DNA from: Agreia sp. Leaf210
Lineage (GTDB): Bacteria; Actinomycetota; Actinomycetes; Actinomycetales; Microbacteriaceae
Direction: 5' to 3'
Length of the DNA: 64,000 bases
NCBI RefSeq assembly: GCF_001421485.1
Contig: NZ_LMKK01000003.1
Location: 496,001 to 560,000 of the forward strand
The notes beneath the pieces are model-generated. The model was given only the letters and a program-made list of their open reading frames with translations, searched no databases and was not told the DNA's origin. Both the position numbers and the translations under genes were made by a program. Below are positions 1-64,000 of this stretch, in pieces (position 1 is the stretch's first letter; each line of letters starts with the position of its first letter).

Positions 1-397
1 GGGCGATTCCGTAGGTGTATCCGGCGCACGCGGCCTCGATGTCGTACGCGGCGGCGGGGTTCGCACCGATGCGCTCCGCCAGCAGCGACGAGATCGACGG
101 CGTCACGACAGGGTTGCTGATGGTCGCCACGATGACGGCACCGATCTGCTGCGGATCGATGCCCGCACGCTCGATCGCCTCGAGAGCGGCCGTCGTGGCC
201 AGGTCGACAGCCAGCACATCTTTGCCGGCACGACGACGCTCGATGATCCCGGTGCGCTGCCTGATCCACTCGTCTGACGAGTCGATCGGTCCGACAAGGT
301 CGTCGTTCGGTACGACATTCTCGCCTCGGGCCGCGCCGACGCTGTGGATGCGGGTGAACTCGCTGCCGCGATTCTGCTTGAGTGGGGCGTGCTTCAT
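1..397 (-). CDS. fabH: 3-oxoacyl-ACP synthase III (FabH), C-terminus outside window
   Basis: FabH condenses an acyl-CoA primer with malonyl-ACP and so starts each round of type II fatty-acid synthesis in the cytoplasm. The 132 visible N-terminal residues include the typical S-DEWI-RTGI-RR segment (about residues 40-55) and the catalytic cysteine in EAACAGY (Cys124). The ATG is preceded by GGAGA. The gene lies 35 nt downstream of fabD in the same direction, as in the actinobacterial fasR-fabD-fabH-acpP-fabF cluster, so acpP and fabF are expected just beyond the left edge. The catalytic His and Asn lie outside the window and cannot be checked. Confidence 0.95.
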   Translation of the reverse strand, partial: MKHAPLKQNRGSEFTRIHSVGAARGENVVPNDDLVGPIDSSDEWIRQRTGIIERRRAGKDVLAVDLATTAALEAIERAGIDPQQIGAVIVATISNPVVTPSISSLLAERIGANPAAAYDIEAACAGYTYGIA

Positions 398-432
398 GGA
401 AGTCTCCGGGTGTGGGGAATCGGGTGTCGGGG

Positions 433-1353
433 TCACGCGTCGCCGTCGAGGAGCGCGAACGCCGCCTCGAGGTCGTCGGGAGTCTTGACCGCGACGGCGG
501 GTACACCTCGGAGGCCGCGCTTGGCGAGGCCGGTCAAGGCGCCGGCGGGAGCGACTTCGATGATGCCGGTGACCCCCGCGTTCGCGAAGGCCTCCATGTC
601 GAGATCCCACCGGACGGGGGAGGAGACCTGACCGACGAGCAGCTCGACGAACTCGCGACCGCTGGTCACGATGCTGCCGTCCTTATTCGTCCAGAGGGTG
701 GTCGTGGGGTCGTTCACATCGAGTCGCGAGGCGACCTCGCTGAGCGTCGCGACGGCGGGCGCCATGTAGCGCGTGTGGAACGCGCCGGCGACCTGCAGGG
801 GGATGACACGGGCTTTCGCCGGTGGTTCTGCGGCGAGGGCCGCGAGGGCGTCTGGCGCGCCCGCCACGACGATCTGGCCACCGCCGTTGAAGTTCGCGGG
901 CTGAAGCCCGAGATCGTCGAGGCGGGCGAGCAGCTCCTGCTCGTCGGCACCGATGACCGCGCTCATACCTGTCGGCGTCTCTGCAGCGGCCGACGCCATC
1001 GCGAGCCCGCGCTGACGAACGAAAGCCATCGCATCCGTCTCGGTGAGCACACCGGCGCCTGCTGCCGCGGTGATCTCGCCGACCGAGTGACCCGCGATGC
1101 CGCCGATGCGGTCGATGCGACCGTCGGCGAGCAGAGCACGAAGGGTCAGGATGCCGGCGGCCACGATCAGCGGCTGGGCGACGGCGGTGTCACGAATCGT
1201 GTCGGCATCGCTCGTCGTACCGTGGGCCACAAGGTCGAGGCCGGAAGCGGATCCCAGCTCGTCGAGGTGTTCGCGATACCCCGGAACATCGAGCCAGGGA
1301 GAGAGGAAGCCGGGGGTTTGAGAACCCTGGCCGGGGCAGACGATGACGATCAC
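433..1353 (-). CDS. fabD: Malonyl-CoA:ACP transacylase (FabD)
   Basis: FabD moves malonyl groups from CoA to acyl carrier protein, supplying the extender unit for FabH and FabF. The protein is 306 aa. It begins IVIVCPGQGSQ, the normal family N-terminus, and carries the nucleophile motif GHSVGE with Ser90. The downstream FHT motif supplies the catalytic His. I chose the GTG at 1353 because GGGAGGA sits just upstream; the frame stays open for 18 more codons to an ATG at 1407, but those residues do not resemble any FabD. It lies between fasR and fabH, all on the minus strand, and is probably cotranscribed with fabH. Confidence 0.96.
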   Translation of the reverse strand: MIVIVCPGQGSQTPGFLSPWLDVPGYREHLDELGSASGLDLVAHGTTSDADTIRDTAVAQPLIVAAGILTLRALLADGRIDRIGGIAGHSVGEITAAAGAGVLTETDAMAFVRQRGLAMASAAAETPTGMSAVIGADEQELLARLDDLGLQPANFNGGGQIVVAGAPDALAALAAEPPAKARVIPLQVAGAFHTRYMAPAVATLSEVASRLDVNDPTTTLWTNKDGSIVTSGREFVELLVGQVSSPVRWDLDMEAFANAGVTGIIEVAPAGALTGLAKRGLRGVPAVAVKTPDDLEAAFALLDGDA

Positions 1354-1443
1354 TAGATCATCCTCCCAAGAGTTGAGATCAAAGGTGTGTGCATTTCCCA
1401 CCAACAATGGCGAGAACTGCTGTCGAAAGGGTACAGGGCCGCG

Positions 1444-2664
1444 TCACCGTCGTGTGGCGCCGCCATCGTGGTCGTGCATCGTTCCGAGGATGAGCGCCGA
1501 CTGCAGGATGAGCGCCTCGCGCGCACCGGTGGCATCCCATCCGATGACCTGGGACACGCGCTTGAGGCGGTATCGCACCGTGTTGGGGTGAACGTAGAGC
1601 TCCCGCGCCGTGGCTTCGAGCGAGCGGCCGTTGTCGAGGTAGCACCACAGCGTCGCCATCAGCTCCGGCGACTGGTCTTGTAGTGGACGATAGACGCGAT
1701 TGACCAAGGTAGACCGGGCCAACGGGTCGCCTGCGAGGGCACGTTCCGGCAGCAGGTCGTCGGCCAGGGTGGGCCTGGGCGCGTTGCGCCATGCCCGAGC
1801 GACCGCAAAACCGGCCAGGGCCGCTTTCGCGCTTCGGGATGCGTCGACCAGGCTCGGCACCTCGTGTCCGAGGACGAGATGGCCGGGTCCGAATCCCGGT
1901 TCCAGCGCGCGAGCGATGTCCATGAAGCTGAGGGTGGGCTCCGCACTGGGCTCGTCCATCTCTGCGGCCTCGCTCGCAGGGGTGGCGCTGCCAGGAGCGG
2001 GAATCGAACGTCCGATGACGAGGACGAGGCGGTTTCCCTGCACCCCGATCAGAACGTCTGCCTGGAGGTGTCGTGCCGTGCGGCGCAGCTGGTCGACATC
2101 GAGGACGCGAGGAGTCGTGCCGACGAGGACGCTCACCTCGCCGTGGCCATGCCACCCCAGAGCCGCGATGCGCGAGGGCAGCTCGTCGTCGTATTCGCCG
2201 CTCAGAATCGAATCGACGACCAGGGCCTCGAGTCGCGCGTCCCAGAGCCCGCGCGCCTCGGCGGCGCGAGCGTAGACGTCGGCCGACGCGAAGGCGATCT
2301 CGCGGGAATAGAGCAGGATGGCCTCGCGCAGCGAAGCATCGGCACCCTTGACCCGGTCTTCGACGACTTCGACGACCACCCGGATCAGCTGCAGCGTCTG
2401 CTGCAGCGTGACCGAGCGCAGAAGCTCGCGGGGCGCCGAACCGAAGACGTCCGATGCGATCCACGTGGTGGTCGAGGGGTCCTCGTACCACTGGATGAAC
2501 GACTTGATACCTGCCTGCGCGACGAGTCCGACGGCGCTGCGCCGCCCTGGCGGCATGTCGCCGTACCAGGGCAGCGTCGCGTCGAGGCGCTTGATCGTCG
2601 CTGTCGCGAGCTCACCCGAGATGGTGCGGAGCCACGCGAGCGTCTCCGCCTTACTCTTGGCCAT
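1444..2664 (-). CDS. fasR: PucR-type regulator, FasR-like activator of fatty-acid genes
   Basis: This 406-aa protein has the PucR/CdaR layout: a long N-terminal sensor-like region and a C-terminal helix-turn-helix (SLEATARELYVHPNTVRYRL, about residues 350-370). Proteins of this type directly upstream of fabD in Streptomyces (FasR) activate the fab operon. Position, orientation and fold match, 90 nt upstream of the fabD start. The ATG is preceded by a purine-rich GAAGAGA. It is not the TetR-type regulator called FasR in corynebacteria, so the symbol here follows the Streptomyces usage. The signal it senses cannot be read from sequence. Confidence 0.85.
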   Translation of the reverse strand: MAKSKAETLAWLRTISGELATATIKRLDATLPWYGDMPPGRRSAVGLVAQAGIKSFIQWYEDPSTTTWIASDVFGSAPRELLRSVTLQQTLQLIRVVVEVVEDRVKGADASLREAILLYSREIAFASADVYARAAEARGLWDARLEALVVDSILSGEYDDELPSRIAALGWHGHGEVSVLVGTTPRVLDVDQLRRTARHLQADVLIGVQGNRLVLVIGRSIPAPGSATPASEAAEMDEPSAEPTLSFMDIARALEPGFGPGHLVLGHEVPSLVDASRSAKAALAGFAVARAWRNAPRPTLADDLLPERALAGDPLARSTLVNRVYRPLQDQSPELMATLWCYLDNGRSLEATARELYVHPNTVRYRLKRVSQVIGWDATGAREALILQSALILGTMHDHDGGATRR

Positions 2665-2727
2665 GCTCGGTCTCTTCGATCCGGGCGCCTGATCTGATCA
2701 TCGAACGCGTCGGCCGTTGCGCGGGCG

Positions 2728-5454
2728 TCAGCTCTCTCCGCCGGCGGAACCCGACGTTCCGGCTGTCACGTCGTACAGACGGTACTTCTCGATGGCCCAG
2801 GCAGGCGCCGAGGCGTCGACCTCGCCCTTGGCAGCGAGCTGCTCGAGGGTGCGCACCACGACAGACGGGCCGTCGATCTTGAAGAAGCGACGAGCCGCGG
2901 GCCGCGTGTCCGAGAAACCGAAGTCGTCGGCACCGAGGGTCGCGTACTCACCGGGCACGAACTGCCTGATCTGATCCGGCACAGCGTGCATGTAGTCGGT
3001 CACCGCGACGAACGGACCGGCAGCGTCGGCCAGCTTCGTCGTGACGTAGGCCGTCTGCTTGGGAGCGTTCGGGTTGAGGAAGTTGTGCTCCTCGGCCTTC
3101 AGCCCATCGCGACGGAGCTCGGTCCACGAGGTGACACTCCACACGTCGGCGGAGACGCCCCAGTCGTCGGCCAGCAGCTGCTGCGCCTCGAGAGCCCACG
3201 GAACCGCGACGCCGGAGGCGAGGATGTTCGCCTTCGGACCCTCGACGGTGCCGTTCTTCAGCTTGTAGATGCCGCGGAGGACACCGTCGACGTCGAGTCC
3301 CTCGGGCTCGGCCGGCTGCACGTGGGGCTCGTTGTAGACCGTCAGGTAGTACATGACGTTCGGGTCGCTGTGCGAGCCGCCGTACATGCGCTCGAGTCCG
3401 TCGCGCACGATGTGGTTGATCTCGTAACCGTAGGCGGCGTCGTACGAGACGACGGCGGGGTTGGTCGATGCCAGCAGCAGGGAGTGTCCGTCGGCGTGCT
3501 GCAGTCCCTCACCCGTGAGCGTGGTGCGTCCGGCGGTCGCGCCGATGACGAAGCCGCGGGCCATCTGGTCACCGGCAGCCCACAGGGCGTCACCCGTGCG
3601 CTGGAATCCGAACATCGAGTAGAAGACGTAGACCGGGATGAGCGGTTCACCGTGGGTGGAATACGAGGTGCCGACAGCCGTGAACGCGGCCAGCGCGCCG
3701 GCCTCGTTGATACCCACGTGGATGATCGTTCCCTGCGGGCTCTCCTTGTAGGCGAGCAGCAGATCGCGGTCGACCGAGGTGTAGTTCTGTCCGTTCGGGT
3801 TGTAGATCTTCGAGGTGGGGAAGAACGCGTCGAGACCGAAGGTGCGGGCCTCGTCGGGAATGATCGGCACGATGCGGTGACCGAAGCCCTTGGAGCGGGT
3901 CAGGTCTTTGAGCAGGCGCACGAACGCCATGGTCGTGGCGATCTCCTGCGTTCCCGATCCCTTTTTGAGGGTCTGGTAGGCGGAGTCGTCAGGCAGATCG
4001 AACTGCTCGTACTTCGAACGACGCTCGGGCAGATAGCCTCCGAGTTCGCGACGACGCTCGTGCAGGTACTCGATGGCCTCGTCACCCTCGGCCGGCTTGA
4101 AGTACGGCGGAAGGTAGGGGTTCTCCTCGAGCTGAGCGTCGGTGATCGGAATCCGAAGCTCGTCGCGGAACGCCTTGAGGTTGTCGAGCGTCATCTTCTT
4201 CATCTGGTGGGTCGCGTTGCGGCCCTCGAAGCTCTTGCCCAGGCCGTAGCCCTTGATCGTGTGGGCGAGGATGACGGTGGGCTGGCCCTTGTGCTCGGCC
4301 GCAGCCTTGAACGCCGCGTACACCTTGCGGTAGTCGTGTCCACCGCGCTTGAGGTTCCACACGTCGTCATCGGTGTAGTTCTCGACGAGCTTGAGAGCGC
4401 GGGGGTCGCGACCGAAGAAGTTCTCGCGCACGTAGGCGCCGTCTTCTGTCTTGTACGTCTGAAAGTCGCCATCCGGCGTGGTGTTCATGAGGTTCAGCAG
4501 CGCGCCGTCGGTGTCGTTGGCGAGCAGCGAGTCCCACTCGCGGCCCCAGATGACCTTGATGACGTTCCAGCCGGCACCGCGGAAGAAGCTCTCGAGCTCC
4601 TGGATGATCTTGCCGTTGCCTCGCACAGGGCCGTCGAGGCGCTGCAGGTTGCAGTTGATCACGAAGTTGAGGTTGTCGAGGCCCTCGTTCGCGGCGACCT
4701 GCAGCTGTCCGCGGCTCTCGACCTCGTCCATCTCGCCGTCGCCGAGGAATGCCCAGACCTGCTGGTCCGACGCATCCTTGATGCCGCGGTTGGTGACGTA
4801 CTTGGCCAACTGGGCCTGGTAGATGGCGTTGATCGGGCCGAGACCCATCGAGACCGTGGGGAACTGCCAGAAGTCGGGCATCAGACGCGGGTGCGGGTAC
4901 GACGAGAGTCCGCCGCCCACGTGCGACTTCTCCTGGCGGAAGCCGTCGAGCTGGTTCTCGCCCAGGCGTCCCTCGAGGAAGGCTCGGGCGTAGGTTCCGG
5001 GGGAGGCGTGGCCCTGGACGAAGATCTGGTCTCCGCCGGACGCGTGGTCCTGGCCACGGAAGAAGTGGTTGAAACCGACCTCGTAGAGGGCGGCGCTCGA
5101 CGCGTAGGTCGAGATGTGGCCGCCGACGGCGATGCCGGGGCGCTGCGCACGGTGCACGAGCACGGCGGCGTTCCACCGGATCCACGCGCGGTAACGGCGC
5201 TCGATCTCCTCGTTGCCCGGGAAGTCGGGTTCGTTCTCGGAAGCGATCGTGTTGATGTAGTCGGTGGTGGGAACCATCGGCACACCGAGGTGCAGTTCTT
5301 TGCTTCGCTTGAGCAAGCTCAGCATGATCTCGCGCGCACGCCCGTGGCCGTGAGCCGCAACCAGCTGGTCGAGTGACTCGTTCCACTCCGCGGTTTCTTC
5401 GGGATCGGAATCGGTCGAGCTAACCGAGTACGGGTCCTGGTCGTTGACAGTCAA
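2728..5454 (-). CDS. aceE: Pyruvate dehydrogenase E1 component, homodimeric type
   Basis: AceE decarboxylates pyruvate with thiamine diphosphate and passes the acetyl group to the lipoyl E2 subunit. At 908 aa it has the usual length of the homodimeric E1 used by actinobacteria. The ThDP/Mg site is visible as GDGEMDE followed by the [17 protein letters not shown] segment. The start is a TTG at 5454 behind AAAGAGG; no ATG or GTG fits better, so translation may be modest. E2 and E3 subunits of the same complex family are encoded about 21 kb away (26085-29021), typical for actinobacteria that share one E2/E3 set between pyruvate and 2-oxoglutarate dehydrogenases. Confidence 0.97.
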
Positions 5455-5694
5455 CGTCGACCTCTTTCTGTGGGTGACAGATTTTCTAGTGCCGGTGCGA
5501 GCCGTGTCCGGATTCGTGTCCGAGCGTCGGGATGCGCGCCATCCTCCAGCCTAGTGAATGTTCCGGGCACTCTGGCCGCGATCCGGTTGGTACTCCCCGG
5601 GATCAGGCGTAGGATCGGCGACGTTCAGCGAACGGGCACCCAGGTCGGGCCTACACGGCGTCCATCCCCGCTCGCGAAAGGAATCAGAACAATC

Positions 5695-6168
5695 ATGGCT
5701 TTGGAGAACGACACCCGCGCTCCCGATTTCGACCTCGCCAACCAGTTCGGCGAGAGAATCCGGTTGAGCCAGTTCCGCGGCAAGAAGGCCGTGGCTCTCG
5801 TCTTCTTCCCTCTCGCATTCTCCGGAACCTGCACGAGCGAACTCTGTGCGCTCGAAGAGAACCTCAACCTGTTCAAGGACAACGACGTCGAGCTTCTCGG
5901 CATCTCGGTCGACTCGAAGTCGGCCCTGCGGTCGTGGGCTGAGGTGCAGGGCTACGACTTCACGCTGCTGGCCGACTTCTGGCCGCACGGCGCCGTCGCG
6001 AAGGAGTACGGGGTGTTCCTCGACGGCAAGGGCTTCGCGAATCGCGCGACCTTCCTCATCGACATCGACGGCATCATCCGCGAGAGCTTCATCACCGCCC
6101 CCGGAGAGGCTCGTTCGATCGAGGCCTATAGGGCAGCTCTCGACGAGATGCGTTCTGTCGCGGCCTGA
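5695..6168 (+). CDS. ahpE: AhpE-type peroxiredoxin
   Basis: A thiol peroxidase of the AhpE class, which reduces hydroperoxides and peroxynitrite. The 157-aa protein carries the peroxiredoxin motif P-L-A-F-S-G-T-C, with peroxidatic Cys46 and a second cysteine at 51 (SELC). The ATG follows GAAAGGA at good spacing. An in-frame upstream extension is open but does not resemble the family. It is divergent from aceE across 240 nt that must hold both promoters, and is followed after 8 nt by a GH13 gene on the same strand. Confidence 0.93.
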   Translation: MALENDTRAPDFDLANQFGERIRLSQFRGKKAVALVFFPLAFSGTCTSELCALEENLNLFKDNDVELLGISVDSKSALRSWAEVQGYDFTLLADFWPHGAVAKEYGVFLDGKGFANRATFLIDIDGIIRESFITAPGEARSIEAYRAALDEMRSVAA

Positions 6169-6176
6169 GTCGACGC

Positions 6177-7430
6177 ATGCCCGCATGGACAGAGCACGTC
6201 ATCTGGTGGCACATCTACCCATTGGGCTTTGTCGGCGCTGACACCACGTCGAATCCGCATGCTCCCGCTGAGCATCGACTCGGCGATATCGTTCCATGGC
6301 TCGACGACATCGTCGACCTCGGTGCGAACGGGCTCGCCCTCGGACCGATCTTCGACTCCGAGACCCACGGCTACGACACGATCGACCATCTTTCGATCGA
6401 TCCGAGACTCGGCGATGACGGCGACTTCGATGCTCTGGTCGCGGCGTGCCGCGAGCGGGGAATCCGACTCCTGCTCGACGGCGTGTTCAACCATGTCGCC
6501 CGCAGCAACCCTCTCTGGCAGGCGGCGGTCGCAGCCGGCCCGGGCTCGGCCGAGGCGGCGTGGTTCCGTCTCGACGCCGATCAAGCGTCAGACGGCGAAC
6601 TGAAGCCCGCCGTCTTCGAGGGCCACGGCCACCTCGTCGAACTCGACCTCACGCATCCGCCCGCCGCCGACTATGTGACGGGCGTCATGCGGCACTGGCT
6701 CGACCGCGGCGCCGACGGCTGGCGGCTCGACGCGGCGTACGCCGTGGCACCGGATGCCTGGCGGCCGATCCTCGACGCGGTCCGCTCGACGCACCCTGAC
6801 CTATGGATCGTGGGGGAGGTCATCCACGGCGACTACGCCTCGATCGTCGACCAGTCCGGCATGGATTCGGTGACCCAGTACGAGCTGTGGAAGGCGATCT
6901 GGAACTCGCTGAACGAGAAGAACTTCTTCGAACTGGCGTGGTCGCTCGAGCGGCACCAGGAGTTCGTGGAGCGTTTCGCGCCGCTCACCTTCGTCGGCAA
7001 CCACGACGTCACCCGCATCGCGTCGCTCGTCTCCGACAGGCGACATTCACAGATCGCGCACGCGCTGTTGTTCTTCCTGCCCGGCGTTCCGAGCGTCTAC
7101 TACGGCGACGAGCGCGGCCTGACCGGTGAGAAAGAAGACAGGGCCGGGGGAGACGACGCCGTGAGGCCGCGGGCCGATCGTGGGGCGCCGGAGTGGCAGC
7201 GCAACGAGGTCTTCGAGTTGCATCAGCGCCTGATCGCGTTCCGGCGACAGCACGCGTGGCTGCACGACGCGCGCGTCGAGGTGCTCGAACTGGCGAACGA
7301 GACGCTTCTGCTCGAGGCGACGGCACGCTCCGGCGAGGGCCGCACGACGCTGGCACTCAATCTGACGGATGCCGAGGTCGCCCTGCGCGGAGTCGCGGTG
7401 CCGGCCCACGGCTACGTGCTCGCGGACTGA
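6177..7430 (+). CDS. GH13 alpha-amylase-family glycoside hydrolase
   Basis: A 417-aa cytoplasmic enzyme of the alpha-amylase superfamily without a signal peptide. All four GH13 regions are readable: DGVFNH (region I), GWRLDAAY with the nucleophile Asp (region II), VGEV with the acid/base Glu (region III) and FVGNHD (region IV). It should therefore be catalytically competent on an alpha-glucan, maltodextrin or trehalose-type substrate, which sequence alone does not settle. It is short for an amylase, with only a small beta domain after the barrel. It is likely cotranscribed with the preceding ahpE-type gene (8-nt gap), although no functional link is obvious. Confidence 0.88.
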   Translation: MPAWTEHVIWWHIYPLGFVGADTTSNPHAPAEHRLGDIVPWLDDIVDLGANGLALGPIFDSETHGYDTIDHLSIDPRLGDDGDFDALVAACRERGIRLLLDGVFNHVARSNPLWQAAVAAGPGSAEAAWFRLDADQASDGELKPAVFEGHGHLVELDLTHPPAADYVTGVMRHWLDRGADGWRLDAAYAVAPDAWRPILDAVRSTHPDLWIVGEVIHGDYASIVDQSGMDSVTQYELWKAIWNSLNEKNFFELAWSLERHQEFVERFAPLTFVGNHDVTRIASLVSDRRHSQIAHALLFFLPGVPSVYYGDERGLTGEKEDRAGGDDAVRPRADRGAPEWQRNEVFELHQRLIAFRRQHAWLHDARVEVLELANETLLLEATARSGEGRTTLALNLTDAEVALRGVAVPAHGYVLAD

Positions 7431-7462
7431 CGCTCGGATTCCGGCTTTGCGCCGCGAGCGTG

Positions 7463-7468
7463 TAATCT
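7463..7468 (+). promoter_or_regulatory. -10 box of tRNA-Val
   Basis: TAATCT, preceded by TG at -2, lies 36 nt upstream of the tRNA. This matches the actinobacterial SigA -10 consensus TAnnnT. No strong -35 hexamer is visible. Confidence 0.55.
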
Positions 7469-7504
7469 GTTCACCGCACGAGAGAGCGATTTCTCGTGAT
7501 GCAG

Positions 7505-7577
7505 GGGCCTTTAGCTCAGTTGGTAGAGCGCCACGTTTACACCGTGGATGTCATCGGTTCGAGCCCGGTAGGGCCCA
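7505..7577 (+). tRNA. tRNA-Val (anticodon TAC)
   Basis: A complete cloverleaf can be folded. The acceptor stem GGGCCTT pairs with AGGGCCC (one G-U). The D arm is GCTC..GAGC, and the anticodon stem CCACG/CGTGG encloses loop TTTACAC with anticodon TAC. The T arm is ATCGG/CCGGT with loop TTCGAGC, and the discriminator base is A at 7577. The following bases are CCC, so the 3' CCA is not encoded and must be added after transcription. Confidence 0.97.
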
Positions 7578-7595
7578 CCCCTCGCAGACCGGGCG

Positions 7596-8126
7596 TCACG
7601 CCCGCAGCAGCTCGGGAAGCGATGCCAGCGTCTGCAGCATGCGGTTCTCGGCATCGATATCGCCCGCCGCCGCGAAGAGCGCGGCCGCCTCTTCCAACCT
7701 CATGCGCGCCTGCAGCCCGTAGCCGTCTTTGATGGCGTGCCCGGCGAGCAGGGTGGCCGCCCGAGCGCACCAGATGCGGTCGCGCTGCTCGTCTGATGAG
7801 GTTCGAAGCACCTGCGCGAGGGCTTGACCGCCCGATCGATCGGTGTCGTCGAACTCGTCGGTAGCCGTGCCGTAGAGGCGATCGCGCAGCGACTCGAGAA
7901 CATCGTCGAACGGCATGTCGAGGGCCCCCAGCGATGTGGTTCGAGCACCTCGACCCGACACCGTTACGAGCTGCCACGTGCCCGAGACGGCCACGAGGCG
8001 TACGGAGAACGGTGCCGCGACATCGAATTCGATCGACTGCTCGTCGACCCTCTGCCACGCGAGGTGCGCCGCATTCTCTGCCGCCCATCGCACCAATTCA
8101 GCTACGGACTGCGCGTCGTTCATCAT
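7596..8126 (-). CDS. Hypothetical protein, family not recognised
   Basis: A 176-aa protein rich in Ala, Asp and Arg, with no signal peptide or membrane segment. An N-terminal alpha/beta part has alternating strands (about residues 25-65). The C-terminal half is helical and Ala-rich (about residues 100-176) and could be an all-alpha bundle or TPR-like unit. The start has two tandem ATG codons (8126 and 8123) behind AGGAG, so it is probably a real gene. It ends only 18 nt from the convergent tRNA-Val. A same-strand methyltransferase gene lies upstream. I do not recognise a family and give no function. Confidence 0.7.
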   Translation of the reverse strand: MMNDAQSVAELVRWAAENAAHLAWQRVDEQSIEFDVAAPFSVRLVAVSGTWQLVTVSGRGARTTSLGALDMPFDDVLESLRDRLYGTATDEFDDTDRSGGQALAQVLRTSSDEQRDRIWCARAATLLAGHAIKDGYGLQARMRLEEAAALFAAAGDIDAENRMLQTLASLPELLRA

Positions 8127-8200
8127 GGTGCTCTCCTGTTATTCGCCCCTGCCATCGACGATAGCGAGAGCCACCGACAGCGAGACGTCACGACACCGCG

Positions 8201-8842
8201 TCACACTGGGACAGTGCGTCTCAACATGAGTACTGCGTCGGTCATGACCACCGTGTCACCCGACGGAGATCGGGCGTCGCGGTCGACCAGGGCACTCGTC
8301 AGCAAGGTCCACTCCGACTCGGGCAACGCGAGACTCTTCAGCACCTCATCGGGCCCGGGCAGCGGAGGACCTTCGTGTCGGTGCGTCGACCACGGCGGGA
8401 AGGCGCCGTGGCCGACGATGAGCAAGACCCCGGAGACAGCAACGGCCGAGGCGGCGCGCCGAAGGATCTCGTCGCGCGGAAGCTCTACGGGAGAGTGCAG
8501 AAAGTGCGCCGACACGAGGTCGTATTCGCCCTCCGGAGCCCACGCCGCCAGATCCGCCTCCACCCACGAAATACGATCACCAAGCCCTGCAGACTCGGCC
8601 GCAGAGCGCCCTCTCGCAAGCGCCGTCGGAGAGATTTCCACGGCGGTCACGCTCCACCCGCGTGACGCCAGCCACAGCGCGTCACCGCCCTCGCCGCTGC
8701 CCAGGTCGAGGGCTCTCCCTGGAGTCAGTCCGCCGGCCTCTCGCTCCAGCGCCGCATTGGCGCGCCCACTCCAGGTCCTGTCGGACTCCCGGTAACGCGA
8801 CTCCCAGAAAGACGCCGGCGACTGCTGCTCGTGATCGGTCAT
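8201..8842 (-). CDS. Class I SAM-dependent methyltransferase
   Basis: A 213-aa Rossmann-fold methyltransferase. SAM-binding motif I reads ALDLGSGEGGDALWLA (about residues 44-59), followed by the acidic end of strand 2 (TAVEIS) and motif post-II with an acidic WVEADLA. The overall pattern, including SFWESRYRESDRTWSG at the N-terminus, is that of TehB/thiopurine-type small-molecule methyltransferases. The ATG at 8842 starts the family-like sequence; longer in-frame extensions do not resemble methyltransferases. The substrate is unknown. A hypothetical gene follows in the same direction. Confidence 0.82.
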   Translation of the reverse strand: MTDHEQQSPASFWESRYRESDRTWSGRANAALEREAGGLTPGRALDLGSGEGGDALWLASRGWSVTAVEISPTALARGRSAAESAGLGDRISWVEADLAAWAPEGEYDLVSAHFLHSPVELPRDEILRRAASAVAVSGVLLIVGHGAFPPWSTHRHEGPPLPGPDEVLKSLALPESEWTLLTSALVDRDARSPSGDTVVMTDAVLMLRRTVPV

Positions 8843-8969
8843 GACACAACGATGGGTCGAGCGCATCCGCGGCGCAACTCGGCATGCCGCTTCGGCAAGA
8901 CGGATGCCTCGGGTCTCGATCCGCACGAGTGCCGGATTCACACAGGCACCCCGCCGGTAGGCTGGGCGG

Positions 8970-9788
8970 GTGATGCACACGCTCCAGGATTTCGAGGCCG
9001 CGGTCGAACGACTCTGGCCGACACGGTTCGCCGAAGACTGGGATCGACCGGGAACAAGCACTGGAGACGCGATGCAGCCTGCCATGCGCGTTCACCTGGC
9101 CGTCGACGCCGTGGCCGAGACCGTCGATGAGGCGATCGAGCTCGGCGCCGATGTGCTCTTCGTGCATCACCCGCTTCTGCTGCGCGGTGTCACGTCGGTC
9201 GCCACCGATCGCTACAAGGGCGCCCTGCTCACGCGTCTCATCCGCTCCGGATGCGCGCTGGTCGCCGCCCACACGAACGCCGACATCGTCGACGACGGCA
9301 CCTCGTCGGTTCTCGCCAAGCGTCTCGGACTCGTCGAGTCCACGCCCATCGTGGCCGGCGAGCGCTCCGGTACCGGCCTCGGCCGCGTCGGAGACCTGGC
9401 CGAGCCCACGACCCTCGGTCGGCTGGCCCTCGCCCTCGGCGAGATTCTCCCGGCGACCGCCACGGGCATCCGGGTGTCGGGCGCCTACGAGCAGCAGATA
9501 TCTCGGGTGGCCCTCTGTGCGGGCGCCGGCGACTCCCTGCTGGCCGACCCCTCCGTGGCCTCGGCCGATGTCTACATCACGAGCGATCTGCGACACCATC
9601 CCGCATCGGAATCGAGGCAGCAATCGATGCTGTCGGCGGGCCCGGCTCTCATCGATGTGTCGCACTGGGCCAGCGAGTGGCTGTGGCTCGACTCCGCCTC
9701 GTCGGCACTCGCTGCCGAACTGCCCGATGCCACGTTCACGGTCAGCGAGCTTCGCACCGACCCGTGGGACTTCGTCGTCACCCAATAG
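8970..9788 (+). CDS. Nif3-like dinuclear metal-centre protein (YbgI/YqfO family)
   Basis: A 272-aa member of the Nif3 family, often annotated as GTP cyclohydrolase 1 type 2 homologue, with no settled physiological role. Metal-ligand segments are present in order: FVHHPLLLRG (about 68-77), AAHTNAD (about 100-106), the SDLRHH region and, near the C-terminus, DVSHWASEW. A TAGGCT -10 box at 8958-8963 ends 6 nt before the GTG at 8970, so the mRNA is probably leaderless and this start is preferred over the ATG at 8973. It is followed by the coiled-coil/zinc-ribbon-like gene, the usual actinobacterial neighbour. Confidence 0.9.
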   Translation: MMHTLQDFEAAVERLWPTRFAEDWDRPGTSTGDAMQPAMRVHLAVDAVAETVDEAIELGADVLFVHHPLLLRGVTSVATDRYKGALLTRLIRSGCALVAAHTNADIVDDGTSSVLAKRLGLVESTPIVAGERSGTGLGRVGDLAEPTTLGRLALALGEILPATATGIRVSGAYEQQISRVALCAGAGDSLLADPSVASADVYITSDLRHHPASESRQQSMLSAGPALIDVSHWASEWLWLDSASSALAAELPDATFTVSELRTDPWDFVVTQ

Positions 9789-9844
9789 TCTCGTCCGCCT
9801 CGCCGTCTCACGGCACCCACCACGCTCAGCCAAGGAAGGCACCC

Positions 9845-10579
9845 ATGAAGGCACCGATCACCGAGCAGACATCACTTCTCGATCTGCAGGCTGCAGACAC
9901 GCGACTCGACCAGCTCGCGCACACCGCCAAGACGCTTCCGCAGTCGCTCGCACTCGCAGAGCTGGCGAAAGACGTCGCCCGTTCTCGAGCGCTCTCCGCG
10001 TCCATTCGCGGCGAACTAGAAGACACCAAGGTCGAGATCGGTCGTGTCGAGTCCGATATCGAGGTCGTGGCGGCACGCATCGCCCGCGACCGTGAGCGGC
10101 TCGCGATCAGCTCGTCGCCGAAAGACATCCAGGGTCTCGAACACGAATTGGCCTCGCTGCTGAAGCGCCAGTCCGACCTCGAAGACATCGAACTCACCGT
10201 CATGGAGCGCCAGGAGGAGATCGATGGTCGTTTTCAGGCCGCATCCGCCCGCCTCGACGAGCTCCTGGTGACAGAGAAGGAGCTGACCGCAGACCGCGAC
10301 GACAAGCTCGAGCAGATCAACGCCGAGATCGCGCAGGTGACCGAACGCCGGGCCCGCATCGCCTCTGCGATCAGTGCCGAGCTCGTCGCCCTGTACGACA
10401 AGCAGCGTTCGCGCTACGGCATAGGTGCGGCGCTGCTGACCCGCGGCGTCTCAGGCGGAAGTCACGTCAAGCTCCACGAGTCCGATCTCGCGGTCATCAG
10501 AGCGGCCGCTCCCGACGACGTGGTCCTCGACCCCGACAGCAACTGCATCCTGGTGCGTACGGAGGAGTCCGGCCTGTGA
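9845..10579 (+). CDS. Coiled-coil hairpin protein with degenerate C4 zinc ribbon
   Basis: A 244-aa protein of the actinobacterial family usually called C4-type zinc ribbon domain-containing protein. Residues of about 15-175 form a long antiparallel coiled coil rich in Glu, Arg and Ala. The C-terminal domain aligns with the family ribbon (ending DDVV...ILVRT), but the expected CxxC pairs are replaced by SGGS and DSNC. Only one cysteine remains in the whole protein, so zinc binding by four cysteines is impossible. The ATG follows AAGGAAGG. It sits in the conserved order Nif3, this gene, rnpB. The molecular role is not known; a scaffold or nucleic-acid-associated function is speculation. Confidence 0.85.
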   Translation: MKAPITEQTSLLDLQAADTRLDQLAHTAKTLPQSLALAELAKDVARSRALSASIRGELEDTKVEIGRVESDIEVVAARIARDRERLAISSSPKDIQGLEHELASLLKRQSDLEDIELTVMERQEEIDGRFQAASARLDELLVTEKELTADRDDKLEQINAEIAQVTERRARIASAISAELVALYDKQRSRYGIGAALLTRGVSGGSHVKLHESDLAVIRAAAPDDVVLDPDSNCILVRTEESGL

Positions 10580-10599
10580 TCCGCTGCGGCGTTCTGCCG

Positions 10600-10605
10600 T
10601 AGACT
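10600..10605 (+). promoter_or_regulatory. -10 box of rnpB
   Basis: TAGACT is followed by 7 nt and then G10613, the base that begins the terminal helix of RNase P RNA. This gives a local calibration of the -10 to +1 distance (7 nt) used for the leaderless genes in this window. Confidence 0.65.
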
Positions 10606-10612
10606 TCCACAC

Positions 10613-11000
10613 GAATGGGTCGGTGAGACGGTCGCGTCAGTCGCGCATCTTCGGATGCTCGGCTGCCGAGGAACGTCCGGGCTCCACAGAGCAGGGCGGT
10701 GGGTAACACCCACCCGGGGCAACCCGCGAGACAGTGCCACAGAAAGTAGACCGCCTCAGGCTCACGCCTGCGGTAAGGGTGAAACGGTGGTGTAAGAGAC
10801 CACCAGAGGCCAGGGTGACCTGGCCTGCTTGGTAAACCTCGCCCGGAGCAAGGTCAGACAGGGAACGCTCGAGACTGCTCGTCGAGTTCCCGGGTAGACC
10901 GCTAGAGGGCTGCGGCAACGTAGTCCCGAGATAGATGGCCGTCACGGGTCGGCGGCAACGCCGATGCGGACAGAACCCGGCGTACGGCCGACCCATTCAC
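10613..11000 (+). ncRNA. rnpB: RNase P RNA (type A)
   Basis: The catalytic RNA that matures tRNA 5' ends. Conserved core blocks appear in order: the CGTCCGGGCTCCACAGAGCA block (P4 side, about 10673-10692), the CAGAAAGTAGACCGCC segment, GGTAAGGGTGAAACGGTGG, GGTAAACC, and TAGATGG near the 3' side. The two ends pair as an 11-bp helix, GAATGGGTCGG (10613-10623) with CCGACCCATTC (10988-10998). The strand is fixed by the orientation of these blocks. This RNA fills the 456-nt stretch between the coiled-coil gene and ppgK. The exact 3' end is uncertain by a few bases. Confidence 0.96.
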
Positions 11001-11035
11001 ACCCCGGCCACCCGCGGCGCAGAGCGCCGAAGAGC

Positions 11036-11854
11036 TCAGAGCTCGGCGGCCGGATGCTCGGTGGGCGCGTCGTCGGAGCCCGCGACCACGCGGGGCTGGG
11101 CAGCGAGGGCTGCCGCTCCGAGGATGCCCGCGTTGTTCCGCAGAACGGCCGGCACGATCTCGGTCGTCAGGTCGAGCAGGGGAAGGAACTCCTGATAGTT
11201 CTTCGAGACGCCGCCGCCCACGATGAAGAGGTCGGGGGAGAGCAGCTTCTCGAGCTCGGAATAGTACTTCTGCAGGCGTTCGGTCCACTTCGACCACGAC
11301 AGATCCTCGCGCTCCTTGGCGGAGTAGGCGGCCTTCAGCTCGTAGTCGCCCCCGTCGATCTGCAGATGGCCGAGCTCGGCGTTCGGCACGAGCACCCCGT
11401 TGTAGATGATCGCCGTGCCGATTCCGGTGCCGAGCGTCGTCATCATGACCAGACCCGACCGGTCTCGCGCCGCGCCGAATCGTACCTCGGCGTACCCCGC
11501 GGCATCCGCGTCGTTGACGAAGAAGATGTCTCGGCCGAGGGCGTCTTCGAAGAGTTTCTCTGCCTCGAGGCCGATCCACTTCTTCGAGACGTTGGCGGCC
11601 GACATCGTGCGTCCGTTCCGCACGACCGCGGGGAAGCAGATTCCGATGGGCGCATCGTCGGGTGCATCCGTCAGCTTCTCGAGGATCTTCGTGACCGTGC
11701 CCACGATGTCTTTCGGCTTGCCGCCCTCGGGGGTGGAGAGCTTGACCCGGTCACTCAGCAACTCGCCGGAAGAGAGATCGACGATCGCCCCCTTTATGCC
11801 GGTGCCACCGATGTCGATGCCGATGGCCACGTCGGATGCGGTTGGGGTGCTCAT
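11036..11854 (-). CDS. ppgK: Polyphosphate glucokinase (ROK family)
   Basis: PpgK phosphorylates glucose using inorganic polyphosphate, or ATP, as donor; it is characteristic of actinobacteria. The 272-aa protein opens with the phosphate-1 motif GIDIGGTGIKGAIVD (about residues 11-25), has the ROK sugar-binding region with VNDADAAGYAE, and the second phosphate motif LGTGIGTAI. The start ATG follows GGAG. It stands alone between rnpB (plus strand) and the divergent small SPOR-like gene. Confidence 0.94.
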   Translation of the reverse strand: MSTPTASDVAIGIDIGGTGIKGAIVDLSSGELLSDRVKLSTPEGGKPKDIVGTVTKILEKLTDAPDDAPIGICFPAVVRNGRTMSAANVSKKWIGLEAEKLFEDALGRDIFFVNDADAAGYAEVRFGAARDRSGLVMMTTLGTGIGTAIIYNGVLVPNAELGHLQIDGGDYELKAAYSAKEREDLSWSKWTERLQKYYSELEKLLSPDLFIVGGGVSKNYQEFLPLLDLTTEIVPAVLRNNAGILGAAALAAQPRVVAGSDDAPTEHPAAEL

Positions 11855-12020
11855 GGTCGGTCTCCTCGAACTATCACCGTCGACGCGTCGGGCGCGCCTC
11901 TGCGTTTCCTATCGAGCCTAGGGCAGACGAGCCCCTGCGGCGTTCGCGGAACTGGGCCTAGGATTTGACGTAGCCGAAGCGCCGACCATCGAAGGTCTTC
12001 GCGAGATCCCGGGAGTTGAC

Positions 12021-12209
12021 ATGTCGGAAGACGCCTCGAAGCAGTACTGGTACAACATGAAGACCGGCAAGGTGGAGCATGGCTACGAGTCCTCGGTCGT
12101 CGACCGGGTCGGACCGTTCGCTACCGAGGCGGAGGCGTCGCACGCCCTCGAGAAGCTTCGTGCCAACAGCGCGAAGTGGGCCGAAGAAGAGGCCGACGAG
12201 CAGCGCTGA
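12021..12209 (+). CDS. Small SPOR-like/methionine-adjacent actinobacterial protein
   Basis: A 62-aa acidic protein of the short type often labelled SPOR domain-containing protein in actinobacterial genomes. It has an aromatic YWYN-KTGKVE start, a GPFAT-EAEA segment like the core of SPOR repeats, and an Ala/Glu-rich tail. It has no signal peptide, so a periplasmic peptidoglycan-binding role like true SPOR domains is doubtful. GGGAG lies 5 nt before the ATG. It converges with panB. Confidence 0.8.
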   Translation: MSEDASKQYWYNMKTGKVEHGYESSVVDRVGPFATEAEASHALEKLRANSAKWAEEEADEQR

Positions 12210-12232
12210 ACCAGCGTGCTCGTCGCTGCCGA

Positions 12233-13066
12233 TCACTCGTAGGAGTTCTCTGGACCGGGGTAGCTTCGGTCTGCGACGTCTGATCGGAACCGGGTGACGG
12301 CGTCGGTCAGAACCCCTCGAAGATCGGCGTACTGCTTCACGAACTTCGGGATGCGGCCCGTCGAGAACCCCGCGAAGTCGGTCCAGACCAGAAGCTGGCC
12401 ATCGACATGCGGCCCCGCACCCACTCCGATGGTGGGAATACGCAGCCTCTCGGTGACCAGACGCGCGGCCTCCGCCGGCACCATCTCGAGGACGACGGCG
12501 AAGGCGCCGGCCTCCTCGACGGCGAGGGCATCCGCCATCAGCTGGTCCAGTCCCTCACCTCGGCCCTGGATGATGTGACCGCCCAGCCCGTGCTCGCTCT
12601 GGGGGGTGAAGCCGATGTGAGCCATCACCGGAATCCCGGCGCCGACGATGCGTCGGATCTGCTCGACGCTGCGCACGCCTCCCTCGAGTTTCACGGCATG
12701 GGCGTGCGTCTCTTTCATAAAGCGCACCGCCGTGTGCAGTGCCTCGAGGGGGCCGCTCTCGTAGGAGCCGAACGGCATGTCGGCGACGACGAACGCCCTC
12801 TGCACGGCCAGCGCAACGGCGCGGGTCAACGGAATCAGCTCATCGACGGTGACCGGAAGGGTCGTGTCGTAGCCGAAAACCGTGTTGCCGGCGGAGTCGC
12901 CGACGAGGAGGAAGTCGATGCCGGCCTCGTCGAATATTCGGGCAGACAGCTGGTCGTAGCTCGTCAGTCCGGTGATCGGGGTTCCGCTCGCTTTCGCGTT
13001 CTGGAAATGGCGCGTGCGCACGCGCTTCGGAGCAGAAGGGGGCACGGACGGCGGCGTCTCTGACAT
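12233..13066 (-). CDS. panB: 3-methyl-2-oxobutanoate hydroxymethyltransferase
   Basis: PanB adds a hydroxymethyl group from methylene-tetrahydrofolate to alpha-ketoisovalerate, the first committed step of pantothenate and CoA synthesis. The 277-aa protein shows the family motifs LLVGDSAGNTVFGYDTTLPV (metal-binding Asp near residue 57), DMPFGSY and VKLEGG, and the acid region VLEMVPAE. TAGACT lies 6 nt upstream of the ATG (plus-strand 13073-13078), so the transcript is probably leaderless. No other pan gene is in the window. Confidence 0.96.
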   Translation of the reverse strand: MSETPPSVPPSAPKRVRTRHFQNAKASGTPITGLTSYDQLSARIFDEAGIDFLLVGDSAGNTVFGYDTTLPVTVDELIPLTRAVALAVQRAFVVADMPFGSYESGPLEALHTAVRFMKETHAHAVKLEGGVRSVEQIRRIVGAGIPVMAHIGFTPQSEHGLGGHIIQGRGEGLDQLMADALAVEEAGAFAVVLEMVPAEAARLVTERLRIPTIGVGAGPHVDGQLLVWTDFAGFSTGRIPKFVKQYADLRGVLTDAVTRFRSDVADRSYPGPENSYE

Positions 13067-13171
13067 CGGGCCAGTCTATCGACGCAGAGTGAAACACCCT
13101 GCGGGGCGCTGCTGGCCGAGGCGAGCGATCACGGTATCGTGTGCCTGACTCGATAGTGACGGTGATGTGAA

Positions 13172-15106
13172 GTGAAAAGATCAAGTCGGCTGCGAATGCC
13201 GTCCATCGCCCTTGTGGCGGGTGTGCTGCTCGCCCTGAGCGCGCCTGGTGTCGCGAACGCGGCAGCAGACGACGGGTGCCCGAAGCCGTCGAGCGGCGAC
13301 GCCGAGTGCGGCGTGCTGACGGTTCCGGAGAACCGGCTGAACCCTGCCAGTCGAACCATCGACATCCCCTACGCCGTCATACCGGCCAGCGCAGAAGCCA
13401 CGGGCACACCCATCGTCGTCATGGCGCCCGGACTCGGTGAGTCGGCTGCGTCGGTGGGCCAGCACCTGTCGCGCGACCTCGGGTTCGGGGCCCACAGAGA
13501 CGTCGTCGTGCTCGAGCAGCGCGGCGGCTCCGCATCCACGCCGAACCTGGACTGCCCCGGAGCGACGAACGCGTGGGTCGAGTCTTTCACCTCGACCGAT
13601 GACACGGTCGAGGCGGAGGGCACCGCCGTGGGACTCGAACTCTCCGACTGTCTGGCCGACTTCATCGACGCCGGGGGAGACCCGAACGGCTACACCATCG
13701 CCCAGACTGCGGCAGACGTGGTCGATCTGCGGAACAAGCTCGAGATCCCGACCTGGACCCTGTTCGGTTCGGATTGGTCGTCGAAGGTGATGACGGCCGT
13801 GGCCGGGCTCGACGCGGCCGGAAGCGACGCCGTACTCCTCGACTCTTACAGCCCCGCAGCGGCCGACATCAAGGGCGAGGCCTACGCCGCGCTCACGGCG
13901 TCGCTCGGTGAGCTGTCCACTCGCTCCGACGTCGAGGGCACCGACTACGCGGCAACGGTCGCCCAGATCGCATCGGATCTCGATGACGATCCGTTCAAGG
14001 GCCCCGTCACGAACCCGTTCACCGACAGGCAGCGCTTCGTCGAACTCGAGGGCAACGACTTCGTGAGCCTGGTGCAGCAGCTCCTGACCGACCCCGCGGT
14101 CGCCAGCACCCTGCCACTCCTGTTCGATCGGCTCGAGGCGGGCGACACCGGCGCGCTCGCTCCCTTTGTCGCTCTGGGTGCCGATGCTGTGGGCACCGTC
14201 GACTGGGGCCAGTACCTGACCTCGACCTGTCTCGATCAGAAGGCGAACTGGTCGCCCGATCCCGTTGCGCCCGAGGCCGCCGCTCCGGCCGAGGGCGAAG
14301 AACCCGTCGTGCCCGTGGATCCGCCGCTGCTCGTGACCTACTCGCTCACCGATGCCGTGTGCGCGCAGGCCGGCATCACGCCCGCGGGCACGGAGCTGCG
14401 CGTGCCTCCGACGTTCACGCAACCCACCCTCATCCTCGCCGGATCGAATGATCCGATCTCGTCCGCAGCGACCGCTCAGGCCGCCGCCGCATCCATCGCC
14501 GGAAGCCAGTTCGTCTCGTTCACCGGCGCCGGCCACGAGGTGCTCGACACGAGCGACTGCGCCGCCAAGACCGCTGTCGCCTGGCTCGACAAGCCCGGAG
14601 AAGACGTCTCGACCGTATGCGACCACGACGACGCGACGATCCCCTTCGTGACGGCGTCATCCATCCACGAGACCTCTCGCGCCGCGTCGGTCGTGCGCGC
14701 CGTCGACGAGGTGAACTGGTTCGAGTTGCTGATCCCGATCATCTTCTTCGGGTTCTGCGCGCTCTGGTTCATCGGATGGGTCATCACCCTGATCGTGCGC
14801 GGCATCCAGCGCGAACGACTCGGCCTGCTCATCGCCTCGGGAATCTCGCCCGTCTCCGGCCTGATCTTCGGCGGCATCCTCGCTCTCGGCATGGCCTCGG
14901 CCACGGCTACGCAGCCCGCCCTGGCGCTCGTCGGCGTTCCGTCGTACTTCCCCTACCTCGGGATCCTGCTCGCCGTCGGCCTCTTCGCACTGATCGTCGT
15001 CTGGAAGCTCGGCAGCAGAGGTGCGGCACTCCTCGCCTCGGCCGCAGTGATCGTCTGGCTCGGCATGCTCGCCTGGTTCGCCTGGATCGTGCTCGTTCCC
15101 AGCTGA
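13172..15106 (+). CDS. Exported alpha/beta-hydrolase-like protein with C-terminal membrane domain
   Basis: A 644-aa protein with a clear signal peptide (Lys/Arg-rich start, hydrophobic core, cleavage near ANA-AADD at about residue 31). A TAP/proline-iminopeptidase-like alpha/beta-hydrolase domain covers about residues 35-470, and four predicted membrane segments lie between about 510 and 640. The acid (SNDP) and histidine (GAGHEV) regions of the hydrolase fold are present. The nucleophile elbow reads FGSDWSS (residues 198-204) instead of GxSxG, so the expected Ser is Asp201. It may be inactive, use another nucleophile, or act as a binding protein. The GTG start begins the signal sequence. It is a single gene with panB divergent and glnA2 downstream. 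Confidence 0.75.
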   Translation: MKRSSRLRMPSIALVAGVLLALSAPGVANAAADDGCPKPSSGDAECGVLTVPENRLNPASRTIDIPYAVIPASAEATGTPIVVMAPGLGESAASVGQHLSRDLGFGAHRDVVVLEQRGGSASTPNLDCPGATNAWVESFTSTDDTVEAEGTAVGLELSDCLADFIDAGGDPNGYTIAQTAADVVDLRNKLEIPTWTLFGSDWSSKVMTAVAGLDAAGSDAVLLDSYSPAAADIKGEAYAALTASLGELSTRSDVEGTDYAATVAQIASDLDDDPFKGPVTNPFTDRQRFVELEGNDFVSLVQQLLTDPAVASTLPLLFDRLEAGDTGALAPFVALGADAVGTVDWGQYLTSTCLDQKANWSPDPVAPEAAAPAEGEEPVVPVDPPLLVTYSLTDAVCAQAGITPAGTELRVPPTFTQPTLILAGSNDPISSAATAQAAAASIAGSQFVSFTGAGHEVLDTSDCAAKTAVAWLDKPGEDVSTVCDHDDATIPFVTASSIHETSRAASVVRAVDEVNWFELLIPIIFFGFCALWFIGWVITLIVRGIQRERLGLLIASGISPVSGLIFGGILALGMASATATQPALALVGVPSYFPYLGILLAVGLFALIVVWKLGSRGAALLASAAVIVWLGMLAWFAWIVLVPS

Positions 15107-15177
15107 CCCGCAGGATCGAGGGCGTGCACTAACCTGTAACTGGTTGAAAGACCCCGTTCGAAAGAGAGTCCCCATAG

Positions 15178-16515
15178 ATGGATAAGCAGCGTGACTTCGT
15201 TCTTCGCACCATTGAGGAACGTGGCATCAAGTTCATCAGGCTCTGGTTCACCGACGTGGTCGGAACTCTGAAGTCAGTAGCGATCGCACCCGCCGAGGTC
15301 GAGGGAGCCTTCACCGAGGGTCTCGGATTCGACGGCTCCGCGATCGAGGGCCTGACGAGATCGTATGAGGCCGATGTTCTGGCTCATCCCGATCCCACGA
15401 CGTTCCAGATCCTTCCGTGGCGGGGCGAGATCGACCCGACCGCGCGCATGTTCTGCGACATCACGACACCGGACGGCTTGCCGGCCGTCGCCGATCCTCG
15501 CAACGTCCTGAAGCGCACCCTGGCGAAAGCCGCGGACCGCGGATTCACGTTCTACACGCATCCGGAGATCGAGTTCTACCTGCTGAAGTCGTCGCAGTAC
15601 GGCGCCGCGGGCCCCGAGCCCGTGGACTCGGCCGGGTACTTCGACAACGTGCCCGGAGGCACGGCGCACGACTTCCGCCGCCGGTCGGTCCGCATGCTCG
15701 AAGACCTCGGCATCTCCGTCGAGTTCAGCCACCACGAGGCGGGTCCCGGTCAGAACGAGATCGACTTGCGCTACGCCGACGCGCTGACCACGGCCGACAA
15801 CATCATGACGTTCCGCACCGTGATCAAAGAGGTCGCCATCGAGCAGGGCGTCTACGCGACGTTCATGCCGAAGCCGCTCGCGGGGCATCCCGGTTCGGGC
15901 ATGCACACCCACCTCTCGCTCTTCGAGGGAGACGGCAACGCCTTCTACGAGGCCGGAGCCGAGTACCAGCTGTCGAAGATCGGCCGCCAGTTCATCGCCG
16001 GACTGCTGCACCACGCGCCCGAGATCACGGCCGTCACCAATCAGTTCGTCAACTCGTACAAGCGGCTCTGGGGCGGAGACGAGGCCCCGAGCTTCGTCTG
16101 CTGGGGTCACAACAACCGCTCCGCGCTCGTGCGCGTTCCGCTCTACAAGCCCAACAAGGGCCAGAGCTCGCGCATCGAGTACCGCGCCATCGACTCGGCC
16201 GCCAACCCGTATCTCGCGTACTCGCTGCTTCTCGCCGCGGGTATGAAGGGCATCGAGGAAGGCTACGAGCTGCCGCCGGAGGCGGAAGACAACGTGTGGA
16301 GCCTCAGCGAGGCCGAGCGCCGCGCTCTGGGTTACAACCCGCTGCCCGCGAGCCTCGATCGCGCCATCACGTTGATGGAAGGCTCTGAGCTCGTTGCGGA
16401 GACGCTGGGGGAGCACGTCTTTGACTACGTGCTGCGCAACAAGCGTCAGGAATGGCAGGCCTACCGTGCACAGGTGACGCCGTTCGAGCTCAAGAGCAAT
16501 CTGGAGATGCTCTAA
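15178..16515 (+). CDS. glnA2: Glutamine synthetase, GlnA2 type
   Basis: A 445-aa type I glutamine synthetase-fold enzyme. It carries the N-terminal beta-grasp region (IKFIRLWFTDVVGTLKS), the latch FDGSAIEG, metal-ligand segment HPEIEFYLL, HHEAGPGQNEI, and MHTHLSLF. It resembles mycobacterial GlnA2, which also sits immediately upstream of glnE and is dispensable beside GlnA1. The C-terminal loop reads YELPPEAEDNVW, unlike the NLYELPPEE adenylylation site of GlnA1, so control by GlnE is doubtful. GAAAGAGAG lies upstream of the ATG. A strong hairpin separates it from glnE. Confidence 0.92.
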   Translation: MDKQRDFVLRTIEERGIKFIRLWFTDVVGTLKSVAIAPAEVEGAFTEGLGFDGSAIEGLTRSYEADVLAHPDPTTFQILPWRGEIDPTARMFCDITTPDGLPAVADPRNVLKRTLAKAADRGFTFYTHPEIEFYLLKSSQYGAAGPEPVDSAGYFDNVPGGTAHDFRRRSVRMLEDLGISVEFSHHEAGPGQNEIDLRYADALTTADNIMTFRTVIKEVAIEQGVYATFMPKPLAGHPGSGMHTHLSLFEGDGNAFYEAGAEYQLSKIGRQFIAGLLHHAPEITAVTNQFVNSYKRLWGGDEAPSFVCWGHNNRSALVRVPLYKPNKGQSSRIEYRAIDSAANPYLAYSLLLAAGMKGIEEGYELPPEAEDNVWSLSEAERRALGYNPLPASLDRAITLMEGSELVAETLGEHVFDYVLRNKRQEWQAYRAQVTPFELKSNLEML

Positions 16516-16524
16516 CCGAGACGC

Positions 16525-16558
16525 ACGAGGGATGCGACGGGGTCGTCGCATCCCTCGT
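16525..16558 (+). terminator. Hairpin between glnA2 and glnE (terminator or attenuator)
   Basis: A perfect 14-bp stem (ACGAGGGATGCGAC with its complement) encloses a 6-nt loop. It begins 9 nt after the glnA2 stop codon and ends just before the glnE ribosome-binding site GGAGGA. There is no U-tract, as is common in actinobacteria. Confidence 0.6.
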
Positions 16559-16568
16559 CCGGAGGATC

Positions 16569-19556
16569 ATGCGCGAATCGAGATCACTCAGTTATCTGGC
16601 CCGGATGGGCTTCGCAGATCTTGAGTGGGCAGACGAACAACTGCGTGTCGTCGCCTCGCTGGCGAGCCTCGACGTCGACGACCTGATCGCCGCCATCCCC
16701 GCTGCCGCGGATCCGGACCAGGCGTTGTCACTGCTGGCTATCCTCCTCCGCCGCTCTCCCGAGCATGTCTCGGCAATTCTTGCTGAGGAGCGCCACCGGG
16801 TGCGTCTCGTGCGCGTGCTCGGTGCGTCGAAGGGGCTCGGAGACTTCTTCTCCCGTCATCCTGCTGAACTCTCCGTCCTCGCCGATCCGCGCCTGGTGCT
16901 GCCCACGGCCGAAGAGGCTCGTACGGCTCTGCTCGACGCGGTCGGATCGCACGACGGCTTCGCGTCGTCGTCGGGGGAGGACGGGTGGACAGCGCTCCGC
17001 GTGCGTTATCGGGCTCTGCTGGCCCGAGTGGCCGCGTACGACCTCGAGCAGGTCGACCCGGTCGCAGGGCTCGACCGCATCGCCGCGGTGCTCGCCGACC
17101 TGGCCGCGGCCGCCCTCGAAGCGTCGCTGAGCGTTGCACGCACGACCCTGTCGACCAAGGGACTCGGTCTCTGGTGCTTCGAGCGCGAGAGCGTGGCCGA
17201 CACTCGGCTCGCCATCATCGGAATGGGCAAGGCCGGAGCGCGGGAGCTCAACTACGTGAGCGACGTCGACGTGATCTTCGTCGGCGAGGCGCGGGTCGAC
17301 AGCGAACTGCCGCCCGAGCGCGCGATCGAGATCGCCACGAGACTGGCCATGCTCACGATGCGGGGAATCAACGAGTCCGGGCTCGAACCCGGGTTGTGGG
17401 AGGTCGACCCCAACCTCCGTCCGGAAGGCAAGGACGGCGCGCTCGTGCGCTCGCTCGACTCGCACATCGCGTACTACGACCGCTGGGCGAAGAGCTGGGA
17501 GTTCCAGGCGCTGCTCAAGGCGAGGCCACTCGCCGGTGACCTCGAGCTCGGCCTGGCGTACGTCGCGGCCACCGCGCCGCGCGTCTGGTCGAGCGCGTCA
17601 CGAGAGGGTTTCGTCGAATCGGCGCAGAAGATGCGGGAGCGCGTCACAGAGCACATCCCGTCCGACGACGTTCACTACCAGATCAAGCTCGGGCCGGGCG
17701 GGCTCAGAGACATCGAATTCACGGTTCAGCTCCTGCAGCTGGTGCACGGCCAGACAGACGACGAGATCCACCAGGCCGGTACGATCGCCGCACTGACGGC
17801 GCTGGCCGACCGGGGCTACATCGGCCGGGCCGAGCAGATCGAGTTCGCGGAGGATTACCGCATCCTTCGTCTTCTCGAACACCGCCTGCAGCTCCGCTTT
17901 CTCAAACGCACCCACCTGATGCCCCGCGACGAACTGGGCCAGCGCGTGCTCGCGCGCGCCGCCGATCTCGAACCGTCCGCAGCCCAGCTCATCGAGCGGT
18001 GGAACGGCATCAAGCACCGTGTGCGCAGCCTTCACGTCAGGCTCTTCTACCGCCCGTTGCTCGCCGCCGTGGCTGGCCTCTCGGCCGATGAGGTGGCTCT
18101 CACGAGCGTTCAGGCCGAGGCGCGCCTCGCAGCCATCGGGTTCATCGACCCGCGAGGAGCGCTCAAACACATCGAGGCCATGACCTCCGGGGTCTCTCGA
18201 AAGGCCAACATTCAACGGCATCTTCTGCCCGTGATGCTGCAGTGGTTCGCGGACGGCGCGGACCCCGACTACGGACTGCTCGCGTTCCGGCGTCTCAGCG
18301 ATTCCCTGGGAGACACCTACTGGTTCCTGCGGATGCTGCGCGATTCCTCCGGCGCAGCCTCACGGCTCACGCACGTGCTCTCGGCGTCGAGATACGTCGG
18401 GCAGCTGCTCCAGAAGATACCGGAAGCCGCGGCATGGCTCGAGAACGAAGACGAGCTGCGCCCGCGCACCCGTGCGGTCCTCGACGAGGAGATGCGCGCG
18501 ATCATCGCGCGTCACGATACACAGGATGCCGCGGCGGGCGCCTTGCGCGCGTCTCGCCGACGCGAGGTCCTGCGGCTCGCGATCTCGTCGATTCTGGGCA
18601 TCATCACCGTCGACGAACTCGCTCGCGGGTTGACCGACGTCACGACCGTTCTGCTGACCGGCATCACCACGATCGTGCGGCAGCCCATGCCGAGCGGAGA
18701 CGATGGGATCGAATTCGCCATCATCGGCATGGGCAGGCTCGGTGGCCGAGAGGTCGGCTTCGGATCGGACACCGACGTCATGTACGTCTACCGGGCGCGA
18801 TCGGCCGAGAATCAGAATGCGGCGACGCATGCGCTCGCCATCGCCACCGAGATCAAGCGCCTGACCGAAGACAACCGGCTTCCCCTCGAGATCGACATCG
18901 ACCTGCGCCCCGAGGGCAAGAACGGAGCAGTGGTTCGCTCCCTCGATTCGTATCGCGCGTACTACGCCCGCTGGTCGCTGACGTGGGAGGCGCAGGCGCT
19001 TCTCCGCGCGCGAGGACTCGTGGGCGACGAGTCGCTGATCCACGACTTCGAGGAGCTCGCCGACACCGTCCGGTACCCCGCCGAGATCGCCGAGAAGGAG
19101 GTTCGCGAGGTCAAGAGGATCAAGGCCAGGGTCGAGAACGAGCGTCTGCCACAGGGCACCGATCCGTTGCGGCACCTCAAGCTGGGCCGAGGCAGCCTCA
19201 GCGACGTCGAGTGGCTGGTGCAGCTGACCCAGCTCCAATTCGGCAGCCGCATTCCGTCTCTGCGCACCACGTCGACGCTCGAAGCGCTGGATGCCGCTGT
19301 CGCGGCCGACCTCGTCACGGAGGCCGACGCATCCGTGCTTCGCGCCGCCTGGGTCTTCGCGTCGCGCGCTCGCTCTGCCGTGACCCTGTGGGCCAACAAG
19401 AACTCGGATGTGCTGCCGAGCGACCGCAAGGCGCTCGACGGAATCGCGCGCCTGCTCGAGTATCCTCCCGGCTCGGCGACCACATTGGAAGAGGACTATC
19501 TGGGTGTCACGCGGCGTGCCAGGGCCGTCTTCGAACGGCTCTTCTACGACGCATAG
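16569..19556 (+). CDS. glnE: Bifunctional glutamine synthetase adenylyltransferase/deadenylylase
   Basis: GlnE attaches AMP to, and removes it from, a tyrosine of GlnA1, turning the enzyme off when nitrogen is plentiful. The 995-aa protein has the duplicated architecture expected: a first nucleotidyltransferase domain with GMGKAGARELNYVSDVDV (about residue 218) and a second with GMGRLGGREVGFGSDTDV (about residue 719), both followed by LRPEGK motifs. The two domains carry deadenylylase and adenylyltransferase activity respectively. The ATG directly follows GGAGGATC. It lies between glnA2 and, after an exporter gene, its substrate gene glnA1. Confidence 0.96.
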   Translation: MRESRSLSYLARMGFADLEWADEQLRVVASLASLDVDDLIAAIPAAADPDQALSLLAILLRRSPEHVSAILAEERHRVRLVRVLGASKGLGDFFSRHPAELSVLADPRLVLPTAEEARTALLDAVGSHDGFASSSGEDGWTALRVRYRALLARVAAYDLEQVDPVAGLDRIAAVLADLAAAALEASLSVARTTLSTKGLGLWCFERESVADTRLAIIGMGKAGARELNYVSDVDVIFVGEARVDSELPPERAIEIATRLAMLTMRGINESGLEPGLWEVDPNLRPEGKDGALVRSLDSHIAYYDRWAKSWEFQALLKARPLAGDLELGLAYVAATAPRVWSSASREGFVESAQKMRERVTEHIPSDDVHYQIKLGPGGLRDIEFTVQLLQLVHGQTDDEIHQAGTIAALTALADRGYIGRAEQIEFAEDYRILRLLEHRLQLRFLKRTHLMPRDELGQRVLARAADLEPSAAQLIERWNGIKHRVRSLHVRLFYRPLLAAVAGLSADEVALTSVQAEARLAAIGFIDPRGALKHIEAMTSGVSRKANIQRHLLPVMLQWFADGADPDYGLLAFRRLSDSLGDTYWFLRMLRDSSGAASRLTHVLSASRYVGQLLQKIPEAAAWLENEDELRPRTRAVLDEEMRAIIARHDTQDAAAGALRASRRREVLRLAISSILGIITVDELARGLTDVTTVLLTGITTIVRQPMPSGDDGIEFAIIGMGRLGGREVGFGSDTDVMYVYRARSAENQNAATHALAIATEIKRLTEDNRLPLEIDIDLRPEGKNGAVVRSLDSYRAYYARWSLTWEAQALLRARGLVGDESLIHDFEELADTVRYPAEIAEKEVREVKRIKARVENERLPQGTDPLRHLKLGRGSLSDVEWLVQLTQLQFGSRIPSLRTTSTLEALDAAVAADLVTEADASVLRAAWVFASRARSAVTLWANKNSDVLPSDRKALDGIARLLEYPPGSATTLEEDYLGVTRRARAVFERLFYDA

Positions 19557-19619
19557 ATTTTTCGCCGACGACCGAGCGGGCTCGGACACATCGCACCCGC
19601 TTGCCCGTACCCTTGACCG

Positions 19620-21068
19620 GTGAGTGATGGCATCAACGACCGGCAGAACGTGCATCGCCGACGGGTCAGGCAGTCCCTGATCGAGCTGGCGGGTGGTGCC
19701 ATCCGAGGAGCTGGAGCTCCCACCCAGATCATCTCGGTGGTCGGGGGCGATGACGCTCTGTCGCAGCGGCATGCCCGGTTGGTCATCGACCTCTGTCTGC
19801 GCGCCGGAGAGGCGATGCTCGCCACCGGTGCGTCCGCGTCCGATGTGGTGGCGACAGTACTGAGAATCAGCGATGCGTACGGCATCAGTGCGATGCATGT
19901 GGACATCACATTCACGTCGATCACCGTGTCGATCCATCGCGGAATGAACGAGGACCCGCTGTCGGTCATGCGGATCGTGAGAGTGCGCACCACCGACTAC
20001 ACACGCCTGCAGGCTGTCTATCGTCTCATCGACGAGATCGCCGGCCAGCAGGAACCGCTCGACGTCGACGCGGCCAGGGATCGCCTCACGGCGATTCTGG
20101 CGAGCCCACATCCCTACCGGCACTGGGTCGTGGCCGCGGGCCAAGCCATTCTGGCCAGCGGCGTCGTCGTGATGTTCGACGTGGGAATCGTCCTCGTCCT
20201 CGCCACTGCGATCACGGCGGCCATGTCTCACCTCATCGTGCGCAGGCTCAGCCGGTGGTCTGTACCCGGATTCTTCGCTCAGATGGCAGCGGCCGTCGCC
20301 ACGACGAGCATCGCCGTCTTCATCTTCTGGTTGCGATCCGTCGGTATCGAACTGCCGGGCTCCAACAGCCCCACGGTGATCGTCATCGCCGGAATCATCA
20401 CCCTCCTCTCCGGTGTCGGGCTGACGGCGTCGGCCAGGGACGCCATCGACGGGTACTACGTGACGGCGACGGCGCGAGGCATGGAGGTGCTGATGCTCAC
20501 ACTCGGCCTCGCCGTCGGCATCTCGCTCGTCCTCGGGTTCGCGCTCAGAATCGGCGTTCCGATCACCATCGCCACATCGCTGGGAGATCGAATCGGCTTG
20601 GTTTCCGGAACCGTCGGGGCGATGCTCATCGGCGTCGGTTTCGCTCTCACCACCTACGTGCGCCTTCGCCTCGTCCTCCTGATGGCCATGGCCGCTGGAG
20701 GGATCTTCGCGGTCTATTCGCTGGTGCTTCCGTTTGCCACGCAGCCCGGACTGGCTCCGGGGATCGCGGGAACGGTCGCGGGCATCGTCGGATACCTCGC
20801 CTACCGATGGGTCAAGGTTCCCGAGGGGGCCGTGACCATGGCGGGAATCATCTCTCTCATCCCCGGCCTCGCCGTCTATAGGGCGCTGTACGGATTCATG
20901 GATGCCGAGTTCGCCGTCGCGGACACCCTGCCGCCGGTGGTCATGGCCTTGGCCACCGGAATTGGCCTGGCGGCCGGAACGACCATCGGGGGATTCGGTG
21001 CCCGACGACTCTTCGGGTTCGACCGACAGGCCAAGCTGGCCACCCAACGCTCCCGCGCCACGCGATAG
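19620..21068 (+). CDS. ThrE-type threonine/serine exporter
   Basis: A 482-aa membrane protein of the ThrE family known from Corynebacterium glutamicum threonine and serine export. A soluble N-terminal region of about 150 residues with the characteristic LCLRAGEAMLATGASASDV segment precedes about ten hydrophobic segments. A TACCCT -10 box at 19608-19613 lies 6 nt upstream of the GTG, indicating leaderless initiation. It follows glnE by 63 nt but has its own promoter. Confidence 0.9.
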   Translation: MSDGINDRQNVHRRRVRQSLIELAGGAIRGAGAPTQIISVVGGDDALSQRHARLVIDLCLRAGEAMLATGASASDVVATVLRISDAYGISAMHVDITFTSITVSIHRGMNEDPLSVMRIVRVRTTDYTRLQAVYRLIDEIAGQQEPLDVDAARDRLTAILASPHPYRHWVVAAGQAILASGVVVMFDVGIVLVLATAITAAMSHLIVRRLSRWSVPGFFAQMAAAVATTSIAVFIFWLRSVGIELPGSNSPTVIVIAGIITLLSGVGLTASARDAIDGYYVTATARGMEVLMLTLGLAVGISLVLGFALRIGVPITIATSLGDRIGLVSGTVGAMLIGVGFALTTYVRLRLVLLMAMAAGGIFAVYSLVLPFATQPGLAPGIAGTVAGIVGYLAYRWVKVPEGAVTMAGIISLIPGLAVYRALYGFMDAEFAVADTLPPVVMALATGIGLAAGTTIGGFGARRLFGFDRQAKLATQRSRATR

Positions 21069-21087
21069 CTGGACATACGCTTGGTCG

Positions 21088-21462
21088 ATGCAGCACACAG
21101 CGTCGCGAGAAGGATCACGGCCCCCTGTTTCCACCGAGGGTCCGCAACGACAGCTCAGCGAACGATCGACACCGGAGCTCTGGGGACGTCTTCTCGCGGA
21201 GGTCTTCGCCCTGCCCGGCGTGGTCGAAGGGCACAGCGCCGTGTCGCCGCCGAGCTCGCGTGCCGTGCATCTGGAGGATCGCTCGGTCGAGCTTCGTCCG
21301 GAGACGTCGCTGGCGCCCGGGCATCGCCTCGAGTCGGTGCACCTGCACGGCGTGTCGGACACGAGCATCCACGCCTGCCTGCCGGCGCGACGGGGCGCTG
21401 AGCTGAGAGTATCCGGTTCGCCCGTGGTGACTGAGCCGGATTCGAGGTCGCCTGGCCCGTGA
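21088..21462 (+). CDS. Hypothetical protein with weak luciferase-family (DUF5519) resemblance
   Basis: A 124-aa protein without membrane segments. Its middle reads like a compact alpha/beta domain (ELWGRLLAEVFALPGVVEG, then VHLED.SVELR and SVHLHGVSDTSIHACLP). The His-rich strand pair is loosely reminiscent of small luciferase-like DUF5519 proteins, but I would not assign it. The open frame extends upstream into thrE; I chose the ATG at 21088 because TACGCT (21076-21081) lies 6 nt before it, the leaderless signature seen repeatedly here. It ends just before a strong hairpin. Confidence 0.6.
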   Translation: MQHTASREGSRPPVSTEGPQRQLSERSTPELWGRLLAEVFALPGVVEGHSAVSPPSSRAVHLEDRSVELRPETSLAPGHRLESVHLHGVSDTSIHACLPARRGAELRVSGSPVVTEPDSRSPGP

Positions 21463-21472
21463 ACAAAGCAAA

Positions 21473-21530
21473 CGAGTCCGCAGGAGTGGCCTTCTCGGTC
21501 TGGAAGGACCGGGCCACTCTTGCGGACTCG
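21473..21530. terminator. Bidirectional terminator between convergent genes
   Basis: A 19-bp inverted repeat (CGAGTCCGCAGGAGTGGCC with a right arm differing by one G-U pair) encloses a loop of about 20 nt. It lies between the hypothetical gene (plus strand) and glnA1 (minus strand), which converge here. Confidence 0.8.
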
Positions 21531-21571
21531 TCGCGGATCGGGAGAGGCCGAAACCCCTCGATCATGTGTCG

Positions 21572-22996
21572 TTAGACGCCGTAGTAGAGCTCGAACTCGA
21601 ACGGGTGCGGACGCTGCTGCAGCGGCTTGATCTCGTTCTCGCGCTTGTAGCTGATCCAGTTCTCGATCAGGTCGATCGTGAACACGTTGCCTGCAAGCAG
21701 GAACTCGTGGTCGGCCTCGAGCGCGTCGAGCGCCTCGCCCAATGACGCGGGACCCTGGGGGATCAGCTTCGCCTCTTCGGGCGGCAGCTCGTAGAGGTCC
21801 TTGTCGACCGGCTCGTGCGGCTCGATGCGGTTGATGATTCCGTCGAGGCCAGCCATGAGCTGAGCCGCGAAGGCGAGGTACGGGTTACCCGACGCATCCG
21901 GCGTGCGGAACTCGATGCGCTTGGCCTTCGGGTTCGTTCCCGTGATGGGGATACGGATCGATGCCGAGCGGTTTCCCGCCGAGTAGACCAGGTTGACGGG
22001 TGCTTCGAACCCGGGAACCAGGCGGTGATAGCTGTTGACCGAGGGGTTGGTGAACGCGTACACGGCGGGGGCGTGAGCCAGGATTCCACCGATGTACCAG
22101 CGAGCGATGTCGCTGAGGCCGCCGTAACCCGCCTCGTCGTAGAACAACGGCGCGCCGTCGTTCCACAGCGACTGGTGAGTGTGCATACCCGACCCGTTGT
22201 CGCCGAAGAGCGGCTTGGGCATGAACGTAGCCGTCTTACCCCAGCGCTCGGCGACGTTCTTGACGATGTACTTGAACTTCAGGATGTCGTCGGCCGCGTG
22301 CACCATGGTGTCGAACTTGTAGTTGATCTCACCCTGGCCGGCGGTGCCGACCTCGTGGTGGCCACGCTCGACCTCGAGCCCGGCAGCCATCAGTTCGAGC
22401 ACGATGTCGTCGCGCAGGTCGGCGTGCTTGTCGACCGGGCTGACGGGGAAGTAGCCGCCCTTGTAGGGCGTCTTGTTGGCGAGGTTTCCGCCTTCTTCGG
22501 TGCGGCCCGAGTTCCAGGCAGCCTCGTCGGAGTCGACGGAGTAGGAGCTCGAGTGCTGGTTCACTTCGTACTTCACGTCGTCGAAGATGTAGAACTCTGC
22601 CTCGGGGGCGAAGAACGCCGTGTCGGCGATGCCGGTCGAGGCGAGGTACTTCTCGGCCTTCTTGGCGACCTGGCGCGGGTCACGGTGGTAGATCTCACCG
22701 TTGCGCGGGTTGTAGATGTCGAAGATCATGATCAGCGTGCGGTTGACGCGGAACGGATCGATGTAGGCCGTCGACACGTCAGGGATGATCTGCATGTCCG
22801 ACTCGTGGATCGACGCGAAACCGCGGATCGACGATCCGTCGAACATCTGCCCGACGGTGAAGAAGGACTCATCGACCGTCGACGCGGGGATAGTGATGTG
22901 CTGCTGGACACCGGGAAGATCGGTGAACCGAATATCAAGGAACTTAACGTCCGTGTCCTTGATGAACTTGAGCACCTCAGAAGAATCACTGAACAT
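21572..22996 (-). CDS. glnA1: Glutamine synthetase type I, main assimilatory enzyme
   Basis: This enzyme makes glutamine from glutamate, ammonia and ATP as a cytoplasmic dodecamer. The 474-aa protein carries the latch [10 protein letters not shown], the Glu ligand segment [22 protein letters not shown], the MHTHQSLW loop and [10 protein letters not shown]. The adenylylation site is intact ([11 protein letters not shown], Tyr402), so GlnE encoded at 16569-19556 can modify it. A four-box GlnR-like operator lies 74 nt upstream of the ATG (23070-23107). Confidence 0.97.
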
Positions 22997-23069
22997 GTGA
23001 GAGACTCCAAAATGGCTTGGTACAGAGGAACAGCTGCGAACGCAGCCGTCACGAGCCTACGGGGAAGCG

Positions 23070-23107
23070 GTTACCCATCAGTGACGCAATTGTTTCGGGC
23101 ATGTTAC
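23070..23107 (-). promoter_or_regulatory. GlnR-type operator upstream of glnA1
   Basis: Read on the minus strand the site is GTAAC-N6-GAAAC-N6-GTCAC-N6-GTAAC. This fits the actinobacterial GlnR consensus GTnAC-N6-GAAAC repeated twice, with one mismatch in the last box and exact 6-nt spacing throughout. Confidence 0.85.
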
Positions 23108-23140
23108 GGCTTGCCTTCAATGCCCTCACGAGAGCGGCCG

Positions 23141-23146
23141 TAAACT
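23141..23146 (+). promoter_or_regulatory. -10 box of the RDD gene (leaderless)
   Basis: TAAACT is followed by 6 nt and the GTG start at 23153, so transcription should begin at or next to the start codon. It lies 34 nt from the glnA1 operator on the other strand. Confidence 0.65.
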
Positions 23147-23152
23147 CGTCTG

Positions 23153-23581
23153 GTGCCCAACTCGACCGCGTCCTCGTCGCCCCAAGGGGCTCCGCCCAGC
23201 AACTGGCCGGGGGAGCGGATGGGCTTCCCGCAGACGGGTGTCGGCTCCGTCGCCCGCAGCGGCCGCCGTCTGGCTGCCATCTTCATCGACTTCGCCGCGT
23301 GCTACGTCGTCTACTTCGCGTTCTTCTTCGGCAGCGACTGGGCGAGCCTGGTGATCTTCGCGGTCGAACAGGTCGTTCTACTCTCGACCCTGGGCAGCGG
23401 CCTCGGCCACTTCGTCCTCGGTATCCGCATCGTCAAGGTCGACGGCAGCTATGCGGGCGTGTGGCGCCCGGCCCTTCGCACGGGCCTGCTCCTGCTGCTC
23501 ATCCCCGCCCTCATCTGGGACTCGGATCAGCGCGGCCTGCACGACGTCTTCGCCGGAACCGTGCTTGTCATGCGCCGCTGA
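23153..23581 (+). CDS. RDD family membrane protein
   Basis: A 142-aa protein with a polar N-terminus of about 40 residues, then the RDD motif (GRRLAAIFIDFAACYVVYF, with the Arg-Asp signature) and about three membrane segments ending in RGLHDVFAGTVLVMRR. RDD proteins are often annotated as transporters, but the function of this short type is not established. Its stop codon is 6 nt from that of the convergent DUF4191 gene. Confidence 0.88.
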   Translation: MPNSTASSSPQGAPPSNWPGERMGFPQTGVGSVARSGRRLAAIFIDFAACYVVYFAFFFGSDWASLVIFAVEQVVLLSTLGSGLGHFVLGIRIVKVDGSYAGVWRPALRTGLLLLLIPALIWDSDQRGLHDVFAGTVLVMRR

Positions 23582-23587
23582 CGCGGG

Positions 23588-24307
23588 TCAACGTCCGCGC
23601 TGCGGCCGCACCTTGAAGGGATCGACGCCCTTGGGGATCGGCATGCCGGTGGAGCCGAGCGAGGTGAGTCGGTTGCTCACGGCCATAACCTCGGCCTTGT
23701 TGAGAGCGGGCTTGACCTTGGCCATACGGCTGGCGACCTTATGCAGGGGCACCGCGTCGGGGTCGTGGGAGTCGACGTACAGGAACGTGACCGGAACGTT
23801 GGGGAGGACGCGCAGCACCTTGCGACGCTCTTCTTCGAGCATGCGGGTCGTTCGCGTCTTCGAGCCCTCGCTGATCAGAACGACTCCGCCACGACCGACA
23901 GCGCGGTAGACGGCGTCTTGAGTCTTGCCGTTCACGGCGACAGGCATCTCGCTGCCCCGCCAGCTGCGCTTGAGGCTCGACCGGAGGACGGCGCCCACGG
24001 CACCTGGCTGGCCGGCGATCTGGCCATAGGCGGCACGCTCAGCCCGGCGCCCGAGGATGATCAGTGCGACAAGGAAGCCGGCGAGAACGCCGGCGATGAT
24101 CCACATGGCCATGGCGAAGCCGTTGCCATCCGACAGAAGGAGGGCCACCACGAGTCCCGCTGCGATGGGAAGAAGGAATCCCAGCGCCATGATCCACACG
24201 ACGTTCTTGTCGTAGCGGCGGGTCATGTTGAAGACCTGCCACATCTGCTTGATGCGGCCCGGTTCTTTGGGGGCCTTCGGGGTGGATTGCTCAGACTTGC
24301 GTGCCAT
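23588..24307 (-). CDS. DUF4191 membrane protein
   Basis: A 239-aa protein of the actinobacterial DUF4191 family. A basic N-terminus (RIKQMWQVFNMTRRYDKN) precedes two membrane segments (about residues 38-60 and 66-87). A cytoplasmic domain follows with VYRAVGRGGVVLISEG and VPVTFLYVDS. TATCCT lies 6 nt upstream of the ATG (plus-strand 24314-24319), so it is probably leaderless. The family is commonly found beside E2 and lipoate-related genes, and the dihydrolipoamide acyltransferase gene is 1.8 kb away; its role is unknown. Confidence 0.88.
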   Translation of the reverse strand: MARKSEQSTPKAPKEPGRIKQMWQVFNMTRRYDKNVVWIMALGFLLPIAAGLVVALLLSDGNGFAMAMWIIAGVLAGFLVALIILGRRAERAAYGQIAGQPGAVGAVLRSSLKRSWRGSEMPVAVNGKTQDAVYRAVGRGGVVLISEGSKTRTTRMLEEERRKVLRVLPNVPVTFLYVDSHDPDAVPLHKVASRMAKVKPALNKAEVMAVSNRLTSLGSTGMPIPKGVDPFKVRPQRGR

Positions 24308-24456
24308 GCGTCAAGGATACCGAGTCGGATTCGATCATGCCGACCAGTTCGCTCACGGCAGTCTCACTGCTCCTCCACAACGACTGCGGCGCCCCGCATT
24401 GCACATATGTGGCCCCGGGTCGGCACACGCGCTGCCGGACGATGAAGGATCACTGT

Positions 24457-26091
24457 ATGACCCTCCGCCGGCGACCGACTCCTGCTGCCCCGCAGGCGGC
24501 ACCTGGAACAGCCGTACTCGAGGCCGCCATGCTCGACGACGTCGCAGGGCATCGGGTGGTCCGCCGCATCCACACGGGAACACGAGCCGCACTCTTCCTC
24601 GCCCACCCGTCGTTTCGGAGAGACGGGGGCACCTCGACCCCGCGCATCCTCAAGGTCTTCAACGCCGGCACCTCGCCGTCCTCCATCGACGTGGAGCTGG
24701 CAGCCCTGAGCGCGACCGCGATACCCCACGTGACGCGGCTGCTCGACGTCTCCAGCATGCGCGAAGGCGCTCCGCCGTGCCTGATCTTCGAGAGACTGCC
24801 CGGGCCGTCGCTATCGACATACCTGGAGCAGTCGAGTTCGCTGAGCGCCGGCCAAGCGGTCACTATTCTCGCGCCCCTGTGTTCGACCCTCCAGTCCCTC
24901 CACGACGCCGGCGTCACCCACGGCGGGATCCACCCCCGCCGGATCGTCTTCGATGACCGCGGATCACCGACCCTCACGGGCTTCGGTCGTGGTGTCCTTC
25001 GTCAGGCGCCGCAGGATCACTACTCAGCCGCCTGGCCCGGCGGCAGAGTTCGAGCAAACGAGGGGGTGGACCCGAGGCAGGCAGGCTGGCGAGACGCCGT
25101 GAGCTCGGATCACGGCGACCTGCTCGACGTGGTCGACGAGGTTCTCGCACACGTCGACGCCGACCGGATGCCCGCGGGGTTCGATCTGGAGCGCAGCGCG
25201 AGAGCGATATCCGAGGGCCCGAGAAGACTCTTCCTCGTCGAACTGGAACGGATTCTCTTCTCTCTCGCTCCGCCGCAGGTCGTCTCCCTCCCGGTTCCGG
25301 ACGCGGAGTCAGCACTGCACACACACGCGTCGCCGCAGCGCACGGATGTGGAGCCCGCCGCCGCTGCTGCTGCTGCGGAGAGTGCGTCGTATGACTGGTC
25401 ACCGACGCGGCCGCCTCCCGAACCAGCTCCCAGCGAAAACCGGTTGATCGCGGCGCTAAGGGTTCTCGGAGCCTCGTCGGCCGGACTGGAGTTCGCCGCA
25501 TCGGTCGTCGGTGTCACAGCCCGGCTCACCACCAGGCACGCACCGCAGGCCCCGACGCCTCCAACGGAAGAGGCTGTCCACGCCCGCAGCGCCTCGAAGC
25601 GCTGGCGTCGTAGGCCCCTGCTCGTCGGCGCGGTGTGCGCGGTCGTGGCGACGACCGGGCATCTTCTCATCCTTCCATCGCCGAACGACGGCGCGCAGGC
25701 TGGCGGGCAGAAGACCTCGACTCCACCTGCATCGGCACCCGGCCCTTCGTCTACAGATGCCGCCCCGCCCGTGAACACAGACGACGACTCCGCGCTCTCG
25801 AGCGACGACCCGGCCGCCGCATTGCAGACCCTGTCTCAGGTGAACGACGGATGTGCCGCGGCGGCCGAACCCGCGGCATGCGCCGCGACCGTGTTTCAGG
25901 AGGATTACCTGGCGGCGCAGCCCGCCGATGCCCCCTCAGCTCTCATTGACGCAGGAGGCGCCGTCGTCACCGGCTCCTGGGGCGGTTCCGCTCTCGTCGC
26001 TGCCCGGTTAAACGGCCAACCGGCCTCGTTCCTTCTGCTGAAGGGCGAGGCCGGCTGGCGAATTCGCGATGTCTTTCTGAGCGCTCAGTAA
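24457..26091 (+). CDS. Membrane-anchored protein pseudokinase
   Basis: A 544-aa protein with a protein-kinase-like domain (about residues 25-170), a long variable linker, one membrane segment (about 388-408) and a Thr/Ser/Pro-rich, cysteine-paired extracytoplasmic C-terminus (DGC...AAC). The VAIK-type lysine is kept (RILKVF). The HRD motif is HGG (THGGIHPRRIVF), and DFG is GFG, so both catalytic and Mg-binding aspartates are missing; the glycine loop is also degraded. It should bind, not phosphorylate. I chose the ATG with GAAGGA 7 nt upstream over earlier in-frame starts. Its stop overlaps the convergent E2 gene by 7 nt. Lineage-specific, partner unknown. Confidence 0.78.
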   Translation: MTLRRRPTPAAPQAAPGTAVLEAAMLDDVAGHRVVRRIHTGTRAALFLAHPSFRRDGGTSTPRILKVFNAGTSPSSIDVELAALSATAIPHVTRLLDVSSMREGAPPCLIFERLPGPSLSTYLEQSSSLSAGQAVTILAPLCSTLQSLHDAGVTHGGIHPRRIVFDDRGSPTLTGFGRGVLRQAPQDHYSAAWPGGRVRANEGVDPRQAGWRDAVSSDHGDLLDVVDEVLAHVDADRMPAGFDLERSARAISEGPRRLFLVELERILFSLAPPQVVSLPVPDAESALHTHASPQRTDVEPAAAAAAAESASYDWSPTRPPPEPAPSENRLIAALRVLGASSAGLEFAASVVGVTARLTTRHAPQAPTPPTEEAVHARSASKRWRRRPLLVGAVCAVVATTGHLLILPSPNDGAQAGGQKTSTPPASAPGPSSTDAAPPVNTDDDSALSSDDPAAALQTLSQVNDGCAAAAEPAACAATVFQEDYLAAQPADAPSALIDAGGAVVTGSWGGSALVAARLNGQPASFLLLKGEAGWRIRDVFLSAQ

Positions 26092-27575
26092 CCCAGGTTG
26101 CCTTCGAACGCGCCCTCTTCAAGGCGGTTCTTGACGGCGACGAGGAATCGAGCAGCGTCAGCGCCGTCGACGATGCGGTGGTCGTAGCTCAGCGCCAGGT
26201 AGACCGTCGAGCGGATGGCGATGGCCTCGCCCTCGCTCGTCTTGACCACGAGAGGCTTGCGCGACACGATGCCGGTGCCGAGGATCGCGACCTGGGGGAG
26301 GAAGACGACGGGGGTGTCGAAGAGCGCGCCGCGCGAACCGGTGTTCGTCAGCGTGAACGTTCCGCCAGCGAGCTCGTCGGGCTTGAGCTTGTTGTCGCGC
26401 GTGCGCGTCGCCAGGTCGGCGATCTCGCGGGCGAACCCGGCGAGGTCGAGTTCGCCGGCGTTCTTGACGACGGGCGTCAACAGACCGCGCTCGGTGTCGA
26501 CCGCGATGCTCACGTTCTCGTGATCGGGGTAGACGATGCTGTCGCCGTCAACGGTCGCGTTGATGATCGGGTACGCCTTGAGGGCCTCCGTCGCAGCCAG
26601 GGCGAAGAAGGGCAGGAAGCTCAGCTTGTTGCCGGTCTTCTCCTGGAACGTGGCCTTCACCTTGTCGCGCAGGGCGGCGACGCGGGTGACGTCGACCTCG
26701 ACCACGCTGGTGAGCTGAGCCGTGGACTGCATCGACTCGACCGCGCGCTGTGCGACGACCTTGCGCAGACGCGACATCGGCTGCGTCGTGCCACGGAGGT
26801 CGGACACAGGCAAGGTCGTTGCAACGGCCGCAGGAGCTTCGGCGGATGCCGATGCGGTCGGTGCTTTAGCGGCTTCTGCGGCGGCCAGTACGTCTTCCTT
26901 GCGGATTCGTCCGCCGACGCCGCTACCCGTGACGGTGGAGAGGTCGATACCGTTGTCGCCCGCGAGCTTGCGGACAAGGGGGGTGACGTAACCGGCGTTG
27001 GCCGCACGGGACGAGTCGTCCGACGCGGGTGCGGCGGCCGGGGCGGGTGCCGCAGGAGCTGCCGCCGGGGCGGGAGCTGCAGCCGGGGCAGGAGCTGCAG
27101 CCGCAGGCGCGGGAGTCGGTGCCGGAGCGGCTGCCGCGGCCGGTGCCGGAGTTTCGGGAGCGGGCGTCGCCGCCGGTGCGGGCTCTGCCGCGGGGGCAGG
27201 CTCTGCAGGGGCCTCTTCGGGCTCGGGAGCGGGGGCAGGTGCCTCGGCCTCGGTCTCGGCGTCGACCGACGGCTCCTCGGCGGGAATTTCGTCTGCCGCC
27301 TCGGGCTCCGCGGGAGCCTCGGATGCGGCGGCGGAGCTGCCGTCTCCGATGCGCACAAGCGCGGTTCCGACCTCGACGGTCTCGTCTTCCTGGACCAGAA
27401 TCTCCTCGATCACACCGGCTACGGGTGACGGGATCTCTGTGTCCACTTTGTCCGTTGACACTTCGAGCAGGGGTTCGTCGACCTCGACGCGGTCTCCCAC
27501 ACTCTTGAGCCAGCGGGTTACCGTTCCCTCTGTGACACTCTCACCGAGTGCTGGAAGGTTGACGGATTCGCTCAT
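26085..27575 (-). CDS. sucB: Dihydrolipoamide acyltransferase (E2) of 2-oxoacid dehydrogenase
   Basis: The E2 core transfers acyl groups from E1 to CoA. The 496-aa protein has one lipoyl domain (residues 1-78, lipoyl Lys43 in STDKVD), then an unusually long Ala/Pro/Glu-rich linker (about 80-200). An E3-binding domain (PLVRKLAGDNGIDL) and the catalytic domain with SYDHRIVDG follow. Actinobacteria typically use a single E2 for both pyruvate and 2-oxoglutarate complexes, so DlaT is an equally good name. Many relatives have two or three lipoyl domains; only one is present here. GGAGA precedes the ATG. It is followed upstream by lpdA in an apparent operon. Confidence 0.94.
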   Translation of the reverse strand: MSESVNLPALGESVTEGTVTRWLKSVGDRVEVDEPLLEVSTDKVDTEIPSPVAGVIEEILVQEDETVEVGTALVRIGDGSSAAASEAPAEPEAADEIPAEEPSVDAETEAEAPAPAPEPEEAPAEPAPAAEPAPAATPAPETPAPAAAAAPAPTPAPAAAAPAPAAAPAPAAAPAAPAPAAAPASDDSSRAANAGYVTPLVRKLAGDNGIDLSTVTGSGVGGRIRKEDVLAAAEAAKAPTASASAEAPAAVATTLPVSDLRGTTQPMSRLRKVVAQRAVESMQSTAQLTSVVEVDVTRVAALRDKVKATFQEKTGNKLSFLPFFALAATEALKAYPIINATVDGDSIVYPDHENVSIAVDTERGLLTPVVKNAGELDLAGFAREIADLATRTRDNKLKPDELAGGTFTLTNTGSRGALFDTPVVFLPQVAILGTGIVSRKPLVVKTSEGEAIAIRSTVYLALSYDHRIVDGADAARFLVAVKNRLEEGAFEGNLGY

Positions 27576-27647
27576 TAGCTTGTCTCCTTTAGAAACCGAT
27601 CGTGGTTTTTAGCTTACTTGTATTGGGTCTTGGGGTGACGCGGCTGG

Positions 27648-29021
27648 CTACAGCGCGTGCAGGGGCTTGCCTGCCAAGGCGAGGTGTGCCTCGCCGAGGG
27701 CTTCGTTCTGCGTGGGATGCGCGTGCACGAGCTGCGCGACGTCCTCCGGGTACGCCTCCCAGTTCACGATGAGCTGCGCCTCGCCGATCAATTCGCCGAC
27801 GCGAGCACCGATCATGTGGATTCCGACAACGGGCCCGTCGGCGACGCGCACGACCTTGACCGAGCCGGTCGTGCCGATGATGTGGCTCTTGCCGTTGCCG
27901 CCCAGGCTGTAGTCGTACGAAGCGACACGGTCCTGGCCGTACTCGGCGATCGCCCTTGCCTCTGTGAGGCCGACTGATGCCACCTCAGGATCCGAGTAGG
28001 TCACCTTGGGGATGTTCACGTCGTCGACGACCTGCGGCGACAGGCCCGCGATCTCTTCCGCGACGAAGATGCCGTGCTGGAAGCTGCGGTGCGCCAGCTG
28101 GAGGCCAGGCACGATGTCGCCCACCGCGTACAACCCCGGGATGTTCGTTTCGAGTCGTTCGTTCGTGATGACGAAGCCGCGGTCGACCTCTACGCCGACC
28201 TCTTCGAATCCGAGGCCCTGCGTCGAGGGTCCACGTCCGACGGCGACCAGGAGGAGCTCGGCCTCGATTCGTCGGCCGTCCTCCAGCGTCACGACGACGC
28301 CGTCGTCATTCTGCTCGACCGACTGGAATCGCGTGCCGAGCGAGAATTCGATTCCGCGCTTGCGGAACGCGCGCTCGAACTGCTTGCTGATCGACTCCTC
28401 CTCGTTGGGGACGAGATGGGGCAGGGCCTCGATGATCGTGACCTCCGACCCGAACGACTTCCACACACTGGCGAACTCGACCCCGATGACGCCGCCGCCG
28501 AGAATCGCGACCTTCTGGGGAACGAAGTCGAGCTCGAGCGCCTGTTCGCTCGTGATCACGCGACCGCCGATCTCGAGTCCCGGAAGGGAGCGCGCGTAGG
28601 ACCCCGTCGCGAGAACGACGTTCTTGCCCTCGATGACGTCGTCGCCGACCTGCACACGAGTGGGAGAGACCAAGCGGCCCTCGCCGCGGATGACGGTGAT
28701 CTTGCGGGCCTTAATGAGCCCCTCGAGGCCCTTGAACTTGCTCGAGATGATGCCCTCGCGATACGACGTGACCCCGGCGATGTCGACGCCGTCGAACGTG
28801 GCCGAGATGCCGTACTTCGATGCGCTCCGCGCCGCGTCGGCGACCTCTGCCGAATGCAGCAGGGCCTTCGTAGGAATGCAGCCGCGGTGCAGGCACGTGC
28901 CGCCCAGCTTGTCTTTCTCGATCAAGGCCACGGTGAGGCCGAGGAGGCTGGCTCGAAGAGCCGCCGCATAGCCGCCGCTTCCGCCGCCGAGAACGACCAG
29001 GTCGAAGTTCTGTTCAGACAC
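27648..29021 (-). CDS. lpdA: Dihydrolipoyl dehydrogenase (E3)
   Basis: This FAD enzyme reoxidises the dihydrolipoyl group on E2 with NAD+. The 457-aa protein opens with the FAD dinucleotide motif VVLGGGSGGYAAALRA and the redox-active disulfide GGTCLHRGCIPTK. It has the NAD-binding GGGVIGVEFA and ends with the interface His-Glu motif HAHPTQNEALGEA. The GTG at 29021 is preceded by GAGGGAG and starts the family N-terminus; the open frame runs 15 codons further upstream without similarity. It is 72 nt upstream of sucB in the same direction. Confidence 0.97.
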   Translation of the reverse strand: MSEQNFDLVVLGGGSGGYAAALRASLLGLTVALIEKDKLGGTCLHRGCIPTKALLHSAEVADAARSASKYGISATFDGVDIAGVTSYREGIISSKFKGLEGLIKARKITVIRGEGRLVSPTRVQVGDDVIEGKNVVLATGSYARSLPGLEIGGRVITSEQALELDFVPQKVAILGGGVIGVEFASVWKSFGSEVTIIEALPHLVPNEEESISKQFERAFRKRGIEFSLGTRFQSVEQNDDGVVVTLEDGRRIEAELLLVAVGRGPSTQGLGFEEVGVEVDRGFVITNERLETNIPGLYAVGDIVPGLQLAHRSFQHGIFVAEEIAGLSPQVVDDVNIPKVTYSDPEVASVGLTEARAIAEYGQDRVASYDYSLGGNGKSHIIGTTGSVKVVRVADGPVVGIHMIGARVGELIGEAQLIVNWEAYPEDVAQLVHAHPTQNEALGEAHLALAGKPLHAL

Positions 29022-29129
29022 CCGCGGTGACTCCCTCGTGAGAATTCGTGCTCGCCCGCGCTCCACTGATGAGCGGAGCGGGCTGTGTTGGCGTGGTTTT
29101 GCGCCCTGTCGAGCCTACTACGGTCGACT

Positions 29130-30647
29130 TCACTCGGGCCGCGTGGGCGCCGCCGAGGCTGCCAGAGCGAGAAGCGTGCGCACGGTCACGCCCGTCGGTC
29201 CCTTTCCGGTGTAGCCGTACAGCGAATCCTTGTTCGTGCCCGCGCCCGCGATGTCGAGGTGCACCCAGGGGATCCGCCCCGATCCGTCAGCCGCCGTGCC
29301 GACGAACTCGTTCAGGAACACCGCCGCGATCAGCATGCCTCCCGCCGTGTTGCCGGGCTTGATGTTGGCGATGTCTGCGATATCGGAGTTCAGCATGGGT
29401 CGGAATTCCTCACCGAGGGGCATGTGCCAGAGGAGCTCGCCCGCCGATTCGGCGGTGCGGAGCACCTCTCCGACGAGCGGGGAGCTTCCGAGCGTGCCCA
29501 CGTAGCGGTTGCCGAGCGCGACGCTGGCCGCGCCGGTCAGAGTCGCCACGTCGATGATCGCGTCGGGGAACTCCTCGCTCGCGGCCATCAGACCGTCGGC
29601 GAGCACGAGTCGACCTTCGGCATCGGTGTTCAGCACCTCGACGGTCTTGCCGCCCCGGATCCGGAGCACGTCGCCCGGTCTGATCGCCGTGGCCGAGGGC
29701 ATGTTCTCTGCGAGGCAGAGCCAGGCGGTGACCCGCGTCGGCAGAGCGAGCCGGGCAGCAGCGAGAACCACGGAGAGCACCGTGGCGGCTCCGGCCATGT
29801 CGTACTTCATACCGATCATCGAGGCAGCGGGCTTCAAGGAGAGGCCGCCGGAGTCGAAGGTGATGCCCTTGCCGACGAGGGCGATGTGCCGCGCCTCGGC
29901 GGCGTCTGTGGGGGAGTAGCTGACCTTCACCAGGCGCGGCGGCCGTGACGAGCCCTGTCCGACGCCCAGAATGCCACCGAATCCCTCATCGGCCAGTTGC
30001 GTCTCGTCCCAGATCATGACCTCGACGCCGGGAATGCTGCCCAGTTCGGCGGCACGCGCGGCGAACGTCTGCGGGTAGAGATCGAGCGGCGACTCGTTCA
30101 CGAGGTCGCGAACGAGGTGGATGGCGCGGCCCACCTCGGTCGCATAGGCGACGGTCTCGGCAGATACCGAGATCGACGTGACGAGGGTGAACGACTCGGC
30201 GGGGCGGGACTTCGCCGATCCACCGTCCGTGCGGTATTCCGTGTATTCGTAGGCACCGAGCAGGCAACCCTCCAGCACGGCCCGTGCCTGTGACTCGTCT
30301 TCGACGGGCAGTGCGATGGCGATGGAGCCGACCCCGAGCATCCGGCGTGCGGCCGAGCCTGCGGCGTATCGCAGGTCGTCGGCGGTCGGCGTGGCCGAGG
30401 CCAGCCCGACGAGCGCAATCGACCGGGCGGCGATGCCATTCGGCGCGGGCACCCGCACGAGGTCGTCCTTCGAGCCCGTCACGCCGAGTACCGAGAGATC
30501 GGCGAACGCGGGGTCGGCGCCGAGGATCGAGGCCGCCGAGCCGACGAGTGCGGGACCGTCGTCGGTGCGGGTCACGCCCAGAACGAGAACATCGGCCGCG
30601 ACATCGCCGGCGTCGGATGAGGAGAGGGAAAGGGAGGCGAGAGTCAT
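29130..30647 (-). CDS. pepA: Leucyl aminopeptidase (M17)
   Basis: A 505-aa cytosolic aminopeptidase with two metals per subunit. The M17 signature NTDAEGRLVLADGL is present, with KGITFDSGG upstream supplying Lys and Asp ligands, and MKYDMAGAATVL. TAGGGT lies 6 nt upstream of the ATG (plus-strand 30654-30659), so initiation is probably leaderless. It is divergent from the PAC2 gene, whose own -10 box is only 60 nt away. Confidence 0.95.
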   Translation of the reverse strand: MTLASLSLSSSDAGDVAADVLVLGVTRTDDGPALVGSAASILGADPAFADLSVLGVTGSKDDLVRVPAPNGIAARSIALVGLASATPTADDLRYAAGSAARRMLGVGSIAIALPVEDESQARAVLEGCLLGAYEYTEYRTDGGSAKSRPAESFTLVTSISVSAETVAYATEVGRAIHLVRDLVNESPLDLYPQTFAARAAELGSIPGVEVMIWDETQLADEGFGGILGVGQGSSRPPRLVKVSYSPTDAAEARHIALVGKGITFDSGGLSLKPAASMIGMKYDMAGAATVLSVVLAAARLALPTRVTAWLCLAENMPSATAIRPGDVLRIRGGKTVEVLNTDAEGRLVLADGLMAASEEFPDAIIDVATLTGAASVALGNRYVGTLGSSPLVGEVLRTAESAGELLWHMPLGEEFRPMLNSDIADIANIKPGNTAGGMLIAAVFLNEFVGTAADGSGRIPWVHLDIAGAGTNKDSLYGYTGKGPTGVTVRTLLALAASAAPTRPE

Positions 30648-30653
30648 GCTCCA

Positions 30654-30724
30654 ACCCTATGGCGCAGATGTTCGCTCTCGGCATGCCGAGGCGGCCCGGT
30701 GGCGCCAGCCGCCGCGATTAGAGT
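30654..30724. promoter_or_regulatory. Divergent leaderless promoters of pepA and the PAC2 gene
   Basis: Back-to-back -10 boxes: TAGGGT on the minus strand (30654-30659), 6 nt from the pepA ATG, and TAGAGT on the plus strand (30719-30724), 7 nt from the PAC2 ATG. The 59 nt between them must hold both -35 regions, so the two promoters probably overlap. Confidence 0.6.
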
Positions 30725-30731
30725 TGAATTC

Positions 30732-31667
30732 ATGACCGATTCGAGCGAGCTGTACGAGATCACCGGCGAGCTCGGCAACATCCCCGAGGGCCTCGACCTC
30801 GTCGTGGCGCTCACGGGCTTCACCGACGCCGGCGGCGCCGTCGCGCAGGTCGGCGAGTACATTCTCGACAACCTCAGCAACCGTGTGATCGCCGAGTTCG
30901 ACACCGATGCACTGCTCGACTATCGAGCCCGACGGCCCGTGATCTACTTCGACCAGGATCACCTCAGCGACTACCAGCCGCCCGTGCTGCGCCTCTACCT
31001 CGTGCAAGACGAACTGAATCAGCCCTTCCTCTTCCTCAACGGATTCGAACCGGACTTCCGGTGGGAGGCGTTCACCTCATCGGTCATCGATCTCATCGGA
31101 CGCTTGAAGATCAAGACCACGACGTCGGTGCACGCGATCCCGATGCCCGTGCCGCACACGCGACCCATCAGGGTGACTGTGAGCGGCAATCGGGTCGAAC
31201 TCATCGACGCTCTCTCGGTGTGGAAGCCGCACACCCAGGTGCCCGCGAACGCGATGCATCTCGTCGAGTTCCGCCTTCAAGAGGTGGCACATCCCGTCGC
31301 GGGCTTCGCGCTCCTGGTTCCGCACTACCTCGCCGACACGGAATTCCCTCTCGCAGCACTGGCCAGTCTCGAGAGCATCAGTGCCGCCACCGGCCTGATC
31401 TTCCCCACCGACAAACTCCGCGAGGAGGGGCGCGTCTTCCTGACGAAGATCGACGAGCAGGTCGGCACCAACGGTGATCTCGAGAAGCTCGTGGGCACGC
31501 TCGAGGAGCGTCACGACGCATACATGCAGGGAACACCGCTCAAGTCGCCACTCACCGATGAAGACGGCGAGCTGCCGTCGGCAGACGAGATCGCCGAAGA
31601 GCTCGAGAAGTTCCTCGCCATCCGTCGTGCGGGCGACGACGAATCGGGGCCGTCGCTCGGGCTCTGA
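30732..31667 (+). CDS. PAC2 family protein (proteasome-assembly-chaperone-like)
   Basis: A 311-aa protein of the PAC2/DUF75 family found in proteasome-bearing and other actinobacteria. Recognisable segments are LVVALTGFTDAGGAVAQVGEYIL (about 21-43), RARRPVIYFDQDHL and the PHYLADTEFP region. Its biochemical role in bacteria is not settled. The ATG at 30732 follows a TAGAGT box by 7 nt; I prefer it to the earlier in-frame start. It is followed by an MFS gene with its own promoter. Confidence 0.9.
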   Translation: MTDSSELYEITGELGNIPEGLDLVVALTGFTDAGGAVAQVGEYILDNLSNRVIAEFDTDALLDYRARRPVIYFDQDHLSDYQPPVLRLYLVQDELNQPFLFLNGFEPDFRWEAFTSSVIDLIGRLKIKTTTSVHAIPMPVPHTRPIRVTVSGNRVELIDALSVWKPHTQVPANAMHLVEFRLQEVAHPVAGFALLVPHYLADTEFPLAALASLESISAATGLIFPTDKLREEGRVFLTKIDEQVGTNGDLEKLVGTLEERHDAYMQGTPLKSPLTDEDGELPSADEIAEELEKFLAIRRAGDDESGPSLGL

Positions 31668-31730
31668 TCCCGGTCTGCGCCCCACGCAGGACATCGAGCT
31701 CTGCCCCAGCGGGGCCGTAGCATTGAGCAG

Positions 31731-33047
31731 GTGAACTCCCGACGCGCCTGGCTTGTCTTCTTCGTCGGAGTCTTCGCCTACATGACGGCGGTGATGCAGC
31801 GCACGACGCTCGGAGTGGCCGGAGTCGATGCAGCGGCGCGATTCGACTCGTCGGCGGCGCTTCTCTCGACACTCGCCGTCGTCCAGCTCATCGTCTACGC
31901 GGGGCTGCAGATTCCTGTGGGCATCCTCATCGACAGGGTGGGGCCGAAGTGGCTCATCTCTGCCGGGTGCACACTCATGGTCGCGGGGCAGCTCGTCCTG
32001 TCGTCGGCACCGGATATCCCGACGGCTGTTCTCGGGCGGGTGTTCGTCGGAGCGGGCGACGCTGCCGTATTCATCTCGGTCATCCGACTCGTCAATTCCT
32101 GGTTCGCAGGGCCGATCGTGCCCCAGCTCAGCCAGTGGGTAGGCAATATCGGACAGCTCGGGCAGGTGCTCTCCGCGCTGCCCTTCGCGTGGGTGCTGCA
32201 CACATTCGGTTGGACTCCCGCTTTCTCGGTCGCCGCTGCCGTGTCGTTCGCCGCTCTCGTGCTCTCTGTCGTCTTTCTCACGAATCGCCCGCCAGACACC
32301 CCCGGCGACGGACGCGCCGCCAGCATGCGCGAGGCCATCCGGATGCTGGGCCCCACTCTGCGCAGGCCCGGGACCCAGTTGGGCTTCTGGTCGCATTTCG
32401 TGAGTCAGTCGTCGGGAACCGTCTTCACGATCTTCTGGGGTTTCCCCTTTCTCGTCTCCGCTGTGGGACTCGACCGCGGTACCGCGGCGGCCTTCCTCGT
32501 CGTGATCGTGATCTCCGGAATGGTCGCCGGACCGATCCTCGGCATTCTGAGCGCCCGCTTTCCGCTTCGGCGGTCCAACCTCGTGCTGGGCATCACTGCG
32601 GCTCTCGGCTTCGTGTGGGCCGCCGTGCTTCTATGGCCGGGCATCCCGCCCATCTGGCTGATTGCGATTCTCACCGTGACCCTCGGCATCGGCGGCCCCG
32701 GCTCGCTGATCGGATTCGACTTCGCCCGGTCGTTCAACCCGGCCCGTTCTCTGGGCTCCGCGAACGGCGTCGTGAACGTGGGCGGCTTCATGGCCAGTTT
32801 CGTCATGCTGTTCCTGATCGGGGTCATCCTCGATATCCAGTACGACGCCGGCTTAAGCACCGCTCTCTACTCGATGGATGCCTTCAGGCTGGCCTTCTCG
32901 ATTCAATACGTCGTGATCGGAGCGGGCGTCGTCTTTCTCCTGAGAGCCCGCCGACGAACCCGGCGACGGCTTCAGGAGGACGAGGGAATATCCGTGGCCC
33001 CCTTATGGGTTGCACTGGTAGGACGGTGGAAGCGTCGACGCCCCTAG
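31731..33047 (+). CDS. Major facilitator superfamily transporter
   Basis: A 438-aa protein with about twelve hydrophobic segments. The MFS inter-helix signature is visible after helix 2 (GILIDRVGPKWL, about residues 64-75). The C-terminus is basic and cytoplasmic. Substrate cannot be inferred. TAGCAT (31718-31723) lies 7 nt before the GTG, supporting leaderless initiation at this start. Confidence 0.88.
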   Translation: MNSRRAWLVFFVGVFAYMTAVMQRTTLGVAGVDAAARFDSSAALLSTLAVVQLIVYAGLQIPVGILIDRVGPKWLISAGCTLMVAGQLVLSSAPDIPTAVLGRVFVGAGDAAVFISVIRLVNSWFAGPIVPQLSQWVGNIGQLGQVLSALPFAWVLHTFGWTPAFSVAAAVSFAALVLSVVFLTNRPPDTPGDGRAASMREAIRMLGPTLRRPGTQLGFWSHFVSQSSGTVFTIFWGFPFLVSAVGLDRGTAAAFLVVIVISGMVAGPILGILSARFPLRRSNLVLGITAALGFVWAAVLLWPGIPPIWLIAILTVTLGIGGPGSLIGFDFARSFNPARSLGSANGVVNVGGFMASFVMLFLIGVILDIQYDAGLSTALYSMDAFRLAFSIQYVVIGAGVVFLLRARRRTRRRLQEDEGISVAPLWVALVGRWKRRRP

Positions 33048-33245
33048 GCGGAGGGTCGACTGTTCAATCCGTGCAATAATTGAGAATCGAGACCCGTTCT
33101 TGTGCAGGGTGTCTGGTCAGCCAGACACGAAAAACCAGCACTTGACATGGGTCTTAGTAATGTCAGAAAACAACTCCAGCCTCCAATTGGCATCGACTCG
33201 TGAGAGCCGAATCCACCCGGTGAGACCGGCGTGAAAGGTGATCGT

Positions 33246-34586
<1,341 letters not shown>

Positions 34587-34593
34587 GCCGCGG

Positions 34594-35874
34594 ATGCGTT
34601 ATATCGCGCCCGTTCTCGTCGGTCGCGCGGTCCGGGCTGTCACCCGGGCCCGCGGCGGCGGTTCGGCGCTGCCCGGTTACATCGTCAACAAGATGGCGCC
34701 CGGCTTCATCAAGAATGTCGTCGCCCAGTTCGAGTACGGCATCGTCTTCGTCCTCGGCTCCAACGGCAAGTCCACGACCACGCACATGCTCACGGAGGTT
34801 CTCCGTGGGCACGGTCTGACCGTGTTCACGAACCCGTCCGGAGCGAACCTGCCGCAGGGCATCTCCTCCGCCCTGCTGTCCGAGGTCGGCGTGACCGGCA
34901 AGCTGAAGGCCGATATCGGCATTCTCGAGGTCGATGAGGCGTTCGCGCTCGAGCTGTCGAAGACCCTGCTGCCGTCGACGATTCTTATGCTGAACGTGCA
35001 GGTAGACCAGCTCTACCGGTTCTTCGAGACCGAGGTCGTCGCCGATATGATGCTCGACACCGCGGCTGTGGCGACGAAGCACGTCATCAGCAACCGCGAC
35101 GACGCCTATCTGTCGAAGATCGGCGAGATCCTCGCGAAAAATGGTGGCCCGGTTCCCGACGTCACCTACTTCGGCGCCTCGCCGAAGCTGGTCGCGAGCT
35201 CTGCTCACGGCCTGTTCAATGCTGCCAATCACCGAGAAGAAGCATCGACCGCGACGATCGATGCCCTGGCCGAGCTCGAATCGTGGGACAGCACCGGTGC
35301 CCGCGTGCGGGTGGCAGGAGAACTGGCCGACATCGCTCTCCCCGCCAAGGGGCTGCACTACGGCATCGATGCCGCGGCGGCGCTCGCCACGGCCGCGCAG
35401 GTGCTCGGCACCGAATTCGACCTCGCGAAAGCATCGGCCGCCTTCTCGTCGATGACGCCTGCCTACGGACGCGGCGAACTACTCGACTTCGGAGACGAGA
35501 AGGTGGAGTTCGTGATGTTCAAGAACGCCGCGAGCCTCCAGCTCAATCTCGATGCGCTTCCCGCGGCGCCGGAGCAGGTCATGGTCGCGATCGACGAAGG
35601 CACTCCCGACGTCTCCTGGCTCTACGACATCGATTTCGCCCAGCTCGACCACGTCGATGTGCTGACGGGTGCGAAGGCCTGGCAGTTCGCGCTCAGGCTC
35701 GAGCACGAGGGCATCCCGGTCGGCACGATCGAACCCGACCTCAAAAAGGCCATCGAGTTGATGCGCGCACTTCCCGCACCGACGACGGGTCACAAGACGT
35801 GGGTCGTCAACTACGAGCAGATGATGCTCGCGAGGAAGATCATCGGTTACGGCGACATGGAGGTCTCGTTTTGA
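34594..35874 (+). CDS. MurT-like Mur ligase, diverged
   Basis: MurT normally activates the D-Glu alpha-carboxyl of lipid II with ATP for amidation by ammonia from GatD. This 426-aa homologue has the Mur-ligase P-loop GSNGKSTTT (55-63), the SGAN and LEVDE motifs and the C-terminal DUF1727 domain. It lacks every cysteine, so the zinc ribbon of S. aureus-type MurT is absent (FGASPKLVASS lies there). The conserved RDQxDR is VDQLYR, and the DGRDxSW motif is reduced to TPDVSW (337-342). ATPase function looks intact while the donor side is remodelled. It starts 7 nt after sigA and overlaps the next gene by 4 nt (TTGA). Its substrate probably differs from classical MurT. Confidence 0.85.
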   Translation: MRYIAPVLVGRAVRAVTRARGGGSALPGYIVNKMAPGFIKNVVAQFEYGIVFVLGSNGKSTTTHMLTEVLRGHGLTVFTNPSGANLPQGISSALLSEVGVTGKLKADIGILEVDEAFALELSKTLLPSTILMLNVQVDQLYRFFETEVVADMMLDTAAVATKHVISNRDDAYLSKIGEILAKNGGPVPDVTYFGASPKLVASSAHGLFNAANHREEASTATIDALAELESWDSTGARVRVAGELADIALPAKGLHYGIDAAAALATAAQVLGTEFDLAKASAAFSSMTPAYGRGELLDFGDEKVEFVMFKNAASLQLNLDALPAAPEQVMVAIDEGTPDVSWLYDIDFAQLDHVDVLTGAKAWQFALRLEHEGIPVGTIEPDLKKAIELMRALPAPTTGHKTWVVNYEQMMLARKIIGYGDMEVSF

Positions 35875-36620
35875 GTTCGTCATCCTCACAGTCCGTCTCG
35901 ATCCTCGAGCTCTATCCCGAGCACCTCGAGGCAAGCGGTGAACGTGGCAACGTCACGGCACTGACGGCTCGTCTCGAACGGGCGGGTCATCGTGTCGACG
36001 TCGTACAGCACACGATGGGCCGACGTCTGCCGAAGGACGCCGACATCGTCGTGATCGGCAACGGGCCCATCTCGGCTGTGCGCGCTGTCCACGCCGACCT
36101 CACCGAGAACGCCGCCGCGCTGCGTGCGCTTGCAGACGATGGCGTGCCCTTCTTCGCCGTTGGAGCCGGTGCGGAACTGCTCGGCGGAGGCATCACGCTC
36201 GCCGACGGAACGGTCCTCGGCGGCGTCGGAATCTTCCCCTTCTCGGCGCGACGCGGCGTTCCCCGCCAGGTCGGATACATCGTCATCGAGTCAGCGCACG
36301 GAACCGTCGTCGGCTTCGAAGACAACGCGTCGGAGTGGAACCTCGATACCGGCGCTGTGCCACTCGGCGTCGTCACCTCGGGCGGCGGCAACGGCAACGG
36401 CCGGGAAGGCGTCATAGCGGGCTCCTCAATCGCGACTCAGACCAAGGGACCGGTGCTTCCACTGAACCCCTCGGTCAGCGACGCCATCATCAGGGCTGCG
36501 CTGGAACGCCGCGACGTCGCCTATGCGACGTCGGCAGCGCACGCCGAACTCGATCGTCTGGCCGCCAAGTCGCGAGAAGTGATCGTCGCGAACGTCAAGA
36601 GCGTCTTCACCACGATCTAG
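35871..36620 (+). CDS. GatD-like glutamine amidotransferase, catalytically dead
   Basis: A 249-aa protein with the GatD/CobQ-type class I amidotransferase fold: N-terminal LYPEHLEASGERGNV, then the nucleophile-elbow region and C-terminal GPVLPLNP. The elbow Cys is Gly98 (PFFAVGAGAELLG against a family pattern AVCGGYQLLG), and there is no cysteine anywhere in the protein. The GFENHGG-type His segment reads GFEDNAS, and the second conserved His (YLHGP) is Lys (QTKGP). The GGGQDREQ region is GNGPISAV. Glutamine hydrolysis is therefore not possible. The fold core is conserved, arguing for a structural or regulatory role with the MurT-like partner. The TTG start has GGAGG 7 nt upstream. Confidence 0.85.
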   Translation: MSSSSSQSVSILELYPEHLEASGERGNVTALTARLERAGHRVDVVQHTMGRRLPKDADIVVIGNGPISAVRAVHADLTENAAALRALADDGVPFFAVGAGAELLGGGITLADGTVLGGVGIFPFSARRGVPRQVGYIVIESAHGTVVGFEDNASEWNLDTGAVPLGVVTSGGGNGNGREGVIAGSSIATQTKGPVLPLNPSVSDAIIRAALERRDVAYATSAAHAELDRLAAKSREVIVANVKSVFTTI

Positions 36621-36622
36621 TG

Positions 36623-37375
36623 ATGTCGTCAGCTCTCACGACACATCCGTCGCCACCGCGCCGTGCTGTCATCGACCTCGACGTCGTACGCCGCAACGCA
36701 CGGATCCTGATCGCTCTGGGAGAGCCTCATCGCGTCGTCGTCGATCTGCGCGGCGACGCCTACGGTCACGGAGCCACGGCGATCGCCGCTGCCCTCGACG
36801 GCGAAGCGATCGATGCTTTCCTGGTGTCGCACGAGGCCGCCGCTGCGGCCATCCACGACGCCGGTGTCTCGATTCCCGCCATCCGGAGCGCCGAACAGGG
36901 CGCGGGCGACGTCGCGCTCATCGGCCCGGAGCTCTTCGGGCTCGACACGATCTCTGTTCCCGACCCGCGGCGTCTCGGACTCTCGCCCGCGATGACTCTC
37001 TCGGCACGCGTCCTCTCGACCAAGAAGGTCGGAGCCGGTGAGGGAGTCTCGTACGGCTACGTGTACCGCACCGCGGCGCCGACCACGCTCGCCATGGTCT
37101 GCCTCGGCTACAGCGACGGAATCGACCGGCACGCGTGCCTCGGGGGGCGGGCGTGGTTCGCCGGATCCACTCATCCGATCGCGGGCCGGGTCGCCATGGA
37201 CGTCTTCATGCTCGATGTCGGAGACACTCCCGTCTCGCCCGGTGACGAGGTGGTTCTCTTCGGAGACGAGGCGAAGGGATATCCGTCCCCGCTCTCGTGG
37301 GCCGGGAACCTCGGAAAGACAGCGGCAGAGGTCACCGCATCGCTGGGCGACAGAATCGTTCGGAGCTACTCATGA
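36623..37375 (+). CDS. Truncated alanine-racemase paralogue lacking the PLP lysine
   Basis: A 250-aa member of the alanine racemase family, which is normally about 370 aa. The PLP-lysine motif KxDAYGHG reads RGDAYGHG (Arg43). The middle of the TIM barrel is missing between AGVSIPAIRS (about 89) and GPELFGLD (about 101), removing the PLP/substrate residues. The C-terminal beta domain is well kept: GEGVSYGYVYRT with the catalytic Tyr144 (Tyr265 in Bacillus numbering), CLGYSDG with Tyr163 (Tyr284), and GRVAMDV with Met192 (Met312). Alone it cannot be a racemase. It lies 2 nt after the GatD-like gene and overlaps the next by 4 nt (ATGA). A GTG at 36620 is an alternative start. Confidence 0.87.
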   Translation: MSSALTTHPSPPRRAVIDLDVVRRNARILIALGEPHRVVVDLRGDAYGHGATAIAAALDGEAIDAFLVSHEAAAAAIHDAGVSIPAIRSAEQGAGDVALIGPELFGLDTISVPDPRRLGLSPAMTLSARVLSTKKVGAGEGVSYGYVYRTAAPTTLAMVCLGYSDGIDRHACLGGRAWFAGSTHPIAGRVAMDVFMLDVGDTPVSPGDEVVLFGDEAKGYPSPLSWAGNLGKTAAEVTASLGDRIVRSYS

Positions 37376-38442
37376 CCGCATCGACAGGCGAGATCGTCGT
37401 CGATCTCAGCGCACTCCGCCACAACCTCGACGTGTTGACCGCGCGGGTCGCCCCGGCCCACGTGATGGTCGTCGTCAAGAACGACGCCTATGGGCACGGA
37501 CTCGTCGATGTCGCCAGAGCCGCCGTCGACTCGGGCATCTCATGGATCGGTGCGCTCGACGTGCCGACCGCTCTGACACTCCGCGAGGCAGGCATCACCC
37601 CGCCGACGCGGATCTTCGCCTGGTTGCTCGACCCGGCCGACGATCCGGGTGCCGCCATCTCTGCCTCGGTCGATCTCGGTATCTCGACCGTCGACCAGCT
37701 GCAGTCCATCGCGGCTTCCCCGTCGTCGTCGACCGCCCGAGTCCACCTCAAGATCGATACGGGGCTGCATCGCAACGGGGCGACGCCGGAGGACTGGCCC
37801 GACCTCGTCAGCCTCGCACGGTCGCTGGAGGATCGAGGAGTGGTCGAGATCGTCGGCGTCTGGACTCACATCGCCGAAGCCGACGACCACGAGGATTCGC
37901 TCTCGATCGCCCGATTCAACGAGGCGGTCGCCGTGGCACGCGATCTCGGTGTCGAGGCACCGCTCCGGCATCTGGCAGCCAGCGCTGCCGGCTTCGCCCG
38001 AGCCGACGCGCGCTTCGACCTCGTTCGCTTCGGTGCCTTCGCCTACGGACTGCCGCCGGGCGACGGGCCGAGCGCTCACAGCATGGGGTTGCGTCAGGTG
38101 ATGACGATGCGCGCGCCCGTCTCGTCGATCGAGGTGCTTCCGGATGGCCGCCGGGCGTCCATCGACCTCGGCTTCGCAGACGGACTCTCGACACTCGCGC
38201 CCGGCCGAGTCGGTGTCGCCCTCCACGGCCGGCGGCATCCGCTTGTCAGCCCTCTCGAGGTCGACAGGGCCTGGATCGGCCTCGACGACGACGCCGATGT
38301 CGCCGTCGGCGATCTCGTCACTCTGTGGGGCGATGGCAGCACGGGGGAGCAGACCCTTCAGGAGTGGGGCGACGCCACCGAGACCATGTCCGAGGAACTC
38401 GTCGTGCGGCTCAGCCCTCGCATTCCGCGACGCTTCGTCTGA
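37372..38442 (+). CDS. Alanine-racemase paralogue with PLP lysine but no catalytic tyrosine
   Basis: A 356-aa alanine racemase-family protein. The PLP lysine is present (VVVKNDAYGHG, Lys36), with Arg in DTGLHRNG, Ser in AASAAG and Arg in DLVRFG, so the barrel should bind PLP. The segment that carries the catalytic Tyr (GEGVSYGxTY) is deleted: sequence passes from IEVLPDG (253-259) directly to RRASIDLGFADG. Tyr284 is Phe268, the GRxCMDQ motif is VSPLEVDR, and the late Tyr354 region reads MSEE. Alone it lacks the second catalytic base, which the preceding protein retains. Its ATG overlaps that gene's stop, so the two should be made together. Confidence 0.87.
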   Translation: MTASTGEIVVDLSALRHNLDVLTARVAPAHVMVVVKNDAYGHGLVDVARAAVDSGISWIGALDVPTALTLREAGITPPTRIFAWLLDPADDPGAAISASVDLGISTVDQLQSIAASPSSSTARVHLKIDTGLHRNGATPEDWPDLVSLARSLEDRGVVEIVGVWTHIAEADDHEDSLSIARFNEAVAVARDLGVEAPLRHLAASAAGFARADARFDLVRFGAFAYGLPPGDGPSAHSMGLRQVMTMRAPVSSIEVLPDGRRASIDLGFADGLSTLAPGRVGVALHGRRHPLVSPLEVDRAWIGLDDDADVAVGDLVTLWGDGSTGEQTLQEWGDATETMSEELVVRLSPRIPRRFV

Positions 38443-38475
38443 ACGGCGCCTGCACCGCCTGACGGCAGCGCACGA

Positions 38476-40560
38476 TCAGGTGTCGATGCGCTCTCGCGAC
38501 ATGCCTTCTGATCCGGCGATGATGAACTCCTTGCGCGGGGCCACGTCGTCGCCCATCAGCAGGTCGAACGTGCGCTCTGCCCGCTCCGCGTCGCTGACAC
38601 CGACCCTACGGAGGGTGCGATGACGCTTGTCCATCGTCGTCGTCGCGAGCTGATCGGCGTCCATCTCGCCGAGACCCTTGTATCGCTGGATCGGATCCTG
38701 GTAGCGCTTCTTCGCCTTGTCGAGCTGGGCGAGCAACGTGTGCAGCTCAGCCTCCGAGTACGTGTAGATCGTCTCGTTGGGCTTGGTGCCGGGGTTCATC
38801 ACGACGACGCGGTGCAAGGGAGGGACGGCCGCGTAGACACGACCGTCTTCGACCAGGGGTCGCATGTAGCGGAAGAACAGGGTGAGCAGCAGGGTTCTGA
38901 TGTGCGCCCCATCGACGTCGGCGTCGCTCATGAGGATGATCTTGCCGTAGCGCGCGGTCGACAAGTCGAAGGAACGCCCCGAACCTGCACCGATGACCTG
39001 GATGATCGAGGCGCACTCCGCGTTGCCGAGCATGTCCGAGACCGAGGCCTTCTGCACATTGAGGATCTTGCCTCGAATAGGCAGCAGGGCCTGGAATTCG
39101 CTGTTGCGGGCCAGCTTCGCCGTTCCCAGAGCCGAGTCACCCTCGACGATCATCAACTCGCTCAGGGCCACGTCGTTCGAGCGGCAGTCGACGAGTTTCG
39201 CCGGCAGCGACGACGACTCGAGAGCATTCTTGCGACGCTGGGTCTCTTTGTGCGCGCGGGCAGAGATGCGCGACTTCATCTCGGCGACGACCTTGTCGAG
39301 CACCAGAGCGGTCTGTGCCTTGTCGTCGCGCTTGGTCGACTCGAATCTCTCCTTGAGGCCCTTCGTGACGACCTGCGACACGATGTTGCGCACGGCGGGA
39401 GTTCCGAGGATCTCCTTCGTCTGTCCTTCGAACTGGGGCTCTGGCAGCCGCACGGTCAGAACGGCGGTGAGGCCGGCGAGCACGTCGTCCTTCTCGAGCT
39501 TGTCGGTTCCCGCCTTGAGTCGGCGGGCATTCGCCTCGACGGTCTGACGCAAGAACTTGAGGAGGCCGGCTTCGAATCCCGCCTGGTGCGTTCCGCCCTT
39601 GGGCGTCGCGATGATGTTCACGAAGCTGCGGAACGTGGTCTCGTAGCCGGTTCCCCAGCGTAGGGCCAGGTCGACCTCGCACTCCCTGCTGAGCTCCGTC
39701 GGCACCATGGCCCCCTGAGGCGACAGCACGGGAACCGTCTCGGTGAACGAGCCGCTTCCTTGCAGACGCCACGTCTCGGTCACGCCGGAGTCGGTGGCGA
39801 GGTGCTCGACGAACTCCGCGATACCCCCGTCGAAGCGGAAGGCGTCGCGACGCACGTCCTCTCCGCGCTCGTCGGTGATGCCGATCGACAGGCCGGGCAC
39901 GAGGAAAGCCGTCTGACGTGCGCGGTCGAACAGTTCCTCGGTCTGGAAACGCGCGGTGGAGCTGAAGATCTGCCGGTCGGCCCAGTATCGGATGCGGGTT
40001 CCGGTGACGCCCCGCTTCACCTTGCCGACGACGCGGAGCTCGCTGCCGTTCTCGAACGGCGTGAACGGGGCATCCGGTGTCGGGGTCGAGCCGGAGTCGT
40101 CGAAGACACCCGGCTCGCCGCGGTGGAACGACATGGCGTAGGTCTTGCCGTCACGATCGACCTCGACGTCGAGGCGCTCCGAGAGGGCGTTGACGACAGA
40201 CGCGCCGACCCCGTGGAGACCACCGGATGCCGCATACGAGCCCGATCCGAACTTTCCGCCGGCGTGCAGCTTGGTGAAGACGACCTCGACGCCGGACAGA
40301 CCGGTCTTCGGCTCGATGTCGACGGGGATGCCTCGGGCGCGGTCCCTCACCTCGACACTCGAATCGGCGTGCAGCTGGATCTCGATCTCCGAGCCGTGCC
40401 CGCCCAGAGCCTCATCGACGGAGTTGTCGATGATCTCCCAGACGCAGTGCATGAGTCCGCGGGAGTCCGTGGACCCGATGTACATGCCGGGGCGCTTGCG
40501 CACGGCCTCGAGACCCTCGAGTACAGACAGGTGCCGTGCGGAATAGTCGGCCGATGCCAC
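38476..40560 (-). CDS. parE: DNA topoisomerase IV subunit B
   Basis: The ATPase subunit of a type IIA topoisomerase. The GHKL site is seen in EIIDNSVDEALGG and GGLHGVGASVVNAL. The TOPRIM domain has MIVEGDSALGTAK and MSDADVDGAHI, and the C-terminus has the YKGLGEMD motif. At about 694 aa it matches actinobacterial ParE. A GTG at 40560 fits the GGGAGAA just upstream; a TTG at 40572 is a longer alternative. Whether it is ParE or a second GyrB is inferred from its pairing with parC at 41072-43597 on the same strand, separated only by a small DUF gene on the opposite strand. Confidence 0.88.
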   Translation of the reverse strand: MASADYSARHLSVLEGLEAVRKRPGMYIGSTDSRGLMHCVWEIIDNSVDEALGGHGSEIEIQLHADSSVEVRDRARGIPVDIEPKTGLSGVEVVFTKLHAGGKFGSGSYAASGGLHGVGASVVNALSERLDVEVDRDGKTYAMSFHRGEPGVFDDSGSTPTPDAPFTPFENGSELRVVGKVKRGVTGTRIRYWADRQIFSSTARFQTEELFDRARQTAFLVPGLSIGITDERGEDVRRDAFRFDGGIAEFVEHLATDSGVTETWRLQGSGSFTETVPVLSPQGAMVPTELSRECEVDLALRWGTGYETTFRSFVNIIATPKGGTHQAGFEAGLLKFLRQTVEANARRLKAGTDKLEKDDVLAGLTAVLTVRLPEPQFEGQTKEILGTPAVRNIVSQVVTKGLKERFESTKRDDKAQTALVLDKVVAEMKSRISARAHKETQRRKNALESSSLPAKLVDCRSNDVALSELMIVEGDSALGTAKLARNSEFQALLPIRGKILNVQKASVSDMLGNAECASIIQVIGAGSGRSFDLSTARYGKIILMSDADVDGAHIRTLLLTLFFRYMRPLVEDGRVYAAVPPLHRVVVMNPGTKPNETIYTYSEAELHTLLAQLDKAKKRYQDPIQRYKGLGEMDADQLATTTMDKRHRTLRRVGVSDAERAERTFDLLMGDDVAPRKEFIIAGSEGMSRERIDT

Positions 40561-40768
40561 GTGTTCTCCCAAATAAGCGACGGGCCGAATGGATCATGGC
40601 CCAGCGATCAACTGTAGTTTCCCGCCGGGGTGTGCCGGTCCACCGACACGAATGACCTGATTCGACGTACGCGCAGAGCGAAACACGAGCGAAAGCGGCA
40701 CCGGCCAAAGCTACCCGTGATTTGATAACTAGATCGGTTGTCGAGCAGCGAGGCGTGAGGAGCATCAC

Positions 40769-40996
40769 ATGCACACAACAGCAACGGAGAACGGCACCAT
40801 CACCGAAGAGACCACCTACCAACTGACCGGCGCAGACCGCTGTGACAGCTGCGGCGCGCAGGCGTACGTTCGAGTAGAGATGGAGTCCGGCAGCGAACTC
40901 TTCTTCTGCTCGCACCACGGCAAGAAGTTCCACGACAAGCTTTCGCCGCTCGCCAAGAGCTGGCTCGACGAGTCCGCGCGACTCCTCGAGAAGTAG
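40769..40996 (+). CDS. DUF7455-type small zinc-finger protein
   Basis: A 75-aa actinobacterial protein with a short treble-clef-like motif, CDSCGAQAYVRV...LFFCSHHGKKF, with CxxC and CxxH ligand pairs. The N-terminus is Thr-rich and the C-terminus a short amphipathic helix. GAGGAG lies upstream of the ATG. Relatives are commonly found next to sigma factor or topoisomerase genes; the function is not known. A strong terminator follows. Confidence 0.9.
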   Translation: MHTTATENGTITEETTYQLTGADRCDSCGAQAYVRVEMESGSELFFCSHHGKKFHDKLSPLAKSWLDESARLLEK

Positions 40997-41021
40997 GGTC
41001 ACGACGTAACGTCTGATAAAC

Positions 41022-41059
41022 GAAGAGAGGCCGTTCCCCGATGGGAACGGCCTCTCTTC
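41022..41059. terminator. Perfect-stem terminator between convergent genes
   Basis: A perfect 17-bp stem (GAAGAGAGGCCGTTCCC and its complement) with a CGAT loop, between the DUF7455 gene (ends 40996) and parC (ends 41072). Confidence 0.9.
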
Positions 41060-41071
41060 GTATCTGTGTAC

Positions 41072-43597
41072 TCAGTCGGTCTCGACGGAGTCGCTGTCGT
41101 CGACCGACCCGGAGCCCGAGCCGACGGGCATCCGCGATGCCATCGTGGCACCGATCGATCCGACGATAGCCTCGAGTGGCGTGCCTGACGCGTCGCGGCG
41201 GGCCCCACCGTCGGGCAACTGCCGCACCACTCCGTCTGTTCCGACGGCGTGCGGCGGCTGCGGGCCGACCCAGGCCTGCACCATGATGTCCTCGCCCTTC
41301 AGGAATCGTTGTGCCCGCACACCTCCGGTGGCACGGCCCTTGGCGGGGAACTCGGAGAAGTCAGATACCTTGGCGCTGCCAGGATCCGTACCGGGGAGCA
41401 TCGACGTGCTACCGGCCACCGTCGCGACGACAGCGCCCTCGTCGGGTGCCACCGCGCCGAAGAAGATGCACCGGGCACCGGGTGACAGCTTCATGCCGGC
41501 CATGCCCCCGGCCGTACGCCCCTGTGGGCGCACCGAGTTCACGGAGAACCGGAGCAGCTGAGCGTCGGAGGCGGCGAAGACCAACTCGCTCTCCTCGCTC
41601 GGCTGGGCCACCCCGACGACGTGGTCGCCCTGCTTCAAGGCGATGATCTCGAAGTCGGGCTTGTTCGCGTAATCCTGGGGAATCAGCCGCTTCACGACTC
41701 CGCCGATGGTGCCCAGGGCGATCGGCACGCTGGAATCGAGCGAGACGAGACCGACCACCCGTTCCCTCTTCGTGTCGAGTCCGAGGTACTCGGCGATGCG
41801 CACCCCGGCGGCGAGCTGCACGGAGTTGATCGGCACGACAGGCAGGTCGAGAACGGGCATACGGATGAGTCTGCCGAGTGTCGTGACTGCGCCGACCTCG
41901 CTGCGACTCGTGGTGCTCACGAGCGAGAGCACCGCGTCGTGCCGGGCGCGACGAGCCGCGGCTCCGGGAAGCGGTGGGGCATCCGTGCCCTCGGGGTAGT
42001 CGATCCGGATGGCCCGGCCCGTGGTGCTGAGGACGATCACGCAGGCGGTGTCGGCGAGTTCGAGTACGACCGGCTGCGCTCGACGCGACGCGGGCGCTGC
42101 ACCGGGCTTCGCCTCGGTGAGCAGCGTCCGGCGAGGGGTTCCGAGCTTCTCTGCGACGGCGTCGAGCTCGGTCGAGACGGCACGACGGATGAGGGCGGGG
42201 GAGCCGAGCAGGGCGGTGAGCTCCTCGATCTCTCTGCGGAGGGAGTCTCGCTCGGCCTCGAGCTCGATACGCGAGAACTTGGTCAGCCGTCGAAGCCTCA
42301 GTTCGAGGATGTAGTCCGCCTGCAGCACGCTCAGCTCGAACACGTCGATCAGTCGCACGCGTGCGGCTTCGGTGTCGTCGCTCGCCCTGATCACCTGGAT
42401 GACCTCGTCGATGTCGAGGATTGCGATGAGCAGCCCTTCGACCAGGTGCAGTCTTTCGGTTCTGCGCGCCAGTCGGAAACGCGTACGCCGCGTGATCACC
42501 TCGATGCGGTGGTCGATGTAGACCTGCAGCAGATCGCGCAGGCCGAGAGTCTGCGGCTCGCCTCGCACAAGGGCGACGTTGTTGATATTGAACGACTCTT
42601 CGAGCGGGGTGTAGCGGTAGAGCTGCTCGAGCACGGCGTCGGGGCTGAAGCCGGTCTTGATGCCGATGACGAGCCGCAGTCCGTGCGTGCGGTCTGTCAG
42701 GTCGGTAACGTCGGAGATACCGGCGAGCTTCTTGCTCGTCACTCCGTCTTTGATCTTCGAGATGACCTTCTCGGTTCCGACGAGGTAGGGCAGCTCGGTC
42801 ACGACGAGTCCGACCTTGCGCGCGGTGAGATTCTCGATGCTCACTCGGGCCCGCGTCTTGAAGCTGCCTCGGCCGGTCGTGTACGCATCGCGGATACCGG
42901 CCAGCCCGACGATCGTTCCGCCCCCGGGCAGATCCGGGCCCGGAATGAAGGACATCAGGTCATCGATCGACGCGTCGGGGTTCTCGATCAGGTAGCGAGC
43001 ACCGGCGACGACCTCGACGAGGTTGTGGGGAGCCATGTTGGTGGCCATTCCCACAGCGATTCCCGCGGCACCGTTGACGAGCAGGTTCGGAAATGCCGCG
43101 GGAAGCACGTCGGGCTGGGTCAGTTGGTTGTCGTAGTTGGGCACGAAGTCCACGACATCCTCGTCGAGGCCGTCGGTCATGGCCAGGGCCGCTGCGGCGA
43201 GCCGCGCCTCGGTGTATCTGGGAGCCGCGGGCCCGTCGTCGGGCGAGCCGAAGTTGCCGTGCCCGTCGATGAGGGGGACGCGCAGCGTCCACGGCTGGGC
43301 CATGCGCACGAGCGCGTCATAGATCGCCGTGTCGCCGTGGGGGTGCAGCTTGCCCATGACCTCGCCGACGACCCGGGCGCTCTTGACGTGCCCTCTGTCG
43401 GGACGGAGCCCCATGTCGCTCATCTGGTAGAGGATGCGGCGCTGAACCGGCTTGAGTCCGTCTCGTGCGTCGGGCAGAGCACGAGAGTAGATCACCGAAT
43501 AGGCGTACTCGAGGAACGAGTCCTGCATCTCGGTCGAGACGTCGACGTCGAGGATCTTCTCGGGCGTCTCGGGGGCGTCTGGTGTCTGAGGGGTCAT
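41072..43597 (-). CDS. parC: DNA topoisomerase IV subunit A
   Basis: The DNA-cleaving subunit that pairs with ParE. The 841-aa protein starts the breakage-reunion domain at [21 protein letters not shown]. The quinolone-determining region reads [17 protein letters not shown] (Thr90 at the position often Ser). The catalytic Tyr128 is in APRYTEAR. The C-terminal half forms the beta-pinwheel domain, with repeats such as GRLIRMP and [10 protein letters not shown]. The C-terminal tail is short and acidic. ATG start at 43597. Confidence 0.9.
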
Positions 43598-43711
43598 ACC
43601 TGAATGGGGCTTTCTTCGAAGAAAGGCGGCGCACCGGTGCGAGATCGGTCGACGTTCGGTTCGTGATCGGGACGAGAAATCCTGCCGTCACGTGTGCCAG
43701 ACTTGGCCCCG

Positions 43712-44854
43712 ATGCCCCCCATGCTACCGGCGACCCGATCCGACGAGCCTCGTCTGTCGGACGTGTTGCCCAGTTGCCTCGCTGCCGTGACATCGGCGGA
43801 CAATCGCCTGGATCTCCCCGCCGTGTCGAAGGCCGTGGTCGTCCTCGTCGACGGGCTCGGCGCATCCGCCCTTCGTCAGCGCACCGGCCACGCGCGATTT
43901 CTGACGTCTCGCTTCTTCAAGAAGGCGACGCTCGTCAGCGGCTTCCCCACCACCACAGCTGCGGCGCTCACGTCGCTCACCACGGGCGCATCGCCCGGTC
44001 AGCACGGACTGGTGGGCTATTCGGCGCTCATCCCGGCATCGGACAGGATCGCGAATCAACTGACCGGGTGGGGGCCCGATATGGAGCCCGCCGTCTGGCA
44101 GAGGCGCGCCACCGTGTTCGAGCGCGCCACTGCCTCAGGGATCGACGCGACGGCCATCGGACCGAAGAGATACGAATCCTCGGGCTTCACCGACGCAGTT
44201 CTCCGCGGTGCCCGCTACGTGGCCGCCGATTCGATCTCCGACCGGTTCGAAGCCGCCCGGTCGGTGCTGGATCGCGACTCCCGCTCGATCTCCTATGTCT
44301 ACGTCCCCGAACTCGACATGGCGGCTCACGCCCAGGGGTGGCAGTCCGACAGGTGGACGCATCTGCTCGAGGAATTGGACGCGGCGATGCAGGCTTTCGT
44401 GCGCACGCTGCGTGCCGACGAAGGGGTTCTGCTCACGGCAGACCACGGCGTCATCGACGTGCCCGAGACGTCGCAGGTGCTGTTCGGCGCAGACGCTCAG
44501 CTCGACCGGGTCGTCCATATCGCGGGAGATCCGCGGTGTCTTCAGTTGCATTTCGCCGCGGATGCCTCGGCAGACGTGCGCCGTTCGGTTCTGGATGCCT
44601 GGCGCAAGTCCGAAGGCGATCGCGCGTGGGTGCTCACCCGCGACGAGGCGATCGATGCGGGTTGGTTCGGTGAGGTCGACGACGCGGTCAAGCCTCGCAT
44701 CGGCGACATCATCGTCGCCGCCGCGAAGAACGTCGTCTACTACGACGCCCGGAAGCCCCACGACCCGTCACGCCGGATGGTCGGCCAGCACGGATCGTGG
44801 AACCCCGACGAGCTGATTGTTCCGCTGCTCAGATTCGGCGCCTTCGAGCGCTGA
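43712..44854 (+). CDS. Alkaline-phosphatase-superfamily phosphodiesterase/pyrophosphatase
   Basis: A 380-aa protein of the nucleotide pyrophosphatase/phosphodiesterase group. All metal-site motifs are present: VVLVDGLGA (Asp), FPTTTAAALTSLTTGASPG (nucleophile Thr), ELDMAAHAQG (Asp and His), TADHGVID (Asp-His) and GQHGSW (His). No signal peptide is present, so it acts in the cytoplasm, which is common for these actinobacterial homologues. CAGACT, a near -10 box, ends 8 nt before the ATG; a GTG at 43694 is possible. The gene order with sepH downstream on the other strand is typical of the group. Confidence 0.87.
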   Translation: MPPMLPATRSDEPRLSDVLPSCLAAVTSADNRLDLPAVSKAVVVLVDGLGASALRQRTGHARFLTSRFFKKATLVSGFPTTTAAALTSLTTGASPGQHGLVGYSALIPASDRIANQLTGWGPDMEPAVWQRRATVFERATASGIDATAIGPKRYESSGFTDAVLRGARYVAADSISDRFEAARSVLDRDSRSISYVYVPELDMAAHAQGWQSDRWTHLLEELDAAMQAFVRTLRADEGVLLTADHGVIDVPETSQVLFGADAQLDRVVHIAGDPRCLQLHFAADASADVRRSVLDAWRKSEGDRAWVLTRDEAIDAGWFGEVDDAVKPRIGDIIVAAAKNVVYYDARKPHDPSRRMVGQHGSWNPDELIVPLLRFGAFER

Positions 44855-44860
44855 TCGGAG

Positions 44861-46003
44861 TCAGGCGAGGTCGTCGTCCGTCCGAGCACCGAAGACGATC
44901 TCGTCCCAGCTCGGCATCGCGGCACGACTGCGCCGCGGCGGCTTGGGCTGCGACGCGGTCGGGGCCGGTGAATCGGATTCGGGGGCGTCGATGCCGTCGA
45001 GTGTGTCGTTGCGCGCGGCTGAAGCCCAGATCGACGAGGTGAGCGTGGGTCGCGCCTCGGCGTCACGCTTTTCTCGCGGAGCGTCGGAAGGTCGCTGCGA
45101 TCCGGCCCTGTCGCCGGCGGGAGGCGATGAGGGAGCCGAACCACTGTCGTCGAAGTCGTCGACGAAGACAGCGGCCTCGCGCTCGCCCCGTCGGCGGCGG
45201 AGTGCCTCGAGGAGATCTGCCGTCTGGTTCAGATTCTCAGCGGGCCGCTCCTCCGAGCGCGAGATGGCAGCGGAGGTTGCGGCGGGGGAGGATTCGCCCG
45301 ACGACCCGCTGCGACCGTAGGGAATCACCTCGGGATTGGGCGCCGTGTCGTTCGTCGCGACCGGGGCGGGAGTCGCCGCGGGCGACTCCTCTGCTTCGAC
45401 GCGAGGAGAGACGACGCGCAGCCTCGGAATGAGCCCCTCGGTGATCTCGCCGTTCTGAGACAGCGTGACGGCCTCGGTGTTCAGTGGTGTGAGGGCGTGC
45501 CGCTTGGGGTCGTACTGCCACCGGGCGTCGTGATCGATCTCGTTGGCGGTGAACGACAGCTTGACGATCCATCCGGTCTCGTCTTTCCAGCTGGCCCAGC
45601 GCTCGTCGGACGCGCCGAGACCCTCGAGTCGTTCCTGGATGGCTTCGCCGAAGGTAGACGTGGGCTCCTCGCCCAGAGGATCGAGAGCGGAGTCGATCTG
45701 CACCGCGACCTTGAGTGCCGAGTTCACGACGTAGGCACGTTCGGCAAGGACCGGCCCCTCGAACCGTTCGACGTAGTCGAGGTCGGCTCCCGTGAGCCGG
45801 CTCACCTCTTCGGCGGACAGACCCGAACGGATGTGGCCCTGGATCTCGCGGGGAGACACACGTTTGCCCGTGCTCGACGGCGTGAGGGTCTGTCTGATTC
45901 GACTCTGAAGCACGTCGTCGATGGCGATGCGGTATCGCTCGCCGGCGTCGGATGCAACAAGGAGGGCGCCGTCTTCGACGCCGATTACTGTCAATTCCTG
46001 CAT
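44861..46003 (-). CDS. sepH: SepH (DUF3071), FtsZ-associated cell division protein
   Basis: SepH stimulates FtsZ assembly at the division site in Streptomyces and mycobacteria. The 380-aa protein begins MQELTVIGVEDGALLVASD, the DUF3071 domain with a helix-turn-helix-like core (SPREIQGHIRSGLSAEEVSRLTG, about residues 55-77). A long disordered acidic middle and a conserved short C-terminal motif (PSWDEIVFG) follow. GGAGG lies 10 nt before the ATG at 46003; an in-frame extension upstream lacks similarity. It faces the divergent DUF4193 gene. Confidence 0.93.
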   Translation of the reverse strand: MQELTVIGVEDGALLVASDAGERYRIAIDDVLQSRIRQTLTPSSTGKRVSPREIQGHIRSGLSAEEVSRLTGADLDYVERFEGPVLAERAYVVNSALKVAVQIDSALDPLGEEPTSTFGEAIQERLEGLGASDERWASWKDETGWIVKLSFTANEIDHDARWQYDPKRHALTPLNTEAVTLSQNGEITEGLIPRLRVVSPRVEAEESPAATPAPVATNDTAPNPEVIPYGRSGSSGESSPAATSAAISRSEERPAENLNQTADLLEALRRRRGEREAAVFVDDFDDSGSAPSSPPAGDRAGSQRPSDAPREKRDAEARPTLTSSIWASAARNDTLDGIDAPESDSPAPTASQPKPPRRSRAAMPSWDEIVFGARTDDDLA

Positions 46004-46202
46004 GGTGAAGGGGCCTCCAGCGGTCACTGTTGCTACGACCATGCCACGTTCTCGGCCGAATATCGGGAATGTAACGGGCGTGCCGCAAGTTGATGGCGTC
46101 GATGGGCGATGCGGACTCGAATCCGAATTGCTATTCCGGTGGCTTTCGTGCAAACTAACGCCGCCGATTTGGTTTTATCAATCTCCTCAGAAGTGGATGG
46201 GC

Positions 46203-46496
46203 ATGGCAACTGATTACGACGCTCCGCGCAAGAACGACGACGATTCGGAGTCGATTGAAGCGCTCAAAGAGCGCGTTCCAGACAAGATGTCTGGTGTCGT
46301 AGATGTTGACGATTCCGACAACCCCGGCGGTTTCGAGCTGCCGGGCGCCGACCTCTCCGACCTCGACCTCGACGTCGTCGTCCTGCCCCCGCAGGCCGAC
46401 GAATTCACCTGCGTCAACTGCTTCCTCGTGAAGCACCGTTCGCAGATCGATCACGAAGAGAAGCTCGGTCCGATCTGCGTGGAGTGCGCTGCCTGA
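46203..46496 (+). CDS. DUF4193 protein
   Basis: A 97-aa acidic protein of the actinobacterial DUF4193 family. An Asp/Glu-rich N-terminal half is followed by the C-terminal zinc-ribbon-like motif FTCVNCFLVKHRSQ...GPICVECA, with two CxxC pairs. Conserved next to sepH, dut and DUF3093 across actinobacteria, with unknown function (it may associate with the transcription machinery, which I cannot show). It is divergent from sepH. Confidence 0.95.
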   Translation: MATDYDAPRKNDDDSESIEALKERVPDKMSGVVDVDDSDNPGGFELPGADLSDLDLDVVVLPPQADEFTCVNCFLVKHRSQIDHEEKLGPICVECAA

Positions 46497-46526
46497 CGCA
46501 GAGCACAGCACGCACGGCCCCGCCGC

Positions 46527-46958
46527 CTAGGCGGACAGAGCAGCCGTCAACCCCTCGGGATTCCGGGACGACACGAGCCAGTACGGCGTCGGGTCGTCCG
46601 GATCCTCGAGGGGTATTTTTACGACCGGATCCACCCAGCCTCGAAGGCAGAGCCAGGCACGCGCATCGAGGCGCTGACCGCGCTGCAGAGTGGCTGCACC
46701 GCCTCTGTAGACCGACGGCGTTCCGAGCAACTCGACGGGAATCCGAGCCTTGCCCGCGGTCAGCATCCCGTCCCGCACCTCGATGACCGGGGCGAGGACG
46801 ATGAAGATTCCCGCCAGTCCGACGAAGAGGACGCCGGCCGCGATGACTCCGGCGACGATGTTCACGGGCGCCAGCACGAGGATGCTCGCGGGTATGACGA
46901 GCGCGGTGGCGAGATAGATCCAGATTGAGGGCCAGAGCCGCTCACGATACGAAGACAT
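46527..46958 (-). CDS. DUF3093 membrane protein
   Basis: A 143-aa protein with two adjacent membrane segments (about residues 12-34 and 37-57) and a C-terminal domain ending PYWLVSSRNPEGL, the DUF3093 pattern. Its ATG is 41 nt from the divergent dut start, so the two share a compact promoter region. Function unknown. Confidence 0.93.
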   Translation of the reverse strand: MSSYRERLWPSIWIYLATALVIPASILVLAPVNIVAGVIAAGVLFVGLAGIFIVLAPVIEVRDGMLTAGKARIPVELLGTPSVYRGGAATLQRGQRLDARAWLCLRGWVDPVVKIPLEDPDDPTPYWLVSSRNPEGLTAALSA

Positions 46959-46998
46959 GCACCTATTCGATCAGACAAACTGCACTACCCTCGACTGC

Positions 46999-47487
46999 GT
47001 GACCCAGTCAGTCGAAGTTCTCATCCAGGCCGCCGATGTTCCCAGCTACTCGCATCCCGGTGATGCGGGTGCCGATCTCACATCCGCCGAGGCTCTGACG
47101 CTGACGCCTGGTGAGCGTCGCCTGGTGGGAACGGGAGTCAGCATCGCCCTTCCCGACGGCTTCGTGGCTTTCGTCGTCCCGCGCAGCGGACTCGCGGCGA
47201 AGCACGGCATCACGATCGTCAACGCACCGGGCACGATCGACGCCGGATACCGGGGCGAGATCAAGGTGGCACTCCTGAATACCGACAGCACCGTGCCGTA
47301 CGATATCGGCGTCGGGGATCGCATCGCCCAGCTCATCGTTATGCCGGTCTCCCGGGCGGTCTTCATTCCCGTCGACACCCTTCCCGGCAGCGACAGGGGA
47401 GCAGGGGGATTCGGTTCGACCGGGTACTCCGCGTCTCGTTCGACCGAGGGGCCCACAGCATCCGAATCACAAGGAGAGAACGCATGA
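46999..47487 (+). CDS. dut: dUTP diphosphatase
   Basis: Dut hydrolyses dUTP to dUMP, keeping uracil out of DNA and supplying thymidylate synthesis. The 162-aa protein has all five trimeric dUTPase motifs: HPGDAGADL, motif 2 in ALPDGFV, PRSGLA, the active-site GTIDAGYRGEIK, and GAGGFGSTG near the C-terminus. A TACCCT -10 box at 46986-46991 lies 7 nt before the GTG at 46999, so this internal GTG, not the ATG at 46957, is the start of a leaderless mRNA. It overlaps the downstream DUF3710 gene by 4 nt. Confidence 0.95.
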   Translation: MTQSVEVLIQAADVPSYSHPGDAGADLTSAEALTLTPGERRLVGTGVSIALPDGFVAFVVPRSGLAAKHGITIVNAPGTIDAGYRGEIKVALLNTDSTVPYDIGVGDRIAQLIVMPVSRAVFIPVDTLPGSDRGAGGFGSTGYSASRSTEGPTASESQGENA

Positions 47488-48155
47488 GCGATCTGCAGAA
47501 GCCGAACGACGACGCAGCCGTCGAGTCGATCGACGAGATCGAAGATCAGGAGCCGCTCGACACAAAGTCGGCACCTGAGAATCGCGCTGAAGAAGGACCG
47601 TTCGACGCGGACGAGGCGAACCCCGCTCGCCCGTACGTCGACCTCGGCGGCCTCAAGATCCTTCCGCGCGAAGGGCTCCATCTGCGACTCGAGGTCGAAG
47701 AGGGAACGAATCGCGTCGTGGCCGTAGGCCTCGACTACGCAGGATCGACCCTGCAGGTGCAGGCCTTCGCCGCTCCCCGGTCGACGGGGCTCTGGCACGA
47801 GATCCGCGCTCAGATCGAAGACCAGATCATCAAGCAGGGCGGCACGAGCACGGAACGCGAAGGCGCTTTCGGCCCGGAGCTCGTGGGAGAAGTTCCCGTC
47901 GCAGCGGGCGCATCCGCGGACGCCTCTCCATCGTCGCGCCTCGCGCGCTTCGTCGGCGTCGACGGACCGCGCTGGTTCCTTCGCGGCGTCATCGCCGGAG
48001 AGGCGCTCACAAACCCCGCCGCCGAGCTCGCGATCGAAGAGCTCTTCAGGAGCGTCGTCGTCGTGCGCGGAACCCAGCCGATGCCCCCGCGCGACCTCAT
48101 TCCTCTCAACATGCCCAAGACGGCCGCGACGGCCACGCCTCCCACGAGCGCCTGA
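47484..48155 (+). CDS. DUF3710 protein
   Basis: A 223-aa protein of the DUF3710 family. A disordered acidic N-terminus (about 1-45) precedes a beta-rich domain with YVDLGGLKILP and FVGVDGPRWFLRGVIAG. It begins with an ATGA overlap with dut and ends with a 1-nt overlap with the DUF3159 gene, the standard actinobacterial order, so the three are probably one operon. Function unknown. Confidence 0.94.
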   Translation: MSDLQKPNDDAAVESIDEIEDQEPLDTKSAPENRAEEGPFDADEANPARPYVDLGGLKILPREGLHLRLEVEEGTNRVVAVGLDYAGSTLQVQAFAAPRSTGLWHEIRAQIEDQIIKQGGTSTEREGAFGPELVGEVPVAAGASADASPSSRLARFVGVDGPRWFLRGVIAGEALTNPAAELAIEELFRSVVVVRGTQPMPPRDLIPLNMPKTAATATPPTSA

Positions 48156-48880
48156 TGTCCGATCCGCAGTCCGACGACCGCGCGCCGGCCCCGAGCCTGT
48201 CGCAGACATTCGCGGATGCGGCACGGAGGGCAGGAATCGGCCAGGTGACGCCGGGGGAGACTCCCACGGCGGCGTCGCTCATCCGTGCCATCGGGGGAGT
48301 GCGAGGACTCGTCGAGTCTCTTCTCCCCGGGCTCGCGTTCCTCGTCATCTATACGGTGACGAGCGATCTCACCCCGAGCGTCGTCGCACCCGTCATCGTG
48401 GCGGTGGGATTCATCATCGTCAGAGCGGTCACTCGCAGCCCCGTCATGCCCGCCGTGACCGGCCTCCTGGGCGTCGCCATCTCGGCCGCCCTCGCGCTCT
48501 TCACCGGCCGGGCCGAAGACAACTTCCTCCCCGGCCTCATCATCAACGCGATCAGCATCGTCGTGCTTCTCATCTCGATCATCGTCCGATGGCCGCTCAT
48601 CGGTGTCATCGTGGGTCTGCTCACCGGCGACTCGACCGGGTGGAGGTCGGACCGGGCGAAGTTCAGGGTCGTCCTCGTCGCCACCTGGTGCTGGGTCGGG
48701 CTCTTCGCCCTGCGCCTGGGCGTCGAGGGACCTCTCTACCTCGCGGGCCAGGCTGCAGCCCTGGGTTCGGTCAAATTGATCCTCGGCGTACCGCTCTACG
48801 CGGCCATGCTGTGGGTCACCTGGCTGCTCGTCCGAACCGCGTTCGGACATGGCAAGAGCGAGACCGACACCCGCGTCTGA
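48155..48880 (+). CDS. DUF3159 membrane protein
   Basis: A 241-aa integral membrane protein of the DUF3159 family with about five hydrophobic segments. It starts with an Ala/Pro-rich tail and the LIRAIGGVRGLVESLLPGLAF segment that marks the family. It is the last gene of the dut operon. Possible transport or envelope role unproven. Confidence 0.93.
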   Translation: MSDPQSDDRAPAPSLSQTFADAARRAGIGQVTPGETPTAASLIRAIGGVRGLVESLLPGLAFLVIYTVTSDLTPSVVAPVIVAVGFIIVRAVTRSPVMPAVTGLLGVAISAALALFTGRAEDNFLPGLIINAISIVVLLISIIVRWPLIGVIVGLLTGDSTGWRSDRAKFRVVLVATWCWVGLFALRLGVEGPLYLAGQAAALGSVKLILGVPLYAAMLWVTWLLVRTAFGHGKSETDTRV

Positions 48881-48912
48881 ACGCGTGCATCACCATTTGC
48901 GGTGTTACGATT

Positions 48913-48930
48913 TATCTTGACGTCAAGATA
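48913..48930. promoter_or_regulatory. 18-bp perfect palindromic operator upstream of aconitase
   Basis: TATCTTGACGTCAAGATA is perfectly symmetric about position 48921/48922. It lies 116 nt upstream of the acnA start. The TTGA half-sites resemble those bound by MarR-family regulators, but the protein that binds it is unknown. Confidence 0.75.
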
Positions 48931-48970
48931 CATGCGGGCACTCGCACCGAGGCCCACCGCGACCGAGCGG

Positions 48971-48989
48971 TTAGGTTAGCCTTGCTAGC
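48971..48989 (+). promoter_or_regulatory. DtxR/IdeR-like half box overlapping the acnA promoter
   Basis: TTAGGTTAGCCTTGCTAGC matches the left twelve bases of the iron-regulator consensus TTAGGTTAGSCTAACCTAA, but the right arm is poor. The same bases contain TAGGTT, a possible -10 box. Confidence 0.45.
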
Positions 48990-49045
48990 CCTCGAGCGTT
49001 CCGCGGGACAAAGATTGACTTCAGGAGCTCGAAGGAGAAGGCGAC

Positions 49046-51865
49046 GTGTCGAAAGTCAACAGCTTTGGATCGAAAGATCAACTGAAGGTCGGAAACGACT
49101 CATACGAGGTTTATCGCATCGATAAGGTCCCCGGTTACGAGAAACTTCCCTTCAGTCTGAAGGTGCTTCTCGAGAACCTCCTGCGCACCGAGGACGGCGG
49201 CAACATCACCGCGGAGCACATCGAGGCCATCGGCAACTGGGTTCCGACGTCGGAGCCCGACACCGAGATCCAGTTCACCCCGGCCCGCGTCGTAATGCAG
49301 GACTTCACCGGCGTTCCCTGCATCGTCGACCTGGCCACCATGCGTGAAGCCGTCGGCAGCCTGGGTGGAGACCCCACCAAGATCAACCCGCTCGCACCCG
49401 CGGAGATGGTGATCGACCACTCCGTCATCGCCGATCTCTTCGGCTCCGACGACGCTCTCGAGCGCAACGTCGAACTCGAGTACGAGCGCAACGGCGAGCG
49501 GTACCAGTTCCTGCGCTGGGGACAGACCGCGTTCGACGACTTCAAGGTCGTCCCGCCGGGAACGGGAATCGTCCACCAGGTCAACATCGAGTACCTGGCA
49601 CGTGTCACGATGACCCGCGAGGTCGACGGTGTCCTCCGCGCCTACCCCGACACGTGCGTGGGCACCGACTCCCACACCACCATGGTCAACGGCCTCGGTG
49701 TGCTGGGCTGGGGCGTCGGAGGCATTGAGGCAGAGGCCGCCATGCTCGGCCAGCCCGTCTCGATGCTCATCCCCAAGGTCGTCGGCTTCAAGCTCTCCGG
49801 GGCGATCCCCACCGGCGTCACCGCGACCGACGTCGTGCTCACCATCACGCAGATGCTGCGCAAGCACGGAGTCGTCGGCAAGTTCGTCGAGTTCTACGGT
49901 GCGGGTGTCGCCGAGGTCCCTCTTGCGAACCGCGCCACCATCGGAAACATGAGCCCTGAGTTCGGTTCCACCGCGGCCATGTTCCCGATCGACGACGTGA
50001 CCCTCGACTATCTGCGGCTCACGGGCCGCAGCGAGGAGCAGGTCAAGCTCGTCGAGGCGTACTCCAAGCTGCAGACACTCTGGCACGACCCGAGTGTCGA
50101 GCCGGTCTTCAGCGAGTACCTCGAACTCGACCTGGCCACCGTGGTGCCCTCCATCGCCGGCCCCAAGCGCCCCCAGGACCGCATCGAGCTGAGCGAGTCG
50201 AAGAACCAGTTCGAGCACGACCTGAACGACTACGCCCGTGTCGAACACGACATCGTCGATCTCGTCGGTACCGGCTCCTTCCCCGCATCAGATCCCGGTG
50301 AACTGTCGCCGGAGGATGCAGACCCGTCGCACAGCCACAGCCACTCGCACTCGAGCCATGCACCCAAGACCGTGTCCAAGCCCACGGTCGTATCGCTCGA
50401 CGACGGCACGAACTTCACGCTCGACCACGGCGCCGTCGCCATCGCGGCGATCACGTCGTGCACGAACACGTCGAACCCGTCCGTCATGCTGGCCGCCGGC
50501 CTCCTGGCTCGGAACGCCAGCCAGAAGGGCCTCAAGGCGAAGCCGTGGGTGAAGACCACGCTCGCGCCCGGATCGAAGGTCGTCACGGACTACTACGAGA
50601 AGGCGGGCCTCACGTCGTACCTCGAGGATCTCGGCTTCTACACCGTCGGCTACGGCTGCACCACGTGTATCGGTAACTCCGGTCCGCTGCTCGAGGAGAT
50701 CTCCTCCGCTGTGCAGGACAACGACCTCGCCGTCACCGCCGTCCTCTCCGGAAACCGCAACTTCGAGGGTCGAATCAATCCCGACGTGAAGATGAACTAC
50801 CTGGCGTCGCCGCCCCTGGTCATCGCCTACGCTCTCGCCGGGTCGATGAACTTCGACTTCGAGACGGATGCTCTCGGAACCGACAACGACGGCAACGACG
50901 TCTTCTTGAAGGACATCTGGCCCGACGCCGCCGAGGTGCAGTCGACGATCGACTCGTCGATCGACACGGACATGTTCCAGCACGAGTACGCGGGTGTCTT
51001 CGACGGAGACGAGCGCTGGCGTTCGCTTCCCACACCCGAGGGCGCGACCTTCGAGTGGGATTCCGAATCGACCTACGTCCGGAAGCCTCCGTACTTCGAC
51101 GGCATGACCATGGAGACGACTCCGGTCACCGACATCGTCAACGCTCGTGTCCTCGCCAAGCTCGGCGACTCCGTCACCACCGACCACATCAGCCCGGCCG
51201 GATCGATCAAGGGCGACAGCCCCGCCGGCCGCTACCTCGACGAGCACGGCGTCGACCGCAAGGACTACAACTCCTACGGTTCGCGTCGTGGAAACCACGA
51301 GGTGATGATCCGCGGAACCTTCGCGAACATCCGGCTCAAGAACCAGCTGCTCGATGGCGTCGAGGGTGGTTACACCCGCGACTTCACGCAGGCCGACGGA
51401 CCCCAGTCGTTCATCTACGACGCCGCGCAGAACTACGCGGCCTCATCGACGCCGCTAGTGATCTTCGGCGGCAAGGAGTACGGCTCCGGCTCGTCGCGCG
51501 ACTGGGCGGCGAAGGGCACGAGCCTCCTCGGCGTCAAGGCCGTGATCACCGAGAGCTTCGAGCGCATCCACCGTTCGAACCTGATCGGCATGGGCGTCGT
51601 CCCGCTGCAGTTCCCCGCCGGAGAGTCCTGGGCCTCGCTCGGACTCGACGGAACCGAGATCGTCAGCATCGCGGGCATCGAACAGCTCAACGACGGAGTC
51701 ACCCCGCGCACTGTGCGCGTGACGGCCACGCCGAGCGAGCAGTCGCCCGAGGGTAAGCAGATCGTCGAGTTCGACGCCGTCGTGCGCATCGACACCCCTG
51801 GCGAAGCGGACTACTACCGCAACGGCGGGATCCTGCAGTACGTTCTGCGGAGCCTCGTCGCCTGA
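49046..51865 (+). CDS. acnA: Aconitate hydratase A
   Basis: AcnA interconverts citrate and isocitrate in the TCA cycle using a [4Fe-4S] cluster. The 939-aa protein has the citrate-site segment [21 protein letters not shown] and the cluster cysteines ([11 protein letters not shown] and [14 protein letters not shown]). The swivel domain contains [12 protein letters not shown] and [18 protein letters not shown] His/Ser-rich stretch (50330-50359, [10 protein letters not shown]) is inserted before the central domain. The GTG start has GAAGGAGAAG 7 nt upstream. A palindrome and an iron-box-like half-site lie upstream, and a terminator hairpin follows the stop. Confidence 0.97.
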
Positions 51866-51873
51866 TTGAACCT

Positions 51874-51916
51874 GAGCGCCCTCGCTGGATGCGTCATAGC
51901 ATCCTCGAGGGCGCTC
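51874..51916 (+). terminator. Terminator after acnA
   Basis: An 11-bp stem GAGCGCCCTCG/CGAGGGCGCTC is extended across a small asymmetric bulge by GATGC/GCATC, with a 6-nt loop. It starts 9 nt after the acnA stop codon. Confidence 0.8.
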
Positions 51917-52001
51917 CGTCGTTCCGAGCGGTCGTCGGAACGATCCGTCATAGACTCGAACGAGGGGCCGATCGGTCCTCACGAATGGAAGGGCCGTCTG
52001 C

Positions 52002-53939
52002 ATGAGCCTGCTGGAGAACATCTCAGGTCCCCGGGATCTCGACGCTCTCAGTCAGGAGCAGCTCGTTCAGCTCGCTGCCGAGATCCGCCAGTTCCTGGTT
52101 GCCGAGGTATCGAAGACCGGGGGACACCTGGGTCCCAATCTCGGTGTCGTCGAGACGACCTTGGCCATTCACCGCGTATTCGATTCGCCACGTGACGCGA
52201 TCGTCTTCGACACCGGCCACCAGTCCTACGTGCACAAGCTCCTGACGGGCCGACAAGACTTCTCCCGGCTCCGCCAGCAGGGTGGCCTCGCAGGCTACCC
52301 GCAGCGCTCAGAGAGCGAGCACGACGTCGTCGAGAGCTCGCACGCGTCGAGTTCGCTCTCGTGGGCCGACGGCATCTCCCGGGCCTTCGAGATGACGGGC
52401 CAGAACGACCGTCACGTCATCGCCGTCGTCGGCGACGGCGCCCTCACCGGCGGCATGACGTGGGAGGCTCTCAACAACATCAGCGACGACAACACGCGCA
52501 AACTGGTGATCGTCGTGAACGACAACGGTCGCTCCTATGCTCCGACTATCGGAGGCATGGCGCGCTACCTGAACTCCGTTCGCACCAACACCAAGTACCG
52601 CAACCTGCACCAGTCGTCGCGCGAGCTCTTCGATCGCTTCGGTGGGCCGGGCCGCGCGATCTACCGCGGCATCCGCGGTGGCACCCACGGATTCCTGAGC
52701 CGTTTCTCGAACAACGAGGCGCTCTATTCCAACCTCGACATCAAGTACATCGGCCCCATCCACGGTCACGACCTGCAGGCCATGCAGGAGGCCCTGCTGC
52801 AGGCGAAGCGATACGCCCAGCCAGTGATCGTGCACGCCATCACAGAGAAGGGCCGTGGCTACGAGCCCGCCCTGAGCGACATCGCCGACCAGTTCCACGC
52901 GGTAGGCCAGATCGACCCTGAGACCGGCGAGGCTCTGGGGGGCCCGAGCGCTCCGTCGTGGACGGGCGTGTTCAGCGACGAGATCGTCGCTCTGGCCGAG
53001 AAGGACCCCACGATCGTGGGCATCACCGCGGCCATGTTGCGTCCGACCGGATTGCACAAGCTGGCGGAGCGATTCCCCGCCCGCGTCTTCGACGTCGGCA
53101 TCGCCGAACAGCACGCCGTCACGTCCGCCGCCGGGCTGGCCTTCGGCGGGCTCCACCCCGTGGTCGCCGTCTACGCCACGTTCATCAACCGCGCGTTCGA
53201 CCAGGTGCTGATGGATGTCGCGCTGCACCGTGCCGGCGTGACGTTCGTTCTCGACAGGGCCGGCGTGACAGGTCCCGATGGGCCGAGCCATCACGGCATG
53301 TGGGATCTCGCGATCCTGCAGGTCGTTCCGAACATTCGCTTGAGCGCGCCACGCGACGCCGAGAGGCTCCGCGAGGAGCTGGGCGAGGCGGTGGCCGTCT
53401 CTGGCGGACCCACGGTCGTGCGGTTCCCCAAGGGCAGCGTGGGCGAGGAGATCGCCGCCGTACGCCGCCTCGACGACGGTGTCGACGTGCTCGTCGAGCA
53501 CGAGCGCAAGGACGTGCTGATCGTGACCGTCGGCCCGATGGCCAGTACAGGCCTCGAGGTGGCCGAAAGGCTCGCCGCGCAGGGTATCGGTTCGACGGTG
53601 ATCGATCCACGCTGGGTCGTTCCTGTTCCGCGCAGTGTGCTCGACCTCGCCGCCGAGCACCGCATCGTGATCTCGATCGAAGACGGCATCCGCGTCGGCG
53701 GGGTCGGAACGAGGATCAGACAGGATCTTCGAGAGGCGGGCATCGATACCGCGGTCACCGAGCTGGGGCTACCAGACGAGTTCTTGGATCACGCGGAACG
53801 CGCGCAGATCATGGAGCGGGTCGGCCTCACCCCACAGCACATCGCGCGCGACGTCGTGGCCCAGGTGCTCGGCAGCAAGATTCCGATCGCGCGCCCCCTC
53901 GAGGGCGAGAACGAGAACGAGAGCCGCATCACCCGCTAG
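52002..53939 (+). CDS. dxs: 1-deoxy-D-xylulose-5-phosphate synthase
   Basis: DXS condenses pyruvate and glyceraldehyde-3-phosphate with thiamine diphosphate, the first step of the MEP isoprenoid pathway. At 645 aa it has full length. Motifs are [30 protein letters not shown] (ThDP), [11 protein letters not shown] and the C-terminal transketolase domain. A TAGACT box at 51951-51956 probably sets the start site of a short leader. The stop overlaps the convergent DHFR-like gene by 4 nt. No other MEP gene is in the window. Confidence 0.96.
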
Positions 53940-54481
53940 TCGTCACCGGGTGTCGACACCGCATAGCTGAGCTCGATCGCGCCCTGCCCGAGGGGTGCGG
54001 TCGAGACGAGGTGGAGGTGTCGAAGGTCTTTGACGGGCAGCAGCGGCACGCCCGAGCCGAGGATCACCGGCATCAGGGTGACGATCATCGCATCGAGACG
54101 GTCTGCAGCCGCGAACTGAGCGGCGATATCACCGCCTCCGACGATCCACGTCGATCGCTCGCCTGCCAGTGCGTCGAGCTCGGCTGCCACCGCCTCGATG
54201 TCGCCGCGCCTGAACCGGATGTCTGCTCCGGCTGCAGCGAGGGGAAGGTCGCGGTGCGTCAGCACCACGGTGGGCACCGTGTACGGCCAGTCATCGGGAG
54301 ACTCAGTCAGCAGGAACTCGTAGGTTCTCGACCCCATGACGATCGAACCGACTCCGGAGAGGAATCGTCGATACGCGTCGTCGAAGTCTGCCGTGCCGAA
54401 ACGGAGCAACCAGTCGATGCGGTTGTCTGAGTCGGCGATGAACCCGTCGAGGGTGCTCGCCACGTAGTACTGAAAGGTCAT
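53936..54481 (-). CDS. DHFR/RibD-C family reductase
   Basis: A 181-aa protein of the dihydrofolate-reductase-like RibD C-terminal family. It has an N-terminal YYVASTLDGFIAD segment, the MGSRTYEFLL helix and the cofactor-binding glycine motif WIVGGGDIAAQF, ending with the VPLLPVKDL-HLHLV pattern. The NADPH site looks intact, but the substrate is unknown; it is not the housekeeping folate enzyme. TAGTCT lies 7 nt upstream of the ATG (plus-strand 54489-54494), suggesting leaderless initiation. Confidence 0.9.
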   Translation of the reverse strand: MTFQYYVASTLDGFIADSDNRIDWLLRFGTADFDDAYRRFLSGVGSIVMGSRTYEFLLTESPDDWPYTVPTVVLTHRDLPLAAAGADIRFRRGDIEAVAAELDALAGERSTWIVGGGDIAAQFAAADRLDAMIVTLMPVILGSGVPLLPVKDLRHLHLVSTAPLGQGAIELSYAVSTPGDD

Positions 54482-54519
54482 GCCTCACAGACTAGGACGA
54501 GCCCCCGACGGTCATGCCG

Positions 54520-56664
54520 CTAGTCGGTGCCGACGATCGGCGGGTGGTGGAACGTGTCTCCGAACACCCGCTCGCTCGCTCCTACACGGTCGAGATACGG
54601 CGTCGCTCCACCCATCTGGAACGGGTAGCCCGCGCCGAGGATGAGGCAGAGGTCGATGTCTTCGGGCGCGTGCACGACCTCGTCATCGAGCATCCTCTTG
54701 ATCTCGTCGGCGAGACCGTCCTCGACCCGGCGCAGGAGGTCCGCCTCGGTGAGGGCCGTTCCGCCAGGTCCACCATCGGTGACGATCTTCACGGCCTTCT
54801 TGTCGAAGCCCTTGATCGCGCCCTTGGAGTCGCGATCGAAGATCTTGCCGTGCTCTGCAAGCCTGTGCAGATTCGTGCTCTCGAAGAACCGGTCGGGGAA
54901 GGCAGCATGATGCGTGTCGAGCACGTGCGCCCCCACCTTGAGACCGACGAGCTCGAGCAGTTCGAACGGCGTCATGGGCAATCCGAAGGGCTTGAGGGCA
55001 TTGTCGACGACCTCGAACGGCGTCCCGGTGTCGACGGCGTGCATGGCCTCACCGAGCAGCTTCGCCAGGATGCGGTTGACGACGAATCCTGGCGTGTCAC
55101 GGGTGATGACAGCGTTCTTGCGCAGCTTCGCGGCGATGACCATCGCCGTGCTCAAGGTGGACTCGTCGGTCGCCGGCGTGTTCACGACCTCGATCAGCGG
55201 CATCACGGCCACCGGGTTGAAGAAGTGGAAGCCGACGAGCCGCTCCGGGTGGGCGAGTTTCGCACCGATCTCTTCCACCGACAACGACGACGTGTTGGTC
55301 GCGAGCACTGCCGTGTCAGAGATGTACTTCTCGACGTCGGCGAAGACATCCTGCTTGACGCCGAGCTCTTCGAAGACGGCCTCGATGACCCAGTCGGCGT
55401 CGGCGAAGTCCGCCTTGTTCGTCGTGCCCGACACCAGAGCGCTGAGCCGGTTGGCCTCGTCTGCGCCGATGCGGCCCTTGTCTTTGAGAGCGGTGATCTC
55501 GTCGCGAATGTAGGCGAGACCCTTGTCGACGCGGGCCTGGTCGAGATCGGTGATCACGACGGGAACGCGCAGCCGACGCACGAAGAGGAGCGCGAACTGG
55601 CTGGCCATGAGCCCGGCGCCGATGACGCCCACCTTGGTGACCGGCTTGGCGAGGGCCTTGTCCGGTGCGCCGGCCGGCCGCTTCGCCCTCTTCTGCACGA
55701 GGTTGAACGAGTAGATGCTCGCGCGGAACTGATCCCCGGAGATCAGGTCTGCGAGAACATCGTCTTCACGCGCGAAACCCTCCTCCGCCGATCCCGACTT
55801 CGCCGCCTTCAGCAGGTCGAGCGCGGCGTACGGTGAGGCGGCGACCGTGCCGATCTTCGACTCGAGCATCTTGCGCGCGATCGAGATCGCGGCATCCCAT
55901 TTGACGAGGCGCTCGAGCTTGCCGGGCGCGTTGGGGCGCGAGACCGTGACGCGTCCCGTCAGTACGCCGTCCGCCCAGACGAGGGACTGCTCCAGATAAG
56001 AGGCGGGTGGGAAGATCGCGTCGGCGATACCGAGGTCGAAGGCCTGCTGGCCCTTCAGCGTGCGGTTGTTCTTCAGCGGATTCTCGACGACGACCTTGAG
56101 GGCGTTCTCGATGCCGATGAGGTTGGGCAGGAGATACGCGCCGCCCCAGCCCGGGATGATGCCGAGGAACACCTCGGGAAGCGCCAGCGCCGGGATGGAG
56201 GAATCGATGGTGCGGTAGTCGGCCGCGAGGGCCACCTCGACACCGCCGCCCAGTGCCAAACCGTTGATGAAGGCGAACGTGGGCACGCCGATCGTGGCCA
56301 TCTTGCCGAAGGTGAAGTGCCCGAGCTGCGCCATCTGCTTGGCCAGCTCGCGGTTGGGGATGTCGCCGACCTTCGACAGGTCGGCACCGGCGGCGAGGAT
56401 GTAGGGCTTTCCGGTGACGGCGACGGCGTGGATCTCGCCGGCGGACGCCCGCACGGCGAGGGCATCGAGGGTCGCTCCATACTCGAGTAGCGAGTTGGGC
56501 CCCAGGGTGGACGGACGCGTGTGGTCACGATCGTTGTCGAGCGTGATCAAGGCGAGCACCTTGCCACTCGGCAGCGGGATATCGCGGACGTACGAGTGGG
56601 TGACGACCTCGTCGGCCGACAGCTCGGCCAGAGAGGAGAAGTCGATCGTGGAGTAGTCGGTCAT
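54520..56664 (-). CDS. fadB: Fatty-acid oxidation multifunctional protein (FadB/FadJ type)
   Basis: A 714-aa fusion of an enoyl-CoA hydratase domain and a 3-hydroxyacyl-CoA dehydrogenase. The hydratase part has the LAAGADLSKVGD segment and INGLALGGGVEVALAADYR. The dehydrogenase starts at the NAD motif KVGVIGAGLMASQFALL (about residue 350) and contains VGFHFFNPVAVMPLIEV. It performs the middle two steps of beta-oxidation. The ATG at 56664 overlaps the stop of fadA, so the thiolase and this subunit are made from one operon. Longer upstream frames lack similarity. Confidence 0.94.
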   Translation of the reverse strand: MTDYSTIDFSSLAELSADEVVTHSYVRDIPLPSGKVLALITLDNDRDHTRPSTLGPNSLLEYGATLDALAVRASAGEIHAVAVTGKPYILAAGADLSKVGDIPNRELAKQMAQLGHFTFGKMATIGVPTFAFINGLALGGGVEVALAADYRTIDSSIPALALPEVFLGIIPGWGGAYLLPNLIGIENALKVVVENPLKNNRTLKGQQAFDLGIADAIFPPASYLEQSLVWADGVLTGRVTVSRPNAPGKLERLVKWDAAISIARKMLESKIGTVAASPYAALDLLKAAKSGSAEEGFAREDDVLADLISGDQFRASIYSFNLVQKRAKRPAGAPDKALAKPVTKVGVIGAGLMASQFALLFVRRLRVPVVITDLDQARVDKGLAYIRDEITALKDKGRIGADEANRLSALVSGTTNKADFADADWVIEAVFEELGVKQDVFADVEKYISDTAVLATNTSSLSVEEIGAKLAHPERLVGFHFFNPVAVMPLIEVVNTPATDESTLSTAMVIAAKLRKNAVITRDTPGFVVNRILAKLLGEAMHAVDTGTPFEVVDNALKPFGLPMTPFELLELVGLKVGAHVLDTHHAAFPDRFFESTNLHRLAEHGKIFDRDSKGAIKGFDKKAVKIVTDGGPGGTALTEADLLRRVEDGLADEIKRMLDDEVVHAPEDIDLCLILGAGYPFQMGGATPYLDRVGASERVFGDTFHHPPIVGTD

Positions 56665-57872
56665 CGCTTCGCTGCCTTCGCCTTCTTGTTGTAGTGCGGG
56701 TTCTCCCAGATGACGGTGCCGCCCTGACCGAGACCGATGCACATGGCCGTGAGGCCGTAGCGCACCTCGGGGTGCTCCTCGAACTGACGGGCGAGCTGGT
56801 TCATCAGACGCACACCGGACGAGGCGAGCGGGTGTCCGATCGCGATGGCCCCGCCGTATTCGTTGACGCGGGGGTCGTCGTCGTCGATACCGAAGTGGTC
56901 GAGGAACGACAGCACCTGGACCGCGAACGCCTCGTTCAGTTCGAAGAGTCCGATGTCGGTGATCGAGAGCCCGGCCTTGCGGAGCGCCTTCTCGGTCGAC
57001 GGAACCGGTCCGATGCCCATGATCTCCGGCTCGACGCCCGCGAAGGCGAAGCTGACGAGCTTCATCTTCGTGGTGAGGCCGAGTTCTTTCGCGGTTGCTC
57101 CGCTGGCGAGCAGGCAGGCCGTCGCTCCGTCGTTGAGGCCCGACGAGTTGCCGGCCGTGACCCGGCCGTGCGGCCTGAACGGCGTACGGAGCCCGGAGAG
57201 GCCTTCCATCGTGGTCTCGGGCCGGGGAGCCTCGTCACGTGTGGCGAGACCCCATCCCGAAGCGCTGCGCGTCGCGACGGGAATGAGGTCGGGCTGGATC
57301 TTGCCTGCCTCGTAGGCGGCGGCGACCTTCTGCTGGCTGCGAAGCGCGTAGCGGTCGGATCGCTCCTTGGTGAGCGAGGGGAAGCGGTCGTGGATGCGCT
57401 CGGCCGTGGACCCCATGTTCAGCGCCTCTTCCGAGACCAGCTTCTCAGCGAGGAAGCGGGGGTTCGGGTCGGCATTGAAACCCATCGGGTGTCGACCCAT
57501 GTGCTCCACGCCGCCGGCGATGGCCAGGTCGTATGCTCCGAAGCCGATTCCGCTGCCCAGGGTGGTGACGCTCGTCATCGCTCCCGCGCACATGCGGTCG
57601 ATGGCGAAGCCCGGAACAGACTGGGGGAGTCCTGCCAGCAGGGCCGCTGTTCGGCCGAGTGTGAGGCCCTGGTCTCCCTGCTGCGTGGTCGCCGCGATGG
57701 CAACCTCGTCAATGCGTTCCTTCGGAACCGACGGGTTGCGCTCCAGCAAACCGATGATCGCCTTCACGACCAGATCGTCTGCGCGGGTCTGCCAGTACAT
57801 ACCCTTTTCGCCCGCACGCCCGAAGGGTGTACGCACCCCATCAACAAATACGACTTCGGCTATTTCGGCCAC
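56661..57872 (-). CDS. fadA: Acetyl-CoA acyltransferase (thiolase), FadA type
   Basis: The thiolase that completes each beta-oxidation cycle. The 403-aa protein has the acylation cysteine in IDRMCAGAMTSV and the conserved GNSSGLNDGA. It also has ELNEAFAVQ, the GHPLASSG His motif, and the C-terminal cysteine motif MCIGLGQG. The start is a GTG preceded by GGAGG. It is the first gene of the fadA-fadB pair. No FadR-like gene or acyl-CoA dehydrogenase gene is in the window. Confidence 0.95.
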   Translation of the reverse strand: MAEIAEVVFVDGVRTPFGRAGEKGMYWQTRADDLVVKAIIGLLERNPSVPKERIDEVAIAATTQQGDQGLTLGRTAALLAGLPQSVPGFAIDRMCAGAMTSVTTLGSGIGFGAYDLAIAGGVEHMGRHPMGFNADPNPRFLAEKLVSEEALNMGSTAERIHDRFPSLTKERSDRYALRSQQKVAAAYEAGKIQPDLIPVATRSASGWGLATRDEAPRPETTMEGLSGLRTPFRPHGRVTAGNSSGLNDGATACLLASGATAKELGLTTKMKLVSFAFAGVEPEIMGIGPVPSTEKALRKAGLSITDIGLFELNEAFAVQVLSFLDHFGIDDDDPRVNEYGGAIAIGHPLASSGVRLMNQLARQFEEHPEVRYGLTAMCIGLGQGGTVIWENPHYNKKAKAAKR

Positions 57873-57946
57873 TTTGCCTCCTTCTGGTTGAGAACCGAGA
57901 CGATCCTAGGCGGGGCCAATGAGTGGTCGAAATCCTTTGACTGTTC

Positions 57947-59212
57947 CTACGACGAGGCTTCGGGCTCGTTCTCTGGCTTTTGGTGGGCATCGACAAAGGC
58001 TTGGGCGATCGGCTGTGCAGTTAGTTCAAGCTGCCAGGGGCGTGCGCCGAGCTCCGAGAGGGACGCCGCTATCGCGTCGGCCGTCATGGGCTCCGGCGGG
58101 GTCCACGCGATACGGCGCAGGATCTCGGGCGTGAGGAGGTTCTCGACAGGGATGTTGACGAACTCCGAGAGCTCCCCGAGTGCCGCCCTGGCGGCCTTCA
58201 GCCGGGAATCGGCCTCGGGATTGCGGTCGGACCAGCTCCGCGGGGGCGGAAGGGTGTCTTCACTGCGTCGATTCACCGGCAGATCGGTTGCCGCCTTGCC
58301 CTCTTCGAGGGCGGCCCACCACCGGTCGATCTCCGTACGACTCGCCCGACCGGAGAACTCCTTCAGCGCCGCGAGCTCTCGCTTCGATTCGGGAAGGACC
58401 CGCGCCGCTGCGACCAGACTGGAATCGGGGACGAGTCGGCCGGGCGACACATCGATCTCGCGGGCGAGTGCGTCTCGCGCCATCCACAGCGACCGCGCCA
58501 CCGCGACATTGCGGGGGTTGCGGAGCGAGTGCACCCCCGTGAGCCGACGCCACGGCTCGGCGGCGACGGGTTTGGGTTCCTTCGTCCTCGTCGCCTCGAA
58601 CTCCTGCGCGGCGATCACCGCTTTGGAGTTCTCGATCAGGAGCTCGGCCAGCTTGTCTCGCAGATCGGGGAGAAGCTCGACATCGAGAGCGGCGTACTCG
58701 AGCCACGACTCGGGCAGAGGCCGACGAGACCAATCCGCCGCCGAATGCTCCTTCTTGAGGTGGATGCCGAGGAACTCCTCGACGACGCTGCCGAGCCCGA
58801 CCCGCGGAATGCCCAGCAACCGGGCGGCGAGTTCGGTGTCGAAGATCACTCGGGGGTCGAGACCGACCTCGCGAAGGCAGGCCAGGTCTTGGCTCGCGGC
58901 GTGGAGAATCCACTCCTCGCGGGAGATCGCGTCGTTCAGTTCGGTGAACGATCCGATCGCGGGCGGATCGAAGAGAAAGCTGCCGGCGCCGCGACGGTAC
59001 AGCTGGATCAGGTACGCGCGTTGTGAGAACTTGAAACCGGATGCCCGTTCCGCGTCGACCGCGATGGGCCCGTGCCCGGCTGCGATGAGATCGACGGCCT
59101 CGAGGTAGGCCTCGCGGGTGTCGATGACGGCGAGCGCCAGCGTGCGCGGAGCCGACTCCGGCGATCCCACTGCCGCGCCGGTGTCGGGGATGGTCTCGTT
59201 ATCGTCAGTCAC
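57947..59212 (-). CDS. rnd: Ribonuclease D-like 3'-5' exonuclease with HRDC domains
   Basis: A 421-aa protein with a DEDDy exonuclease domain. Exo I is IAVDAERASG, exo II HAASQDLACL, and exo III YAALDVELLPDL with the Tyr and Asp. A helical C-terminal half contains HRDC-type segments (about residues 225-290 and 340-400). RNase D trims RNA 3' ends, including tRNA. The GTG at 59212 overlaps the stop of the upstream DUF3000 gene by 8 nt, typical of this actinobacterial pair. Confidence 0.92.
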   Translation of the reverse strand: MTDDNETIPDTGAAVGSPESAPRTLALAVIDTREAYLEAVDLIAAGHGPIAVDAERASGFKFSQRAYLIQLYRRGAGSFLFDPPAIGSFTELNDAISREEWILHAASQDLACLREVGLDPRVIFDTELAARLLGIPRVGLGSVVEEFLGIHLKKEHSAADWSRRPLPESWLEYAALDVELLPDLRDKLAELLIENSKAVIAAQEFEATRTKEPKPVAAEPWRRLTGVHSLRNPRNVAVARSLWMARDALAREIDVSPGRLVPDSSLVAAARVLPESKRELAALKEFSGRASRTEIDRWWAALEEGKAATDLPVNRRSEDTLPPPRSWSDRNPEADSRLKAARAALGELSEFVNIPVENLLTPEILRRIAWTPPEPMTADAIAASLSELGARPWQLELTAQPIAQAFVDAHQKPENEPEASS

Positions 59213-59801
59213 GCCCGAAGCGCCTCGCATTCAATTGTGTGACTCCGTCGATCGCGGGGGGAAGGCCGGCGAGCATGCAGAGCAGCTCCCCCCAGCCTTC
59301 CACATGCGCCGTCACGTCGTAATCCTCGGGGGTCCAGGATGCTCGGAGTTCGATCTGGGCACCGTCGCCCTGCGACTTCAACTCGCCGAACCCACTGGAG
59401 ATGATCTTCGTCGCCGTGCCCGAAGCGGCCGAGTACCGAGCGCCGCGGGTGTCGAGCGCATCGACGAGCCATGACCAGGTGACATCGGCTAGGAACGGGT
59501 CGAGTCCGATCTCGGTCTCGAGCGGCGCCTGCGCGAAGCAGACGATACGGAAGGCGCCGCCCCAGGCTTCCGGCTCGTCGGGATCGTGGAGAAGGATGAA
59601 TCGACCCGTGCCGAGCTCCGAGTCGGAACCGTGCCGCTCGGGATTCACGTCTGCGGCGAGCGCGAGCGAGTACGGGGCGAGGTTCGCGGGCGACGGAATC
59701 TCGGAGACGACGAGTTCGGGTCGGGTCGCGGCTGCACGGACCGCTGCCACGGCAGCCTCGAAGGCAGCAGGGAGTTCGGACGTGGTTGGAGTGTCGGACA
59801 C
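59205..59801 (-). CDS. DUF3000 protein
   Basis: A 198-aa protein of the actinobacterial DUF3000 family. Markers are ISEIPSPANLAPYSLALAAD, FILLHDPDEPEAWGGAFRIVCFA and ELRASWTPEDYDVTAHVEGW. Its function is unknown; it is almost always paired with RNase D, as here. The GTG start lies 6 nt after a TAGTCT -10 box (plus-strand 59808-59813), so the operon mRNA is probably leaderless. Confidence 0.94.
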   Translation of the reverse strand: MSDTPTTSELPAAFEAAVAAVRAAATRPELVVSEIPSPANLAPYSLALAADVNPERHGSDSELGTGRFILLHDPDEPEAWGGAFRIVCFAQAPLETEIGLDPFLADVTWSWLVDALDTRGARYSAASGTATKIISSGFGELKSQGDGAQIELRASWTPEDYDVTAHVEGWGELLCMLAGLPPAIDGVTQLNARRFGRD

Positions 59802-59913
59802 GTCTGCAGACTAGAGTTTCCCGCATGCTGCGCGCCGGAGGCACGCCGGTGACGACCATTGCGAGCGGGCTCCGGCCCGTCTCGGGTGTCGATGACAGGG
59901 AGACCACACCGCT

Positions 59914-61089
59914 ATGACCGCACCCGACGACCGCCGTCCCGTACCCGTCTGGGCCATCGCCACCATCGCGGCGGGAGCGCTGGCCGCCGCCACTGCGGCT
60001 GCGGCGGCCGTCCTCACGACGCTCGTCTCTCGTTCTGTCGTGGTCCCCCCGAAGCATCCCTCCGAGGACGCGACCATCGAATCGGTCGACCTCGAGGCCG
60101 GAACGATCACGCTGCGTGCCACGGCCGACACGCTGCTTCCCGGCCGGTACAGCCTGTGGTTCGATCGCAGCGGCGGCCACGCGCGCATCGGCGAGATCAT
60201 CTCCGTGGCCGACGGCGCCGTGACCCGTTCCATCCTCGAGGTCGACTTCGGCGACCTCGAACAGGCGTCGACCGGTCGCATCAGCGGCTGGTTCTTCCTG
60301 CATCCGCGGGAGTTCCCGTTCCCCTACCGCAACGTCTCCATCGTCACCCCCGTCGGAGATGCTCCGGCGTGGCTGATTCCCGCCGCCGATCCCGACTCGA
60401 CGAGGTGGGTCATCCAGGTTCACGGTCGCGCGGTGAGGCGCGCCGAGACGCTCCGCGCGAGCCGGGTCTTCCACGAGGCGGGGTACACCTCGCTTCTCGT
60501 CTCGTACCGCAACGACGGGGATGCGCCGCGCAGCTCCGATGGCCGGTTCCGGCTGGGGGAGACGGAGTGGGAGGACGTCGACGCAGCCCTGGCCTACGCC
60601 GTCGAGGCGGGCGCGACGAGCGTCATTTTGATGGGGTGGTCGATGGGAGGCGCGACGGTGCTCCAGGTCGCGACTCGATCACGGTTGAAGCACGTGATCG
60701 ACGGCGTCGTGCTCGACTCACCGGTGATCGACTGGCACGAGACACTGCGCTACCGCAGCACGCAGCTCGGTATTCCCGCGCCTGTTCAGACGGCGGCCCT
60801 CGCCACCCTGACGCACGAGTGGGGCACGGTCGCCACGGGGCTCGAGACGGCTGTCGATCTCGACCGCCTCGACTTCGTGGCACGCAGCGCAGAACTCGAC
60901 ACGCGCATCCTGCTTCTGCACAGCGACGACGACGGATACGTGTCGAGCGCGTCGAGCAGAAAACTGGCCAAGCTCCGCGCCGACATCGTGACCTTCGTAC
61001 CCTTCTCGATCGCTCGGCATACGAAGCTCTGGAACTACGATCCCGAACGCTGGAACGAGGCCATCAGAGCGTGGCTTCTCGAGGTCTGA
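59914..61089 (+). CDS. Membrane-anchored alpha/beta hydrolase
   Basis: A 391-aa protein with an N-terminal membrane anchor or uncleaved signal (about residues 12-39). A beta-rich region (about 50-145) and an alpha/beta-hydrolase domain follow. Nucleophile elbow GWSMGG (Ser near residue 246), acid region HSDDDGYV and a terminal ARHTKLWN His are all present, so it should be active. The catalytic domain would face outside the membrane. Substrate unknown; an esterase or peptidase-like role is possible. AGGGAGA precedes the ATG. Confidence 0.87.
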   Translation: MTAPDDRRPVPVWAIATIAAGALAAATAAAAAVLTTLVSRSVVVPPKHPSEDATIESVDLEAGTITLRATADTLLPGRYSLWFDRSGGHARIGEIISVADGAVTRSILEVDFGDLEQASTGRISGWFFLHPREFPFPYRNVSIVTPVGDAPAWLIPAADPDSTRWVIQVHGRAVRRAETLRASRVFHEAGYTSLLVSYRNDGDAPRSSDGRFRLGETEWEDVDAALAYAVEAGATSVILMGWSMGGATVLQVATRSRLKHVIDGVVLDSPVIDWHETLRYRSTQLGIPAPVQTAALATLTHEWGTVATGLETAVDLDRLDFVARSAELDTRILLLHSDDDGYVSSASSRKLAKLRADIVTFVPFSIARHTKLWNYDPERWNEAIRAWLLEV

Positions 61090-61090
61090 C

Positions 61091-61528
61091 TCACGCGACT
61101 CGCTCGCGCACCTGTCGCTTGATCCGCGCGAGCATCGCTGTCATTCCACGGATGCGCAGAGGAGAGACCGCGGCGGTGAGCCCGAGCATGCTCGGGTAGT
61201 CGTCGGCGAGCCCGAGCACCTGCGACGCCGAGAGCCCCTCGATGCCTTGCACGAGGATTGAGGCGAAGCCCCGGGTGGTCGGAGCCTCCGCCGGAGCCGT
61301 CGCGAAGAGGTGGACCGCCTTCTGCTCGTCGACCTCGACCACGATGAAGATCGGCGACTGGCACTCTTCTACCCGTTCGAAGAGGTCGGGATGGTCCCGA
61401 TAGCGCTCGGGCAGCTCGGGCAGCTCGTTCGAGAACTCGAGCAGCAGCTGCAGCCGCTCCTTGATCTCAAGATCGAGGAAGTCGTCGCGGATCTCCGCGA
61501 GGGAGTCGGGAAGTTCTGTCGCATCCAT
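61091..61528 (-). CDS. sufE: SufE-type sulfur acceptor
   Basis: SufE accepts persulfide sulfur from a cysteine desulfurase for Fe-S assembly. The 145-aa protein has the active cysteine in VEECQSPI (Cys56) and the usual family ending with two long helices. It is encoded directly downstream of the sseA-type sulfurtransferase, suggesting a sulfur-transfer pair, with no suf operon nearby. Confidence 0.93.
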   Translation of the reverse strand: MDATELPDSLAEIRDDFLDLEIKERLQLLLEFSNELPELPERYRDHPDLFERVEECQSPIFIVVEVDEQKAVHLFATAPAEAPTTRGFASILVQGIEGLSASQVLGLADDYPSMLGLTAAVSPLRIRGMTAMLARIKRQVRERVA

Positions 61529-61560
61529 GTCTATGAATTATCGCCTATCCGACGACCCGA

Positions 61561-62460
61561 CTACCTGGCCGGGGCTTCTCCCGGGGCCTCTCCAGTGGAG
61601 ATGGGGACACGAACGGCGCTTCCCCACTCGGTCCACGATCCGTCGTAGTTGCGCACCGACTCGAAGCCGAGAAGATGCGTGAGCACGAACCACGTGTGGC
61701 TCGATCGCTCGCCGATGCGGCAGTACGCGATGATCTCGTCGCCGTCGACGAGGCCTGCGCCCTCCCGATAGATCTCGTTCAATTCGGCAAGAGCGCGAAA
61801 CCTGCCGTCGGACGCCGCGGCCTTCGCCCACGGAACGTTCTGGGCCGTGGGGATGTGGCCGGCCCGTAGAGCGCCCTCCTCGGGGTACGCGGGTGCCGTC
61901 GTGCGCTGCCCCGTGTACTCCTCGGGTGAGCGCACGTCGATGAGGGGACTGCCCAGATGATCGAGCACGTCGTCCTTGAACGCCCTGATGGGTGCGTCGT
62001 CGCGTTCGACGACCGGATAGGACGCGGCGACGACCTCGGAGACGTCTGTCGTGACGGGCCGACCCTCGGCGATCCACGCATCCCGACCGCCGTCGAGCAG
62101 CCGCACATCCGTGTGACCGAACAGGGTGAAGACCCACAGGGCGTAGGCCGCCCACCAGTTGTTCTTGTCGCCGTAGATGACGACCGTGCTCTCGCGGGAG
62201 ATGCCCTTCGACGCGGCCAGGGCCGCGAACTGCTCACCGGAGATGTAGTCGCGCACCACCGGGTCGTTGAGGTCGGTGTGCCAATCGATCTTGACGGCCC
62301 CCGGAATGTGACCGACTTCGTAGAGCAGCACGTCTTCGTCGGACTCGACCACCACGAGGCCGGTTTCGCCCAGGTGCGACTGCAGCCAGTCGGTGCTCAC
62401 GAGGCGTTCCGGATGCGCGAATTCGGCGAAGCGGGGCGACGGATCGGCGGCGACGGTCAT
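61561..62460 (-). CDS. sseA: Thiosulfate/3-mercaptopyruvate sulfurtransferase (two-domain rhodanese)
   Basis: A 299-aa protein with two rhodanese domains. The N-terminal one (about 17-140) is inactive, as usual; the C-terminal one carries the active loop CRIGERSSH (Cys247). The CRIGERS loop is typical of actinobacterial thiosulfate sulfurtransferases such as SseA. AGGAGG lies 10 nt before the ATG. Together with sufE downstream (32-nt gap) it forms a probable operon. Confidence 0.93.
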
Positions 62461-62622
62461 GGGTGGTTCCTCCTGGGAGTGCACTCGCCGGTCGGAGACC
62501 GGCACGGCGGTATCGGCGGTTTAGTCTGGAGACACTTGTCTCCCCTCGAATCTATGCCGTTCCGGTGACCGTTCTCCGGGAAACGTCTCTGTTCGACACA
62601 AACTCTCCGGAAGAGCTCCGTC

Positions 62623-63663
62623 ATGGCGTCATCCATCCCCACCACACTCGTTCGACTCGTCGACCGCGCCCCGACACTCTCCGGCGCCGAGATGGCGGCC
62701 GTTCTGGTGCCGCCGCGCCAATTCGACGGGGCGTCGTTCGATTCGTACCGGCCCGACCCCGACTACCCCTCCCAGACCGATGCCCTCGAGATCGTGCGGA
62801 GCTTCTCGACGTCGTGGGCACCGGCAGCTCGGTCGGGCGGGTTCTTCTCCCGCCAGAAGAAAGCGCCGGCCGGACCGACGGGCATCTACCTCGACGGCGG
62901 TTTCGGCGTCGGCAAGACGCACCTCCTCGCGGCGTTATGGCATGCGGCTCCCGGGCCGAAGTACTTCGGAACCTTCATCGAGTACACCGCCATCGTCGGC
63001 GCGATGGGCTACGCCGCCGCGGTGAAGCTCTTCACCGGCGCGAAGCTGATCGCGATCGACGAGTTCGAGCTCGACGACCCGGGCGACACGATGATGATGA
63101 CCCGCCTGCTCACCGACCTGAGCGCATCCGGAACCCGGCTCGCCGCGACGAGCAACACGCCGCCCAACGCGCTCGGCGAGGGCCGATTCGCCGCAGCCGA
63201 CTTCCTCCGCGAGATCCAGTCGCTCTCCGACCGCTTCGATACGGTGCGGATAGATGGCCTCGACTACCGCCGTCGCGACATCGAGGGCCACGCCCGCGTG
63301 CTCGACGAGACGGGAATCGATGACGCCGTCTCGGCCGTCGTGCAGAAGTCCGCCTCGGCATCCGTCTCCCGCGACGACTTCGGCGGACTCATCGCCCACC
63401 TCGGCACCATCCATCCCTCGAAGTTCGTCAAGCTGATCGACGGCATCGATGCGATCGTCCTCGACGACGTCTCACCCCTGTACAGTCAGACAGACGCCCT
63501 GCGGTTCGTCGCCTTCATCGACCGGGTCTACGACGCCCAGATCCCGATCTTCGCCTCCGGCAGCCCGCTCGACGAGGTCTTCGCCGGCGACATGATGTCG
63601 GGGGGATACCGAAAGAAGTACCTTCGATCGGTCTCGCGACTCATCGCGTCGACGCAGTACTGA
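62623..63663 (+). CDS. zapE: ZapE/AFG1-like AAA+ ATPase
   Basis: A 346-aa AFG1-type ATPase. Walker A is GGFGVGKTHLL (about residues 91-101), Walker B LIAIDEFEL, with sensor-like ATSNTPP and the C-terminal YKKLY-like KYLRSVSR segment. In E. coli ZapE assists FtsZ ring dynamics under stress; in actinobacteria the role is untested. The gene is alone between divergent sseA and amt. Confidence 0.92.
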   Translation: MASSIPTTLVRLVDRAPTLSGAEMAAVLVPPRQFDGASFDSYRPDPDYPSQTDALEIVRSFSTSWAPAARSGGFFSRQKKAPAGPTGIYLDGGFGVGKTHLLAALWHAAPGPKYFGTFIEYTAIVGAMGYAAAVKLFTGAKLIAIDEFELDDPGDTMMMTRLLTDLSASGTRLAATSNTPPNALGEGRFAAADFLREIQSLSDRFDTVRIDGLDYRRRDIEGHARVLDETGIDDAVSAVVQKSASASVSRDDFGGLIAHLGTIHPSKFVKLIDGIDAIVLDDVSPLYSQTDALRFVAFIDRVYDAQIPIFASGSPLDEVFAGDMMSGGYRKKYLRSVSRLIASTQY

Positions 63664-63743
63664 CACCGGCTCGCGTTCGGCGCAGGCTCTCCCCGCGGTT
63701 CCGCAGCGAGGCGAAACACAGTTTTTACAATTGCCGTCCGAGC

Positions 63744-63781
63744 GTTACGTGCCGGAAACATTGACGCGCATGTCTTGAAAC
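63744..63781 (+). promoter_or_regulatory. GlnR-type operator upstream of amt
   Basis: GTTAC-N6-GAAAC-N6-GCGCA-N6-GAAAC with exact 6-nt spacing, 120 nt before the amt start. Three of the four boxes match the GlnR consensus; the third is degenerate. Confidence 0.8.
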
Positions 63782-63901
63782 TTCTTCACACGATAGTTGG
63801 GCATACCCGAGTGAGGCGCGCGCGCTGGTTTCCTTCTAACAGCACCCCCGTTCGTCATCATCTCTCGGTGCACCTTGCAACAACTAAGAGAGGTAATTTC
63901 A

Positions 63902-64000
63902 ATGGACCAGGGCAATACCGCCTTTTTGCTCATAGCAGCAGCCCTCGTACTCCTGATGACGCCGGGACTCGCGTTCTTCTACGGAGGACTCGTCAAGGCC
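63902..64000 (+). CDS. amt: Ammonium transporter, N-terminus only
   Basis: The first 33 residues of an Amt/AmtB-type ammonium channel: MDQGNTAFLLIAAALVLL followed by MTPGLAFFYGGLVKA, the conserved end of the first membrane helix. GAGAGG lies 9 nt before the ATG. The rest of the gene, and any glnK/glnD partner, is outside the window. A GlnR-like operator lies upstream. Confidence 0.94.
   Translation, partial: MDQGNTAFLLIAAALVLLMTPGLAFFYGGLVKA

Follow-up and report, generated by a model that had tools for sequence, protein, structure and literature searches.

Amino-acid racemases supply the cell wall with mirror-image forms of amino acids. In the homodimer of alanine racemase (Alr) each active site is shared between two chains: the barrel of one chain provides Lys39, Arg136, His166, Ser204, Arg219 and Tyr354, and the other chain contributes Tyr265', Tyr284' and Met312' (residue numbers follow Bacillus stearothermophilus Alr). 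Two overlapping genes of Agreia sp. Leaf210 raise the question of whether such a site can be divided between two different proteins. They lie in the window, the whole stretch of 64,000 nucleotides that was analysed (contig NZ_LMKK01000003.1, positions 496,001 to 560,000 of the forward strand), and are called here T, for the subunit with the catalytic Tyr, and K, for the subunit with the PLP Lys (Table 1). We propose that T and K are two obligate subunits of one PLP-dependent fold type III racemase; their pairing and catalysis are inferred, and we hold this reading with high confidence.

Table 1. Features of the window at and around the putative racemase pair (window coordinates).
Feature	Coordinates	Strand	Basis or remark
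T subunit (Tyr subunit)	36623..37375	+	250 aa; truncated barrel and complete Ala_racemase_C (Pfam)
K subunit (Lys subunit)	37372..38442	+	356 aa; complete Ala_racemase_N, catalytic-Tyr segment deleted (Pfam, alignment)
ATGA overlap, T stop / K start	37372..37375	+	sequence; translational coupling inferred
MurT-like Mur ligase, upstream neighbour	34594..35874	+	MurT_C, Mur_ligase_M
GatD-like glutamine amidotransferase	35871..36620	+	GATase_3; start codon not determined
RpoD-type sigma factor	33231..34586	+	flanks window-type locus in other genera too
ParE/GyrB-type topoisomerase subunit	38476..40572	-	other-side flank, in other genera too

The two genes are in line with rpoD, murT and gatD and face parE, with 2 bases between the end of gatD and the start of T. 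In Pfam, T matches only positions 1-71 of the 220 of Ala_racemase_N and all 127 of Ala_racemase_C. It carries Arg43 at the Lys39 site and has Tyr144 (Tyr265), Tyr163 (Tyr284) and Met192 (Met312); Asp313 is kept as well. The Ala_racemase_N domain of K is complete, with Lys36 (Lys39), Tyr40 (Tyr43), Arg134 in the motif DTGLHR (Arg136), His166, Ser204 and Arg219, and its Ala_racemase_C match lacks positions 1-31 and begins at 32; nothing aligns at the catalytic Tyr265, Phe268 stands for Tyr284 and Val297 for Met312. The original prediction had named Arg43, Tyr144, Tyr163, Met192 and the lost barrel portion in T, and Lys36, the Arg of DTGLHR, the Ser of AASAA (Ser204), the Arg of VRFG (Arg219), the lost Tyr segment, Phe268 and the Val at Met312 in K, together with both reading frames and their ATGA overlap; all of this is borne out by the sequence and by Pfam. 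It had made no mention of Glu341, which occupies the Tyr354 position in K. The PLP Lys and the catalytic Tyr never occur in the same chain of the window pair, T being without the one and K without the other, and T and K together hold all the Alr active-site residues except Tyr354, replaced by Glu341. The roles of Arg136, Arg219, Tyr43, Ser204, Tyr265' and Tyr354 in Alr are described in PMC4517790. In the proposed mechanism the whole barrel would come from K and the whole C-domain from T, and a 1:1 heterodimer would have exactly one working site; the second site, made of the part-barrel of T and the C-domain of K, would be dead. The evidence, which is that of sequences, strongly supports a heterodimer with one composite site; there are no data on the complex, its activity or the Lys36-Tyr144 distance.

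The pairing of the two losses was followed in 40 loci from other genera, with the ORFs sorted on Lys39 alone. Tyr265 is present in none of the 39 Lys39-bearing ORFs readable to the C-domain (40 such ORFs in all), and the 39 ORFs without Lys39, 32 of which have another letter there and 7 nothing aligned, all possess both Tyr265 and Met312. Both partners are seen at 39 of the 40 loci, the last T being cut by a contig end. Sixteen of the loci were picked for two neighbouring Alr_C matches, one of them without the Tyr region, a choice that favours a Tyr-less K, and the T loci found by the motif scan described below were preselected for absent Lys39; only the 24 loci picked by the T profile alone escape both selection biases. 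In that subset Lys39 occurs in 0/22 readable T, and Tyr265 occurs in 24/24 T and in 0/23 readable K. Chance pairing of the two losses is rejected. The homologue alignment called for by the original prediction has come out in its favour, Lys loss and Tyr loss being paired wherever both partners are readable; a pair with only one degenerate member, which would have refuted it, was not seen among the loci examined.

A larger set of distinct sequences comprises 91 T, 11 fused T, 86 K, 11 fused K, 59 intact Alr and 6 cut or broken pieces, and retains a few near-duplicates (1 T, 3 K). Since its classes were defined by Lys39, Tyr265 and, for T, also Met312, these residues add no independent support, and the tally shows no more than that every ORF fits a class. 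All 97 K or fused K retain Arg136 and His166, 93 of them reaching the C-domain, and Asp/Asn313 is found in 102/102 T or fused T. Met312 survives in only 2 of the 75 readable K, and position 354, restricted to Y or D/E in K, varies widely among T (A, L, P, G, V, E and others). Residues that would serve only the dead second site (Met312 in K, position 354 in T) decay. The T forms themselves make up a graded series of barrel loss, from longer-barrel T with Asp, Gly, Ser or Thr at position 39 (L154, L155, L160, L163 and L166-L168) to T in which only the C-domain is recognisable (L157, L162 and L164). One K (L107:3388-4501) is split into two overlapping frames, by a frameshift or by an error in the MAG sequence.

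There are 11 distinct natural K-T fusions in one frame, with the Lys in the first half and the Tyr in the second. Fused K-T ORFs were read in Pseudoclavibacter, Gulosibacter and related organisms (L028-L031, L077, L096, L098, L118, L122 and L130) and in genus g50 (L033 and L034), where the chain runs on into TsaE; Pfam confirmation is confined to the two that were scanned, L033 and L118. The K-T-TsaE triple fusion, TsaE being the tRNA t6A ATPase, extends over L033:934-3195 and L034:64-2430, with Pfam run on L033 only.

It is conceivable that K acts alone, as a homodimer with another acid/base or in another PLP reaction, and that T is a regulator or scaffold. The PLP barrel of K is complete, and activation by a dead paralogue has a precedent in trypanosomatid deoxyhypusine synthase (PMC3663545). 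If T only regulated, it would have no need of Tyr265 and Met312, yet both are present in all 39 ORFs without Lys39; the residues that would serve a K:K site have decayed in K, and the natural fusions join one K and one T per chain. We regard a self-sufficient K as very improbable, and retain the composite site of K and T.

Against TIGR00492, K scores 192 bits, over the curated cut-off of 168, and T 110 bits, under it. An AF2 model of T (residues 10-250, 41 T sequences) reached a pLDDT of 92.4 and a pTM of 0.89, and all 241 modelled residues align with Alr of S. lavendulae (1vfh; Z 25.9, rmsd 1.9); that T has the Alr fold minus part of the barrel is a confident prediction. For window K, a match to the Alr family over its length rests on sequence alone. 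A fusion from another genus (L118) was folded from 6 sequences only, as adding separate K and T rows misaligned the halves; the model has a pLDDT of 72 and a pTM of 0.68, with no inter-half error reported. Its residues 2-374, the K half, match Alr with Z 35.9 and rmsd 2.9 over 351 aligned residues, and its T half was barely probed by that structure search.

A profile search of the source genome (3.54 Mb, 99.9% complete) found Ala_racemase_C matches in the window pair and in one second pair, and nothing else. The second pair, hereafter pair I, sits at the canonical alr locus in the order glmS - K - T - tsaE - tsaB - tsaD (names from reading the translations, without a family search); K precedes T, its T has Thr for Lys39 and its K keeps Tyr354. 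No intact Alr turned up in this Ala_racemase_C search, and two more Ala_racemase_N matches are without Ala_racemase_C. The genome encodes a Ddl-type ligase, an enzyme that needs D-Ala; no D-amino-acid transaminase scores over the curated cut-off, three relatives lying below it. With its Tyr354 kept, pair I would make the D-Ala, an inference of which we are less confident. Both pairs, and no intact Alr, are found in 7 of the 8 Agreia genomes searched. The remaining genome (G007, L061), a smaller and fragmented assembly, is without a split pair; its two alr copies are intact and in tandem, possibly a picture of the ancestral state. These inventories join the paired losses and the one-chain fusions in supporting the original reading of complementary half-enzymes.

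Since each protein alone is without catalytic residues, T and K could be taken for decaying duplicates or an assembly artefact without function. The frames are open in 7/8 Agreia genomes and in many genera, and the Ala_racemase_C matches of the source genome are confined to the two pairs. Median dN/dS values are 0.20 for window T, 0.19 for window K, 0.13 for the second T and 0.16 for the second K, within a range of 0.10-0.26 (Nei-Gojobori; 15 pairwise comparisons among 6 of the 7 Agreia genomes that have the split genes); such low values in all four genes indicate that both halves are maintained by purifying selection. Gene decay is rejected on dN/dS and distribution, and we give a functionless origin of the pair almost no credence.

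Within Microbacteriaceae, whose members live in soil and on plants, the complementary pair, separate or fused, was found in at least 51 of 150 genomes, one of which had no match of any kind. Among the 51, three (G019, G118 and G130) have one member cut by a contig end, and that of G118 is unread. Nine of the 51 are without an Alr_C match outside the pairs (G000, G001, G003, G142, G027, G106, G056, G125 and G022), and a single fused ORF constitutes all Alr_C matches of G142, G027, G106, G056 and G125. Intact tandem alr copies occur in 16/150 genomes, all of them outside the 51 (Fisher p 0.0013, assuming independent genomes, which they are not). A T motif, Asp-aliphatic-not Lys-x-DAYGHG, was scanned over 84,980 species genomes and gave 63 loci, of which 58 hold a T and 5 are without any Alr match; an adjacent or fused K accompanies 54 of the 58, and the other 4 run off the sequence stretch. 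The bearers with a genus name all belong to Microbacteriaceae: Agreia, Leifsonia, Pseudoclavibacter, Gulosibacter, Salinibacterium, Labedella, Diaminobutyricibacter, Protaetiibacter, some Microbacterium, and Frigoribacterium MAGs; the others are family-level or unclassified actinobacterial MAGs. A class-wide T-profile search of 246 genomes, 12 of them from Microbacteriaceae, gave full-length matches at E 2.3e-56 or better only within Microbacteriaceae among the approximately 150 matches listed. A weaker full-length T-profile match, in an 856-aa frame, comes from the same class outside that family (G164:C80:10573-11283).

Position 354 divides the split racemases into two lines. Tyr354 is present in 7/7 K of pair I and 11/11 fused K (18/18), versus Asp or Glu in 73/73 readable K of the line to which the window pair belongs, 6 more being cut before this position. 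The lines also differ in location: window-line pairs adjoin rpoD, murT and/or parE, and pair I, the fusions and the intact tandem pairs adjoin glmS and/or tsaB-tsaD (flanks of L049-L131; L132-L171 not included). In the intact tandem pairs the second copy has Asp/Glu354 in 17/17 and the first has Tyr (15) or Trp (2). One genome (G080) combines a pair of the window-line type with a K-T fusion and, as its third racemase, a divergent Alr with Ala at 354 (L040, L030 and L046). A divergent group of intact Alr (L190, L182, L039, L179 and L176) has His at 354 and, in 4/5, Phe43; it possibly has another specificity.

Tyr354 limits Alr to alanine, and lysine racemases have Thr or Ala at this position (PMC3485190, PMC4517790). 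An acidic side chain at 354 would, by inference, suit a basic substrate. The peptidoglycan of Agreia is of type B2gamma, with L-Dab linked to D-Orn (PMC5945732), so a source of D-Orn is needed. Among species of Microbacterium, the walls contain D-Orn, L-Lys or Dab (PMC10757982). The location of pair I at the canonical locus and the acidic 354 of the window pair imply that the latter is perhaps not the source of D-Ala. Its substrate would instead be some other amino acid of the group-B2 peptidoglycan bridge, a diamino acid being the likeliest (ornithine in Agreia), and the window pair is perhaps a second racemase for the D-ornithine of the Agreia cell wall. We lean slightly towards a diamino acid as the substrate; the activity is inferred from the residue at 354, the location beside the cell-wall genes murT-gatD and cell-wall chemistry, and peptidoglycan type was compared with window-line presence for Agreia (D-Orn) only. 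Alanine is a possible substrate of the window pair, with distinctly less in its favour.

The same one-site heterodimer can also be read as existing in two alanine racemase isozymes, the acidic 354 bringing no change of specificity. Fold and family place both lines with Alr, and the Alr of Thermoanaerobacter functions with Gln at 354 (PMC4517790). In addition, the acidic line seems to be the only one in a strongly reduced Microbacteriaceae genome of 0.9 Mb (G022), which has a window-line T-K pair with acidic 354 (L032:1153-3073) and no other Alr_C match, its K having Asn for Tyr43; this line may thus also make D-Ala, or the organism imports it. Against such isozymes, the acidic residue is invariant in the 73 readable window-line K and the 17 tandem second copies, with Tyr or Trp in the first copies, and most window-line genomes have a further long-frame Alr_C match (part of these were read). 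We consider two isozymes unlikely without dismissing them, and continue with a diamino acid as the working substrate of the window line.

The origin of the pairs was approached through trees, AU tests and similarity to the copies of 17 tandem pairs (copy 1 and copy 2). In the barrel tree one group (100/88) unites the acidic K with the acidic intact copies, and the K of pair I and the fused K are placed among Tyr354 Alr. A single clade of all K subunits is rejected (AU p 3.6e-8), as are a clade of pair-I K with window-line K (p 0.00034) and a clade of window-line K apart from the intact second copies (p 0.0045, the long-branched L032 left out); the test does not exclude one common origin for the fusions (p 0.43). 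By similarity, the K of pair I is nearer copy 1 in 7/7 and its T nearer copy 2 in 7/7; fused K is nearer copy 1 in 11/11 and fused T nearer copy 2 in 11/11; window-line K is nearer copy 2 in 79/79. The T of the window line (T-II) is nearer copy 1 in 62/84, a weak signal with which its N-terminal remnant disagrees (nearer copy 1 in 30/75); L097 and L110 in this comparison are cut T halves of fusions, and the window's own T is slightly nearer copy 2. The T of pair I (T-I) falls inside the copy-2 group on a joint tree (100/98). Its derivation from copy 2 is favoured by trees and similarity, and AU tests leave alternatives: neither T-I outside the copy-2 clade (p 0.43, 0.32) nor T-II from copy 2 (p 0.31, 0.40) is rejected. 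In the C-domain tree, 6/7 fused T lie away from copy 2, beside window-line T and the C-domains of copy 1. Taken in the order copy 1 - copy 2, the tandem genes correspond to K-T in pair I and would correspond to T-K in the window line.

An ancestral copy 1:copy 2 heterodimer would leave behind a crossed pairing of the copies. The signs of such a crossing are good in pair I, conflicting in the fusions and no more than suggestive in the window pair. We put forward, tentatively and with less than even confidence, that Microbacteriaceae first evolved an obligate heterodimer of an intact copy 1 (Tyr354) and an intact copy 2 (Asp/Glu354), in which site A (barrel 1 and C-domain 2) would make D-Ala and site B (barrel 2 and C-domain 1) a D-diamino acid for B-type peptidoglycan, and which later decayed in complementary fashion to single-site heterodimers. 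Pair I, and perhaps the fusions, would have kept site A, with K from copy 1 and T from copy 2; the window pair would have kept site B, with K from copy 2 and T perhaps from copy 1. Subunits with the Lys only would have arisen more than once.

The closest known systems include Alr itself (TIGR00492, PF01168+PF00842; e.g. 1vfh), which shares the predicted fold, the positions of the PLP Lys and Tyr' and an inter-subunit site; its canonical locus is that of pair I. Alr is a homodimer with two sites, whereas K and T are non-identical subunits, or one fused chain, with one predicted site per dimer. Serine palmitoyltransferase LCB1/LCB2 is a PLP heterodimer in which one subunit is without the PLP lysine; it is of fold type I, eukaryotic and no racemase. 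The lysine and broad-specificity racemases Lyr and Bar have the Alr fold, have lost Tyr354 and act on larger, basic substrates; they are homodimers with Thr or Ala at 354, unlike the split window line with Asp or Glu (PMC3485190). Trypanosomatid deoxyhypusine synthase with its dead paralogue (PMC3663545) and AdoMetDC with prozyme (PMC5201418) are hetero-complexes of impaired and dead paralogues; they are eukaryotic and of unrelated folds, and are described as cases in which the dead partner activates, while K and T would each bring a different half of the site. No published split or heterodimeric alanine racemase was found in the open-licence PMC literature, a scope that leaves out most subscription journals. 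The Alr family is known; as far as this search extends, its two-subunit, one-site form and the fusion of that form are undescribed.

In many genera an apparently essential cell-wall enzyme exists only as two individually dead proteins; the split seems to have arisen repeatedly, and the halves have been naturally re-fused. Alr, an antibacterial target, is the textbook example of a homodimer, and the pairs offer a clean case in which complementary degeneration has made an obligate heterodimer out of one, the intermediates ranging from tandem copies that are still intact down to minimal part-barrels. Annotation pipelines that require one complete Alr would miss the racemase in such genomes. For the D-ornithine or D-diaminobutyrate of group-B2 peptidoglycan, the acidic line provides a concrete candidate for the gene behind its supply.
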